DNA of 64,000 nt, from NCBI GenBank assembly GCA_963082975.1, contig OY720345.1:15464491-15528490 (forward strand), read 5' to 3'. The notes below the pieces were generated by a model. It was given only the letters and a program-made list of their open reading frames with translations. It had not been told where the DNA came from and made no database searches. The position numbers and the translations under genes are program-made. Position 1 is the first letter of the stretch, and each line of letters begins with the position of its first letter. This DNA is from Labia minor. Its lineage: Eukaryota > Arthropoda > Insecta > Dermaptera > Spongiphoridae. Positions 1-64,000 of the stretch are shown here, in pieces.

Positions 1-9
1 AGATCCAAA

Positions 10-295
10 ACCGACGATTTGAAATAAATTAATTTCCATACATCATTATATATATATTACTTTAAGTTTTCATCATTTTATCACAATATTCTTATTGTAT
101 TATAAATTTTACAATTAATAAAATACTTTACTGGTTATGATAAATTTTTGAAGAAATTATTACATTTTTTTTTATATAGAAAAACATTAATATTTTTCTC
201 TTGTAAATTCTACAATACAAAAAGAAATTTCAATTTTTTCATTTTTATTTTTTTTGTTCAATTCTTGGTCCTACTATTTCTAAAATAAAATGAGT
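10..295 (-). repeat. Extra 3'-end unit of HINE-like family B
   Basis: Starts near the window edge with CCGACGATTTGAAATAAATT, the subterminal 3' motif of family B, which recurs 300 bases on at the real 3' end of the next copy. Its inner part (about 170-290) is matched in reverse complement at 16069-16315, which also sits beyond a family B 3' end. It is therefore a second 3' end placed in tandem and not random flank. The window edge cuts off its outer side. Confidence 0.6.
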
Positions 296-782
296 CGTGG
301 CCAGGCACACAATCGATCGACGATTTGAAATAAATTAATTTTCAAACAGCATTGTTTATATATATATATAAAGTATCCAAAAAAAATATTTTTAAAACTT
401 GAATTAAAATGACTAAATTATATTATCTTAGTTTTTATTTTTAGTTTAATTAATGAATTATTAATTACTATTATATTTTAAGTGAAAAATTTCCGACAAT
501 GAAAATAAAATTAATACTTAGTAAACTACCACTTTCGGTTTCCGAATATATATACCAAAAGTTGATGAATTCATGCCACTGATGCATTTAATAAATATAC
601 CAAATTTTATCAAAATCCGTTTAGCCATTCGAGCTGTACACGTCTATACGGACAGACGGACAGACATCATCCTAAAAATACTTTTTTGTTAACAAAAAGC
701 AAAATTCGTTGAGATATGTAAAAGTCTCCACATGTGAAATTTGGTGTGAAAACAATACCTTCCCTTTCTATCGTCGGTCGGT
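296..782 (-). mobile_element. Family B HINE-like element, near full length
   Basis: Reads 5' to 3' on the minus strand. The 5' end (770-782) is ACCGACCGACGAT when reversed and is preceded by a T-run. The 3' end carries the matching subterminal motif (CGACGAT at 318-324) and a degraded copy of the terminal hairpin (GTGGCCAGGCAC near 298). Inside are an AT microsatellite, a run of cagacgga repeats near 650 and the CACATGTGAAATTTGGTGTG block shared by all family B copies. There is no coding capacity. Assignment to Helentron-type elements is inferred from architecture. Confidence 0.65.
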
Positions 783-1560
783 AAAAATTGTTATTTTAAT
801 TATTTTTTAATTTTATGTAATAAATTCGTTTTCTCTCTCTCTCACACACACACAACACACTGTATATATGCATTTTAGAATATTTCTCTTTCTAATTCAC
901 TCACTCATTTTATCTGAAACAACTGAGATGCAATGTATTTTTAGAGGTGGAGAGAATTTAAGGGGGGTGGGTGAGAAAGAGAGTCAGGGGTGTATGCGCT
1001 ATCATTCATGTTGGCGTGCTTGCATGTTGGGGGTTGAGATTGAAGCATGGTAGGAGTAGGGGGTGGTTTGGTGTTGCATTTCGGTGACTTCCGCACCATT
1101 GCTCTTTTCCTTGTGTCCTGCTTATCACGCGGCTGCCCCTCTTCCACGTCGTTCTTCTGGCGGGTGCCTTCCATCACTAATCCAACGTCACGCACACGCG
1201 CAGGGGTGATTTTCCTGATAACGATTTTATTTTTCTTATCATCTGTTCCACAGCACAGCTTCCGTTTGCTCTCTCTCTCTCTCACTCACTCTATCTCACC
1301 CTCTCTTTTTCTCGATCTGGATTGCACACACACACACACTCACAGACACACACATATATTTATTTATTTATTTAAAAAATCCACACTAACAAAATATATC
1401 CTCAATAAAGAATAAATAAAATGGATAGACAAAATAGGTCAATAATCAACAAATTTTCTAAGATTATACAAAACCAATCTTTTTTTTACTTATTACTTAT
1501 TATTTTATCTTTTTTTAATGGTGCAAATGAAATGTTAATTGAAATATCATTTGTTTTCTA
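783..1560. other. Low-copy island with CT, CA and TA microsatellites
   Basis: Less AT-rich than its surroundings between about 930 and 1300. It is bounded by CT/CA runs (830-862 and 1271-1352) and ends in poly-A/T-rich DNA. Open frames occur on both strands, but none has a recognisable domain and the low-complexity ends explain their length. It may be a regulatory or unique segment. Confidence 0.4.
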
Positions 1561-1583
1561 GACACTTAATAGAAGTTACAGTA

Positions 1584-2417
1584 ATTGTTTAGTCTAACTG
1601 ATGTATCATGGATTTGGATGAAACTTTGCTCGTGGATTCCTTTTTTAATTCCAAATAAACTTTCCTTATGTAATTTTTCTCGGTCTCCTTTAGTTTCCAG
1701 GATAAAAATTATTAAAATTTGCTTATAAATCCATTGATATCCTAAGCTTCCATGTTTTTTACCGACCGACGATAGTAAGGGAGGTATTGTTTTCACACCA
1801 AATTTCACATGTGGAGATTTTTACATATCACCACGAATCATGCACTTTGTATTGGTTTTATCCTCGAGAAAAATCATATTTATTGGTTTTTTCTTAATTA
1901 AAATTATATGACGTCATCCAGCCATTCATGACGCCACAGCCTGGTCTTGCATAGATATTATAAATAAAATAAAATTAAAAATGTTTATATTTATTATTTA
2001 TGTATCCATATCTGTTTTTTATTACATTAATAGATATATGAAAATTATTTGAAATTGTTTCTGTACTTCAAACCGTCGGTCGGTTCGGACCTGGCCACAG
2101 GTCAACTTATTATTATTTGACCACCATAGGGCTTTCGGTTTTTATATGTTCGGTTTGGATATAAGAAAATTAAAAAATTAATTAATTATATAATTTTCCT
2201 TAGTTAAGAAGTGGATAATTAGTGAATTAGTCAATAAAATATTATTAAATGGCTTCTCATTCATAACTAGTTTATCTGTCAAACTATAATAATTTTTATC
2301 ACGTAAACTAAAAGCAACCACCACATATTTCTTAAGAAAAGTTTGTTTAGAATCAAAAAAAGAATCCACTGATAAAGTTCTATCTAAATCTATGATATAT
2401 CGGTTAGACTAAACAAT
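1584..2417. mobile_element. Inverted-repeat element family C, interrupted by a family B copy
   Basis: Both ends are the same sequence in opposite orientation: TAATTGTTTAGTCTAAC at 1582 and GTTAGACTAAACAATTA ending at 2419. The similarity continues inward for roughly 100 bases (GTGGATTCCTTTTTTAATTC at the left, its diverged complement near 2350). TA flanks both ends, consistent with a TA target duplication. Copy 40511-40988 has the same ends and interior. Without the nested family B copy, both are about 480-490 bp. No coding capacity; superfamily unknown. Confidence 0.65.
1761..2102 (+). mobile_element. Family B HINE-like element nested in family C
   Basis: Begins with ACCGACCGACGAT directly after a T-run (1755-1760). 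Ends with the subterminal CGTCGGTCGGTT followed by the hairpin ACCTG-GCCA-CAGGT (2089-2102), a 5-bp stem with a 4-nt loop. It is the clearest family B 3' end in the window. It sits at the point where the intact family C copy reads CCATGTTTTATTC, so it inserted after family C. The interior is a shortened version lacking the AT-rich 3' half. Confidence 0.65.
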
Positions 2418-3156
2418 TACCAAAGGTACATTTATCATATTTGAAATATCTTTACAGTGTATTTTTATAAAAATATGTTTTATAATTATTAGCCATAAAA
2501 TTATTTTATTTTTCTAAATTTTCCCCAAAATTTCAATAATAAATATTATCGTACATTAAAATTTTTTTTCTATTTAGTAAAAATGTCAGTTCTTTTTAAA
2601 TTAGGGATCAATTGAAATTTACCAAAAGAGTCAAATCAAAATTAATAATAATAAAATTAATAATATTATTAGCATTATTTTACCTGTTTAATATGAATGT
2701 GAGATGTGGCTTATGGTTTTATAACCTGAAGAGAATATGAGAATTCAGTGTTTTAAAAATACATTAAATACCCAGGTAATGGGGTGAAATTACTAAATGG
2801 AGAATAATGGAGATTACATAAAATATGATGAAGAATTATATATATATATATATTGATCTCTATGTATACCCAATAATATATTAGTTAGAAGATTATGATT
2901 ATGAGCTAGCTAAACAGCAGGAAGGCAAAAGAAAATTTGAAATAAAGATAATTAGAAGAATGTGTTTATTATGCCTAAGAACGTTTGAGTTTAATTTTCT
3001 AGAATCATTAAAATGAATTACTTATGAAATTCAAAGTTAATTTTTTTTTTACTTGTTTTCATTTAAAACAGTGCATACATCTATGTTTATGAATACTTAA
3101 ATGATTTAAGACCACTGATCTATAAATAATTAAAAGATCTAAGCATATAGTTTTTT
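2418..3156. other. AT-rich DNA without recognisable features
   Basis: Poly-T tracts, AATA-type simple sequence and a short TA run near 2840. I see no gene, terminal repeat or RNA signal. Confidence 0.5.
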
Positions 3157-3571
3157 ACTAGCTCGTTAGAGATAGTATTGCGATCACGAAAATTTTCGAT
3201 GTCGAGATTTTGATGTTTTTATACGTTTTTAAGGTCCCTGAGTCATTTTCACTGTATGTGTGTGTGTGTAGACAAGATTATGCAAAAACGGACGGTAAAA
3301 ATAAAGATAGATGTTTGATAGAGTTTCACATGATTAAAAATTGTATAAAACTGCTATACATAGAATTTCAGCTTGATTGAATCGCTGAAAGTACCGCAAA
3401 TCACGCGCCAGAACGGGACGTTCATTAACAAAGAGCCAAACACGCGCTTGTTTAATAAATATTATTTATTAATTTTAATTAATAAATTCATTAATTAAAT
3501 TTAATTTAAATATAATATACGTTAATTAATCAAATTCAAATTTGCGAGATAGTCGAGTGGAGACACTCCAG
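3157..3571 (+). mobile_element. Family A HINE-like element (short copy)
   Basis: The 5' end ACTAGCTCGTTAGAGATAGT follows a T-run and is an imperfect palindrome. A TG microsatellite lies at about 3255-3270. The 3' end has CGAGATAGT (3545-3553), the inverted counterpart of the 5' motif, then the hairpin GAGTG-GAGA-CACTC and CCAG. The middle keeps the conserved stem-loop TTTCAGC...GCTGAAA and the GTTTAATAAATATTATTTATT block. It is internally deleted relative to the copies near 43397 and 53210. No open reading frame of note. Confidence 0.7.
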
Positions 3572-3929
3572 CATTTTTTCTTCTAAATATAAAGTGCCCG
3601 TAAAAATAAAAATATATGTTTGATAGTTTCTCACATGATTAAAAATTGGATAAAACTGCTATCTATAGAATTTCAGCTTGATTGAATCGCTGAAAGTACC
3701 GGAATTAATTTTTTAAATTTTGACTTCAAAATGAAAGTATTTACGTTGAAAAAATCAAAACAATGTTGGTATTATTACATGCCTTCTTATTACAATAAAA
3801 TGATACCAGTGAAAAAATTTTAAATCCTATCATCGGATAGAATAAAATTTTAATTAATTTTCTCAAAAATAGGAAAAAGCTTGATTATCCAAATCAAATT
3901 TGCGAGATAGTCGAGTTGAGATACTCCAG
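3572..3929 (+). repeat. Second family A 3' half in tandem
   Basis: Immediately follows the previous copy and repeats the 3' half: AAATAAAAATATATGTTTGA, the TTTCAGC...GCTGAAA stem-loop, a different AT-rich section ending in AAAAGCTTGATTATCC, then a diverged CGAGATAGT and hairpin ending CCAG at 3929. The alternative 3' section matches 22630-22879. It is therefore a tandem 3' end of a second subfamily. Confidence 0.6.
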
Positions 3930-4483
3930 ACATTTTTTATAAAAATTTTTAATGTATTATTATCTATCTTAAACCAATTTCTAGTAATTTTAATTTTAAT
4001 GAAATGTCAGATGCTTGTTCTAGAAAAAAAAATGATTGTGTTTGTAATTCGTAATAATGAAAATAGAAAACTAAATTAGATAAATTTTATTTTCTTTTAA
4101 TTAATTTCTTCTTCATTCCATTCTCTTTCCCTTTTTCCCAATATATTCACATATTCACTCTGGTATATCAGTTCGAAATAACACCGTTAACGAGCAGAAT
4201 GGTTCATATTTTTGAGACTAATTTCCATAAAATCATATATAAATGGACCATCTTGTTTTTTTTTTTTTGTTTTTTTTTTGTACTTCCCCCCTTTAGGATG
4301 CAAGAGAAAGAGAGAGCGTCAACCATCAGCTTCATTCTATAATGTATTTAGTTTATTTATCCTCGCTTTGTTTTTTCTATAAAATATATATATTTTTTTT
4401 TATTCTATATAAATAGAAATAAATCACAGCAGTTTTTCAAGTTTTGCTCAATTAACTTTTAGAATTGTAGATTTTTAATTTCC

Positions 4484-4515
<32 letters not shown>

Positions 4516-4985
4516 AATGTAATGTTAAAGAACAGATAGGACCGACTGTGTGGCCCAATTTTGTCAAGTTGACAAACGCGACGACATAAATGAATCGTTT
4601 TTAATTTATATGTAATGTGTATGTATAAAAAAAAAACAAGAATCTGAAAAAAATCCCCGAACACATAAAGAGTGATAGTGTTGGTGATTTTTTCGTCGAC
4701 TGGCATGTGCTGTTGGCAACGATGCCTGTCGTCGTCGTCGTCGAATGAATGAATGGCATCCAATCCATCATGGGCAACCGTGCGCGTCCAAAATCCCTAA
4801 CAACCCTTAGGGTCTTTTTAATATGGAATATACATGTGACGCCGACAAACTAATTAGCAGCCTCTGAACGACATCGAGGCCGAGAACGAAATTAAAATTT
4901 ATGCTAGTTAAAGAGAGGATAGGGGGGTTGAGTGGGAGAGGAAGAGAGAGACAAAAAGAAAAAAAAAACTGGAAATTAGTTCCCT
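3930..4985. other. Mixed AT-rich and low-copy DNA; candidate conserved block 4780-4920
   Basis: Poly-T and ATT repeats to about 4510, then a more complex segment with CGTCGTCGTCGTCG near 4728-4743. Around 4790-4910 comes a non-repetitive block with TAATTAG (a homeodomain-type core) and GGCCGAGAACGAAATTAAAA. A GA-rich tract follows. No coding frame is credible. Regulatory potential is inference only. Confidence 0.35.
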
Positions 4986-5767
4986 ATTTATAGAATATTT
5001 TCCAAAACTTAACATTAATTTTTTTTTCTCTTTTCACACTCATATAATCTAAAATATATAAAAAGAGTGTACATATATCCAAACTAAAAATGTTTCAACT
5101 ATAATTTATTTTATTCAATATTAGGTAATATAAAATATTAAAAGTTATAAGGGAAATTAGAATAGAGTAGAGAAATTGAATGTATATACACTAAAAGTGA
5201 TACAAGTCAGGAGAGAGGAATTGTAATTGGGACCAAGCTTAAAAATTTTCGAATTTACAAGTGCTACAAAGATAAATCTATATATTTAATACGCTAGTGT
5301 CCGTCTGTACGCAAAAAACTCCAGAGCCTAAACTACAAGGAGTAAGGTAACCAAATTTTTCTGAGGTGAAGGGTACCTCAAATGATGAAAAATAAAAAAG
5401 AAATTAGAATCTTAGGTAACTCCTGAGCTGAGCTGCGGGTGTTCCATTTTCCAGAAATATATATAAAGGAGAGTATTTGTATGTATGTAATTTGTTTACT
5501 TTTTTGTTGTCATAGAAACAGATATATATATATAATTAGAACCTCTCTCTCTCCCTCTATTTAAAATTTTAAAAAATGGAGTGTTCTAGCCAAATTAAGA
5601 AATTGATTTCCTTATGCAACATTGATAGGTAAATGAATTGGACTGGAAGAGGCGACATATGATTAGAGAAATTGGGGAAAAATCAACCGAAATGTAATTA
5701 AACAAAAAAATTCAAGAATTATGATACGGATACGACTTACATACAATTAACATACAAAATGTAGAAT
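4986..5767. other. AT-rich DNA with a possible repeat fragment at 5225-5450
   Basis: Mostly AT-rich. The stretch 5225-5450 (GTCCGTCTGTACGC, GGTACCTCAAATGATG) has the look of a dispersed repeat interior but no second copy is in the window. No gene seen. Confidence 0.3.
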
Positions 5768-6545
5768 TTGAAAAAGTATAAAAATATTTAAATACTTAAG
5801 ATCTCTAATCACGAAGGATAATAAAATTCGAGAAGAATTTAAATCGACGTTGTAATTGAGTAACGCCTGTTATTATGCAGTAAAGGGGCTTATCTCATCA
5901 AAGAGGATCAAAAATAAAATATATAAAACAATTATTTTTCATGTTGATCGATGACTAGGGTGACCATATTTCGAAAACACCAAACCGGGACAAACGGTAT
6001 ACCTTTTTTTTTAGAACTAAATTGAAAAAATTTTGAAAAAAAAATTACGAAATGTCCTAAATATTGAAAAAACAGTAGGGTGTTCCGAAGACATTTTTGG
6101 GACAGAGCACTTAAAGACGGGACGTTTGGTCACCCTATCGATGACTCTGGGAGACGAGAGTAGATTTAGAGTATTTGTGAGATTAATATTGTTCGCAGCA
6201 TTTATAGGCCAAAAGAAGATGAGGTCACAGGGGGATGGCGGAGATGGCATAACGAGAAATAATGTCCAGATATAGTTAAGGTTATAAAATCGAGAAGGCT
6301 GGGATGGGAAGGGGACGTGGTTGGAATTGGAGAAACTAGAAATTGGGAGAAACCGATTGGGAAACATCCGGTGGAAGACCAAGGACCAAGGTGGGTGGTC
6401 AATGAAGGAAGGGACATGGGAGAGATGGGACAGGGTAGGATTTGGTCGTAGCTCAGGATAGGGACGCTTAGAGAAATGTGGATGCTGCGGCTAAGAACTT
6501 TCGAAAACTGTAGAGACACAGAGTTAGATAAATATAACATATACA
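5768..6545 (+). pseudogene. RTE-like LINE reverse transcriptase, C-terminal fragment
   Basis: Broken translation shows the region just downstream of the RT catalytic core: VEKFKYLGSLITKDN (from about 5768), then KIKYIKQL, then WSMTLGDESRFRVF (6137-6178), followed by relics of the tail domain (G-x-W-R, RTFENCRDTE near 6500). The minus-strand copy at 12785-13432 shares this layout. In RTE-type LINEs the polyprotein has an N-terminal endonuclease and a central RT; only the end of RT and the C-terminal tail are left, as expected for 5' truncation. Frames are broken by stops and by the 180-bp insertion at 5957. Confidence 0.7.
5957..6136. mobile_element. Small non-autonomous DNA element inside the LINE
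   Basis: Begins AGGGTGACCA and ends GGTCACCCT, so the terminal inverted repeat is about 10 bp. The flanks are the direct repeats ATCGATGACT (5947-5956) and ATCGATGACT (6137-6146), a 9-10 bp target duplication. Removing the element restores the WSMTLGDE reading of the LINE. The duplication length suits Mutator-like better than hAT elements (8 bp), but 180 bp is too little to decide. Confidence 0.7.
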
Positions 6546-6643
6546 ATAATAATATATAATTAATTTACTGATTGAAACAAAATGGATGAAAACCTTTTAC
6601 ATACAGACTTTCAACCAAATACTATGTATCACTCGGGGGTACA

Positions 6644-6700
6644 GGGGGCGGAGCCCCCGTCTAGGTGTGAAGAGCGCCGAAGGCGCTCGGAGCAGCTAGT
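6644..6700 (+). mobile_element. Canonical Helitron 3' terminus
   Basis: Two perfect GC hairpins stand in AT-rich DNA: GGGGGC-GGA-GCCCCC (6644-6658) and GAGCGCC-GAA-GGCGCTC (6672-6688). The second is followed 7 bases later by CTAG (6696-6699) and a host T, the defining layout of a Helitron 3' end. A matching 5' TC end was not identified, so the upstream limit is unknown. This is a different group from families A and B. Confidence 0.55.
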
Positions 6701-6711
6701 TATAATTAATA

Positions 6712-7262
6712 GGGCGACCAGAAAGTAGTTTTTTTTACATTCAATTCAAACAAATAAATTTTTAACAAGTTTTTATTTTCCATCACTTATATAATCACCC
6801 TGAAGGCGTCATTGGGTGTGTGGGTAGCGAACTTGCCTCACATTCACATGGTCCCGGGTTTAAGTCCCGGGCCTGGCAATGGTATTTCCCTAGTTGGGGT
6901 CTATGGGACGGAGTCAACCCAGCCTTCGGGAACAACATTGCTACTTGATAGCGCCTCCGATCAAGAAAATCAAGGTCAGGGTTGAAAGGACCCTTTCTAC
7001 TGATCATAGGACACCTCATTGATATAACCGGCTTGATAGGCGTTGTCCTTGCGTAGGATGTACAAAAGTTAGCCATCTAGTAAGCAAATTTTCAATGCCG
7101 GATCAATAAAACTCAATTGGTTTTTGAGAAAAATATCTGGAGGTGGCATTTTGTGGACATCATTCAAATTTTCATATTTTTGCCACTTCAAAAATGTTGT
7201 AGCGTTCGGAATAAATGGAAATCCGATGGCCCAATATCAGGCGAGTATGGTGAGTTTATTTT
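6712..7262 (-). pseudogene. mariner transposase 3' end, split by a SINE
   Basis: On the minus strand the sequence reads SPYSPDIGPSDFHLFRTLQ (about 7260-7200), matching the mariner block YSPDLAPSD that holds the third catalytic aspartate of the DD34D triad. After a frameshift comes KYENLNDVHK and, past the inserted SINE, GDYISDGK and a stop near 6790. The terminal repeat reads ACTACTTTCTGGTCGCCC and ends beside TA at 6710-6711. The N-terminal DNA-binding half and the first two catalytic aspartates are missing. Confidence 0.75.
6803..7071 (+). mobile_element. tRNA-derived SINE, family S
   Basis: The head resembles a tRNA gene: TGTGTGGGTAGCG is an A-box-like element and GGTTTAAGTCCCGGG a B box, the internal RNA polymerase III promoter. 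The body includes GGGACGGAGTCAACCCAGCC and the end GTCCTTGCGTAGGATGTACA. Five other copies lie in the window. It inserted in a mariner remnant, so it is younger than that mariner. Ends are diverged and I see no clear target duplication here. Confidence 0.8.
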
Positions 7263-8435
7263 TTTTATCTGAGTAAATGTTAGTAAATTTATTATAAGAG
7301 AAAAATTTCTATTGAGGGAGCACTTAAGTAAAAGACATGATCTGTAATTTCACTAAATTTTTCAATAATTCAATTTTGTACTTATCAATGTAAATATTAC
7401 TTTTCATACTAAACATTTCTAATAATAATAATAATAATATTAATAATAATAGATGATAACTATAATGAAATTAAGAAAACAGGTCCATAAGGGTTTTTAT
7501 GTTTTGCTCCTATATGCCAGTAACTATTTTATTTTTTTAACATTATCCCCTTAATACAAGTTAGTAAAATATTGAAAGTTAATTTGAGCATAAAATCTTA
7601 ATTCGAAACCAACCAGGAACTATAGAAAATATACTGAAACATCTTAATGATTCATAATTTCATGTTAGCTTATTTGTCAGTAAGTCAAAAATAGAAATGT
7701 TGTCTACCATATTGAACTCTTCAATTGAAAAATTTTTACTATTATTAATTGTTTTATTTTAATATTTATTTTTATTAAGGCGAATTCATTAAAGGCAACA
7801 AGTAGACAATTTGTAATACCTTCGTGACTTTGATTATAACAAAAATAATAAGAATCAATAACATGAAATTAAATCAGCTTTAAATAATAAATTTTTAAAA
7901 ATTTTAATATCATTATCATCGATTAGATTTACTTATTTATTTATTATTGGAAATATTGTTTTTCGACCTCAACAACTTTAAATTTTATTTTAATTTTCGA
8001 TCAAAAAACATTATTTACATTTCAATATATTCAATGATATAACTAACATATTAGTTAATTAGATCTATCTATTTAGAATATATAGATCTCAAAAATTATT
8101 GGCTACAGTAATCATCCACCTATCATCTATTCTCTGCCAATTCCCTCACCCTTTTATTATATTCTCCATCTATTTTATGAAAGTGTATATTATATATAAA
8201 TATTATTAGTTACATATCAAAAATTTGATAAAAAATTATTTGTATTAAAAAACATGCAAACATTTAAAATAAAATTAACTCAAAGCAATTATTCATTTTC
8301 TTTTGTTTTAAATAATTATTTATATTTCAAAGATGAAAATGGTTTAATAAAGTATTTGTTTATTTTATCTAAATTATAAAACACAAAAATATAATTTCTA
8401 TAATAATAATATATGTATTACATATTTTCATATCT
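7263..8435. other. AT-rich DNA without recognisable features
   Basis: AAT/TAA simple sequence near 7420-7455 and long A/T tracts. No gene, RNA or element ends seen. Confidence 0.5.
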
Positions 8436-8609
8436 AGGGATGGAGTCAACCCAGCCTCCGGGATCAAAATTGGGAAAGCTACTTGATAGCGCCTCCGATC
8501 AAGAAAATCAAGGTAAAGGTTGATAGGATTCGTTTTACTGATCATAGGACACCTCATTGATATAATCGACTTGATAGGCTTTGCATTGCGTAGGACGTAC
8601 AAAAGTTAG
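8436..8609 (+). mobile_element. SINE family S, 5'-truncated
   Basis: Lacks the tRNA-like head and starts at GGATGGAGTCAACCCAGCC. It continues through GCGCCTCCGATCAAGAAAA to GCGTAGGACGTACAAAAGTT, followed by a T-rich stretch. 5' truncation is usual for target-primed retrotransposition. Confidence 0.8.
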
Positions 8610-8926
8610 TGGGTTTTTTATTTTTGTTTTTATATTTTTTTCTATACTCGCACAATATTATACCTTATTATATGCCTATTATGATAATATTAGAGAATAA
8701 TCATAATTGTTTTATGTTTATCTTCTATTTATGGATGTTCTTGTTCTTGAATAATGGTATGAGCTGTACTTGGCTTGAAATTGTACCAACCGCAGGGGAA
8801 TTTAAAAATCCCATTTGGGCACAAGAATATTTAAATATAATATATACTTAAAATATTTTCTAAATGTGTTATAGTTGATATGTTCTTTTAAATCTTGAAT
8901 TTTAATGAAAAATTTGTCATTTAAAT
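8610..8926. other. AT-rich DNA without recognisable features
   Basis: An 80-codon open frame is present (8609-8851) but its composition is plain AT-rich and no family is recognised. Treated as chance. Confidence 0.4.
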
Positions 8927-9208
8927 CAGAGGTTGCCAAAGTGGTGGTCCGCGAGAAAATTTCGCTGGTCCGCAGAAAAATGAGGAATATACTTACTCAT
9001 CATGTTAAGTTATGTTTTAAGATGCATTAAAACATGATTCAATTCATAACTATAAGTGATAAGTTATAAAAACTCAATGTTTATGTATTCTTTGATCACA
9101 ATTTTTATTTATAAATATATTTAACACTTAAAAAATCCTATTAGTGGTCCGCGGGATTTAAATTATGAATTAACTGGTCCGTGAGGTCAAAAAGTTTGGC
9201 GACCGCTG
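8927..9208. mobile_element. Non-autonomous hAT element (282 bp)
   Basis: The ends are CAGAGGTTGCCAAAG and TTTGGCGACCGCTG, the typical CAG...CTG hAT form with GGTCCGCG repeats just inside both ends. The flanks are perfect 8-bp duplications ATTTAAAT at 8919-8926 and 9209-9216, the hAT hallmark. There is no transposase; it would depend on an enzyme supplied elsewhere. Confidence 0.85.
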
Positions 9209-9216
9209 ATTTAAAT

Positions 9217-10351
9217 AATCAAAAATGTGTGATGACCTGATGACAAATCATCAACAGGGCCAATCGTAGGGGCGTGAAAAAGACGAGTTATCGGGTTTCC
9301 CTGGTTTGAGATGAGTTCCCGGTCAGACATCATCGAAACATCTTCAGATCAATTCGTTATTACTTCTCAATATTATCAGAATCCATTTAATAAATATTTT
9401 ATATTAAATTCTAATCAGCATTTATTAATCAAGTTTTAAAAGATCAATTTTAATATTTTATTAATAACATTGAAAAGTTTCTAATATATTTATTTTTGTT
9501 ATATATATATATATACAATATATATAACTATGTCTTGAGTTATAAATTAGTGGATGATGCTATTTAATTAGGTCATCAGTTAAGAGGCCAAAACCACTTC
9601 TAAAGCACTTTAGTAGGGGTAATTAATCATGACGAAGCCGGGCGACACCATCCTTCCCCTTTCATGTATTCTCTTTTAAATCTGGTCTTCCATTTAGTAA
9701 TCATCAGAATTTATTTTTCAGTCCGTTGCACGCTCAGCCTTTCCCTCTCCCTTAACTCTACTCCTCCCCCCCCCTCCCCCATCCCAAAACTCTTTCCCTT
9801 CATTTTTTTTTATCTTATAATACACTCTGATCATTTTATTTAGATAAAGTTTCTCTGTGTATCGAATTTATGGGTGAAAAATTAAAATATGAATTCAGAA
9901 TATTCTAGGTTACACACCCACATAATGGGTGAACTGAAATATATAATATATAGAGAAATAGAGAAAGGAAGGGGGAGGATGTGAGGGCAGAGGGTGGCTT
10001 AAGTGCGCCACTGATAAGATAAGCGAAATAGAGAAGATGAAAGAGAGAGAGAGAGAGAGATGGTAGGGGGAAGAGTAGGGGAGTTACAATATTTCCCCCA
10101 TAACACAAGCTTAACTCTATTTGTTAATTTTCTGAAACTTTATTAACAACTCTTGTTTCTAGTTTTATATATAGAGTACATATATACATATATATATCAT
10201 TTTATCTTACCCTCTATAATTTCTGTTCTTTGAATGTTTGTCTAATATAAGGTATTACAAAAAAAAAAATAACACCAGAATCTCGGTAATTTCAAATACA
10301 TATATCATCACTTTCTTTCTCTCTCTCTCTCTCTCTTTCTCTCTTTATATA
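9217..10351. other. Low-copy island with GA and CT microsatellites
   Basis: Contains GGGGTAATTAATCATGACGA (about 9615) and other complex sequence, a C-rich tract near 9760-9780, (GA)n at 10042-10060 and (CT)n at 10316-10346. A TA/AT-rich spacer lies near 9500. No convincing coding frame; possible unique or regulatory DNA. Confidence 0.35.
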
Positions 10352-10921
10352 CAGGGGTTGGACAAAAATATGGAAACACCTCGTGAAAAGCATGTTTGAA
10401 AAGAAAGAATGATTTTAATGAAATATGTAGGTGCCGCTGGCGTTTTTGACTACTGACGCCACCTATACAACTTCGTGAATGTGCTAAACAGTTCAGTTAT
10501 GTGAGGTTGTCATTGCATTATGTCAGAGTTAACAGACTTCGAACGTGGGCAAATTGTTGGAGCACGTATGGTAGGTGCTTCCGTAAGCAAGGTAGCCGAG
10601 GTGTGTTTAGTGTATCAAGAGGTACTGTTTCGAAGATTTATTCCGCATATTTGGAAAGCGGAAAAACATCATCTGCTAAATCACAGCGCGGACGAAAGTG
10701 TGTCCTGAGTGATCGTGACAGACGATCATTAAAGGTAATTGTGACGAAAAATAAGAAGACCACAACTGGAAAAGTTACTGCTGAAATGAATGTTGTGTTA
10801 CCGAACCCTGTGAGTATCAAAACAATTAGAAGGGAGCTTCATGAACAGGGAATTGCTGGCCGTGCTTAAGCAAAGAAACATGTTTTTTTAAAGGTGTTTC
10901 CATATTTTTGTCCAACCCCTG
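10352..10921 (+). mobile_element. Internally deleted Tc1-like element
   Basis: The two ends are 30-bp perfect inverted repeats (10352-10381 and 10892-10921) starting CAGGGGTTGGACAAAAATAT, flanked by TA on both sides (10350-10351, 10922-10923), as for Tc1/mariner insertions. Full Tc1 elements are about 1.3-1.7 kb; this one keeps the 5' part and then jumps to the right end. It probably arose by internal deletion and would need transposase in trans. The perfect TIRs suggest relatively recent activity. Confidence 0.9.
10520..10869 (+). pseudogene. Tc1-like transposase, N-terminal fragment with frameshift
   Basis: Starts MSELTDFERGQIVGARMVGA, the first helix-turn-helix of Tc1 transposases. After a frameshift it continues VSRGTVSKIYSAYLESGKTS and SIKTIRRELHEQGIAGR, the second helix-turn-helix and linker. 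The protein stops at 10869, before the DDE catalytic domain, none of which is present. The relic could at most bind the terminal repeats; no catalysis is possible. It is wholly contained in the 570-bp element. Confidence 0.85.
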
Positions 10922-11150
10922 TATGTGCCACTCAGAAGCCAAAGCGATTAACTCCACATATAAACAAAGAAGAAGAGAAAATGAAGCCCAAAGTTCACAT
11001 TTTGTATTATATTCAGAATTATTGATTACAGAAAAATGTATATTGCATTACAATATTAAGATTATCAAGTTCAATATTCACTTCATATGTTGCAGATTAC
11101 ATTACATTACATTACTAGAAATTTTAGTTAATCGGTTTAGCTTCTTGGTA

Positions 11151-11701
11151 GGCAAATGGCAATTTTAGGAAAATAGCATTTGCCTGAATGGCCAAATAAC
11201 TTCAAAAATTATTTCATCTCAATTTGACTAGGAAAATAGCATTTACCTAGACAAAAACCAATTGGCTAAATCTTTGTTGGGAAAATAACTTTAACTATTA
11301 CAATAGCAAATTACAAAATTATTCAAAAAAAAATTTGTTGTTCTTTATTGTATATTTTTCTATATATCTTCAGCTTGCCATAACTTTAGAGCAGAGTGCC
11401 CATTAATTATGCATAGCGACAATGGCAGAGAATTTACTTTACTTATTTATGCTAAATTATTTTGTTTATATCTTTTTTTTAAATATTTGTTTCCTTATTA
11501 AATTGTTTTAATTGATTAAAAGATTTTTTGAAAATAAATAATATGTGGGTATTTTTTTTTTTTTTTTTTTTTTGTTCATCTGTTATCGGTCTATTAAATG
11601 TCCGACATTTTCTAAGCTATTTTCCTAGTCAAATTGAAATGAAATAATAGTTGAAGCTATTTGGCCAGGCAAACGATATTTTCCTAAAATTGTCATTTGC
11701 C
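11151..11701. mobile_element. MITE-like element with about 100-bp inverted repeats
   Basis: Left end GGCAAATGGCAATTTTAGGA and right end complement GGCAAATGACAATTTTAGGA. The similarity continues inward about 100 bases to ATTTGACTAGGAAAATAGC on each side. TA lies at both borders (11149-11150, 11702-11703). No coding sequence. Probably a TA-targeting inverted-repeat element; superfamily not determined. Confidence 0.7.
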
Positions 11702-11743
11702 TATGACATATATATATATATATATATATCAGTAATTAATATA

Positions 11744-12223
11744 CGAGGGTGGTCTGAAAAGTTTCCGTCCTGGCCAAGAAAAACCGATGTTTTTAAATTT
11801 TTTATTTTTTGTTTTATTTTTCAAAATTCAAGATAGCTGAGACCTGTACGATGCCAGCTGAACGTGTGCGAATTATTTTGCAAAACCATTTGAATATGGA
11901 AAGCTGTGTGCAATGTGGGTGCCGCATTTCCTAACGTTATACCAAAAATTGTTTCGAAAAAACATTTCTAACGACAATTTGGCGCTGTAGGCGTAATCTA
12001 AACGAATTTTTGCGTCGATTCATAACTGTTGATGAGACTTAAATTAAATTAAATAAAATCTAATTAATTAATTAAATAATTTATTAATTAATTAAATTAA
12101 TTAGAACACCGTTATGAGAAATGTATCAGTGTTGATGGAGATTATGTTGAAAAATATAGCAAAAAAAAAATTTAAAAACATCGATTTTCTTGGTCAGGTC
12201 GGAAACTTTTCATCCCACCCTCG
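11744..12223 (+). mobile_element. Decayed mariner, internally deleted
   Basis: Inverted repeats start CGAGGGTGGTCTGAAAAGTT on the left, and the right end reads the diverged complement closing with CCCACCCTCG. TA borders are at 11742-11743 and 12224-12225. The repeats extend about 50 bases (CAAGAAAAACCGATGTTTTT inside the left end). A scrap of coding sequence, FLRRFITVDET near 12010-12042, matches the mariner block around the first catalytic aspartate. The rest is deleted or replaced by AT-rich DNA. Confidence 0.8.
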
Positions 12224-12784
12224 TATAATCAAAATCCTAAAAATAGGGGTATATTATATTATAGATAACGGAGGTACCAATATATATTTTGAACTTCGAA
12301 CCTATAGAAGAAATCAATATCCCTGGTCAGTAAAAAGAAAAATGATTTAAAGTTAAATTTGGTCTTTCCAGAAGATAAAATGAAAAGATATGTTAAATTA
12401 TATATTATAAAAAGACCAAACTTTTTATAACGCAACTATATTAATGGTTTACCATATTATTAAAACCATAATTAAAAAAAATAAAGATATATACTTACTT
12501 GAATGATTATAATATTTTTTGATATACTTTGACATTACTTGGACATAGAACACTTTAATTGTAAAAATTAAAATGAAAAAAGGATTGATTTTTTTTATAT
12601 CATAACCATCTAATAGATTTCATATAAATCAAGATCACAAAGACTTTAATATACATACATTTTTTTTTTTTATTATTATTATAATTTATATCCAATTATA
12701 CTAAATTAATTGTCCACTTTTCCATCATTGAAGAATAATATTCATTCATTAGATATATTCAAGAGAATTATAATCTATCTATCT
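12224..12784. other. AT-rich DNA without recognisable features
   Basis: Only A/T-rich sequence and a (CTAT)n run from about 12774 that belongs to the end of the adjacent LINE. Confidence 0.5.
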
Positions 12785-13432
12785 ATCTATCTCTGTGGCT
12801 CTACGGAACTCGAAAGTTCTTGGCCGCAGTAACCAAACTTCTCCAAGTATCCCTATTCTGAGCCACATCCCTCCAATCCCTACCTTCTCCATCTCTCTCA
12901 CGTCCTTTCCCACATTATCCATCCACCGCGTCCTTATTCTTCCAAGCAGGCGTTTCCCTCTCGGTCTCTCCCCCCCCCAATATATTTTTCGCCATTCTTT
13001 CCTCCCCCATTCTAGCCACGTGTCCTGCCCATCAAGCTTTCTCGATTTTATAATTCTAATTATATCTGGAGATGCATAGAGGTCATGCAATTCTTCGTTA
13101 TGCAGCCATTCGCCATTCGCCGGTGACCTCATCTTTCTTTGGCCCATAAATGCTTCGCAGAATCCTATTCTCAAATACTCTAAATTTACTCTCGTCACTT
13201 AAGGTCATAGACCATGCCTCCCACCCATATAATACAACCTGTAAAATAATTGTTTTATATATTTTAATTTTTATCCCCTTTGATGATAATTTTGACGCGA
13301 TAAACCCCTTTACGACATGATAACAGGCGCTTGCCGATTGTAACCTCGCTTTAAACTCTTCTCGAATATATCTAATTATCTTTCGTTATTACAGAACCTA
13401 AGTATTTAAATTTTTCTACATTTTCAAAGAGA
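12785..13432 (-). pseudogene. RTE-like LINE reverse transcriptase, C-terminal fragment
   Basis: Minus-strand translation gives NVEKFKYLGSVITKDN (near 13425), ACYHVVKGFIASKLSSKGIK, WEAWSMTLSDESKFRVFENR (about 13225-13165), then WLHNEELHDLYASPDIIRII and GKRLLGRIRTRWMDNVGKDV. This is the end of RT and the tail region common to RTE-like non-LTR retrotransposons. A short (ATAG)n tail lies at the 3' end (12774-12792), typical of RTE elements. Only 1-2 frame breaks separate the blocks, so it is younger than the copy at 5768. Confidence 0.85.
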
Positions 13433-14215
13433 GTATAATAATAATAAAAACTTTTCAATATCCTTAAATTAAAATTAAATTAGAAGATATATCGTAGGTT
13501 AGAATGTAAAAATAAAGAAAGTGGATTCCTATTTTATTGTAAGGTTTTAAAACCATCTACCATATATTAATTATAATGTGATTTTTATATAAAAAGATTA
13601 ATAGATATAAAATATATTTAAAACAAAAAAATCGGCATTTTTCTTTTTTCATTTATTGTTTTTGTTTTTGCTGATAGAATCTATTATTTTGTATTATTTT
13701 TGATATTTTTTTGCCAATTCATGTAAACCCACACCTGTCAACATAGTGACCTAAGCGGTTTTATAAATTATGGTGATTATTATCATCATCATCATCATCA
13801 TAATAATCAAGAGGAAAAACATAAATAATAAAATCATTATAGTTTATTTATTTTTTTTTTTTTTTTTTTTTTTTGGTTTTTAAACATACTTAAGCATTTG
13901 GAAAAATGTGCTTATATATGTATATATATACTCAATAAGAATTAATTACAAAAAATCCTTGAATATATGATTACAATCAAAATAATATTATTAATAATAT
14001 AAATTTCAATTCAAGTAGTAATAAAATTTCAGTTGACATAAAATAGTAGTAATAATCTAAGTTTACAGGTACGGTTTCTTTTAAATACCTTGATTATTGT
14101 TGTTGTTGGTCATAAAATATAGACATTTATTATTATTACTATTATTATTATATACAAATAATTTGTTTTAATTGATGCAATCGCTTCTATCTTGGTTATT
14201 TTATTTTTTATTATT
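13433..14215. other. AT-rich DNA with simple repeats
   Basis: (CAT)n near 13782-13800, a 20+ base poly-T near 13850-13875, TA and ATT repeats. No gene seen. Confidence 0.5.
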
Positions 14216-14709
14216 TTTCTTTCTCTCTCTCTCTCTCTCTCTCATTTTGTGGGTAGTTATGTTAATAACCTTCAGAGAACTTTCTCCATCTCCTTTTCCG
14301 TAGAATATAGATGTGAGCTATATTTGTGTGCGTGTTCCGTGCCATTTGTCACGCGAAGGGTGACCGCGTGACATGTTAATCACACCCACCCTTTCAACAA
14401 AAGTAGAATGAATGCCAACCAACCAACCAACCAACCAACAGCATGAGATGACATCTCAACGAACAAACATACACACAGATAGACAGATAGAGAGAGAAAG
14501 AGAGAGAGAGAGAGAGAAAAGGGGATGGGGTGTGGTGGATAGTGGGAGGGAAAAAATGTAGGGGAGGGAATTCAAATGGGAAAATGCTGCTGTTGCTGCA
14601 TTTTAAAGGCGTCCCATAAATATTAAAACAAAAGAACAAAATAATATTAATAATAATAATAATATAAGAGTAGAAAATTAAGATATCCAGTTTTCCATGC
14701 TTTTATTAA
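14216..14709. other. Low-copy island with CT, CCAA and GA repeats
   Basis: (CT)n at 14220-14243, (CCAA)n at 14416-14440 and (GA)n at 14490-14517 enclose more complex DNA. An 8-bp perfect inverted repeat GTCACGCG / CGCGTGAC lies at 14348-14372. The block ATCACACCCACCC...AGAATGAATGCC has a similar partner near 16921-16960. No coding frame credible. Confidence 0.35.
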
Positions 14710-14729
14710 TTAGAATTCATTTCTTTTTT

Positions 14730-16068
14730 ACCAACCGATGATAGGAAGGGAAGGTATTGTTTCCACACCAAATTTCACATGTGGAGATTTTTACATCATG
14801 CATTTTGTTAACAGAAAAAAGTATTTTTAGCAAGATGTTTGTCGGCCTGTCCATCTGTCCGTTGTGTGTTCATATAAACGTGTACTCGTGTACAGCTTGA
14901 ACGACTCAACGGATTTTGATAAAATTAGGTATATTAATATTACTTAATGCATCGGTAGCATAAATTCATCAACTTTTGATGTATATCCCGAAACCAGAAC
15001 TGATAGTTTACAAAGTATTAATTTTATATTCATTGTCGGAAATTTTTCACTTAAAATATAGTAGTAATTAATAATTGATTCTTCTTCTTCTTCTTAGCCT
15101 TATTTCCCACGGGGTGTGGGGTCGGCTCTTCTCGTTAATTGGCGCCAACTAAATCTGTTGTTGGCGTCGTCTGTAGAGAGATCAGATGCCATTAGATCTC
15201 CCGTTACACGGCAGGACCAGCTGGTTTTAGGCCTCCCACGCGGTCTTTTTGGTACTCAACCTTCGATGACGGTGATGATGGTGTTGACGATTTTGATGTA
15301 GCGGTGGACGATTTGAGTGAGGTTGATGGCAATGATGCTGATGCTGACCGATGTGACGATGTTTGTGTCGGTGATGATGTCGATGTGGATGTAGATGTGG
15401 ATGTGGATGTTAGACTATCTTCTTTAGCCCACCTCGTCCATAGGTGGGTAACCCTAACCCATTTCTCGCATCGCCCGGGTGCTGACAATGCGCGTCGCTT
15501 GCAGGGGACGCTCCAGCCGTTAGCCGTATAACATTTCTCCATTAATTGTTGATGCGACGCGAAGATGATCCAGCCGGCCTGTCGCTACAGCCTGACGCGT
15601 GGATTGGAAAGAAGGAAGAGGAAATAAAGGGGATTGGGTCTGGATGGATGATTTGGGTAGGGCATGCACTCCCTTGGTCGAGGAATGAGAGAAAATGCAT
15701 GTGCTCGCGTAGGGCAGTGGGCGCCACTCACTGAGGTAGATCTGTCTCTCACCGGGATCGTGAGAAGGTATCTACCCGCTACCCGCAGCAGCTGATGTTA
15801 AATTGAATTAGATTTTTATTTTTATTAAATAAATAATCTTGAGTTCTATGCTGGGATTCGAACTCAGGCTTCCTGTGTAGAAATCTCGTACTCTACCCAC
15901 TGAGCCATGCTGCTGCCTAATAATTGATTAATTAAACTAAAAATAAAAACTAAGATAATATAATTTAGTCATTTTAATTCAAGTTTTAAAAATATTTTTT
16001 TTTTTGGATACTTTATATATATACAATGCTGTTTGAAAATTAATTTATTTCAAATCGTCGATCGATCA
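14730..16068 (+). mobile_element. Family B HINE-like element carrying a SINE insertion
   Basis: The 5' end ACCAACCGATGATAGGAAGG follows a T-run. It continues with the conserved CACATGTGGAGATTTTTACA block and ends with the 3' motif AAATCGTCGATCGATC at 16052-16067. The terminal hairpin is degraded. An 837-bp SINE interrupts it; without it the element would be about 490 bp. Interior sequence TTTAGTCATTTTAATTCAAG matches copies at 296-782, 34613 and 50255. Confidence 0.65.
15081..15917 (-). mobile_element. tRNA-headed SINE with (AAG)n tail, 837 bp
   Basis: Flanked by perfect 12-bp duplications TAATAATTGATT (15069-15080 and 15918-15929). On the minus strand the head reads GGCAGCAGCATGGCTCAGTG and continues to GAGTTCGAATCCC, clear A- and B-box sequences of a tRNA-derived pol III promoter. 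The far end is a LINE-like tail: GCCGACCCCACACCCCGTGG then AAATAAGGCTAAG and (AAG)n. The middle holds TGATGG/GATGTG simple repeats. 837 bp is long for a SINE, so it may be composite. Open frames inside are by-products. Confidence 0.8.
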
Positions 16069-16315
16069 TTTTATTTTAGAAATAGTAGGACCAATAATTG
16101 AAAAAAAAAATGAAAAAAATTGAAATTTCTTTTTGTATTGTAAAATCTACAAGAGAAAAAGATTATTGTTTTGCTATATAAAAAAATATAATAATTTTTT
16201 TCAAAACTTTATCAAAAGTATAGGTATAAAGTATTTTAATAATTGTAAAATTTATATATATATATATATACAATATATTGTGATAATATGATGAAAACTT
16301 AAATTAAATTTTGAC
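16069..16315 (+). repeat. Extra 3'-end unit of family B in tandem
   Basis: TAGAAATAGTAGGACCAATA and GAAATTTCTTTTTGTATTGT, on to GATAATATGATGAAAACTTA, match 1-295 in reverse complement. The final subterminal motif is missing here. A further partial unit (TAGAAATAGTAGAACCAAG) starts at 16628 and runs to about 16720. Confidence 0.6.
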
Positions 16316-17499
16316 AAAAGACATCAAATTTAAGAGATTAGATGAAAATTGAATGAAGTTCAAACTATTATTTATTGATTACAAATTTTTATTTCTAGTA
16401 AATATAAGATTAATTTTAATGACAATTTTTAATATAAAAAAAATTCAAATTGAATTAATCTTACGGAGTTGTTAGTAATAAAGAACAAACTATAATCTAA
16501 TATATTTTTATGTTTATTATAGTTTTTTAATGATGGATGAAACGAATAGAATTTTATTTTGTTTGTAAAAAATGTGATATTTATAATATTTTTAAATTTC
16601 CAATTGATTAGAATTCATTTCTTTTTTTAGAAATAGTAGAACCAAGTATTGAAAAAAAAAATGAAAAAAATTGAAATTTCTTTTTGTATTGTAGAATCCA
16701 CAAGAGAGAAAAAAAGAATAATAAATATTTGGCATTTTACAAAACTTAACAGGAAAACAATTATCTTTACTTTCACCCTTTCGTTGCTTACAAATATTTT
16801 TGATATTTATTCTCTTTAATGATTAACTGAGATAATAATTCACTAAGATTATGAAAAAATGATAATATTTCTCGAATGTAAACAAAGTAATTTAAATAAA
16901 AATAATTATAATAGTAAAATAAATCACATCCATCCTATCTCTCAAGAAAAGCAGAATGAATGCATGTCAGTCAGACAACCAAACCAACCCTAAAATTGAA
17001 TTTTTTATAAAATTTTGAAATAAAAACATATTAATTATATATATTTTTAATAAGTTTTGAGTACTTTGTGCGTGTGTGTGTATGTGTATTGAAAATATCA
17101 GTGAATTTAATTTACTTATTAACTAAAATATATTTAAAAAATTGGAAATAAATTTAATAAATATTTAACCATCATTTCATTATAGAAAATAATAAATATA
17201 AATTAATAAATTAATATTAAAAAATAAAAATTTAGTAATAGTAGTAGAGAAATATATAAATAATGAAAAATTAAAATTATTTTCGTTGTTTTTTTGTTTT
17301 TTTTATTAATAATAAAAAAATCAAAAGCGCAGCATATTTTTTAATGCATCAAGGGGTAGTGATAGTAGAAACATATAATAATAAAAATGCAAAATAACAA
17401 AAATAATCCCTTTACAAAACGAGATTTATATTTTAAATTCTTAATATATAAAAATTACTCAAAAATAATAATAATAATAATAATAAAAAATAAAAATAA
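16316..17499. other. AT-rich DNA; partial family B unit at 16628-16720
   Basis: Apart from the partial family B unit only AT-rich sequence is seen, with TG repeats near 17070 and AAT repeats near 17465-17490. A block near 16921-16990 resembles 14379-14440. Confidence 0.4.
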
Positions 17500-18009
17500 A
17501 AAAAAGTCAATGAAATCAACCTCGAGGCCCTGAAACATAAAAAAAAAGAAGCCGCAAAGAAACAATGGCCGAAGAGAGAGAGAATGAAAAAATCACTCTT
17601 TTGAAGATGATTAATTATCATCTTGTACTAAAGAGAGAGAGAGAGGGAGAGAGAAAGATTGGCCTGTCTCTCTTCGTCTGAACATCAAGAAGCAACCGAG
17701 AGAGGGTTGTTGTTCTTCTTGTAGTTGTTGATGTTGTTGTTGTTGTTGTTAATTTTTTTTTTTTTAAATGACCGCAATCGGTGAGCCCTTTTGTACCTTT
17801 TTCGTTGCGGTTGTGGGTGGAGGTGGAGAGTGAAATCATTAAAAGAGCTAATTTGTAACGGCGGGAGGGATGTTTCGAGTCAAAAAAAAAATAGACAAGC
17901 TATGGAGGTGGGGGGGGGGGGGTTGAGGATTTGGTTTGGGGGATTTAGGAAAGGGGATGATAATGAATTTTTAGAAAGAGCAACTGGCGAAATGAATTTA
18001 TTTTTTTCT

Positions 18010-18044
<35 letters not shown>

Positions 18045-18260
18045 TCTGGAGCAAGCAAGACAAGATGAATGGAGGTCGTTGAAGTAGAGAGAGGGTGGGT
18101 GGTTCATGGATGAGGGGATGTAAAGAAGATGGGGCAAGGGGGGAGAAAAAGAGAGGAGGAGGAGGTTGCAGCGGAATTGGGATCCCGTTTCTTCTCATTT
18201 CCTCTCTCTCCATTACACTTCTGGTTTCTTCTTCTCTTAAAAAAAAAATACTTTTGAATA
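17500..18260. other. Low-copy, purine/pyrimidine-rich island
   Basis: (GA)n at 17630-17655, TTG repeats near 17730, a G-run at 17912-17924 and (CT)n at 18020-18042 are interspersed with complex sequence such as GACCGCAATCGGTGAGCCC (about 17770). Several frames are open on both strands but are explained by low complexity. Possible unmethylated or regulatory DNA; no function assigned. Confidence 0.35.
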
Positions 18261-18600
18261 TAACAAAAGAATATAGGTAGGTAGAGGATATAATATATTT
18301 ATCATCAAAAAATGTTAAAAAAGCAAATTAAAAAGAAAAAAAAAGAAATCTTAATGAATCAGAAATGACAAAGTTGAAATTTTTCATTCACTCATCCCAT
18401 TTATTTTTATTTTTTTTTTTTTATTAAAAGTAATTAAAATAGTTTTGATATAATGTATCTTATGTTTCTTTTTCTTTTCTCTTTTTAAAATTAAGTCATG
18501 GATTTGGATGTCATTTGTGCTGATTCATGTAGGTAATGTAGTGTAATAGTATAATACATACATACATATGAGTATATATTTTACAAATATATAATATATA

Positions 18601-18855
18601 AGGCGCCACAGGGTGAGAGGTTAGCGAAGCTGCCTCACATTCTCGTGGTCCCGGTCTTGGCAAGGGAATTTCTTTAGCTGGGGTCAATGGGACGGAGTCA
18701 ACCCAGCCACCGGGATCAAAATTTGGAAAGCTAATTGATAGCGCCTCTGATCAAGAAAATCAAGGTAAAGGTCAAGGTAAGTTGATATCATTCTTAATAT
18801 AACTGACTTGAGAGACGTTGTCCTTGTGTAGGACGTACAAAGTCAGGGGTTTTAT
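18601..18855 (+). mobile_element. SINE family S, head degraded
   Basis: GGCGCCACAGGGTGAGAGGT followed by the family S body (GGGACGGAGTCAACCCAGCC, GCGCCTCTGATCAAGAAAAT) and end GTCCTTGTGTAGGACGTACA. About 20 bases including most of the B box are missing (GGTCCCGGTCTTGGC), so internal pol III promoter function is probably lost. Confidence 0.8.
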
Positions 18856-20779
18856 ATATAAAGTAGCTACATTACTGGCAATATTTTATTTCGAAATTTT
18901 GAATATTCCATTAAAATAAAAAATAATTGACTCTTGAGATTGGCCCCCATTTAACGTTCGAACTTTCAACCTCAAGTTTACGGATAAAATAAGAATATCT
19001 AATTTATATATATATAAAAATTATAAAATGAAAAGGATTACTTTTTTTATTTTTTAGATTGTAATAAATACAATTATTATTTATTAAATTCAGATTATAT
19101 AATTGATCTTTAACTCCTAGTACAACAAAAATATTATGATATTAAATGCAATTTCATTTTTCATTAAGTTATTTAGATTCAATTAAGTTATAAATTATTT
19201 AATATTAGATACTAGTTATATTATTAAAATAAGTCAATAATATAAATTATTCGTCTTAATTAGAGTTTTTTATTCAAGATTTAATTCTATCAATGATTCA
19301 ATTTTCTGGGGGTTAATTTTATTATAAATTTATTTAGGGATTACTTAAATCAAATAAGTAAACCAATGAAATATATAAATCCATTTTTTTTACATTAAAT
19401 TAAACTGATAAATGTTTACTATATTCTTCATTTGTAATGTCAAGAAATTGTTTTGATATTAAAATTATTGAAAAAAAACAAATCTGTATTAGCAGAATCC
19501 TGTTAATAATATTTATTTTAATAGTAATTAATTTTATTTTTATTTTTTTCATTTATTATTAGTTCTTGTTTCTTTAAACAAAATGAACTTTATCATTTTT
19601 AAGTAGAGACAAAGTTTTAGAAATTTCTCTCTCCAATTCTGGCGAAGGCGTTTCAAAGTGATAAATCCATTAAAAAAAGGACCGTAACCCAAATTGAACG
19701 AAAACGGATCAAAAAATCAGAAATATTCTTTGCCTTTAAAATAGGAATGATCATAAAAAATGATGGAAATTCTATAATCTCTATAAAAACTCAGCAGAGA
19801 AGACTCACTGTAGAAAATCTTAGCGTCTTTCAACCTATCAGGTATAAAAACCACTTTTGTCTTAATCAAAGATAAAGAAGGATATATGAAATAAGTTGAA
19901 TTCACACTAGTATTGAAATAATCAAAACGTAATAGAATAATTTAAGATAAATATTTCAACAAAAAATAATTCTAATTTACTTGCTTTAATTTTAGATCTG
20001 AGCTTTTCAGAAGATACATCATTAAACAAAAAAACATTCAAAGAAATTATAACAATTCTGAACCAACTTATTGAAAAATTGTTTCAAGTAAATCAATCAA
20101 CTGATAAAACTATGCATTGAAACTATACTTTAAAACTATGAATTAAAATATCACATTAAATTCCTTATTGATAAGAGATAAAGAAAAAAATAAAAATCGG
20201 AAATGAAACTTATGAATAAATTCCCATATAAGTAAAATTTCAACCACCTTCAAATTCAAATGAATTTAATTAAAAATAAAAATTGATTTCAATATAATAC
20301 GAAAAACGTAAATGATTATTTATTTAATTATTAATATTTTTTTATTAGAAAGTTTTAAATTTAATTAATACTTTATTCTTATAATTTTTATGTTTACTTA
20401 CTAATCTATATACAAGAGTAGGTAATATAAGATATATGTATATATTGTTTTTAACTAGACGCAGAAGTAATAAATATTCAATGGTAATAAGATTTTTTAA
20501 AAAATAAAAAACTTTGGCGAGTGTATTCCTAGATTGGGTCAAACAGTTCCCTGTGTGTGTGTGTGTGTGTCCCACCAAAAGACAAATGAGAACTGAAAGC
20601 CTAACCTTGTTATTACAATATGAATTTATAATTATTAGGCTATTATTAATTTATTATTTTATTAAATTGTAAGTTAATTACTATTCATCTAATTGAGAAA
20701 TAATTATTCATTTAATTTTACATTTTAAATGTTATTAAATTAAATAATTCTCGTTGATATTTATTATTATTCAATTAAT
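18856..20779. other. AT-rich DNA; one possible protein relic on the minus strand
   Basis: Almost all plain AT-rich sequence with a (TG)n run near 20552-20570. The minus strand between 19910 and 19620 reads as protein with one stop (see findings). No other feature. Confidence 0.35.
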
Positions 20780-21180
20780 TTGTTTGATACGAAATCGGGT
20801 AGTTGCGGAAAAGCGAGCAGATACAGTATCTCTTTTTGGGAAACTAGCAGGGCATTACTTAGCAAGAGTCAGTTCACAGTTAGTAAATTTATATTGTGAA
20901 TGTAACAAAATAATTTAAAATATTGCCTAAATAAATTCAATCACTATTAACATCTTACTGTAACGTTTCATTCATTAATTTACTTGAAAATTAGAAGAAT
21001 TAAGTTAAAATCTTAATTTGAAAATCACAGTGTTTCTTTCTGCCTACTTGAAACAATTTAAAACCAAAATGGCTACCGTTTGGCAATCCAATTGGCCATT
21101 AGAAATGTCTACATCTACTGTGAAATTAAGCTAGCCCATTTTAGGAGCCGACCCATTGATAGCAAATCTCCCTTATGGTA
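20780..21180. other. Complex segment, possibly a degraded LTR
   Basis: More complex than its flanks: GAGCAGATACAGTATCTCTT, GAGTCAGTTCACAGTTAGTA, then AATAAATTCAATCACTATTA, then the less AT-rich GGCTACCGTTTGGCAATCC and GGAGCCGACCCATTG. The AATAAA-containing part resembles the polyadenylation section of insect LTRs, but I see no TG...CA ends or target duplication, so the call is tentative. A (TA)n run follows at 21180-21203. Confidence 0.25.
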
Positions 21181-22175
21181 TATATATATATATATATATA
21201 TATGTCTATTTTTAAGTAGGTATCAATACTCTATTTAAAAATTCAACACCTTTCTTTAACTTCCATCATGAGCCACTTTCATCCAATTTCAATCTTCTTT
21301 TAATTCTCTCATATCATCTACCTTTATATTATCGTTACCACTGATTGTTTCCCAAATGATTTCACGGTAAAAAATCTTCTTTTTCGCCTGTTTGGATATT
21401 CCTAGAAGTCATGCAATTTCTTTTCATGTGATCTCCAGCATATTTAATAATTTTCTAGTATTTTATTTCATTAATAGTTAATGTAAATATTACATTATAT
21501 ACCTAAAATAGGGCATTTACAATGTCAATTCTTTTATACAGTGATTTATTTATTATTATTTTATTCATTTAAGAAGGGAGCGCATTCACAAAAATATAAT
21601 TGATTAATATATTATATCATATAATTTTTTTTATGTAAAAATTTAAAATGTTTTATATGAATTTCATTATATAATAATATTAATGTATTTCTAATTAATT
21701 TGAGATAAAATAACTGAGCATGTTGATTTTACAAATTTACATTTTTATGATATTTGGTCCATTTGATAAAAATTCTTATTTGAAATTTAAAAAATAGTCT
21801 TAAAGATAATAAGATTAAATTATTTGCCATATTTTTTTTTAATAAAATTGATAAATATTTTTCTCAATTTCGCGGAAGACAAGTTAACAACGACTACTCT
21901 AATAAGTAAATTTTAAAAGCATGTAGAATTAATATCGAAAATTATACAAGAAAATTTCTGGTGAAATAAGTAAATCAATTACAACCAAATTATAATGTTA
22001 AGCTAAAATTTTAATAAAAACGATGATGTTAGTTTTTATTATCAACTAAAATAAATAATAAAAGCAAAAGCATGAATATTTCATAAAGTATAGTAATAAT
22101 ATCTATCTAAAATTTGTTAAAGAAAATAATATAAATTAATTATCAACATTTTAAAATTGTAAATTTTAATATTTC
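21181..22175. other. AT-rich DNA without recognisable features
   Basis: Long A/T tracts; no element ends or credible frame seen. Confidence 0.45.
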
Positions 22176-22879
22176 GCAAGACAAGATTTAAGCTAGTAAT
22201 AATGAAATTTGGTACACGGGCATTATTCAAAATCCGGAATTTTCTATCAACTTTTGAGAAATGCAGCTCATCCGGAAGAGGACCATTGCCTACCACGTTT
22301 TCATTTTTTTCATCTAAACTGACCGTAATAATAAAGATATATGTTTAATAGTTTTTTACACGATTAAAAATTATATAAAACTGCTATATATAGAATTTCA
22401 GTTTGATTGAATCGCTAAAAGTACCGGAATTAATTTTTTAACACTGCAAAACTGCTAGATATAGAATTTCAGCTTGATTGAATTGCTGAACGTACCGGAA
22501 TTCATTTTTAAAAACGGTGACTGCAAATCACGCACCAGCACGTGACGTGGTGCCATCAACAAAGAGCCAAACACGCGCTGGTTTAATAAATATTATTTAT
22601 TAATTTTATTTTATAATTTATTTAATTAATTAATTTAAATTTTTTAAATTTTTAACTTTTGACTTAAAAATGAAGGTAAAAGTTGTGTTTAGGTTGAAAA
22701 AAATCAAAACAATGTTGATATTATTTGATTGCCTTCTTATTTCGATAAAATGTTATCAGTGACAATTATGTTAAAAACCTATGATCGGATAGAATAAAAT
22801 TTTAATTAAATTTCAATTATAGTAAAAAGCTTGATTATCCAATTCAAATTTGCGAGATAGTCGAGTGGAGACACTCCAG
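22176..22879 (+). mobile_element. Family A HINE-like element, 5'-truncated, with internal duplication
   Basis: Begins in the GCAAGACAAGATT region just past the missing microsatellite. Includes the TTCAATTTGG-type block, TCAACTTTTGAGAAATG and GACCGTAATAATAAAGATAT. The stem-loop region TAGAATTTCAG...GATTGAAT occurs twice (22389 and 22461), a local duplication. The 3' half is the alternative version (GGATAGAATAAAATTTTAAT, AAAAGCTTGATTATCC) and ends with CGAGATAGT plus the perfect hairpin GAGTGGAGACACTC and CCAG at 22879. Confidence 0.7.
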
Positions 22880-23877
22880 ATTTTTTTTTTGTTATATATT
22901 TTAAATAAAATAAATAAACTTTTTTCCCTAACTTTCTCTTTCCAGTTTATTCTAATTCGATTTCATGTACAAAATCTTTTAAATTTTATATTTACATTAA
23001 AATTTATTTGTGTCATCCTCTTTGAATAATTATTTAACTCGGTGGCACTAATTAAAGCATGAACTTTTGGGCGACAACAACAATATTTCTTCAATTGTCC
23101 CGATTCAGTTGCAATTCCATCCAATTATTATTATTATTATATTAAATGAGTGCGGAGGAAGGAATTGGTTTCAAAATACTTTTATTATTATAATGAAAAC
23201 AAAAAATTTTATTTATGAAAAAAAAAAAAATTATTTTTAATTTAACTTTTTTATTTATTTTAAATTAATTTTTTTTTTATTTATTTTCTTATATTTCAAT
23301 GATTTTATTTACGTATAAATATTAAAGATATTATTAATGCATGCATTTATTTTTATAAGAATTTTTAGGTATTTTTTATAATATGAAGTGATTATGAAAA
23401 CAGGACGGTATTTTTTCACTGCTGCATTGGTCACTTCTGCGCTAGAATAACGAGAGTAAATGAGTTTTCTGCTCGGTTGCTACCTCCATGTTCCGTTGGC
23501 AATAGACCTCTTCTGGCGCCTATAGCATCACATGATTACTCCCCATAAGAAAAGCGCTCCAAATGGGTTCTGCACTGCGTCACTCACCGAGTAAATGAGT
23601 TTTTGGCGTTGGGGGCGTGTATTGGGGGAAGGTGGAGGGAGGGGGGGAGAGCCGTTTGCCGACGACGTCGACGACGACGACGGACGGGCTACGCGATAGA
23701 ACTGTGCGAAAGAGAGAGAGAAACATACAGACAGCTTTTTTTTTTTTTATTTTTTTTTTTTTTTTTTTTACTTTTTGTGTTTTTTCTCTCCCTCTCTCTC
23801 TACCAAACATATTGTGCATCATACAAATCATAAAATCACCACCAACTCTTATTATTTTACAGGTTAATTTTGGGAAT

Positions 23878-23916
<39 letters not shown>

Positions 23917-24067
23917 AATTCTTCTGCCCTTTTTCTCACTCTCTCTCTCACACACACAAACACACACCCACACACATACATATATACCTATTCTTAACTT
24001 CAAATATTCTAAAGCATAAATTTTAATTATCCTTTGGTGGAGGTTAAAATTGAGAAATTCCAAGACT
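22880..24067. other. AT-rich spacer, then a low-copy island (23400-23720) and microsatellites
   Basis: 22880-23400 is AT-rich. 23400-23720 is one of the least AT-rich stretches of the window (CCTCTTCTGGCGCCTATAGC, GACGACGTCGACGACGACGA). GA, T(n), CT, (AT)n 23881-23911 and CA runs follow. No frame with a recognisable domain. Confidence 0.35.
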
Positions 24068-24810
24068 GATCTATTTCCAATTGTATATTAAAAATAAAAT
24101 CAAACATCTCTATTATCTTATTTATCTGTTAAATGTAAATTTCTATATAATATGCATATAAGCACAATCCTTATCCCTTTCTTGCTGTGCCCCTAAGAAG
24201 ATGGGCTCTCTATTCATTAACTTTAATGAAATAAATAAAATCTGGAGTGCCTCAACACGACTATCCCGCATATTTTAATTGGATTAATTAACATATATTA
24301 GATTTAAATTTAAAACCTTGATTTTTAAGATAAAATTTAAAAATTTAAAAAATTAATTCGATCTATTTCCAATTGTAAATTAAAAATAAAATCAAACATC
24401 TCTGTTACCTTATTTATCTGTTAATAGTAAATTTCTATCTAAAATGCATATAAGAACAATCATTATGCCCAAAGAAGAAGGGCGCTCTATTCATTGACTT
24501 TAATGAAATAAAAAAATCTGCAGTGTCTCCACTCGACTAACTCGCAAATTAGAATTGGGGGATTAATTAACATATATTAAATTTAAATTTAAAACCTTGA
24601 TTTCTAAAGTAAAATTTAAAAATTTAAAAAATTAATTCGATCTATTTCCAATTGTATATTAAAAATAAAATCAAACTTCTCTATTACTTTATTTATCTGT
24701 TAATGTAAATGTCTATATAATATGCATATAAGAACACTCCTTATCCCTTTCTTGCTGTGCCCCTAAGAAGAAGGGCTATCTATTCATTGACTTTAATGAA
24801 ATAAAAAAAT
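24068..24810 (-). repeat. Tandem array of family A 3' ends
   Basis: Three copies of a block GATCTATTTCCAATTG at 24068, 24360 and 24639 alternate with family A 3' ends (CTGGAG-type termini at 24242 and 24518, joining the one at 24811). Spacing is 276-293 bp. Each unit carries ATGCATATAAG, a CTCTATTCATT section and a degraded hairpin plus subterminal motif. The array lies directly outside the 3' end of the next copy, in the same orientation. Confidence 0.7.
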
Positions 24811-25318
24811 CTGGAGTGACTCCAATCGACTAACTCGCAAATTAGAATTGGATTAATTAACATATATACTTATATTATATTTAAATTAAACTTAATTAAA
24901 TTAAATTAATTAATTAATCAAAAATTTAAATTTACACAGTATAGTATTGTTACTCAATTACATTATAATTAATTAACATATATTAAATTTAAATTTAAAA
25001 CCTTGGTTTTTATGGTAAAATTTAAAAATTTTAAAATCAATTCGCGTGTTTGACTCTTTGTTGATGAAACTACGCCACGTGTTGGTGCGTGATTGGCAGT
25101 CAACGTGTTAAAAAATTTAAAATTTAAAGTTTTAAGGAAAAAAATGAAACCGTGGTAGGTAATGGTCCTCTTCCGAAAAGTTATATGTATATTTAGATAT
25201 ACAGACATTTTTTTCAACCTTAGTGAAAATGATTCAGGAACCTTCAAAACGTATAAAAACATCAAAATCTCGAACTCGAAAATTTTCGTGATCGCAATAC
25301 TATCTCTGGCGAGAAAGT
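24811..25318 (-). mobile_element. Family A HINE-like element, subfamily 2
   Basis: 3' end CTGGAGTGACTCCAATCGAC on the low-coordinate side and 5' end at 25318 (ACTATCTCTGGCGAGAAAGT as read on plus, preceded on minus by a T-run). It lacks most of the microsatellite and centre. It shares the AAATTTAAAACCTTG section with 37488-38066, defining a subfamily. The 3' side is extended by the tandem units described above. Confidence 0.65.
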
Positions 25319-25597
25319 AAAAATGGATATGAAAATGTATAAATACGAATGATAGATGAGTGACACTAATGGCCTGCTAGCTGCTGTTGATGTGTCCTTA
25401 AATTCACAATAATAATAATATTAATAATTATAATAATAATAAGCCTTATTTTTTATAAAAGTTTTCCAAAATCATAGACTCACAATTATTTAATCTAATT
25501 TAATTGTGATAATTCATCTTATCCAAGTTTCTCTATATTTATTTATTTATTTTTTTTAAATTAATATTTATTTTTTTATCGATCTATATAAATCGAA

Positions 25598-26183
25598 TTA
25601 AGAGATAGTACTGCGATCACAAAAATTTTCGATGTTGAGATTTTGATGTTTTTATACGTTTTGAAGGTTCCTGAATCATTTTCACTAAGGTTGAGAAAAA
25701 TGTCTGTGTGTGTGTATGTATGTAGGCAAGATTACGCAAAAATGGTTTGAGCTAGAATGATGCAATTTGGTACATGAGCATTATTCAAAATTCATAGTTT
25801 TCTATCAACTTTTGAGAAATGTAGCTCAACCGGAAGAGGGTCATTACCTACAACGTTTGGATTTTTTTTTCTTCTAAAGTTCTAAATAAAGATATATGTT
25901 TGATAATTTTTCACATAATTAAAAATTGTATAAAACTGCTATATATAGAATTTCAGCTTGATTGAATTGCTGAAAGTACCAGAATTAATTTTTTAACACT
26001 GCAAATCTCACGCGCCAAAACGTAACGTGGTGCCATTCACAAAAAGCCAAACCCGCGTTGGTTTAATAAATATTATTTATTAATTTTAATTTATAATTTA
26101 ATTAATTTAATTTAATTTAAATATAATATATTTGTTAATTAATCCAATTCAAATTGCAAGATAGTCGAGTGGAGACACTCCAG
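25598..26183 (+). mobile_element. Family A HINE-like element
   Basis: The 5' palindrome is half lost (AAGAGATAGTACTGCGATCA); a TG run lies at about 25703-25718. The conserved AAGATTACGCAAAAATGGTT block, TCAACTTTTGAGAAATGTAG and the internal stem-loop follow. The 3' end has GCAAGATAGT, the hairpin GAGTGGAGACACTC and CCAG at 26183. It is oriented 5'-to-5' against the previous copy, separated by about 280 bp. Confidence 0.7.
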
Positions 26184-27114
26184 ATTTTTTAAAAAATTTT
26201 TTCAATGTTCAATTATTTAATAAGTCTATGAATCTTGATCAAATTTTCAAATAAGGGATGATTATTTTATTGTCTTTACATATAAAAATAATCAATGATG
26301 AATTTTTAGAGAAATACATTTAAAAAAAAATAACTTTCAAATTGGATCTGATATTATAATCAAGAATATTTTATTATTATTATAGTAGTAGTAGTGGTTT
26401 TCCAATTGTTTTTTTTTAATAAGCCATACCTTCTTAAATTAACATACTTAATATAAATATTATTTAAAATAAAATTAATATTACATTAGATTCATAATTA
26501 TTATTAATAAAAATACACATGATACTTTATTAGTTTTACTATGAATATTAAAAACTAATATTCACAAACTTTTAATAGTAGTATTATTACTTGTCATTGA
26601 AAATTGTGACAAGTAAAAAAGAAAAAAGAAAATGCATTTCATGTTGCTCATATAGATTCAGAGGCATGACTCGTAATAAGAAAATTACGAGTTTTTAAGA
26701 AAAAAAAAAAAATAAAAAAAAAAAGTTTATTACCAACCTTCTTCCTTCGTTATTTATGCTTAGTGAGAATGGATAGTTTCAACCAACAATGCAGTAAATG
26801 GGTCGTTAATGAAGTTGTAGTACAATCATAAGCAGATGATGAGGAAAAAAGTAAAAAAAAGAGTGGCACTTTAATTATCTACATACCAAAGAATTTATTT
26901 AATCAAATCGGAAATTATAAGATATTTTTATTACAAATTAATTAAATGAAATTTGTGTGTATGTGTGTGAGTGTGAGTGTATGTAAATTTGTTTCAAACA
27001 TTAACAGAAAAATAATTCATCAATTACTATACTTTTATGAGAATAAATAAATTAATAATTAATAAATATAATTTATTTTTTTATCTTTTGTAAAAGTTTT
27101 AGTTCAATAAGTTG
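26184..27114. other. AT-rich DNA with TG and A-rich simple repeats
   Basis: Poly-A near 26700-26726, TG/GA-rich run near 26955-26985. A short more complex segment near 26740-26860 has no recognised content. Confidence 0.4.
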
Positions 27115-27688
27115 ACCTGTGGCCAGGTACAGAACGAACCGACGATTTGAAATAAATTACTTTCCAGCTAAAGAAACAATTTCAAATAATTTAAATGTAT
27201 CTATTAATGCAATAAAAAAACAGATATGGATATAACATAAATATTTTTAATTTTATTTTATTTATAATATATAAGGAGGCGCTGGCTGTGACGTCATCAA
27301 GGACTTGGTGACGTCATATAATTTTAAGTTAAGAAAAAACTAATGAAGATGATTTTTCCCGAGAATAAAACCAAAATAAAGTGCTTGATTCGGGGAGATA
27401 TGTAAAAAAATGTCTTCATCTGAAATTTGGTGTGAAAATAAATCCAAAAGTTGATCAATTCATCATACTGATGCATTAAGTAAATATACCAAATTTCATC
27501 AAAATCCGTTGAGCCGTTCAAGCTGAACACATCTATACAGACGGACGGATGGACAGACGGACGGACAGATATCATGCTAAAAATACTTTTTTCTGTTAAC
27601 AAAATGTATGATTCGTGGAGATATGTAAAAATCTCCACATTTAAAATTAGGTGTAAAAACAATACCTCCCTTACTATCGTCGGTCAGT
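27115..27688 (-). mobile_element. Family B HINE-like element, near full length
   Basis: The 3' end on the low side shows the hairpin ACCTG-TGGC-CAGGT (27115-27128, plus-strand reading) followed by GAACCGACGATTTGAAATAA. The 5' end is ATCGTCGGTCAGT at 27676-27688, next to a T-run on the minus strand. Inside are GACGTCATCAAGGACTTGGT, a run of cagacggacgga repeats (27537-27568) and the CTCCACATTTAAAATTAGGT block. This copy shows both ends of the family best. No coding capacity. Confidence 0.7.
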
Positions 27689-28489
27689 AAAAAATATATT
27701 ATTTATTTAATCAATTATCAAGACATCGAATTTGCAGTATAATATAAATAATATAAGAACAATATATAATTTTTGGTCTTTCCAATCACCCTCTTAATAG
27801 TTATTGTTAAAAGTAATAGTAATAGTAGATAATACCGAAAAATTTCTTAATTTTTTTTTTATTTTTTTAATTTATACGTTTAAAGTGAAAAATTTTAATA
27901 TTTAATCAAATTATATTTAAATTAATAGTCAAAAGTTAAAACTATTTTCATTTCAGAACTAAAATTTAAAATAAAAAAAAGGTAATTAATTTGAAAGGTT
28001 ACTACTATCAATGAACTGATGACTCGTTTGTTGAGCCACCACCATAATTTTGTTGTGTTGTTTAACAGGTGTTACCTGTATACTTGTATGGTAAGGTTTA
28101 AAATCGTTCTCTTGAAAAAATGTATAAATTCAATCTACATTCAAGAGGGGAAGGAAAATATTCTTTTATATTTGTCTTGTAATTTTTTCAGAAATCTGTT
28201 CTATTATTATTAATGATAATATTTAAAATTATTTAATTTTAGCATTATTTAGTTAGTATTATTAAACATATGTAAAATAATATTGGTTGATTGCATTCAA
28301 TGAGCTCGTCTCAAAAAAAAAAAAAAATAAATAAATAAAATTAAAAAAAAATTCAATATAATTTAAAAATAGCAAACAAAAATAATGGTACGAGTATTTC
28401 GACTTTTAATAACTTCTTGTGACTAAGCTAGAAAGTAAAGTTATCATGAATATACCAGGTTAAATTATTAAAGCTTTGGTGGTTGCTTT
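27689..28489. other. AT-rich DNA without recognisable features
   Basis: A 64-codon open frame (28019-28213) has no family signature and is taken as chance. Poly-A near 28312-28327. Confidence 0.4.
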
Positions 28490-28702
28490 TATTTATAATG
28501 GAATTTTGTAAATTAAACCACATATTGATATTTGTTATTGTAAATTTATTCAAAAAATACAAACATATACACAACGTTTCGATTGCTACTTCTGCAATCG
28601 TTATCAAGCAATCGAAACGTTGTGTATGTTTGTATTTTTTGAATAAATTTACAATAACAAATATTAATATGTGGTTTAATTTACAAAATTCCATTATAAA
28701 TA
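28490..28702. repeat. Near-perfect long palindrome (about 97-bp arms)
   Basis: Arm 28490-28587 is the reverse complement of 28607-28702 with only about three differences (a TA gained in one arm, one G/A change). The loop is 19 bases. The arms carry ATCGAAACGTTGTGTATG. On the minus strand the centre reads TTGATAA, a hairpin, then GAAACGT, which recalls a degraded hammerhead core of Penelope-like elements (inference). The right arm ends one base before the mariner TA border at 28703. Confidence 0.8.
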
Positions 28703-28704
28703 TA

Positions 28705-29252
28705 CGAGGTCTGTTCAAAAAAAGGTGAATTTTGAATTTTCGCAGGCTGTGTACATTTGATTATCGAATTTTTTTTTATGTTGGTGCACATATGTTCCTC
28801 ATATGTTGACATATCAGCCATTTTGGATTAGTAGTTTGTTTGTTTTTTTTGTTTTTTTGTTTTTTTTACAAGTTAGTCACGTTTGGGTATTCTTCGATTT
28901 TTATTTAAAAAATATGGGTCAAAGAATCTGTATTAAATTTTACGTTAAAAAATGGAATCAAGTGCTCCAAAGCACTTAAAATGTTGACTGTAGCATTCGG
29001 CGAGTCTATTTTGTCTCAAAAAAATGTGCTTACACATCATTCGTGATTTTTTGGCCAAAACCAACAGCGTAATCATGCCTCAACACCCAGTATTAATGCG
29101 GCTTTTTCCTATTCCTAAAACTAAAGAGACCAATGAAAGGAAAACGTTTTTCCGCCATAAATCGGAATCGAAGAAAGAGTTGAAGGCCATACTGAAAAGC
29201 GCATTTCAGAAGTACTTCGACGATTGGAAGAAGAGCTGGCATATGTATTATA
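28705..29252 (+). pseudogene. mariner transposase remnant with left terminal repeat
   Basis: The left end CGAGGTCTGTTCAAAAAAAG follows TA. From 28914 the coding relic reads QRICIKFYVK, then in another frame KMLTVAFGESILSQKNV, the N-terminal DNA-binding part of mariner transposase. A large deletion then joins it to NSVIMPQHP, FFLFLKLKRPMKGKRF (frameshifted) and KSAFQKYFDDWKKSWH, the C-terminal part. The central catalytic region is gone. The right terminal repeat was not found. Related fragment at 34432. Confidence 0.8.
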
Positions 29253-29954
29253 TGATTTCTAATTAATATTTTTTTTATTTGTATATTATTCTTTATATTA
29301 GTTTGTATTAAGATGATTAAAATACATAAACTAAGGACCCTTTTATAAAATTTCTTTGGGTCTTAATGAAGAGAACTAAAGGATTTAAATTTAAACTAGA
29401 AAGGAAAAAATTTAAAATACAAAAAAGATGATTGATTCAAATAAATAAAGGAAAGATGAATTTCAATAGACTCTGGGTAAATGCATTTAATTTTATTTTT
29501 TTAATATTTAATTAATATTTTTTCTTAATTAGATATTAAATATTAATATTTACTATTTTTCATATACATTTTTCTAGTATATTTAGAATTTCTTTAATTA
29601 AAATTAAATTTTTCAAGTTTCTTTTTATTTTTTTCTCTTTCAATTTTCTGAATATAAAAATATGTCAGTTCTCGTCTTCTAGAATTCAAGTATAAAATAT
29701 ACGTCAATTTTATTTCAATATAATCATTCTTATATATTTTCATGACAAATATATACACATTCATTCATATATACACATATAGAGAAATTCGACAAGCTAA
29801 ATCCATACAAATGAAAATAATGTATTTGATTCACAGATTTGTTTTGAGTTTTCAAATGAAATACACTTTATACCTACCATTCACATAACACTCAGGGTTT
29901 TTTTTTTATATATTTATTTTTGAAATTTGGAGTTAAAAAACATAATTAGTGAAT
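29253..29954. other. AT-rich DNA without recognisable features
   Basis: Only A/T-rich sequence; no element ends seen. Confidence 0.45.
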
Positions 29955-30207
29955 GTATCCATTGGTGTATGGGGAGGGGAACGCAAGGGAACGACGTTCC
30001 CTTACCTTTTTTCAGAACCGGAACGCGTTCCAGTACTTTTTCATGTCCCGCGACAACTCTCACTTAAATTTAGAATTTTTTTTTAATATTTGTTTAGTAA
30101 GAATAAGAAAAAATAAAAACTTATATGGAAAAAATAATTTGCTGAAAATAGGACTTTTTTGCTCCTACTATGCGTTCCCTTACTTCTTATTTTACCAATA
30201 CAACACT
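29955..30207. mobile_element. Possible small DNA element with GGGAACG palindromes
   Basis: The left side holds GGGAACGACGTTCCC and GGAACGCGTTCC within 70 bases. The right side (about 30173-30205) reads GCGTTCCCTTAC...ACCAATAC, roughly the complement of the left border ATTGGTG...GGGGAACGCA. This suggests about 30-bp diverged inverted repeats around 250 bp. No target duplication could be fixed. Confidence 0.35.
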
Positions 30208-32685
30208 GAATGTACCGTATTTGAGTTTAAAATTAAAGAAATTTGGAAATTATATATTATTCCTTTTTTTATTATATAAATTTATATTATATATTTATAT
30301 TATAAATATTATATGTTCACTAAATTAAATATTGTAAAAAAAAAATTGTTTGTAATTTGCTCCAAAATATAACTTTTAACGATTTTATTTTAATGGTAAA
30401 TTATATATGGTTGGGATCTATATATATAGCATATATATAAATATGAAACAATGTTTTAACTAATCGCTACGAGATCCCTTCATAGTGGTTCAATTGTAAT
30501 AAACATAATAGGAAAAGAAAATTGTTATTATTATTGTTATTTTGTTATTGAATATATATGTATACCATGTAAAAAAAAAATTAAAACAAACATTGGCCAA
30601 CCCAACGGCCATCATTGACTATTTTTCATTATACCTACTTTTATAAAATATACTAGTTGATATAAACATGTTGAAAACAAAGAATGTTTATAATAATTAT
30701 ATTTTTATTTTTATTTTTCTAATATTTACAGTATTTCACTTAATCATATTGGCTTTTTTAACTTATTTAACCCACTGAAAACATCCACATTGTGACTACA
30801 TTTTATATTTTAATTTTTAAGATTATATGTACATGTTGTCATTCATCAGCGCAAAGAATACCATACAAAGAACGTCTACATATCAAATTTTTAAAAAATA
30901 ATTTCTACGGTTATTGATTAGATATTAATAAAATTTATAGCCTATGAACAAATAGAGATATGCAAGAATATTGTGATGTAATTTCATCCAAATCGGTTTA
31001 GACAATTTTGAGTCTATAATGTGAGAATTTTCGGACAGACAGACATGAAAAATTCTAAAGTCACTTTTGGATTCTAGAGAAACGCGAAGATATGCAAAAC
31101 TTTTTAAATTCTGAACAATGTGCAAACAAAATCCTTTTTTTATATATATAGATAGATTATTTCATTATGACAAAAACCAAAAAAAAATATATAATTTATT
31201 GAGTTTTATATATTATAATTGTACAAATTGCATCCTTACAAACAAACTCAAAATAAATTATTATATGCCCCTTGAATCTTTGTGTGTGATGGATACATTT
31301 CTAAAATATATTAATGAATTTAAAATTGAATATAAAATTTTTAAATGTAATTAAAATAGAATGATTTTAGTATACAATCTCATAAAATCAAAAAAGTTAT
31401 TTTTCAATTAAATATAATATTAATAATATTAAGTGGGTGTGAGGCCTGGATGATGAAATAATATTCCTTCTTTGTTCAAGAATGTTAATTGTAAATTAAG
31501 GGGCTCACATATCTGGACGACTATGAATAACGGACACCTTAATTTTTTTATTTTTTATTTTCCATACGCCAAAATGTCTAACCAGATTTTTCCACTCTTC
31601 CTCCCATCATCTCCATACCCTACTCCCCCAATCCCACCTCTCCCTCTCATTTTTACCCACAACCATCACTTGCAGGTAAAATTTTAAAATATACTAAATC
31701 GAAATATGAAATAGAATGAAAAAAAAACAACAAAAAATATGAGAAAGAATGGAAAAGAAACAGAATGTCTAGTCAATCAACATCTTTTATGCATATGCAT
31801 AGGAAAACATTACATCTACATATACTTACCATATAATATTTACATTAATATGATATTTATGATTTCATAAATGAAAGAAAAAACTATCGTTAAAGATATT
31901 ATGCAAAATTTTAAAACAAAATCCTCATTAAAAAATAATTAATAGGTATTAAAAATTTAATTTGCCAAAAGAGTAGATATTATAATATATTCTTTATCCT
32001 GTATACACTTATTGTAAGTTAAATACTTAAATACTAGAATAATACAAACCAGTAATATATCTTATTGATATTTTTACTATTTAGAACTAAAAAAAATATT
32101 AATGAAAGGGCATTTCATTGTTTTCTTTTTTTTTTTTTTTTTGATTTTTACAATAATTTAAAGATTATACGATAAACATTATAATTTTATATTATGTTTT
32201 ATAACTTTTCACTAATTTAGGTAATTTTTACTTTTTTTTATTTAAATAAAATCTATATAAGTTTTATATAAAAAAAATGTTAATATTTGCATCATATAAA
32301 TTGAAATTTAATTGAAAATTTAAATGAAATAAAAGATATTAATTATAATAATAATAAATTAATAAATTTTAATACTTTTATAATAACAAATTAATCTAGA
32401 ATGTTTTCATTTAATTCAATATGTATAAATTATTATTATTATTATTAATATTAAAATTAATTTTCAAATAAAAATATAAAATAAACATATTATCAACTTC
32501 ACACACACAATGTGTATTAATATTAATAAAGTAATGGAAAACAATGAAAATATGTTAAAAATTACTCTCTCTCTCTTCTTCTCTCTAAAGGTATGTGTAT
32601 TTTGAAAATGACTTAATCAAATAAATCATAAATAAAATGTATAAAGGTATATTGTATAATATATATAATAAAATATTTAAAAACA
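30208..32685. other. AT-rich DNA; possible dispersed repeat 30925-31130; complex stretch 31430-31680
   Basis: 30925-31130 (CATCCAAATCGGTTTAGACA, CGGACAGACAGACATGAAAA) has the style of the interior of family B elements but no second copy here. 31430-31680 is less AT-rich and ends in a C-rich tract. No gene, RNA or clear element ends in the rest. Confidence 0.35.
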
Positions 32686-32957
32686 TAAAACCTCTGACTT
32701 TGTACGTCCTACGCAAGTACAACGCCTATCAAGCTGGTTATGTCAATGAGGTGTCCTATGATCAGTACAACGGGTCCTCTCAACCTTTACCTGGATTTTC
32801 TTGATCGGAGTAGCTTTTTCCCAATGTTGTTCCTGGAGGCTGGGTTGACTCCGTCCCATAGACGCCAGCTAGGGAAATTCCCTTGCCAGGCCCGGGACTT
32901 GAACCCGGAACCATGTAAATGTGAGGCAGGTTCGCTACCCACACACCCAATGGCGCC
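32686..32957 (-). mobile_element. SINE family S
   Basis: Minus-strand copy: head GGCGCCATTGGGTGTGTGGG at 32957 going down, with B box GGTTCAAGTCCCGGG. The body GGGACGGAGTCAACCCAGCC and end GTAGGACGTACAAAGTCAGA follow, with an A-poor T-rich tail. A small deletion removes part of the GCGCTATCAAGTAGC section. Confidence 0.85.
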
Positions 32958-34431
32958 TTCATTATTTACAATAAAGAAAGAAGAAATTACAATCTGAATA
33001 CGAAAATGCTTAAAGAAATCCTTTTTTTTACAATAACGAAAATGAATATAATTTATTATTTTATTGTGAATTCATTTTTTATAATTTTTACAAATCATCT
33101 TAAACATCATTTACAATTATAACAAAAGTTTAATAACAACGATAATAATGTTTAATATAATACAATTTGATACAATTTTTATATTAGATTCCTTCCCCTT
33201 TTTGGGGTGGATTACACAATTAAAATGACTTCCATTTCAATTTATTGAAAACAAACATTTCAATCTCCAGACTACAAATATATTATATATTCTGATCAGT
33301 AAATTACCGTAATAAAGAGAAAAATGGGAAAGAAATGATCAAAAACAGAAAAGGTAAAAAATAAATTCATCGATCCTTGGAAAATAATTAAGAACTCGAT
33401 ATACCAGATAGTATTCATATACGATATTTATAAAGCTGCCTAATAAATTAATTATATACTTACATAAATGAAAACATTAAAAAGAATTTTTAAGTGTATT
33501 TATTAGTGAAATTTGTATAAGTAAAAAGTAAAATCTCCAAATATGTACTCACCATAAGGTTAATAAAATAAAGTAAATAATTAATTGATAACTTTTTTTT
33601 ATTAATATGCCTACTCTCTACTGTTAAATTGATAAAATCCATTGATTATAATAAAATCATTTTTCCCATTTAGGTAAGTAAATAAACTATAAAAAAAAAC
33701 AATTAGAATACAAAGTGAATAATAAAACAAATTGAAACAAGTGCCTAGTAGAGAGGTCAATGGGGAGGAGGGGGGGGGGGGAGGAACGAGCGATTCATTG
33801 GAGTGTGAGATGGAGTAATTTATACAACCACTATAAGATTAATAAATATTGAACAAGATCGTGTGTTTGTCCCTTGAGGGCAGACCATTTTAGCTACCAA
33901 CTTAATGATAGTGCAATTCGAAAAATAATAGTTCCGCCCCCGCTATTTAAGAATGGGAAAAGGAAGAAAAAAATCAACGCCTTTACGTTCGGTTGTTATA
34001 AATTCTATCAACTGAAAATGAGAGCTCTTTTTTGAAACGTTACAATTAACTGGGTGTATATACATTGGAAAGTTTTAAAGAAGGGTGTGGGAGAAGGAGA
34101 AAGAGCCCTTAGGGGGCTGATAATTACCCCACCTACCTATTGAGTAGACTTTTCATTCATATCATGTATGGTATAGTAAAAGATAATACTTTTTTCTCTC
34201 TCTAAATGTGTAAATGGAAAATTACTTCTTTTCTTTTTACCTATCGATCTATACTAACTAAAGTAGGTACCTACTCGTATAGGACAATAACGAATTCAAA
34301 ATTGGTTGATTCTGTTGAAATTGCAACAAACACTCCTCCAAATGCCCATTCATTAAAAAAATTAAATAATACAAAAAAATTAATAAAAGATTAAAAATAA
34401 AATAAATAATATTTACAATTTTTACCGATCG
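32958..34431. other. AT-rich DNA and a low-copy island (33730-34160)
   Basis: From 33730: a G-run (33768-33781), then GTCCCTTGAGGGCAGACCAT, TAGTTCCGCCCCCGCTATTT and GGGGGCTGATAATTACCCCA. These look non-repetitive and could be regulatory. No coding frame. Before 33730 the DNA is AT-rich and unremarkable. Confidence 0.35.
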
Positions 34432-34612
34432 TTGGTACACATCTGTTTATCATATATTTACAATATCAGCCATTTTGGATTAGTAGTTTGATTTTGATAA
34501 CTGAAAAAGTTAGTCACAATTTTGTTTACTTCGAAATTTTACTTAACAAAAATAAATAAATCAAAGAATCTGTATTAAATTCTGCGTTAAAAATGAAATA
34601 AAGTGGAAGTGG
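34432..34612 (+). pseudogene. mariner fragment (same subfamily as 28705)
   Basis: ATATCAGCCATTTTGGATTA and the downstream CAAAGAATCTGTATTAAATT match 28795-28950. The coding scrap QRICIKFCVKNEIK is the start of a mariner transposase. The ends are lost; the right side meets a family B copy. Confidence 0.7.
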
Positions 34613-34860
34613 TAATTTAAAAAGTATTAATTTTATATTCATTGTCGGAAATTTTTCACTTTAAAATATAGAGTAATTAATAATTGAGTAATTAAACTAA
34701 AAATAAAAACCAAGATAATATAATTTAGTCATTTTAATTCAAATTTTAAAAATATTTTTTTTTATACTTTTTTAAATATTTATATAGGTATATTCATATA
34801 ATGTTGTTTGTAAATAAATTTATTTCAAATTATCGGTCGGTTCTGTGTTTGGGAGCTCAT
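34613..34860 (+). mobile_element. Family B HINE-like element, 5'-truncated
   Basis: Starts at AAAGTATTAATTTTATATTC, internal to family B. Runs through TTTAGTCATTTTAATTCAA to the 3' motif TTATCGGTCGGTTCTGTG near 34828-34845. The terminal hairpin has decayed (TGTTTGGGAGC). The 5' half is missing where it meets the mariner fragment. Confidence 0.6.
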
Positions 34861-35196
34861 TTTTTTTTTTATAAATCTCTAGTCTGTAATATTAGAATAT
34901 TCTCCTAATCTTTATTAAATTTAATCAATATGGAAAACAAGTGAGATCAAACAAAAATTATTTTAACTATAAATACCATCAAATATTCTTACAAATACTA
35001 TTCCTATCTTTCTTAAAATTAATTGAAACTTAAAACCAATTTTCTTTCTAGTTGTTTTTTTAATAAGTTTATTTGAATATAAGAGGATATCACGTTAAAG
35101 GAATCTATTCATATGGTATGAAATTTTTCAAAGTTTATATGTGTATCATATAAGATTCATCTTATTTTTAAAGCCCTTGGTGTTTATTATATTAAA
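34861..35196. other. AT-rich DNA without recognisable features
   Basis: No element ends or gene seen. Confidence 0.4.
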
Positions 35197-35560
35197 TACC
35201 TGGTTCATCGCCGCTCGGTCAATAAAAAAAATTATTCCTTATTATCGGGTTTGGCTGATAATATTAATACCTGGTTCAAAGAACATCAATTAAAAAAAAT
35301 AGTCAAAAACATAGTCCTTAAACATACGTATTTTTTCACTGAAAGACAGAAAAGTATGGCCTGTGGATATAACTTAATATATATTTTGTAATTTGATTTT
35401 ATTTATATTTAAGGAAGCGATGTCTGACGTAGTTGTTGATGGCATTTAAATTTCCTATTATAAATTAAGAAAAAAACTAATAAAGATAATTTTTCCTAGG
35501 TTGAAACCAATACAGATCAATTTGTCTTTATAAAAATTATCTATGGTGTGAATTTCAAAA
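35197..35560 (-). mobile_element. Family D repeat, related to family B
   Basis: Shares ATTATCGGGTTTGGCTGATA, GTATGGCCTGTGGATATAA and CCAATACAGATCAATTTG with the copy at 57962. Part of its interior (TTCTTAATT...GACGTCA-like section after a TTTATTGGTTTT block) is also similar to family B interiors. ACCTGGTTCA occurs twice, about 70 bases apart, near the end at 35198 and 35267, consistent with a duplicated 3' end. The exact termini are uncertain. Confidence 0.5.
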
Positions 35561-37487
35561 AAAAATCCTTAGAGCGGTTTAATAATTCTAAAATACAAAT
35601 ATTTATACATATATATATATTTGCTAGTATAATAAGATAAGTTAAGATATAATGATAAATTTTTAATATGGATAATCAATTTTAATAAAATTTATAAAAA
35701 AATAACTTAAACATGTACATGATTAATATTATTATTATATATTTATATATAAATTGTAAACATAATTTTCTATAAATATTCATTTTCTCAAAGTGTATCA
35801 CATAAAGTATGTTTTAAGAGAAAAATCATTAAAGTTGTAGTATTGAAATTTATATAAGTTTCAAAAGTGACATTTGTTTTATTTTGAAATTGGAAAATCT
35901 CAAGTTTTATTTTTATATATTATCTTAAATATTGACTCCTATTTATATTCATTGATATTCATTTGATTATACTACTATACAAGTAAGACAACTCGATTTG
36001 TGAATATTTTTGAAAGTAAATTAATTCTAAAAAAAAAAAACTAATCAAGATCTCGTATATAATTTCTCTATAATTGTTTTATTTATTTTTTCCTGTTCAT
36101 GTACCTAATTTATGTCATGAATGAACAATTTGTATGAAATATTAATCTCATTTGTCTGGATTAAGATAAATAATTTTAAAAAATTTGTTTACAGAACCCA
36201 TCTAAAATTTCTTAATGATTCCTATTTTATAAAATTATTCTTGTTCACTTGTATGATAGTTTTCTATTCTATTTGTTGGAAAAAGGAAATTCCTGAATTC
36301 GCATTCCAAAGATATATATATAAATATATTTATGGTAGATCAAAAAAAACAAAAAAAACCTAAATTCTTAAATGCCAAAAATGTATAGATTTTTTTTATT
36401 TTCTACCCGTCTACCCCTTTAAAATCCACCCACAAATACCCTTCGAACCCACCAAGAATATTTAAAAAATGTCTAAAAAAACACCCAGACACACCTTTCG
36501 CTATATTTTTAAAAGAATTCATCTTTTTCGCCCATTTAATTATATATTAGGAGTATTTTGAAATTTATCCCCACACAAAAAATATGTCATAATAAAATAT
36601 TTTAAAATAAAGATCATCTATTTAAACGACAAGATAAATTAACAACATTTTTTTACTTTTTTAAAACGGTAACGAAATTTTTAATTAAATTTATAAATAC
36701 TCAATTAAAACATAAATTTATTTAATTTATATAATTACTAGTATTGAAAAAATAACTGAAAAAAAGTAGTTATCAAGATATAAATTATAAAAAAAAAAAT
36801 CATTTCTCTAATTAGGATTTAATTTAAATGAAGAGAAGATATCAAGTAGGAATAAGTGAAATTTCAATTTTAAATTGCATTCATTGGTAAATGAGATAAA
36901 ACTATAAATTCAATGTATATTTATAATGAATAGGTCAAATGGTAAATTTTGGTTGAGGTGTAGTAAATAATTGGATAAATCGTTTCATCTTAAATTTCGT
37001 TTATAGAAGAGAGCGTGAAAAGAAACACAAACAATCTCAATCAGACACAAACAAAATTCATTAAGGTTTGAAAAAACATGATTTACTTCATTCATCCTTT
37101 CCCCTCCCCTCTCCCCCAATTATTCTTACAAAATAAATATTTAATCTTTATATATTATTTTTATTTGTAATAGGATTATCATGAAAATAAAATTAAATAA
37201 AATTTAAACATTCAAAAAAGAAAAAAAAAAATTTACTGGTTTGTGGTTTGTATAAAATGTTGAAATTTTATTTATATATTCTACACTTGTCTAAAAGTTT
37301 ATAACCAATGGGAAAAAGAGAGGTTGCTGTGAAAATGGCACAACATAGCTTATCGTTCGTTATTCATTCTGATGAGAGAACTTTATTATTATTTTTCAAC
37401 CAATTTAATGTATGTATATACATAGATATATGTTATGTCAAAAAGGCCTAAATAAATGATGGTAGTTAAAATAATAAAATAAAAAAT
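35561..37487. other. AT-rich DNA; short complex segments
   Basis: Frames such as 36121-36363 are AT-rich and without a family match. 37275-37380 (CCAATGGGAAAAAGAGAGG) is slightly more complex. Nothing else seen. Confidence 0.4.
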
Positions 37488-38066
37488 CTGGAGTGTCTCC
37501 ACTTGACTATCTCGCAAATTTGAATTGGATTAATTAACAAATATTATATTTAAATTAATTTTAATTAATTAAATTATGAATTAATTATAATTAAATTGGA
37601 TTGATTAATTAATTAATTTAAAAAAAATGTAAATTTACAGTATAATATTGTTATTAAATTAAATTAATTAATTAACATATATTAAATTTAAATTTAAAAC
37701 CTTTCCCCCCTTCTCATTTTTAAGTCAAAATTTAAAAATTTAAAAAATTAATTCACGTGATTGACTTTTTGTTGATGACACCACGTCACGAATTGGCGCG
37801 TGATTGGCAGTCAGCATTGATTTTTTTCAACGTAAATAAAACCTTTACCTTCATTTTTAAGTAAAAATTTAAAAAAAATTAATAACAGTACTTTTAGCGA
37901 TTCAATCAGGTTGAAATTCTAAATATAGCAGTTTTATACAATTTTTAATCATGTGATAAACTATCAAACATTTTACGGTGAGTTTTGAATAATGCCCGTG
38001 TACCAAATTTAATTATTCTAGCTCAAACTGTTTTTGCGTAATCTTATCTACATACATACATACTAC
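37488..38066 (-). mobile_element. Family A HINE-like element, subfamily 2, 5'-truncated
   Basis: The 3' end CTGGAGTGTCTCCACTTGAC and subterminal ACTATCTCGCAAATT are well kept at 37488-37520. Shares CAGTATAATATTGTTATTAA and AAATTTAAAACCTT with 24811-25318. Continues to the microsatellite (CATACATACATA, about 38050-38063) and stops there; the 5' terminal part is absent, at the boundary with the element at 38071. Confidence 0.65.
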
Positions 38067-38070
38067 GTTT

Positions 38071-39155
38071 CAGTAGTGGACCATCAACCTAAAATGGGTT
38101 GAAAATAAATAAATGGAATAAAATGCATTAAGGATTGGTTTTATTAATATTTTTTATAATTTCTTGTAATTTTTTATAATTTATTTTAATTATTCATTAT
38201 TTTCAGTTTGTTTCTATATATTTACAATTCTTATCCATTTAAACGCTCGGGTTTTAAACAAGAAATAAGGTCGGTTAATGGAATCGAAAAGAGAAAGATA
38301 ATGACATTAATATAATTTAAAAAATATATTGGAAATTTTAGTAATATTAATTTAATATAATTATAATTATTCATATTAATATAATAATAAATATATTTTA
38401 TTAAATGTATTATTATCAGTAATAAGATGTTTAAATATAATAAATTGTTGTTGATTTAATTTCATAAAATAAAATTATAAATTTAATAATGTTTATAAAT
38501 TGGGAATTAACCTATTTACACAATTTATTATCAGCATAAAATTTAGTTATCTAAAGGAATCTGATGAAAATATAATTTAAGTTATAAACATTTAGTTTAT
38601 GTCAGTATTTGACCACGTGGTCCATTACTGAATAAAATTTTTCTAGACACTTAAAACAAAAAAAATTAGCATACATCACATTTATTTTAATAAAAAAAAA
38701 CGATTTTAGTAAAAAAAAAGTTTAAGCGTATTTTTTTAGTAATGGGCTGCCCCGGTCCACTTCTGAAAAAAATGAGATATTTGTTTCAGTAAATGACTAA
38801 TAATGAATAATTTATAATCATCACATTAATTAAATATTTCAAACTGATTAAGATAATTTGTAGTATCAATTGAATTTAATTTTTGGATTGAAATTATTAT
38901 TAAATAAAACATAATCTATTGAAAATAAAGTGAAGCATATCCTTAACGTTTTGCATAAGAAACTAAATTTAAAATGCAAGAACGCTTGCCTCGTGTTTTA
39001 AAAAATTCATAATTATAATATAAATCCAGCGATTGGTCTGTTTCATTGATAAGCAATCCGGAAAAGGCTCTTCTTGATATTTATCGATATCTCAAGTTTA
39101 ATTTGAAATTAAACAGCTTATTTTGATCAAAAATCTATCAAATGGTCCATTACTG
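38071..39155. mobile_element. Possible DNA transposon, 1.1 kb, non-coding
   Basis: The left end CAGTAGTGGACCAT and right end ATGGTCCATTACTG are inverted repeats (13 of 14). The flanks CTACGTTT and GTACATTT match at 6 of 8, compatible with an old hAT-type 8-bp duplication. Related motifs recur inside (GTGGTCCATTACTG near 38619, GGTCCACTTCTG near 38754). No transposase frame. Confidence 0.45.
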
Positions 39156-40056
39156 GTACATTTACCTTAATCTAATATTAAATTTTTAATAATCTGACTA
39201 AAGATTATAAATAAAAATAACAAAATTTAATATTAAATTTTAAAGTAAAAATAAATACATAAATTAATTTATTTTAAATTTTAAATATTATAAATGTTAA
39301 AAAAATGATATTAAAATATTTTATTTTCATTGTTATTATTATTCTTCTTATTATTATAATTTCTTTATATAAAAATAAAAATGGGATGATTCTTAAAAAT
39401 TCAACTCATTTCCCCTCTCACTTCGTTCTCCTTTTCTCCAGAATTAATTAATTTATTCCTTTTTTTTAATGACTATCATGATTGTTATTTTTGATGGATA
39501 TGACCAAGAAAAAGCAAAGTTGTTGCAATGTGGAAAACAATACAAAATTACTGAAAAGGGAATTAAAATTGACGATCACGACTCTGGATAGATAGAAAGT
39601 ATTATTTTATTATTTTTATTTATTTATTTATTTTTTATTTTTTATTTTTTATTTTTTTTTTTAACTCAGGGAGACAATTTATTTTAATGGATAGAAAAAT
39701 AAGTAGCCGAAGAAAGAAAGCACAATAAGAAGGAAGACAAAAGAGGCAATTCTTTTCAATTCGCAATCGTTGGAATACAAAATGAATTAAGAGTAAAAAA
39801 AGAGCCGACCAATTCAAAATGACATGTCGAGACGAATTAATTTATTCATCAAAAGACATGCATTAAAATTATTTATTTATTTAATTATCTTTGAATTTTA
39901 AAAAAACATTTTCTATTTTTCTATTTCTATTTTTATTTTATTAATAAATTAAGTAAAAAATATATTTTATAAACCTTTATTGGTTTTCTTTAAAATTTTT
40001 ATCCTATAAAAACTAATAAGTACATTGATACATTTATGTATAGTGTAAGGTATGTA
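39156..40056. other. AT-rich DNA without recognisable features
   Basis: TTTA/TTTTA repeats at 39600-39660 and a slightly more complex patch at 39480-39840. No gene recognised. Confidence 0.4.
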
Positions 40057-40175
40057 CAGTAACGGAAAAAAGTAAACGTCAGGGTGGCGCTGTCGTCGGG
40101 TAATCAACCAATTGAAAAGGCGCATTGTCATTGTACGATAATAGTGCCACCCTGGCGTTTACTTTTCCGTCATCG
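40057..40175. mobile_element. 119-bp MITE, almost entirely inverted repeat
   Basis: The left arm from CAGTAACGGAAAAAAGTAAA through CAGGGTGGCGCTGTC pairs with the right arm GACGGAAAAGTAAACGCCAG (complement) through GGTGGCACTA, about 38 bases per arm. TA borders are at 40055-40056 and 40176-40177, consistent with a Tc1/mariner-type target. The transcript would fold into one hairpin with a loop of about 40 bases. It is markedly less AT-rich than its surroundings. Confidence 0.7.
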
Positions 40176-40451
40176 TACATATATTATAAGAACATTTATC
40201 ATTTTTAGGTAAAAATTCTAGTTTTCTAAAATATATAAAGAAATAATTATGATAATAGATTTATTATTTGAATTATCGATTTCCTTGGTCCATTTATGCT
40301 ATTTATCCTTTATATAAATATTTAAATATATATATATATAAAAATTTAGTGTTATCAAACCACCCAAATAAATCAATAGATTAGGATTAAGATTTAAATT
40401 GAAGCTCCCAATAAAACTTATAGAACTTATAAGTATATACTTATTAGTATA

Positions 40452-40456
<5 letters not shown>

Positions 40457-40496
<40 letters not shown>
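40457..40496. repeat. (AT)n microsatellite
   Basis: Uninterrupted alternating A and T for about 40 bases, just upstream of the family C copy. Confidence 0.95.
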
Positions 40497-40499
<3 letters not shown>

Positions 40500-40510
40500 T
40501 TATATTGGTA

Positions 40511-40988
40511 ATTGTTTACAAACCGTGAAGCTTTAGGCATTTAGATGAAACTTTGCCAGTGGATTCCTTTTTTAATCAACGAAACTTTCTTTATTACTCG
40601 GTCTCTTCTAATTTAGAAGATAAAAATATTAAAATTTGCATATGAATTCATTGACATTCAAATTAATTACCATGTTTTATTCATTTAGCCAAGCTTCCCT
40701 AATTTTTGGTTTTTAAAAAATAAAAATTATTTAATTAAATAATTTTTTTATATCCAAACTGAACCGAAAATTAGTGAATAAGTGAATAATTAGTGAATTA
40801 GTCAATAAAACATTACGAAATGCCTCCTCATTCATAACTAGTTTATCTGTCAAATTTTAATAATTTTTATCTCATAAACTAGAAGTGATTGAAAAATATT
40901 GCATAAAGAAAGTTTCTTTGGAATTAAAAAAGGAATCCATTGACAAAGTTTCATGCAAATCCCTGAAGTTTCCCAGTTTGTAAATAAT
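40511..40988. mobile_element. Inverted-repeat element family C, uninterrupted
   Basis: The ends ATTGTTTACAAACCGTGAAG and the diverged complement closing at AATAAT, with TA outside both, match the copy at 1584-2417. Inverted similarity runs about 100 bases inward (GTGGATTCCTTTTTTAAT against ATTAAAAAAGGAATCCA). The interior contains ATGCCTCCTCATTCATAACT, shared with the other copy. It gives the pre-insertion sequence for the family B copy at 1761. 478 bp, non-coding. Confidence 0.75.
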
Positions 40989-41757
40989 TAGTTTTTTTAA
41001 ATATAAAGATAATATATAGAAGGAACAAATACTACATATAGATTATATATTGATATATATTATTTGAATATTTATTAAGAAATTTTCATGTGTGAATCAA
41101 AATTTAATTTTATATTCTAATTATTAAAAAAAGAATATATAATAAATTCATCTTTACAAAATTAAACATGCTTAAATTTGAAAATAATTGTGTTAAAAAT
41201 ATATATCATATTTAATTGAATTTTATTAATTTTGAATATTTTATAAATTACATAATAAAAAATAAATATTTAACTAATATACAAGAATTTTATTACTTTA
41301 TTCATATCAGATTTAAATTGAAAATGAATAAATAATTACAGATTATAGTTCAGATTTAATTTAAATTAGTTTATCCATTCGTCTCTCCTTTGATTCCTAA
41401 TTAAGAATTGAAGTTTTAAAAAGTTATTTTGTGCTAATGTGATAATCGGAGCAATAGACCCGTACATATCAATATATTGTAATTTTAATTTCATTTTTAT
41501 TCTGCTAAATCTAAGTCCATTACGATTAAAAATTATAATATTTATATACAAATAATTATTATAATTTTTTTAAGACCCTTCATAAACAAATAAAAAACAA
41601 ACAAACAAGAAAATGGATATAATACTACCGTACATACTATAAATTGAGAAAAATTGAAAATTTTTTTGAAAACTTCTATAATGCTATGATAATATTGAAT
41701 TGGATTAATCATATTGAATGTTTTGTTTTGTTTTGTTTTGTTTTTTTTTTTTGATGA
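40989..41757. other. AT-rich DNA; (GTTTT)n at about 41720-41742
   Basis: A 61-codon minus-strand frame is not recognised. Otherwise plain AT-rich sequence. Confidence 0.4.
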
Positions 41758-41768
41758 AGTCGATTTTA

Positions 41769-41923
41769 AGACCGGAAGCTTAGCCGCGCGGTTATAGTGA
41801 CTGGTCCGTTGACTCGAGTTCGAAGGATCGAACCTCGCCGAGTGCATCGATATTTAATAAAAATAATAAACAATTCTGAGAAAGCTGGCTAAATGGAGAT
41901 ATATTCCGGAAAAACCAAAAAAA
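41769..41923 (+). mobile_element. 155-bp tRNA-derived SINE
   Basis: Perfect 11-bp duplications AGTCGATTTTA flank it (41758-41768 and 41924-41934). The head has TTAGCCGCGCGGTTATAGTG, an A-box-like element, then GAGTTCGAAGGATCGAACC in the B-box position. A short body and an A-rich end (GGAAAAACCAAAAAA) follow. It is unlike family S and unlike the 837-bp SINE. Confidence 0.75.
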
Positions 41924-41934
41924 AGTCGATTTTA

Positions 41935-43396
41935 TAATATTACTATAACTATAACTATAAATATAATAATAATAAGAGTAATAATAAAAAAAATCGTTGA
42001 AATCACCTCTTAACCATTCAAAACACACACAATTATGCCTATTATTTAACAACACACAAACTATACAATCATTACAAAAATTCATCTCTTTTTATATAAA
42101 TAATATTTTTGAAAAATAAATAATTTAACATATTATTTTTTTTATTTTTTAGTGAAATTACATTCAATTACATATTAAAATTAAATTACCAAATTTAATT
42201 CAAGATAAAAATAAAATCATAATTTAAAATATATAATTCATTATTTTTCTAATTACTATGATAAACAATTAATTTAAGAAAAAAAAATGTGATAATTTTA
42301 GTTAAAAGAGGATGGTAATTAATTATTTATTTAACAAACCTATCACTACAACCCTTTTTTTCTCTCAATCTTAAATAATCGTTTTCGTTCCATTCATTTC
42401 CTTTTTCTTTCATCCATTGGGTGTGTTTTTATGGAGAGAACCCTTAAAATTGAGCAACCAACCAACCAACCACCAACACACCTTCCCCATCATCCACCTA
42501 CACACTATAAACTCAGAACAGACATAAAAAAAACACATCATATTTTTGTGTATTTTAAGCGACCTTAAAATTTCAATTTTTATCTAAATTTCACGCACCA
42601 CAAAATTCATAAAATAATGAATAGTGTTAAAGTTAAATTTATATATACATATATATTCTCTTCCCAATATTTATTATTTATTAGTCAGTTGTGTTTTTTA
42701 GGGGGAGAACGGAAATAACCTGAAAAGTCTTTTTTTGGTAATTTAAGGAAAAAAGAAAAAAAAAACATCACAAAACCATGAAATTATTAAAATGAGATAG
42801 ACAAAAAAGAGTAATAATGATAATAATAATAACAGTGATTCTTTTTAATTTTTAATTTTTTTTATTTTAAAAGCACTAGGAATTCAGAGCAAAGGAAAGT
42901 AAGTAATGCAATCATAATAAAACACTAACTCTACACTTAGATTTTAATTTTCCTTTACGTTTTAAGTACCCATTAATATATTTCCGACATTTGTTATGAT
43001 AACTTATGGGAGGGGGAAATGCTCTGGTATCAATATATTATTTTGATTAAATTATAATTTTAATGTTAGATTATAAATGACCTAAAAAACAGTAAAAGGG
43101 TTTTTTATGTAAAATCTAACGTTCTGTTCATCTAAATTATTACTCTATTGAATATTTTGTGGAAAAAAAACAATTATTTTATTAAATATTTTCTTTATCT
43201 TTAATATTTTTATTTTATTAATTTAATTTAATTATTATTAATAATATTTAAGAAAAAAAAAATAATTTCGTAAATTCTTAAATATAATATAGTATAATAA
43301 AATATAATATAGTATAATATGTTAATATATTAAATACTCGTATAATTCTGGCCTAACGAATTCTAAAATAATATACCTCCCTAAACAAAAAATTAG
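41935..43396. other. AT-rich DNA with a CAAC-rich stretch (42440-42500)
   Basis: (CCAA)n near 42457-42473 and CACACC-type sequence resemble the island at 14400. Otherwise AT-rich; no gene seen. Confidence 0.4.
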
Positions 43397-43980
43397 CTGG
43401 AGTGTCTCCACTCGACTATCTCGCAATTTGAATTGGATTAAATAACATAATATATTATATTTAAATTAAATTTAATAAATTATAAATAATAAATATTAAA
43501 CCACCGCATGTTTGACTTTTTGTTGTTTGCACCACGTCACGTGTTGGTGCGTGAGATTTGCAGTGTTAAAAAATTAATTCTGGTAATTTCAGCGAATCAA
43601 TCAAGCTGAAATTCTATATATAGCAGTTTTATACAATTATTAATCATGTGAAAAATTATCAAACCTATATCTTTATTTTTACGGTCACTTTAGAGGAAAA
43701 AAAATCAAAACGTTGTAGGTAATGACCCTCTTCCGGTTGAGCTACATTTCTTAAAAGTTGATAAAAAACTACGAATTTTGAATAATGCTCATGTACCAAA
43801 TTTTATCATTCTAGCTCAAACCGTTTTTGCGTAATCTTGGTTACATACACACACACACACACACAGACATTTTTCTCAACCTTAGTGAAAATGATTCAGG
43901 AACCTTTAAAACGTATAAAAACATCAAAATCTCAACATCGAAAATTTTCGTGATCGCAATACTATCTCTTACGAGATAGT
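43397..43980 (-). mobile_element. Family A HINE-like element, full length
   Basis: The 3' end CTGGAGTGTCTCCACTCGAC and subterminal ACTATCTCG are intact. The 5' end is the perfect 20-base palindrome ACTATCTCTTACGAGATAGT (43961-43980). In order from 3': AT-rich section, CACCACGTCACGTGTTGG, the stem-loop TTTCAGC...GCTGAAA (one base changed), AACGTTGTAGGTAATGACCC, GTTTTTGCGTAATCTTGG, (CA)n 43847-43865 and the 5' block. Best single example of the family, about 584 bp. Confidence 0.8.
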
Positions 43981-44974
43981 AATAAAAATTCAAAGTTTAA
44001 TTTAATGTAATTAAAATATACTTAAAAATGAATGGTTGAACAGAAGAAGATTTTCTAATTATATTCAATTATATTCAATTATGTTTTGATAATTTTTTTT
44101 TTTAATATATAAATCTTTGATTAATTTTTTTGCTATGAAAATTATATAATAATAAATGTATAATCATTTTCTTTGAAATTTGCCTAATTGTAATGTTGGT
44201 GTTCGATGATTGTACAATTTTTAGAAATGTGTTTTATCTAGAAAATTGATACGTGATAAATGCGATGTTTATTTGAAAAAAAAAATATATATATATATAT
44301 ATATATTATAACGAGTATAACCGGTACAACTAAACTAGAAAGAATGAAATGATAAAAAAAAAATAAATAAATAACTTGAATGTGGGAAGGAGGAATCAAG
44401 GAATTAAAAGAACTTTCCATTCACATCCTAAGATTCAAGAAAAAAATTAGTATCTATATTTTATAATCCTTTTAATTAAAAAAAAAATGAATGGATGAAT
44501 GTTTGTATGTATGAATATAAATATAGGTACAAGTATCTATAATTTAATCTAAATGAAATAATAGATTCGAATAAAAATCAAAATAAATTTAGCTTAAGAT
44601 CAATGATCAGCCAATTTATATTTGTAAATTTTTAAAGGAAAATAAAATAAATAAATTTGAAATTTTTCCAATAGGGAATAAAAATTGTCAACAAAATCAT
44701 ATTTTATAAATAGAAATTTCAATTTAAACAAAGAAACTAAAATAATTTTAAATTTGTTTATCAATACAACAAACTTTATATATCTTTTAATATAAATGTA
44801 AATTAAAGTTTAAAGTTTAAATTTGTACTTTTGTTAAATTAAAATATAAATTTCATTATCATCATATAAATAAAATTTAAATTATGTTTAATGAATTTCT
44901 CAATAAGATTATAATTTGATTTTTATTTTATCTTCTCATAAATTTATCATTTGCTTTTTGTATTTTGTATTTTT
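43981..44974. other. AT-rich DNA; (AT)n at 44287-44308
   Basis: No gene or element ends seen. Confidence 0.45.
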
Positions 44975-45573
44975 ACTAGTAGAGATAGTATTGTGATCAC
45001 AAAAATTTTGGATATCCAGATTTTGATGTTTTTATACGTTTTGAAGTTTCCTCAATCATTTTCACTAAGATTGAGAAAAATGTCTATGTGTGTGCGTGTG
45101 TATGTGTGTATGTATGTAGACAAGATTACGCAAAAACGGTTTGAGCTAGAATAATGAAATTTGGTATTCGGGAATTATTCAAAATTCGTAGTTTTCTATC
45201 AACTTTTGAGAAATGTAGCTCAACCGGAAGTGGGCCATTACCTTCAACGTTTTGAATTTTTTCCCTCTAAAGTGACCGTAAAAATAAAGATATATGTTTG
45301 ATAATTTTTTACATGATTAAAAATTGTATAAAACTGCTATATATAGAATTTCAGTCTGATTGAATCTCTGAAAGTACCGGAATTAATTTTTTAACACTGC
45401 AAATCACGCACCAACACGTGACGTGATGCCATCATTAAATAGCCAAACTTGCGCTGATTTAATAAATATTATTTATTGATTTTAATTTATAATTAATAAA
45501 ATTTAATTTAAATATAATATATGTTAATTAACCCAATTGAAATTTGCGAGATAGTCGAGTGGAGATACTCCAG
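44975..45573 (+). mobile_element. Family A HINE-like element, near full length
   Basis: The 5' palindrome is shortened (ACTAGTAGAGATAGT) after a T-run. TG/TATG microsatellite 45087-45118, CAAGATTACGCAAAAACGGT, the stem-loop, CACGCACCAACACGTGACGT, AT-rich section, CGAGATAGT and hairpin GAGTGGAGATACTC with CCAG at 45573. Non-coding. Confidence 0.75.
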
Positions 45574-46554
45574 CTTATTTTTATATTTTTTTGAAATCTT
45601 TTTATCCTATTAATTATGATTAATATTATTATATTATATTATTATGATTATTATTATGATTAATCGATTGGGATATTATTTTATATAATTTTAAAATATA
45701 TCAACTCTCTTTTTATTCCCAAAATAGATTTACGTTTTGCCAATGAATTTTTCGATTTTAACTAAATTTCATTGAATTAATTCGAGTAGTAATGGATCTA
45801 AGAAATATCATTCATTATCAGATAACTACGTTAAAAATTTTAACATGTATTCTTTGATGGTTATAATTATTACACTAAAATCATATGAATCTATTAAAAC
45901 TGTTCATTTTTCAGAATTTTAATTTCGTTATAAAGTTGTTATACCTTGTGTGACTATTCTCTGAGTAATTCCAGAACTGTACTCGAAATATACTTGTAAT
46001 CTTTATTATGCTAATAATAATGTTTCTTTTTCTATTTGAAGATACTATTTTTTTAATTCATTATAAATATATTAAATAAATTATCTCTTTCTTTGAATTA
46101 AGGTTGAATTTGATTGTAGGTATGTATGACCTTACAGTTACTGCCACTTATTTTCTTTCCTTTACCCCTTCTCATGGCCCATTCAGATAACTTTGATAGT
46201 CTAAAGTCAATTTTTGAGTAAGAATTGCTTCCAGGGACGTTAAATGATTCTTTTTTTTTATAAAGTGATGAGCAATTTTGTGAATGGCGAGGAACGAACG
46301 GAAAATGGATGGCTGACTGGCCAGGGGCAATATGATTATTATGTTGTTGATAAAGGGTCGCGGTTCGATTGCTTTAGCAATTTCTATTACCATCGAGGTT
46401 CTAGAAAAGGTGAAAAGAAGGACGGACAGATGTATACACTTCCGTAAGACATCGATCATCATTGCAAGAGAGAGAAAGAGAGGGAGAGAAAGGGTAAAAA
46501 CGGCAAAAGCACCGAACATGAGACACAGAACCTGTTATTAGACCAAAATGCATC

Positions 46555-46585
<31 letters not shown>

Positions 46586-47109
46586 AAAAATAAAAATAAA
46601 AAGTAGGAGGAAAAAATAGTAGAAGAAGATGGAAGAGGATAGAAGAAGATAGAAGAAGAGAGAGAGTGAGAGAAAAGAAACTGAGTGAAGAAAACCGACC
46701 GGTTCACCTCCCATCTTCTTCTATAACTTGCATTTGTTATTTAAAGCCTAAACGTTTTGACAGAATTTCCATTTCATTTTTTTTAAATATTTCATTTTGC
46801 CATTAAGAAAATATATGTAAATTTATATAATAAATGAAATAAAATAAACTGATGCAGTACATTACTATCATTTATCATCTATGATAATATAAAGATAATA
46901 TTTAAATTTATATAAACATAATTAATTTTATTATAAAGGAAATAATCATATTATAATTTTAATAACAACTGTGAAAAATTTAAAATACTATTTAAACTTC
47001 TATACTTTTATAATGTTTATCATTTACCATTTACTATTTATAGATAAAAATTATAAAATTAAAAAAAATTATTTAATCAGAATTGTATGTAAGGAAATAA
47101 AATTTAATC
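45574..47109. other. AT-rich DNA with a low-copy island (46120-46740)
   Basis: 46190-46540 is less AT-rich (GAATGGCGAGGAACGAACGG, GGGTCGCGGTTCGATTGCTT). A poly-A of about 27 (46555-46582) and GA-rich repeats follow. Both strands have open frames of up to 115 codons; none shows a domain. Regulatory or unique DNA is possible. Confidence 0.35.
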
Positions 47110-47111
47110 TA

Positions 47112-47745
47112 CGAGGGCAATACACAAAGAAGGTTACGTTTTGGAATTAAGACAAAATTAGTACAGGATGATGTTTTTTATTATATACATTTGAAAGAGC
47201 AACTAAAATACTATTTTTCTACATAATCGCCAAAAAAGTTGAGAAATTCATTCCTCATAAAAATCCGCCTCCTGAGTGTTGACCCAACATCCCAAAAAAC
47301 CACGAAAGTGTATTATGCAAAGGTTGTCTGACATGAAGTTGATGGCTACAGTGTTCTGGGACAGAAAATGTGTGATTATTGTCGATTTTCTGGAACGCGG
47401 TGCAACAATAAACTCTCATAGGTATGGCAAAAATTGCGAAACCTAAGAAGGGCAATTCAAAACAAGCGAAGAGGGAAAATCAGCTCAAAAGTGTTGTTTT
47501 TGCACGACAAATGTCACACAGAATTCAGACATTCAAGTGGGAGGTTTTTCCTTCAACACTCAGGCGGCGGATTTCTATGGGGAAGGAATTTCGAAGCTCC
47601 GTTCATCGCATGTCTCAACTTTTTTGGCGATTATGTAGAAAAATAGTATTTTAGTTGCTCTTTCAAATGTATATAATAAAAAACATTTTCCTGTACTAGT
47701 TTTGTCTTAATTCCAAAACGCAACTTACTTTGTGAATTACCTTCG
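47112..47745 (+). mobile_element. mariner remnant with fold-back 5' half
   Basis: TA borders (47110-47111, 47746-47747) and terminal repeats CGAGGGCAATACACAAAGAA / complement CGAAGGTAATTCACAAAGTA. The coding relic reads MATVFWDRKCVIIVDFLERG (about 47340-47400), RNLRRAIQNKRRGKISS and VLFLHDKCH (the second catalytic aspartate block, usually HDNARPH), with frameshifts between. The first about 165 bases are an inverted copy of the last about 190, including the transposase C-terminal codons (STFLAIM and stop). The true 5' coding half is missing. Confidence 0.8.
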
Positions 47746-50254
47746 TATAATATTAATAACCGTTTTTATAAAAATCTAAAGATAAAACCTTAAAATCCCA
47801 ACACTAAACTGATTCTGGGTAAATTTTAATAAAAATGTTCCTGTCACTTCTCCAAAGATCATTCATGTTAAATATAAATATATACTTATCTATTTTTAAA
47901 CTTTTTACTTATTTATTTTTAAAATGAACTTTAAATTAGATTCTTAGAATTAAGCATTCAGGGTCTTTAAAATTTTTTTTATATCTATATCCAAATAATT
48001 TCTTACTTTTCCAAATTAGATGTATATACTTTTATTTTGTCAGTCATCAGTAATTTTGATCTATGTATCTGCCATTTCCCGATTGGTTTTTCTATACACA
48101 TTTCTAGACCAACTTTTCTTAACCATTCTTCAATCACACCCAATATCATAAATAAATATAAAATATTAATTTTTTTGGATAAATAAAATTTAATTTTAAT
48201 TAATTTTTATTTTATAATAATAATAATAATATATAGGAAGTGAGTTGCGTTATTTTTTTAATGTATTTAAAAATAAAAGCATTTTTTTCAATTTTAAAAC
48301 AAGAGTTTGCAGAAAAAAATATGTAAAGCATTTTTAATTAAACATAATAAATACCCTATGACGAACATATCAATGATAAAAAAAATAAATTCTGTACAAA
48401 GATATTCTTTTAATTATACTCATATAATAAAAAAAACAAACAAACAAAAATTAAATTGAACAAAATGGGGAAGGGGTGGTGTAAATATTCAATGGTGTTG
48501 AGTCAATTTGAAAAAAATCTAGGAAATAATTAATGAAAAAAATAATGATATTTTAAGTCTTTTATTTTTTATTGTAAATAAAGTTTATTACTTTAATTTA
48601 CATATATTCATGTAGTAGGCTTTTGAAATGAAAGTTAAAGTTTAAAAAAAAAAATTGATGAAATTTTATACTTAATGGGTATATAGGAAACCGAAATTAA
48701 CAATATATAATAAATATTATGTGTTTTTATGCGTTAATTATCTACCTATATGGTAGCAGTTGGAAAACTATTTTAAGTCATTAGCTAAAATATATTTATG
48801 GGGTCGGCATCCTATGACCCATTTACTAATTTTAAGAGACTCACCAAAGTTTTGTAAACAATATTTTAAATATAAATAAAAAATAAATTATGAACTCGAA
48901 AATTGCAATAACGAAAATGTACAAAATTTTACGATATTTTTATACGCTTGTTAACTTCACTTTTGTCGGTCGGTCTGTAATGTTAAAATTTTGTAATTTA
49001 ATTTTAACTCACTTCTAGTTGAGTGATTTCGCTCAAATTTGAAAGGTATATTGAAAGTCGATGACAATGCAATAATCAAAAAAAAAAAAAATTTATTTTT
49101 TCAAAAATACGAATTTTTAAAATTTGCGAATTTAAATGATTTATATTAATACAATGTAATATTTATATTTTATATTTTCAATACATTTTGTATTAATAAT
49201 ATTAAATTCTCTATCTATTACTTATGTTCATATGCGCCCACGCTTTTTTGTTGGGCATATGTAAAGGATAATATTCAAGGTTTAATTATTATTTCATTTT
49301 CTATTTTTTAGGACATTTTTTATTAAAAGCGTTTAAAATTAAAAAGTATTTTTTTATTAATTTATCTTAAATGTGAATTTTATCACTGTGTTTAAGTTGC
49401 ACGTCTAAATATTTGAGCCTCACACTTCATTCTAACGAAATAATAAAATATAATTTGATAAATAAAATTATAAAGAAATATTTTATATTCAATTTTATTA
49501 TTAACATTTAATATTATTATATATAATTATAAGGTTATTATTATTAATTATTTACCTAATAAAATTTATTACACGATATTTATTAAAATCTTATTTCGAA
49601 ATTTTAAACGAACTAACTTCAAAAAAATACAAGTTAATTTATAAAGATTGCCTGCACCTATTGAAAACATTACCCCCTTTTGAAAAGAAATTTAAATTAA
49701 ATATTATTTTGATTATTATATCTATTAAAATAATAAATAATAGACAAGTCTTATCAGAATAAAAAAATAGTTTTTAAAACTTATTCCACTATTTAAAAAT
49801 AAATTCTAATGAAATAATTTACATTTTTAAAAAAAATTTGACCATTACAAAAGAAAATATTTATTTTTATAAATTCATTATTTTTTTTAATTATTGATTT
49901 TAATGGATGTCAAATTCATTAATGATTATTTAACTATTAACTTTTTCGTTCCTTTAAATTCTACAATCACTCGGCAACGAAAACAAAAACAAATTTTTAC
50001 CAGTAGAATTTTAAATTTATCAAAAATATTATCAATATAGAAATCCATTTATCTAGTAACTGATAAATGTTTGAAAAGTCTAATTGACTTTTTAAAAAGT
50101 TTAAAAAATGTAAATAAAGGAATATTTTGAACATTTTTTATTATAAAAATAATATAATATAAATAATAATAATTATAGATTCGATAAAATTAATATTAGA
50201 TAGAAGAATCAAAGACAAAAAAATCAAAAGAAAAAACTTTAGTAGAAAAAAAAA
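47746..50254. other. AT-rich DNA; possible dispersed repeat 48880-49090
   Basis: 48880-49090 (CGGTCGGTCTGTAATG, TTGAGTGATTTCGCTCAAAT, the latter a hairpin) resembles the interior style of family B/D but has no second copy here. A small hairpin lies at 49229-49262 (ATATGCGCCCA...TGGGCATAT). Otherwise AT-rich, nothing seen. Confidence 0.35.
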
Positions 50255-50303
50255 CTGAGCTATGGCCAGGCACAGATTTGAAATAAATTAATTTCCAAAC
50301 AAC

Positions 50304-50355
<52 letters not shown>

Positions 50356-50717
50356 ATAAAAAAAAATATTTTTAAAACTTGAATTAAAATGACTAAATTA
50401 TATTATTTTGGTTTTTATTTTTAGTTTAACTACTTAATTATTAATTACTAATACATTTTAAGTGAAAAATTTCCGACAATGAAAATAAAATTAATACTTT
50501 GTAAACTACCACTTCCGGTTTCCGGAAATACCCCAAAAGTTGATGAATTCATGATACTGATGCATTGAGTAAATATACCGTTCAAGCTATACACGTCTGT
50601 ACAGACACACAACGGACAAACGGACAGATGATAAAACTACTTTTTTCTACAAAATGCAATATTCGTGGAAATATGTAAAAATCTATACATATGAAATTTG
50701 GTGGGAAAACAATTTGA
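50255..50717 (-). mobile_element. Family B HINE-like element, 5'-truncated
   Basis: The 3' end GCTATGGCCAGGCACAGATT, (AT)n 50306-50350, TTTAGTTTAACTACTTAATT, TTTCCGACAATGAAAATAAA and ACTTCCGGTTTCCGGAAAT are all family B. It stops in the ATGAAATTTGGTGGGAAAAC block, 12 bases before a family A copy starts. The hairpin is degraded and part of the CGACGAT motif is deleted. Confidence 0.65.
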
Positions 50718-50729
50718 AAACTAAATAAG

Positions 50730-51704
50730 CAGGAGTGTCTCCACTCGATTATCGCGCAATTCGAATTAGATTAAATAACATATATTATATTTAAATTAAA
50801 TTTAATAAATTAAATTATAAATTAAAATTAATAAATAATATTTATTAAACCAGCGCACGTTTGGCTCTTTATTGATGGCACCACGTCACGTGTTCGCGCG
50901 TGAGATTTGCAGTGTTAAAAAATCAATTTTGGTACTTTCAACGATTCAATCAAGTTGAAATTCTATAAATATCAGTTTTATACAATTTTTAATCATGTGA
51001 AAAACTATCAAACATATATCTTTTTTTACGGTCACTTTAGAGCAGGGGTGGGCAACCCGCGGCCCGCGGGCCAACTTCGGCCCGCGTGCACATAAAATGC
51101 GGCCCGCGAACATATGTAAAATTTATATGGTGGCCGGCTCTTATTCAAATGTTTTAATGATATTTATCAAAATATTAAGTTATTTATAATGACATTCATT
51201 CCTAAAGTAAATAACATATCAAAAACATCATTTTTTGTCAATTGAGGTTATTTTATAATAAATTTTCTCTTCACCGATTTCTGAAAACATAATTTTCATT
51301 TACTTACAAAACCAATGTTAATGGCACGCTTAAGTTTGGTTGTTTTCAATTTTGGCCCGCACTATAAAAAGGTTGCTCATCCCTGCTTTAGAGGAAAAAA
51401 AAATCAAAACGTGTTAAGAAATGACCCTCTTCCGATTGAGCTACATTTCTCAAAAGCTGATATAATACTACGAATTTTGAATAATGCCCGTATACCAAAT
51501 TGCATTATTCAAGCTAAAACCGTTTTTGCGTAATCTTGTCTACATAAACACATACATACACACACAAAGACACACACACGCACACATACAGACATTTTTT
51601 CAATCTTAGTGAAAATGACTCAGGGACCTTCAAAACGTATAAAAACATCAAAATCTCGACACCGAAAATTTTCGTGATCGCAATACTATCTCTGACGAGA
51701 TTAC
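50730..51704 (-). mobile_element. Family A HINE-like element interrupted by a hAT element
   Basis: 3' end CAGGAGTGTCTCCACTCGAT at 50730; 5' end ACTATCTCTGACGAGATTACT near 51685-51704. All internal landmarks are present (CACCACGTCACGTGTTCGCG, stem-loop TTTCAAC...GTTGAAA with compensating change, TTTTTGCGTAATCTTGTCTA, CA-rich microsatellite 51548-51590). The 343-bp hAT element plus its 8-bp duplication sits between CTTTAGAG and GGAAAAAAA. Without it the copy is about 620 bp. Confidence 0.8.
51043..51385. mobile_element. Non-autonomous hAT element (343 bp)
   Basis: The ends CAGGGGTGGGCAACC and GGTTGCTCATCCCTG are inverted repeats. Perfect 8-bp duplications CTTTAGAG lie at 51035-51042 and 51386-51393. 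Just inside, GCGGCCCGCGGGCCAA and repeated GGCCCGC on both sides make the ends strikingly GC-rich. No transposase. It is younger than the family A copy that holds it. Confidence 0.9.
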
Positions 51705-52436
51705 TAAATTACTAATTATAATTATATATATATATATATATAGAAATAGTAAACCTAAAAAATTAACTAGTGAGCAGATATAATATTAAAATAATATTCT
51801 TTTATTTTTAAATCGAGGTATATGTTAGTTAGTTTCATGATTTATGATTTAAAAGACTAGATTTTTTGATCAGATATTGTAGAGGTGATGGTCACAAAGT
51901 ACTAGAAAGCGGTTTACCTCTTTCTCCCTCTCTTTCTCTTCCTCTCTGTGTATGTGTGTGTGTGTGTGTATGTGTGTATTTGTTTCATGACTAAGCTATT
52001 TCATAATTTTTATAATTTTATATTTCATTGATCATTATATGGATATTTATTTATTTTTATCAGAGAGTAGGATAAAAGCAAAACACTACGATATGTATTG
52101 TTTCTAATTGTTCCGCACTCTTTGATTTCTAAATCCTTCCTTCTTCTTCTTTTTTTTTTTTTTTTTTTTTTTTTGGATATATAATTTTTGTTGGTATAAT
52201 CATTCGACTAGTATCGCGACCTCCGTTGTTGCTTCCTGCAAAATCCTTTCTCTCTCTTTGGGCTTAATAATCCTGATGATAATGACTCAGTGTCTGCCTT
52301 AGCCGATCATGATGATGATGATGATAATGATGATGATGATGATGGAGCTGTAGCTGCAGCAGCAGCGGGTAGGTAGCCAGCCGTCGAGGTACCCTATCAT
52401 TAAATGAGTACGTGCTTTACTTGCAGACGTGGACGT
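51705..52436. other. Microsatellites and low-copy DNA
   Basis: (AT)n at about 51722-51741, (TG)n 51950-51980, poly-T 52149-52174, GAT repeats 52306-52344, then GCAGCAGCAGCGGG. From 52200 on the DNA is less AT-rich and leads into the candidate exon. Confidence 0.4.
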
Positions 52437-52612
52437 GCAACCTCGAAAACCCCCGACAACAACAACTGGCTTTCTATCCGATTGCGGGCTGCTCCTGCCG
52501 TTGAGGGACTCCATTATATTTCGAAGGCGGATAGAGAGACAGATATGGGTGGGCTCAAGACCACAAAAACCACCAGGATTTTTAGATATTTCAGGTCAAA
52601 GGCCTTAGTAAG
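52437..52612 (+). other. Candidate exon (weak)
   Basis: Preceded by CGTGCTTTACTTGCAG, a good acceptor site, and followed by AAG|GTGAAATT, a good donor. The 176 bases between are open in the frame reading ATSKTPDNNNWLSIRLRAA and GLHYISKADRETDMGGLK, and a second frame is open for most of the length. Base composition is less AT-rich than the surroundings. No domain is recognised and no neighbouring exon was found. It may be chance. Confidence 0.25.
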
Positions 52613-53209
52613 GTGAAATTACGTTACCAACAGAATACGATAACAAAACACAGAAGTGTTATGAATGCAACAAGCCTAAAACAGCAAAATAACTTTCTTT
52701 AATATGACAATCAAGTCATATAGTCAGTCATTTTTTTAATATTACCTTATTCATTTGATATTAGTATGATACTTGAAAAAAATTTTATTGTTTTGTTTAT
52801 ATAATTATATTTAAGTGGTGTAATATGTAATATTTTATTTTAAATAATAGAATTTATTTATATTTCTATAATTTATTTATATTTTAAAAAATTATTAATG
52901 TACCTTCATCAATAGGAATCTCAATTAGGATGGTCCAATATAAAAAATTATAAATTTAAATTTAAAAATTGAAATAATATATCACAATTGCAAATTAATA
53001 AATGTAGATATATATATAAAGATATAATATTTTCTAAGTTAATATTTATAATACATTAAACTTTTATATTGTAGATTCTTAAGTTTTATTAAATTTTAAT
53101 TAAAAAATTATTTATAATTTTATAAATTTAAATTCCAGATTTATAAAAAATAATATATAATATATTAGATTTGAATATAAATAATTTCTTTAATTTAAAA
53201 ATAAATTAG
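52613..53209. other. AT-rich DNA without recognisable features
   Basis: No element ends or credible frames. Confidence 0.45.
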
Positions 53210-53798
53210 CTGGAGTGTCTCCACTCGACTATCTCGCAATTTGAATTGGATTAAATAACATAATATATTATATTTAAATTAAATTTAATTAATTATAAAT
53301 AATAAATATTAAACCAGCGCATGTTTGGCTTTTTGTTGATGGCACCACGTCACGTGTTGGCGCGTGAGATTTGCAGTATTAAAAAATTAATTATGGTAAT
53401 TTCAACTAATCAATCAAGCTGAAATTATATATATATATATAGCAGTTTTATACAATTATTAATGTGAAAAATTATCAAACATATATCTTTATTTTTACGG
53501 TCACTTTAGAGGAAAAAAAATCAAAACGTTGTAAGTAATGACCCTCTTCCGGTTGAGCTACATTTCTCAAAAGTTGATAGAAAACTACGAATTTTGAATA
53601 ATGCTCATGTACCAAATTTCATCATTCTAGCTCAAACCGTTTTTCCGTAATCTTGGTTACATACATACACACACACACACACAGACATTTTTCTCAACCT
53701 TAGTGAAAATGATTCAGGAACCTTCAAAACGTATAAAAACATCAAAATCTCAACATTCAAAATTTTCGTGATCGCAATTCTATCTCTTACGAGATAGT
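53210..53798 (-). mobile_element. Family A HINE-like element, full length
   Basis: Very similar to 43397-43980, with the same flank AATTAG before CTGGAGTGTCTCC. The 5' palindrome TATCTCTTACGAGATAGT ends at 53798, next to a T-run on the minus strand. Differs by a TA expansion next to the stem-loop and a small deletion. Internal (CA)n 53668-53682. Non-coding. Confidence 0.8.
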
Positions 53799-53814
53799 AA
53801 AAAGGGTTTATTTT

Positions 53815-54385
53815 TTTTTTTACAAAAATTTATTTTAAAGTTAATAAAATAGAAAAATCAAAATCCAAAAATACATTGTATACTTAGTAAATTTTTTAAA
53901 AAAAGGAATAAAAAAATTTTGAAAAATTTAAAATAAATACGTAACTAACTATTAAGTATTATAAAAACACAAAACTTAATCTTTACAATATTATTTATTT
54001 CAATATAGAAATAGAAATTATAAATATATTTATTTTATCTAAAAATAATAATATTATGAAAATACTAGACGATCCCGTTGCAAACGGGGTTTGCAATTTA
54101 ATTTTAAAGTGCATTTGTAACTAACTTCATAATGTTACAATCATCACATACATATATACATACGACGGAAATTATGTAGTTTGATAACAATATCTTCTTC
54201 TTCATTGGTTAAAGTACATTTTTTAATTATTATTTTTATTAAAAAGGTAATATAGATAAAATAATTAAATGTTGATAAGTAATTTTGTATGTATTTAGAA
54301 ATAGAATTTCTCTGTTATTATATTTACTTTTTGCTACTCTTACTCAACACTCATTAATTTTTCACCTTCCCTAAAAAAATTTTTT
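53815..54385 (+). repeat. Repeat family Y, copy 1
   Basis: About 570 bases closely match 55571-56177 in the same orientation: AATCAAAATCCAAAAAT, ACTAGACGATCCCGTTGCAA, GAAATTATGTAGTTTGATAA, CTCAACACTCATTAATTTTT. The only GC-rich part is the perfect hairpin CCCGTT-GCA-AACGGG (54074-54088). No frame or terminal repeat defines the type; it could be a dispersed element or a local duplication. Confidence 0.7.
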
Positions 54386-55486
54386 TTTCTTTGAGATTAG
54401 GGTCAACACAGTGACGGTGAGGGAGAGGAAATTCACCTTAACCCACACTTTCTTCATTTTTTCATTATGGCATTCTTTTCTAACAAAATAGCAAGTTTAA
54501 AGGATACTTAATATATATATATATATATAATCTTTGAGCTCAAGAATTTGATATGCAACAATCTTTAAATTTTGAAAAAGTCATTTAAGTTAATTGTAAT
54601 AATCGAATTAAAAATTGAAATAGATTATTTGCTATTGAGATGAATGTAGCAGTAGTTGACACTTTAAGGGCAATTTTATGGGAAAAATTTGATAACTTCT
54701 GTTTTCTATCAAATATCAATTTGAGTTTTGAGAGCTATGATTCTTTGGTTAATAATGAAGAATTTATCTGCAAACCAATGCAATTTTCTATTTCTTTTAT
54801 TTTTTATAATTTTTTTTAACATTAGCATCTAAAAGCACCAGTAGTTGTCACCCTTAAAATTAGGTAATATGAACATTTAATTAATAATATTTAATATTCA
54901 TGTCAATAATAAAAACAAAAAATAAAAATTAGTGTTTTATTCTTATAATTTTTATTGGTTCACTTGGATGTAACATTTTTTTTTATAAATGTAGCCTTAT
55001 TATGAATTTGAGGTGAATTTTGAACCCGCATTTTCAAATCCAGTAGTTAAAAATTTGTCCACTGACTGTTTATAAATAAAATTGTAATTTTGCTAAACGA
55101 ATGTAGAAACTAAATTATAAAAATTATATTATTATTGATTTCTGATATTTTTTTAATTAATTTAATTTAAAATAAAATTTATGATATTATCAATAGTTAA
55201 AAAAATAAATAAAAATAAAACTATATAACTACTACGGTTTTAATATTTAGTCATCAGTCCAAAAAATACAATTACTCTCTTCTTTAAAATTTGATTTTCA
55301 AATAAAATTAATATTAATTAATAATTCTTAATATTTATTTAAATTTATATGTGTGTGTGTGTGTTATTTTAATAAGATTTAGAAATATTTTTATTTTTTA
55401 CTGATTTTTTTAATGATAAATTTATATTTTAATAAACCATAGACTATTTTTTAATGTTTTCCATTCAAAATTTACTTATAATGATA
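54386..55486. other. AT-rich DNA without recognisable features
   Basis: (TA)n near 54511-54528 and (TG)n near 55350-55364. A short complex segment near 54398-54480. No gene seen. Confidence 0.4.
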
Positions 55487-56246
55487 TTGATTTTAATATT
55501 GAAATTAGTTTGGTTATACTTATTAAGTTGAAAACATATTCTATATTCTATTAAATTATTTTATTTATTTTTTTTTTACGAAAATTTATTTTGTAAAATT
55601 GTGTAAAGTTTTACTAAATTTATATATTTAATAAAGTTTATAAAATCAAAAAATCAAAATCCAAAAATTACACTATTCATATATTGTAAAGTAAATTTAA
55701 AAAAAAACGAATAAAAATTTTTTGAAAACTTAAAAGAAAACTAATAAGTATTAAAAAACACAAAACTCCATCTCTACAATATTATTTATTTCAATATAGA
55801 AATAGAAATTGTAATTATATTTAATTTTTTCTAAAAATAATAATATTATAAAAATACTAGACGATCCCGTTGCAAACGGTGTTTGCAATTCAAGTTTAAA
55901 GTGAACTAACTTCATAATGTTACAAACATCACATACATCATATACATACGATGGAAATTATGTAGTTTGATAAGAATATCTTCTTCTTCCTTGGTTAAAG
56001 TTCATTTTTTAATTATTATTTTTATTAAAAAGATAATATAGATAAAATAATTAAATGTTGATAAGTGATTCAAGTGATTTTGTATGTATTTAGAAATTGA
56101 ATATCCTTGTTATTATATTTATTTTTGCTACACTTACTCAACACTCATTAATTTTTCACCAACCCTAAAAAAATTTTAATTGATTTTAATATTGAAATTA
56201 GTTTGGTTATAAGTTGAAAACATATTCTATATTCTATTAAATTATT
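55487..56246 (+). repeat. Repeat family Y, copy 2, between 70-bp direct repeats
   Basis: A segment starting TTGATTTTAATATTGAAATT occurs at 55487-55560 and again at 56180-56246 (8-base deletion in the second). Between them lies the second copy of family Y (about 55571-56177). The first Y copy at 53815 lacks these flanks, so the flanks are local. Confidence 0.65.
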
Positions 56247-56689
56247 ACTATTAGATAGAGTAAAATGGACTTTTAAAAAATTATAACTATTTCATTTGAA
56301 TTTAAAACATTTAAATCATTCTTTAAAATGTCTTGGATTAAGATTTATATTCCACAGATAAGTTTTACAACACCATTACATTCTAATTGTCTTTTGTTCA
56401 ATAATAATTCAAATGTAGTATTTCAAATTCATTTACAACCCTTAAATCAATGAATGTCATATTTTAACGTGGGATTTTGTTTTTACGTTGTGTTGTAGAC
56501 GTAGCATCCCTTAACGTGGGACGTTCATACCTTTTTTTTTTTATTTAAATCCAGTAGAGTTAATCTTATTCACTTGGAATAAAGAGAAAGAAGATTTTAA
56601 GAAAATATAAATCGATCAATTTAAAGTAAAAAAAAAAAAAAAAAAAAATAGAAAATGATAAATAACTCAATTTTTGTGGGAATGAAGGC
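56247..56689. other. AT-rich DNA; poly-A 56629-56648
   Basis: The motif AACGTGGGA occurs twice (56466, 56514). No gene seen. Confidence 0.4.
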
Positions 56690-56860
56690 GCCTGCGATTG
56701 TTTCTATGTTGGTTCGTGGGCCTCTGAGGGGTGTTAAAGGGACAGAATCGCCCGCTGGGCGAGCGCCGGACCCCCCGGGAGTCCAGCCAAAGGGCGCCCG
56801 CCTCGGCAATTACAACCTCTGGGCCTGAGGGGGCCTCTCCTAGTCTCTCTTTACTTTTTA
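56690..56860. other. GC-rich island of unknown origin
   Basis: About 160 bases with high G+C and many CpGs (GGCGAGCGCCGGACCCCCCG, GGGCGCCCGCCTCGG), abruptly different from the AT-rich flanks. Both strands are open over this stretch; the minus strand reads GPEVVIAEAGALWLDSRGV and the plus strand VKGTESPAGRAPDPPGVQ. Neither is recognised. Ends near CCTAGT, which could mean a Helitron-like border, but the hairpin spacing is not canonical. Confidence 0.4.
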
Positions 56861-57339
56861 TGAAAATTATTTCCTTTTTTTCATGTCTCTCTCGCTCTCT
56901 CTCTCTCTTGTTCCTCAACACCCTCCTCTATATTAATAATTCATTTTGATCAACTTGTTGAATTAGAAACAGATGGATACGTATAATACAAGAACTCCTT
57001 CCATACAAAATAGATGGATTGAAAAAGAAGGGATGAAACTTAATCTTAAGAACTTATGTCTTACAAGACAAGTAGAAATTATTCTACTATATTTCGTTGT
57101 TAGATCTTTGATATATAAATATTTAAATATATATCTATACTTTATATCTTATCTCATTATACTAGCAAAAATTGTATAGTATATATTTATATATATTGTA
57201 ATGAAATTTTAATGGTATCGATTCTGGAGAATTTTATTTCTAGAGAATTTCCTGTGAAGTGAAATAAAAATTAGGATATTCTCTAGAATTGGTTAAATTA
57301 ATATGAAACCCAAAAAAAATCAAAATTCCAACGAAGTGC
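56861..57339. other. CT microsatellite, then AT-rich DNA
   Basis: (CT)n at 56884-56908 then ordinary AT-rich sequence. A 68-codon plus-strand frame (56973-57179) has no recognisable family. Confidence 0.4.
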
Positions 57340-57730
57340 TGTTAAGCCAGGGTCAAGAATCAAATCCTTCCCGACTCGGAGCCGAATTAGAACACCCGAT
57401 TGGCTGAGAGCCTGGAGAACCATAAAAGTTATGAGAAGAGAGGGGAAGAGCTGGCCGGAGGCTAGTGGTTGCCGGCAGTCGACAACGAGGAGTCCAAGGA
57501 GAGAGTTCGAAGGGAGTCGAGGAGCGCTCCTAAGCGGTCGACGAGGGGTCCTGACAGAGTCCAGAAGCATGGGCTGAGGACATCTATAATTGGACCGGAT
57601 CCCAATATCACGGTCCAGCGTTGTGTCTCTCCGGGACCACCAGTTCATCTGTTCTCCTCACATCGCTTTAAAACATTTCTCCACCCTTCCAGAAAGAAAA
57701 ACACCCTGAAGTTGGATTTACCAAGTCTCA
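57340..57730. mobile_element. Probable solo LTR (391 bp)
   Basis: Starts TGTTAAGCCAGGGTCAAG and ends AAGTCTCA, so it has TG...CA borders. It is flanked by the direct repeats AAGTGC at 57334-57339 and 57731-57736, a retrovirus-like target duplication (6 bp; 4-6 bp is usual). It is clearly less AT-rich than the flanks and contains CCATAAAAGTTATGAG, a possible promoter. Open frames are incidental. No internal retrotransposon sequence is adjacent, as after LTR-LTR recombination. Strand and family are undetermined. Confidence 0.5.
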
Positions 57731-57961
57731 AAGTGCTACCATTACACCCTTGTTGCGACCAATACACCTAAATTTCATCCATCAAACCCTTTTTTTTTTA
57801 TATATTCAAATATCACACTTAAATTTAAATAAAATGTTCAAAATTTTGATTTTATAAAAATTTCTTTTATTCTTTTTTTACCTTACTGCCCTAAAAAATC
57901 ATTACAATATATATTAGTATTTTTGAAATATTAAACCTCTCGAATGATTTTTTTTTTTTTT
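57731..57961. other. Ordinary AT-rich DNA
   Basis: Contains the right flank of the LTR and poly-T tracts; nothing else seen. Confidence 0.4.
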
Positions 57962-58666
57962 GAAATTCACTCCATAGATAATTTTTATAAAGAAAAATCG
58001 ATCTGTATTGGTTTCAGCCTCAAGAAGAATCATCTTTATTAGTTTTTTCTTAATTTAAAATAGGAAATTTAAATGTTGTCGGCAACTAAGTCAGTCAGTG
58101 CTTCTTTAAATACAAAAATATTAAATCAAATCAAATTAAAAAATATAAAATAAAAAACCTCTGACTTTGTACGTCCTACGCAAGGACAACGCCTATATCG
58201 CCGGTTATATCAATGAGGTGTCCTATGATCAGTAGAACGGGTCCTCTCAACCTTTACCTTGATTTTCTTGATCGGAGGCGCTATCAAGTAGCTTTTCCCC
58301 AATGTTGTTCCCGGAGGCTGGGTTGACTCCGTCCCATAGACCTCAGCTAGGGAAATTCCCTTATCAGGCCCGGGACTTGAATCCGGGACCATGTGAATGT
58401 GAGGCAGGTTCGCTACCCACACACTCAATGGCGCCTTCAATTAAGAAATATATATTATATTATATCCACAGGCCATACTTTTCTTTCATTCAGTGCATTA
58501 ATACATACGTTTAAGGGTTGTATGTTTTAAGACTATTTTTTTTAATTTATGTTCTTTTAAATTATTTGATCGGCGGCTCAGTGAACAGGTATTAATATTA
58601 TCAGCCAAACCCGATAATAAGGAATAATTTTTTTTAATGACCGAAATTTATTTAATGAACCAGGTA
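57962..58666 (+). mobile_element. Family D repeat interrupted by a SINE
   Basis: Matches 35197-35560 in opposite orientation: CATAGATAATTTTTATAAAG, GATCTGTATTGGTTTCAGCC, TATCCACAGGCCATACTTTT and TATCAGCCAAACCCGATAAT. Near the right end TGAACAGGT (58582) and TGAACCAGGT (58656) repeat about 75 bases apart, each after a GATCGGC / GACCGA-like motif, again suggesting a duplicated 3' end. The SINE at 58154 splits it. Confidence 0.55.
58154..58437 (-). mobile_element. SINE family S, full length
   Basis: Complete head-to-end copy on the minus strand with B box GGATTCAAGTCCCGGG and body GGGACGGAGTCAACCCAGCC. Flanks CAAATTAAAAAATATA and CAATTAAGAAATATATA look like a diverged 16-base target duplication. 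It sits in a family D copy, whose partner at 35197 shows the uninterrupted sequence. Confidence 0.85.
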
Positions 58667-59479
58667 CTATTTTTTAAACAGTGGACGAAGTTTCTTGAGG
58701 AGTTCCGCTATTCTATGTTAGTTTGTAATTCACAACAGAATAATGTTTGTTTTCAGAATTGAAAACTAAATAAAAATTATTTATGTACGTTGTCTTCGAC
58801 AAATTAAGTAACTTTGGATTACTATTAATAAATATTTTGTAATGTTAACGTTTGATTGTTCCATTCTCATAATTAGGAAGACTAAATTGAAAACCTTGTA
58901 TTCTTTTGAGGCAAATTATTACATTTCGAAAGGGCAGGTTATTTTTAAATTTATTTGATATTTGTATTTGCAGACAAATTTAGACAAATAAGTGTTCGGG
59001 CTGTTTAAGAAATTTTATTCTGGTGAAGTCAATAATTATGAAGGTCAGGGATGGCGAACCTTTTTGAATGTCCTTACCACAAAGTTATAAAAAGTCATTA
59101 TGAAGTAACTAAGGTGGCACATTAAAATTGGTTACACTATCGAGAAAAAAACTACCTTTTACCCTCAAAGACACAAAAATGACACAAAGACAATAAAATG
59201 AAAAACGGAAACGTAGAAAAAAAATGCAACTTGTCACTTCATATATTTGTCCTTTACTTGAAATGTTGCTTGGTGAAATTATATAAAGATATCTAATAAC
59301 TATTAAACTAGAAATAATTGTAAATATATAAGTTATGGAGATAGAGTCGGAGTTAGGAACACTGGAATATTAATATTAAAACGGGATGGATGAGATCCCT
59401 AAGTAAGTCAGTAAATGTATCAGTAAATATCACTTTTTTATCAAAATAAAAAAAAAAAAATTAAGTTAATATATAATTA
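58667..59479. other. AT-rich DNA with a partial hAT-like end at 59046
   Basis: CAGGGATGGCGAACCTTTTT at 59046 followed by AAGGTGGCACATTAAAA near 59110 resembles one end of a hAT element. I found no matching right end or 8-bp duplication, so only a fragment is suggested. Otherwise unremarkable. Confidence 0.3.
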
Positions 59480-60040
59480 CTGGAGTATCTCCATTCGACT
59501 ATCTCGCAATTTGAATTGGATTAAATAACATAATATATCATATTTAAATTAATTATAAATTAAAATTAATAAATAATATTTATTAAACCAGCGCGTGTTT
59601 GACTTTTTGTTGATGGCACCATGTCACGTGCTGGCGCGTAATTTGCAATGTTAAAAAATTAATTCCGGTATTTTCAGCGATTCAGCAGTTTTATACAATT
59701 TTTAATCATGTGGAAAACTATCAAACCTATATCTTTATTTTTACGGTCAGTTTAGAGGGGAAAAAAATGAAAACGTGGTAGGTAATGACCCTCTTCCGGT
59801 TGAGCTACATTTCTTAAAAGTTGTTAGAAAATTAAGAATTTTGAATAATGCCCATGTACCAAATTTCATGATTCTAGCTCAAACCGTTTTTGCATAATCT
59901 TGTCTACATACATACACACACACACACAGAGACATTTGTTCTAATCCTTAGTGAAAATGACTCAGGACCTTCAAAACGTATAGAAACATCAAAATCTCGA
60001 CATCGACAATTTTCGTGATTGCAATACTAACTCGAGATAT
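59480..60040 (-). mobile_element. Family A HINE-like element
   Basis: 3' end CTGGAGTATCTCCATTCGAC and ACTATCTCGCAATTTG; 5' end degraded (CAATACTAACTCGAGATATT). Landmarks present: GGCACCATGTCACGTGCTGG, ACGTGGTAGGTAATGACCCT, TTTTTGCATAATCTTGTC and (CA)n 59913-59928. The internal stem-loop has been lost by a deletion (GCGATTCAGCAGTTTTATAC). Confidence 0.75.
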
Positions 60041-61147
60041 TAAAAATTAAAGAAAATGATGGCCACATTCAGTAAATTTTTTTAAATTATTAATTAAATT
60101 AAAAAAAAATAATCCTCTAAAAAAATAATAAGAAGTTTGGTCTGTAAACTTCTTTGAATTAGCTGAGAATGATTTTTGGACTTGGAAATAAAACCTCCAC
60201 ATTCGGAGCAATCCGAAATATTCCTACCTACATAAGAGGTGCATAGTCTCCACCAATTGTGTGTGTATGGTGTAATGTGTAATGTTGCTGTTTAGGCTAT
60301 TCTCATTTTAGAACTTTGTTGAATTACATTCCCGAATGCCCGTTCATTTGATCCACCTCAAGTATGCTCTCACATCAGTAATACAAAAAGGTACGAAATC
60401 CAGACCTGGCATGCACGCACACACAATTCATGCAATCCCTCCCTCAAATGCAAGGCACTTGTATTATGCACCCACGCTTTTTTATTAATTAATTCTAATC
60501 TAATCTCTGGATTAGTAAGATGAGAACATCCAGAAAGTAGGATGCAACACACATCTTGAAAATCCCTAACATCAAAATAATCCAAAGATTACCCACCCTT
60601 CTCGTGTGACGCATCGAAACCCACCAATTCTTATCACCTTTCTCTTTTCTGCCCTCCTTTATCAATGCTCCTCATTCTTAACCCATGTGATCTGAAATTC
60701 CTTGTTCACACTAAATTTATTCAAATGAACATACAAAGATTGAAACATGAAATAGAAGTAAAAATAATATATTAGGTTATAAAATTTTAAAATAAATACA
60801 TTTAAATTGAATTAAAAATCAAATTAAAAATAAATACTGCCCTATGAGTTAATAAAAGGTTGAATTATATTTCGCAGATTAAACACCAAGACCAACTCGA
60901 AGACTGGATGAATTTCATCTTTCTCGCCTATATAATTAAGAAATTAAATAAGATTAATTATTTATATCAAGTAAATGAAATAAATAAATAACATTTAAAT
61001 TATTCAAAAAGTGTGCAGATTTTTAATATATTATTAATTTATTATTCTGATAATAATTTACTAAAATTCTTTAAGATATTTCAGAAATTAATATTAACAT
61101 CTAAATATCTCTTCTTTTATTTAAAAAGAAAATATTTAAATAAATCT
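60041..61147. other. Low-copy island (60170-60740) in AT-rich DNA
   Basis: 60170-60740 is complex and non-repetitive (CACATTCGGAGCAATCCGAA, GACCTGGCATGCACGCACAC, TCTCGTGTGACGCATCGAAA). The minus strand is open for 71 codons (60585-60370) but no family is recognised. Could be unique or regulatory DNA. Confidence 0.35.
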
Positions 61148-61162
61148 ATTTAAGAAAAAATA

Positions 61163-61446
61163 AGGCGCCATTGGGTGTGCGGGTAGCGAATCTGCCTCAC
61201 ATTCACATGGTCCCGGGTTCAAGTCCCGGGCCTGGCAAGGGAATTTCCCTAGCTGGGACTATAGGACGGAGTCAACCCAGCCTCCGGGATCAACATTGGG
61301 AAGCTACTTGATAAAAAGTAGCGCCTCCGATCAAGAAAATCAAGGTAAAGGTTGAGAGGACCCGTTCTACTGGTCATAGGACACCTCATTGATATAACCG
61401 ACTTGATAGGCGTTGTCCTTGCGTAGGACGTACAAAGTCAGAGGTT
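61163..61446 (+). mobile_element. SINE family S, full length with target duplication
   Basis: The reference copy of the family: GGCGCCATTGGGTGTGCGGG, B box GGTTCAAGTCCCGGG, GGGACGGAGTCAACCCAGCC and end GGACGTACAAAGTCAGAGG followed by a T-rich tail. ATTTAAGAAAAAATAA before it (61148) and ATTTAAGAAAAATTAA after it (61465) are a target duplication of about 15 bases, showing insertion by target-primed reverse transcription. A short repeat TAAAAAGTAGCGCC adds a few bases in the middle. Confidence 0.9.
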
Positions 61447-61480
61447 TTTTTTTTTTGTTTTTTTATTTAAGAAAAATTAA

Positions 61481-62365
61481 ATCTTATTTTTTAATCATTT
61501 AATTTTAACTTTTAATAAAATTGAATTTATGAGAATTAATAAAGATATCTAGTTTATATATATATATGTAATATATCAGTAAAAAATTATAAAAACGAAT
61601 TTTACAAAATTTAAATTTTATTTTAACCATTTTTTTAAAGTTCATTATAAAATTATTATATTTTGAAAAAAACTTAGTAATGGGGTTTAGATAGACATTT
61701 TCAATTTTATAATATGAATTATTTACTGAGTCTGATATAATTATAAATTTAATGTAAATACCTATTATAACAAAAAAAAAAGGATAAATGGTGAAAGTTG
61801 AGACTTACCTTGGTTAGTTGAGATGTAGTAGAGAGTAGACCGACATGTCATTTGAAAGCTATCATTGCTTTTTGCTGCGTTCATTGCACTTTATATACAT
61901 AAAATAAGTATTCTAGAAAATACAAACACAATCGAAAGATAGTTTGCAATAGACTAATTAACAAAATATATATCTTTGCTTTTTAAATAATATAATCAGG
62001 GTCAATAATCCCCTCTTGGAAAAATTTTTTTTACTAATTTTGGATTATATTTTATTTTTTTTTTTAATAAAGAATCTAAATGAATTATATACAATTACTA
62101 AATCTCTTTCCCTGATGTAGGAGATTAACAATCCATAAAACCAAGAAGAATAAGATGTGAGGAGAAATATTTAAAGTTCGAATGGTAAATAAAAAAGAGT
62201 AATGAAAAGATTTTAAACAGAGAAAGTCAATTTAAAAATGACCACAGCGGCAATTGATGATTTTCTTTACTATATGATTTCTCGACTCTATGATTTTTCG
62301 TCCAGAGCCATTTTCTTAAAAGCGGAAATGTTTAGTGCCCCGAAACTCAAGAAACTTTAACTTAA
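61481..62365. other. AT-rich DNA without recognisable features
   Basis: A somewhat more complex patch near 61790-61870. No gene or element ends. Confidence 0.4.
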
Positions 62366-62440
62366 GCACGATTAAGTACGATTGTTAGCAGTACGATTAA
62401 GTACGATTGTTAGCAGTACGATTAAGTACGATTATCAGCA
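62366..62440. repeat. 25-bp minisatellite
   Basis: GTACGATTGTTAGCAGTACG plus ATTAA is repeated exactly at 62376-62400 and 62401-62425, with partial copies on both sides (GCACGATTAA at 62366, GTACGATTATCAGCA at 62426). Each unit itself contains GTACGATT twice. Confidence 0.9.
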
Positions 62441-64000
62441 TGCCACGATAAAGATCAATAAAGCAGTTAATACCATTTCCTATTGCCAATAAATGATTAA
62501 TTTAAATCCTACGTTGATTGAAATGCTTCTAGATTTTGCTACAATTCTAAGAAAATTGATTTTGTAGCAAACAACGTCCAACAGACTCACAGCTAAAGAG
62601 GTCAGAAATTTTATTTCTATGAAGGCACCATCCACACTCTTTGATTTGATCTCTTTTGATGATTCCTTGTTTTCACACTTCTCCAAGAATATTGGAACAA
62701 GTACGAAGATATTTAAAAATGGCTTCATGAGGGAACGATTTTTTTTTTTGAAAGTAAATGCACAGATTGCAAAAAATGTATATATCTAGAGCGATGATGC
62801 ATACTTTGAATAAACGATTTTTAGTTATAATTTTTTTTCTGTAAAATAAAAATTAAGAATAATTAGTAGGCAGTTTAGATAGAATAATATTATCTAGCAA
62901 TATTATTAATTCACCATTAAATACTTAAATAACTGTAGATTCAATTTTTATATCATTCACATACTTAAATTACAAAAAATAAAAAATTTTTATATGGAAT
63001 ATTTTATTTTAAAATAATATAATATATTTTAATGAAAAAAAGAGAGTAATTAAAGTAAAATCATTTGAAGGTTCTCTTACAATAGTGTCATAAGGAAAAA
63101 AAAATTAGTTCAAATAATTTAATAAATAATTTAATTATTTTTACAGTTATTATAATTTATTTTTTTAGTTTATATTTGTATAAAAATCATTATATAAATT
63201 TGTGTTCTATTCTATTCTATTTTATTTTATTATATAAGTTGATCTCAAGTAGTGAATTGCCAAGTAAAATGATTAAATTGATATGGAGATTTAAAAAAAT
63301 AATGAAAAAAACTCAAGGATTTAACGGATTATCTCATCTATACTATAAACTACAAAACTTTAGGTAGCTATTGTTAAGAATTTCCAATTTTTTTTTTTTT
63401 TTAATAATAATAATAATTATCAAGAATTAAGAAAATTTGAAATTATGAGAGAAAATTGGGATAGAATAAAAATTAATTTATTAATATAATTTAATTATAA
63501 ACAACTTTTGCAATATCAATTTATAATTAATATTTTATTATTCATATTTATTTTTAAGAATACAAATATAGAGACGAAGAAAGGGGCAAATATAAAATAG
63601 AATTGGATGTAGTCCAAGAGTAGACATTTAAATTAATAAAATAATCTATATCATTGATACCATATATACGCTTAATTAACAACTCTTACAAATGATAATA
63701 TCGAAAAATTAACTGAAGTTGAATTAAAAATTAATGAAAATGTAGAAATGTAAATAATTCAATAAAATAAATTAAATATTTGTATTTTTTTTTAGATGTT
63801 GAGATTATATATGACCTTTTAAATTCTGAATTATTAGTTAAAAGTTAATTTTAGAGGAATCTCTATAAAATTAAGATGGAGTATGACAAAAACACATAAG
63901 AGAAGAAATTAGGGAATTAGGAGAGAATATATATAAGAATTGGATGGAGGAGAGAACTGAAGATAGAGATGATTGGATAAAATAATCAACTTTTTACCGA
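62441..64000. other. AT-rich DNA to the window end
   Basis: A minus-strand frame of 82 codons (62728-62480) reads protein-like (VDGAFIEIKFLTSLAVSLLD) and a plus frame ends at a GT-like donor near 63363, but neither has a recognised domain. Poly-T and AATA repeats elsewhere. Confidence 0.35.

Follow-up and report, generated by a model that had tools for sequence, protein, structure and literature searches.

Repeat copies in the window

The window, that is, the whole 64-kb stretch of DNA that was analysed (C2:15464491-15528490 of a 604-Mb assembly), contains copies of a repeat, called here family A, whose layout comprises a 9-base 5′ motif with an adjacent inverted copy, a TG microsatellite, the inverted motif near the 3′ end and a 5-bp hairpin. 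The copy first noted at 43397-43980 reads 5′ to 3′ on the minus strand and, at full length, occupies 43393..43980 (copy A; 96.8% identity to the consensus over 1-597; 5′ flank TTATT). In this copy, and on the same strand, the 5′ subterminal inverted repeat (subTIR), ACTATCTCG, lies at 43972..43980 and forms, with its adjacent inverted copy, the hairpin ACTATCTC-GTAA-GAGATAGT at 43961..43980. A TG/CA microsatellite is found at 43847..43865 (approximate limits), and the 3′ subTIR, CGAGATAGT, at 43415..43423, is followed by the hairpin GAGTG-GAGA-CACTC at 43400..43413. The terminal 5′ motif, the subterminal inverted 3′ motif and the TG microsatellite that an earlier note on this DNA had described were thus all found, with subTIRs of 9 bases, and the hairpin that it had placed after the inverted motif was recovered 12 times in the window when up to two mismatches to GAGTGGAGACACTC were accepted (0.04 expected). 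The exact ACTATCTCG motif has 10 matches in the window, compared with 0.15 expected.

A BLAST search with a 584-base query, combined with inspection of the ends, revealed 13 copies or fragments of family A with a 3′ end in the window. Besides copy A, the minus strand carries the full-length copy B (53206..53798, 95.5% identity to the consensus) and the nearly full-length copy C, with a degraded 5′ motif (59477..60040, approximate limits; 59480-60033 aligned, 86.8%). On the plus strand, copy D (25599..26183, 91% to the consensus) has lost its 5′ subTIR, and that of copy E (44981..45577, 89%) is degraded. Copies F, G and H are on the minus strand: F (50728..51701) is split by a 343-base insertion, G (37488..38063) is degraded and has no 5′ end, and H (24811..25318) is degraded with both ends recognisable. 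On the plus strand, copy J1 (3157..3571), which has an internal deletion, abuts the 5′ side of fragment J2 (3572..3929), and J2 has an alternative 3′ region in common with copy K (22168..22879), a copy without the 5′ end. This alternative region precedes the common 3′ end in both K (22660-22880) and J2 (3720-3929), which seem to represent a subfamily with an exchanged 3′ interior. The two remaining fragments, I2 (24518..24628) and I1 (24242..24341), are 3′ ends on the minus strand that, together with H, belong to a local tandem duplication of the 3′ end and its downstream flank in three units (24150-25320). As this flank is common to the three 3′ ends (24242, 24518 and 24811), they look like a single insertion that was locally duplicated; counted as one, they leave about 11 copies, in agreement with the approximately 11 copies or fragments in 64 kb of the earlier note.

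The aligned stretches of the window copies range from 97% down to less than 75% identity and, consequently, family A was probably active over some time. None of the six ORFs of at least 120 aa in the window overlaps 43393-43980, and Rfam gave no match in the window at the gathering threshold. An ORF of 122 aa at 10501-10869 resembles, by eye, the N-terminus of a Tc1/mariner-type transposase. The insertion in copy F, at 51043-51385, is bounded by imperfect ends (CAGGGATGAGCAACC / GGTTGCCCACCCCTG), shows a duplication of 8 bases (CTCTAAAG) and resembles a hAT-type MITE.

Ends of the element and insertion sites

A search of the genome with the family A query produced 6938 first-look candidates, of which 40 were scored; these gave 40 long matches with 95-100% identity, 37 of them over query positions 1-584 and the other three over 1-580 or 1-582, along with 3 short pieces. 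The analysis of the ends is based on the 39 long matches that remain when copy A itself is left out, each taken with 500-base flanks; as this sample is best-scoring and not random, it is biased towards young copies. The 39 copies are 586-607 bases long, with a mean identity of 0.983 to their own consensus and of 0.970 to each other. The element measures approximately 595 bases and its consensus 597. Density spot checks at eight arbitrary places, 20 kb in all, found one copy, those in the Rep loci (105 kb) found none, and of 14 flanks taken from seven copies (20.7 kb), 4 had matches; these samples are too small for an estimate of copy number.

The exact ACTATCTCG 5′ end is present in 34 of the 39 copies, and the exact 27-base 3′ end, which includes CGAGATAGT, in 32. 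After CCAG, where the earlier note had placed the 3′ end, C and T follow in all 39 copies and the next two positions are A in 35 and 36 of them; the three positions past CTAA are T in 38, 37 and 34 copies, with the frequency decaying beyond. The 3′ end must, therefore, be moved four bases further, to CCAGCTAA, which is followed by Ts, and copy A extends to 43393. With this end, the 3′ subTIR sits 22 bases from the 3′ terminus, and the two ends of the element are asymmetric.

The “20-base palindrome” of the earlier note is indeed an inverted repeat, but it consists of an 8-bp stem with a 4-base loop; its folding energy is -5.9 kcal/mol (z -4.03), with 1 of 200 shuffles at least as stable. The 3′ hairpin folded alone reaches -3.9 kcal/mol (z -1.54), a stability equalled or exceeded in 16 of 200 shuffles, and is not unusually stable. 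The ends proposed here lie slightly outside those of the earlier note, by CTAA and some Ts.

The 5′ motif is preceded by Ts. Position -5 is T in all 39 copies and position -6 in 11, and the T-run before ACTATC has a length of 5 in 22 copies, 6 in six, 7 in four, 2 in six and 0 in one, the last being L011, whose end is damaged. The T-run to the right of the element is 0 to 9 bases long, and its correlation with the left one is -0.19. The element itself probably includes some of the Ts that precede the 5′ motif; in our reading, up to four would be its own, with entry at T|TTT. Mite and Culex elements have also been described as having a variable number of Ts (PMC4067079).

When the element is taken to start at TTTT, the flanks repeat over 3 bases in 3 of the 39 copies and over at least 4 bases in none. 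With a start at ACTATC, flank repeats of 3, 4, 5 and 6 bases are seen in 26, 17, 11 and 3 copies, respectively, those of 3 to 5 bases being T-only. As the flanks lie in T-runs, such repeats cannot settle a short T duplication; the flanks of the 39 copies would fit insertion into T-runs, and the duplication of a few Ts remains compatible with them. Two nested copies add a little in this respect. L042 is inserted in the 5′ T-run of a second family copy, which fits T-rich insertion, and L010, which lies inside another family copy at GAT(G)TTTTTATACG, fits with one base of difference, as its empty form needs one base fewer than, or one base different from, the consensus. T-only repeats aside, these asymmetric ends and flanks show no sign of the extended symmetric TIRs and regular target duplication that the earlier note had named as contrary to its proposal. 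Membership in two other classes was rejected: the 5′ TC and the A/T insertion of canonical Helitrons were not found in the 39 copies, nor were the symmetric TIRs and regular target duplication of TIR transposons and MITEs, a T or TT duplication alone being still compatible.

An autonomous element with the same ends

A search for the Helitron Rep family gave 104 matches from 126 candidates and revealed two kinds of Rep, one with RGLPH, as in canonical Helitrons, and one with RGSPH, which is described as the Helentron signature in PMC4067079. Among 30 Rep loci that were kept (L049-L078, approximately 3.5 kb each, read on the plus strand), 12 have RGLPH, one has RGSPH and 17 have neither; additionally, four larger loci (L079-L082) all contain RGSPH frames. 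One of the latter, L082, has the exact 3′ end of family A 1.25 kb past its ORF, and the adjoining piece, L083, supplies the 5′ end, so that the element starts with ACTATCTCGCCAGAGATAGT after AATTTTT and finishes with CCAGCTAA before TTTT. Read from these two pieces, the element comprises 12,169 bases on the minus strand (G000:C1:47862609-47874777). The earlier note had suggested a search for an autonomous Helentron with the ends of family A, and this Rep/helicase element of the same genome corresponds to it.

The family A consensus matches this element over 1-485 at 90.7% and, in an overlapping second piece, over 276-512 at 93.2%; 513-556 have no clear counterpart, and the last 41 bases are 100% identical. 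The first 60 bases agree at 58 of 60 positions, and the last 60 at 48 of 60, exactly 80%. Most of the family A body, approximately 500 bases, matches the 5′ non-coding leader of the large element, and family A, therefore, resembles this leader joined to the last bases of that element. The loop of the 5′ hairpin, GCCA in the large element, is also found in 2 of the 39 sampled copies (L029 and L046). The subTIRs of both elements are identical, but the 9-base repeat of family A is short of the family rule of at least 11 bp of identical subTIRs given for Helentrons in PMC4067079.

A search of the genome with the whole protein, in which 22 of 1835 candidates were scored, found one intact coding copy. 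There are broken copies, with pieces 77-98% identical, at C1:44694181-44700650, C60:546-3554 and C10:37189978-37193101; the search also matched more distant relatives of 31-60% identity, some with long open frames. The first of these broken copies likewise has CCAGCTAA at its end, next to another flank, and is, consequently, a second witness for the 3′ end; this end was looked for, and not found, in the broken copy at C10:37189978-37193101.

The protein of the autonomous element and its C-terminal domain

The ORF of the 12.2-kb element encodes 2,181 aa without an internal stop. Its product contains DUF6570 (340-470), Helitron_like_N (650-776, 84.6 bits), with the Rep signature RGSPHEH in the translation, and a PIF1 helicase (1249-1468, 109.8 bits). 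An AP-endonuclease-like stretch matches Exo_endo_phos_2 (PF14529) with 22.8 bits, below the Pfam cut-off of 27.4; NINS, ETL, GDFN (GDFNIN in the translation), ID and H are visible in it, and we take them to be the AP-endonuclease motifs. A relative with 62% identity (P0001) carries PF14529, and a PDB search with the endonuclease stretch gave no match at E 1. Among the domain matches of this 2,181-aa product there is none to RPA; the element also has shorter ORFs, of 100-167 aa.

The 222 C-terminal residues (L082:1895-2560, minus strand) match Peptidase_C48 (PF02902) with 19.6 bits, just below the cut-off of 20.7, and the domain is, therefore, called here only “C48-like”; there is also a weak match to SENP8 (2bkq, E 0.0044). 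In an alignment with five relatives, the catalytic order His-Trp, Asp, Gln, Cys-Gly is kept in the protein, and one of the relatives (P0090) has Asn at the aligned Asp column, followed by an Asp three positions later. Residues 1960-2181, used as a query in a protein search, gave nothing at E 0.001 among 185 candidates, and single-sequence structure prediction of the 222 residues gave no usable fold (mean pLDDT 30.3).

Relatives were sought with residues 640-1720; 225 matched among 7982 scored, and 120 are listed. PF02902 is carried by 6 of the 120 relatives listed. Domains of other kinds, OTU (PF02338), PF04843 and PF00443, also occur among them. Over these residues, the nearest relatives among the matches listed come from a spider, Araneus ventricosus (62%), and a snail, Physella acuta (61%), a distribution that would fit horizontal transfer.

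The described Helentrons with Rep, helicase and AP endonuclease (PMC4067079, PMC9741609) share the RGSPHEH, PIF1 helicase and endonuclease motifs with this protein, but some of them carry OTU or VTD deubiquitinases, whereas it has a Ulp1/C48-like C-terminus instead. Among the papers listed, mostly from outside subscription journals, none joins Helentrons or Helitrons with Ulp1 or C48, to judge by the titles and the beginnings of the abstracts. Our guess is that the C-terminal domain protects or processes the transposase or its partners. We also put forward, tentatively and with somewhat more doubt than conviction, that Helentrons have repeatedly gained unrelated ubiquitin or ubiquitin-like proteases at their C-terminus and that, here, the Ulp1/C48-like one serves a single intact master that supports thousands of non-autonomous elements in trans. 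We consider this fusion the most interesting part of the finding. If the domain is an active protease, it would bring another class beside those already described for Helentrons and would suggest that these elements repeatedly need to interfere with ubiquitin-like modification.

Origin and movement of family A

Family A is very probably a non-autonomous Helentron-associated element (HINE), non-coding, that keeps the ends of the 12.2-kb autonomous Helentron of the same genome. The earlier note had proposed a Helentron-associated, DINE-1-like class, an assignment borne out by the structure and by the existence in the genome of an autonomous element with the same two ends. In addition to the structure and the shared ends, this reading is based on the intact ORF of the 12.2-kb element and on the T-rich flanks. 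This element is likely the autonomous partner of the HINE, to whose movement it is linked only by the shared ends. Some observations weigh against this reading, namely the short subTIRs, the ordinary stability of the 3′ hairpin, the endonuclease match below the cut-off, the run of just two Ts before the 5′ motif in six of the 39 copies and the single intact coding copy among the 22 of 1835 candidates scored. By analogy with the class, the Rep of the partner would nick at the 5′ T/ACTATCTCG junction and its helicase would peel off one strand; transfer would stop after the 3′ subTIR, the hairpin and CAGCTAA, and the strand would be inserted into a T-run that the AP-endonuclease domain may have opened, with no duplication beyond Ts.

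Similar elements are known. For instance, DINE-1/INE-1 of Drosophila (PMC2374699) is described, like family A, with a 5′ subTIR adjoined by a partial inverted copy, a microsatellite within its 5′ half, a stem-loop after the 3′ subTIR, no ORF, insertion at T-rich sites and a high copy number. By contrast, its subTIR has 13 bases and another sequence (9 bases in family A), its 3′ stem has 7-11 bp (5 in family A) and its microsatellite is GTCY instead of TG. The HINEs of the mite Metaseiulus and of Culex (PMC4067079) likewise have subTIRs, a 3′ palindrome (5-10 bp) and variable terminal Ts, and derive by deletion from a Helentron of their own genome; in the mite, however, the subTIRs have 12-15 bases, compared with 9, and the 3′ one lies 38-60 bases from the 3′ end, compared with 22. 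Regarding the family itself, the 27-base 3′ end has no exact match in a viral contigs database, and a 24-base part of it has none in a genome contigs database that perhaps leaves out records of this or near genomes. The three exact end sequences are absent from the main text of the literature searched, a search with most subscription journals outside its scope. The element class is well known, and family A itself is probably new.

The alternative that survives best, which we nevertheless consider unlikely, accepts family A as a true HINE and attributes its movement to a Helentron or Helitron2-type element other than the 12.2-kb one. Further RGSPH-type elements with intact Rep/helicase ORFs are present (L079 and L081), and the candidates scored include just one intact copy of the partner; however, no matching ends were found in L079, L080, L081 and L084-L086, pieces that need not reach the ends of their elements, and the last 41 bases of the partner are those of the HINE consensus. 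A non-autonomous canonical Helitron (5′ TC, 3′ CTRR, A/T insertion), moved by the RGLPH-type Helitrons of the genome, is very improbable. The CTAA at the 3′ end would fit CTRR, with a hairpin just inside, and RGLPH Reps occur in 12 of the 30 loci, some with open frames of 1652-2039 aa, but the 5′ end is T(n)ACTATC and not TC, the flanks are T-runs, there are subterminal inverted repeats, and the Rep of the element that shares both ends is of the RGSPH type; additionally, the family ends are present in none of the 30 Rep loci (L049-L078), whose pieces of approximately 3.5 kb are too short for the ends of most elements. It is hardly credible that family A is a MITE derived from a cut-and-paste transposon, with ACTATCTCG as TIRs and a T or TT duplication: short inverted repeats, a high copy number, Ts at both sides and, with an ACTATC start, 3-base T-only repeats at 26 of 39 copies would suit it, and the same ambiguity was noted for DINE-1 in PMC2374699, but 22 bases separate the 3′ repeat from the end, the two ends are not symmetric, the T-runs on either side disagree in length, and the coding partner is a Rep/helicase element.

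With family A as a HINE, what was a guess at the level of motifs becomes a pair, formed by a HINE and an autonomous Helentron that share one genome, and its ends are well defined. The imbalance between the 6938 first-look HINE candidates and the one intact coding copy among those scored would make it a useful case of how cheaply a rolling-circle master supports its parasites.

Other rolling-circle elements

Several further elements were observed. L079 and L081 are RGSPH-type, Helitron2-like elements with ORFs of 1785 and 1754 aa, respectively, that contain intact Rep/helicase; these ORFs gave no endonuclease match. A Helitron found in seven places on five chromosomes (L055-L061), all with the same Rep score and with frames open over 1537-1652 aa, is probably a recently active one of canonical type (RGLPH was read in L055-L057). 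Finally, a second repeat family is present in the window at 27109-27401 and 1759-2108 and, outside it, at loci L037, L073 and L014. Its 3′ end comprises the hairpin GACCTG-GCCA-CAGGTC, followed by AACTTATT, and it is probably another HINE family; at L037, a family A copy lies directly behind a repeat of this second family.
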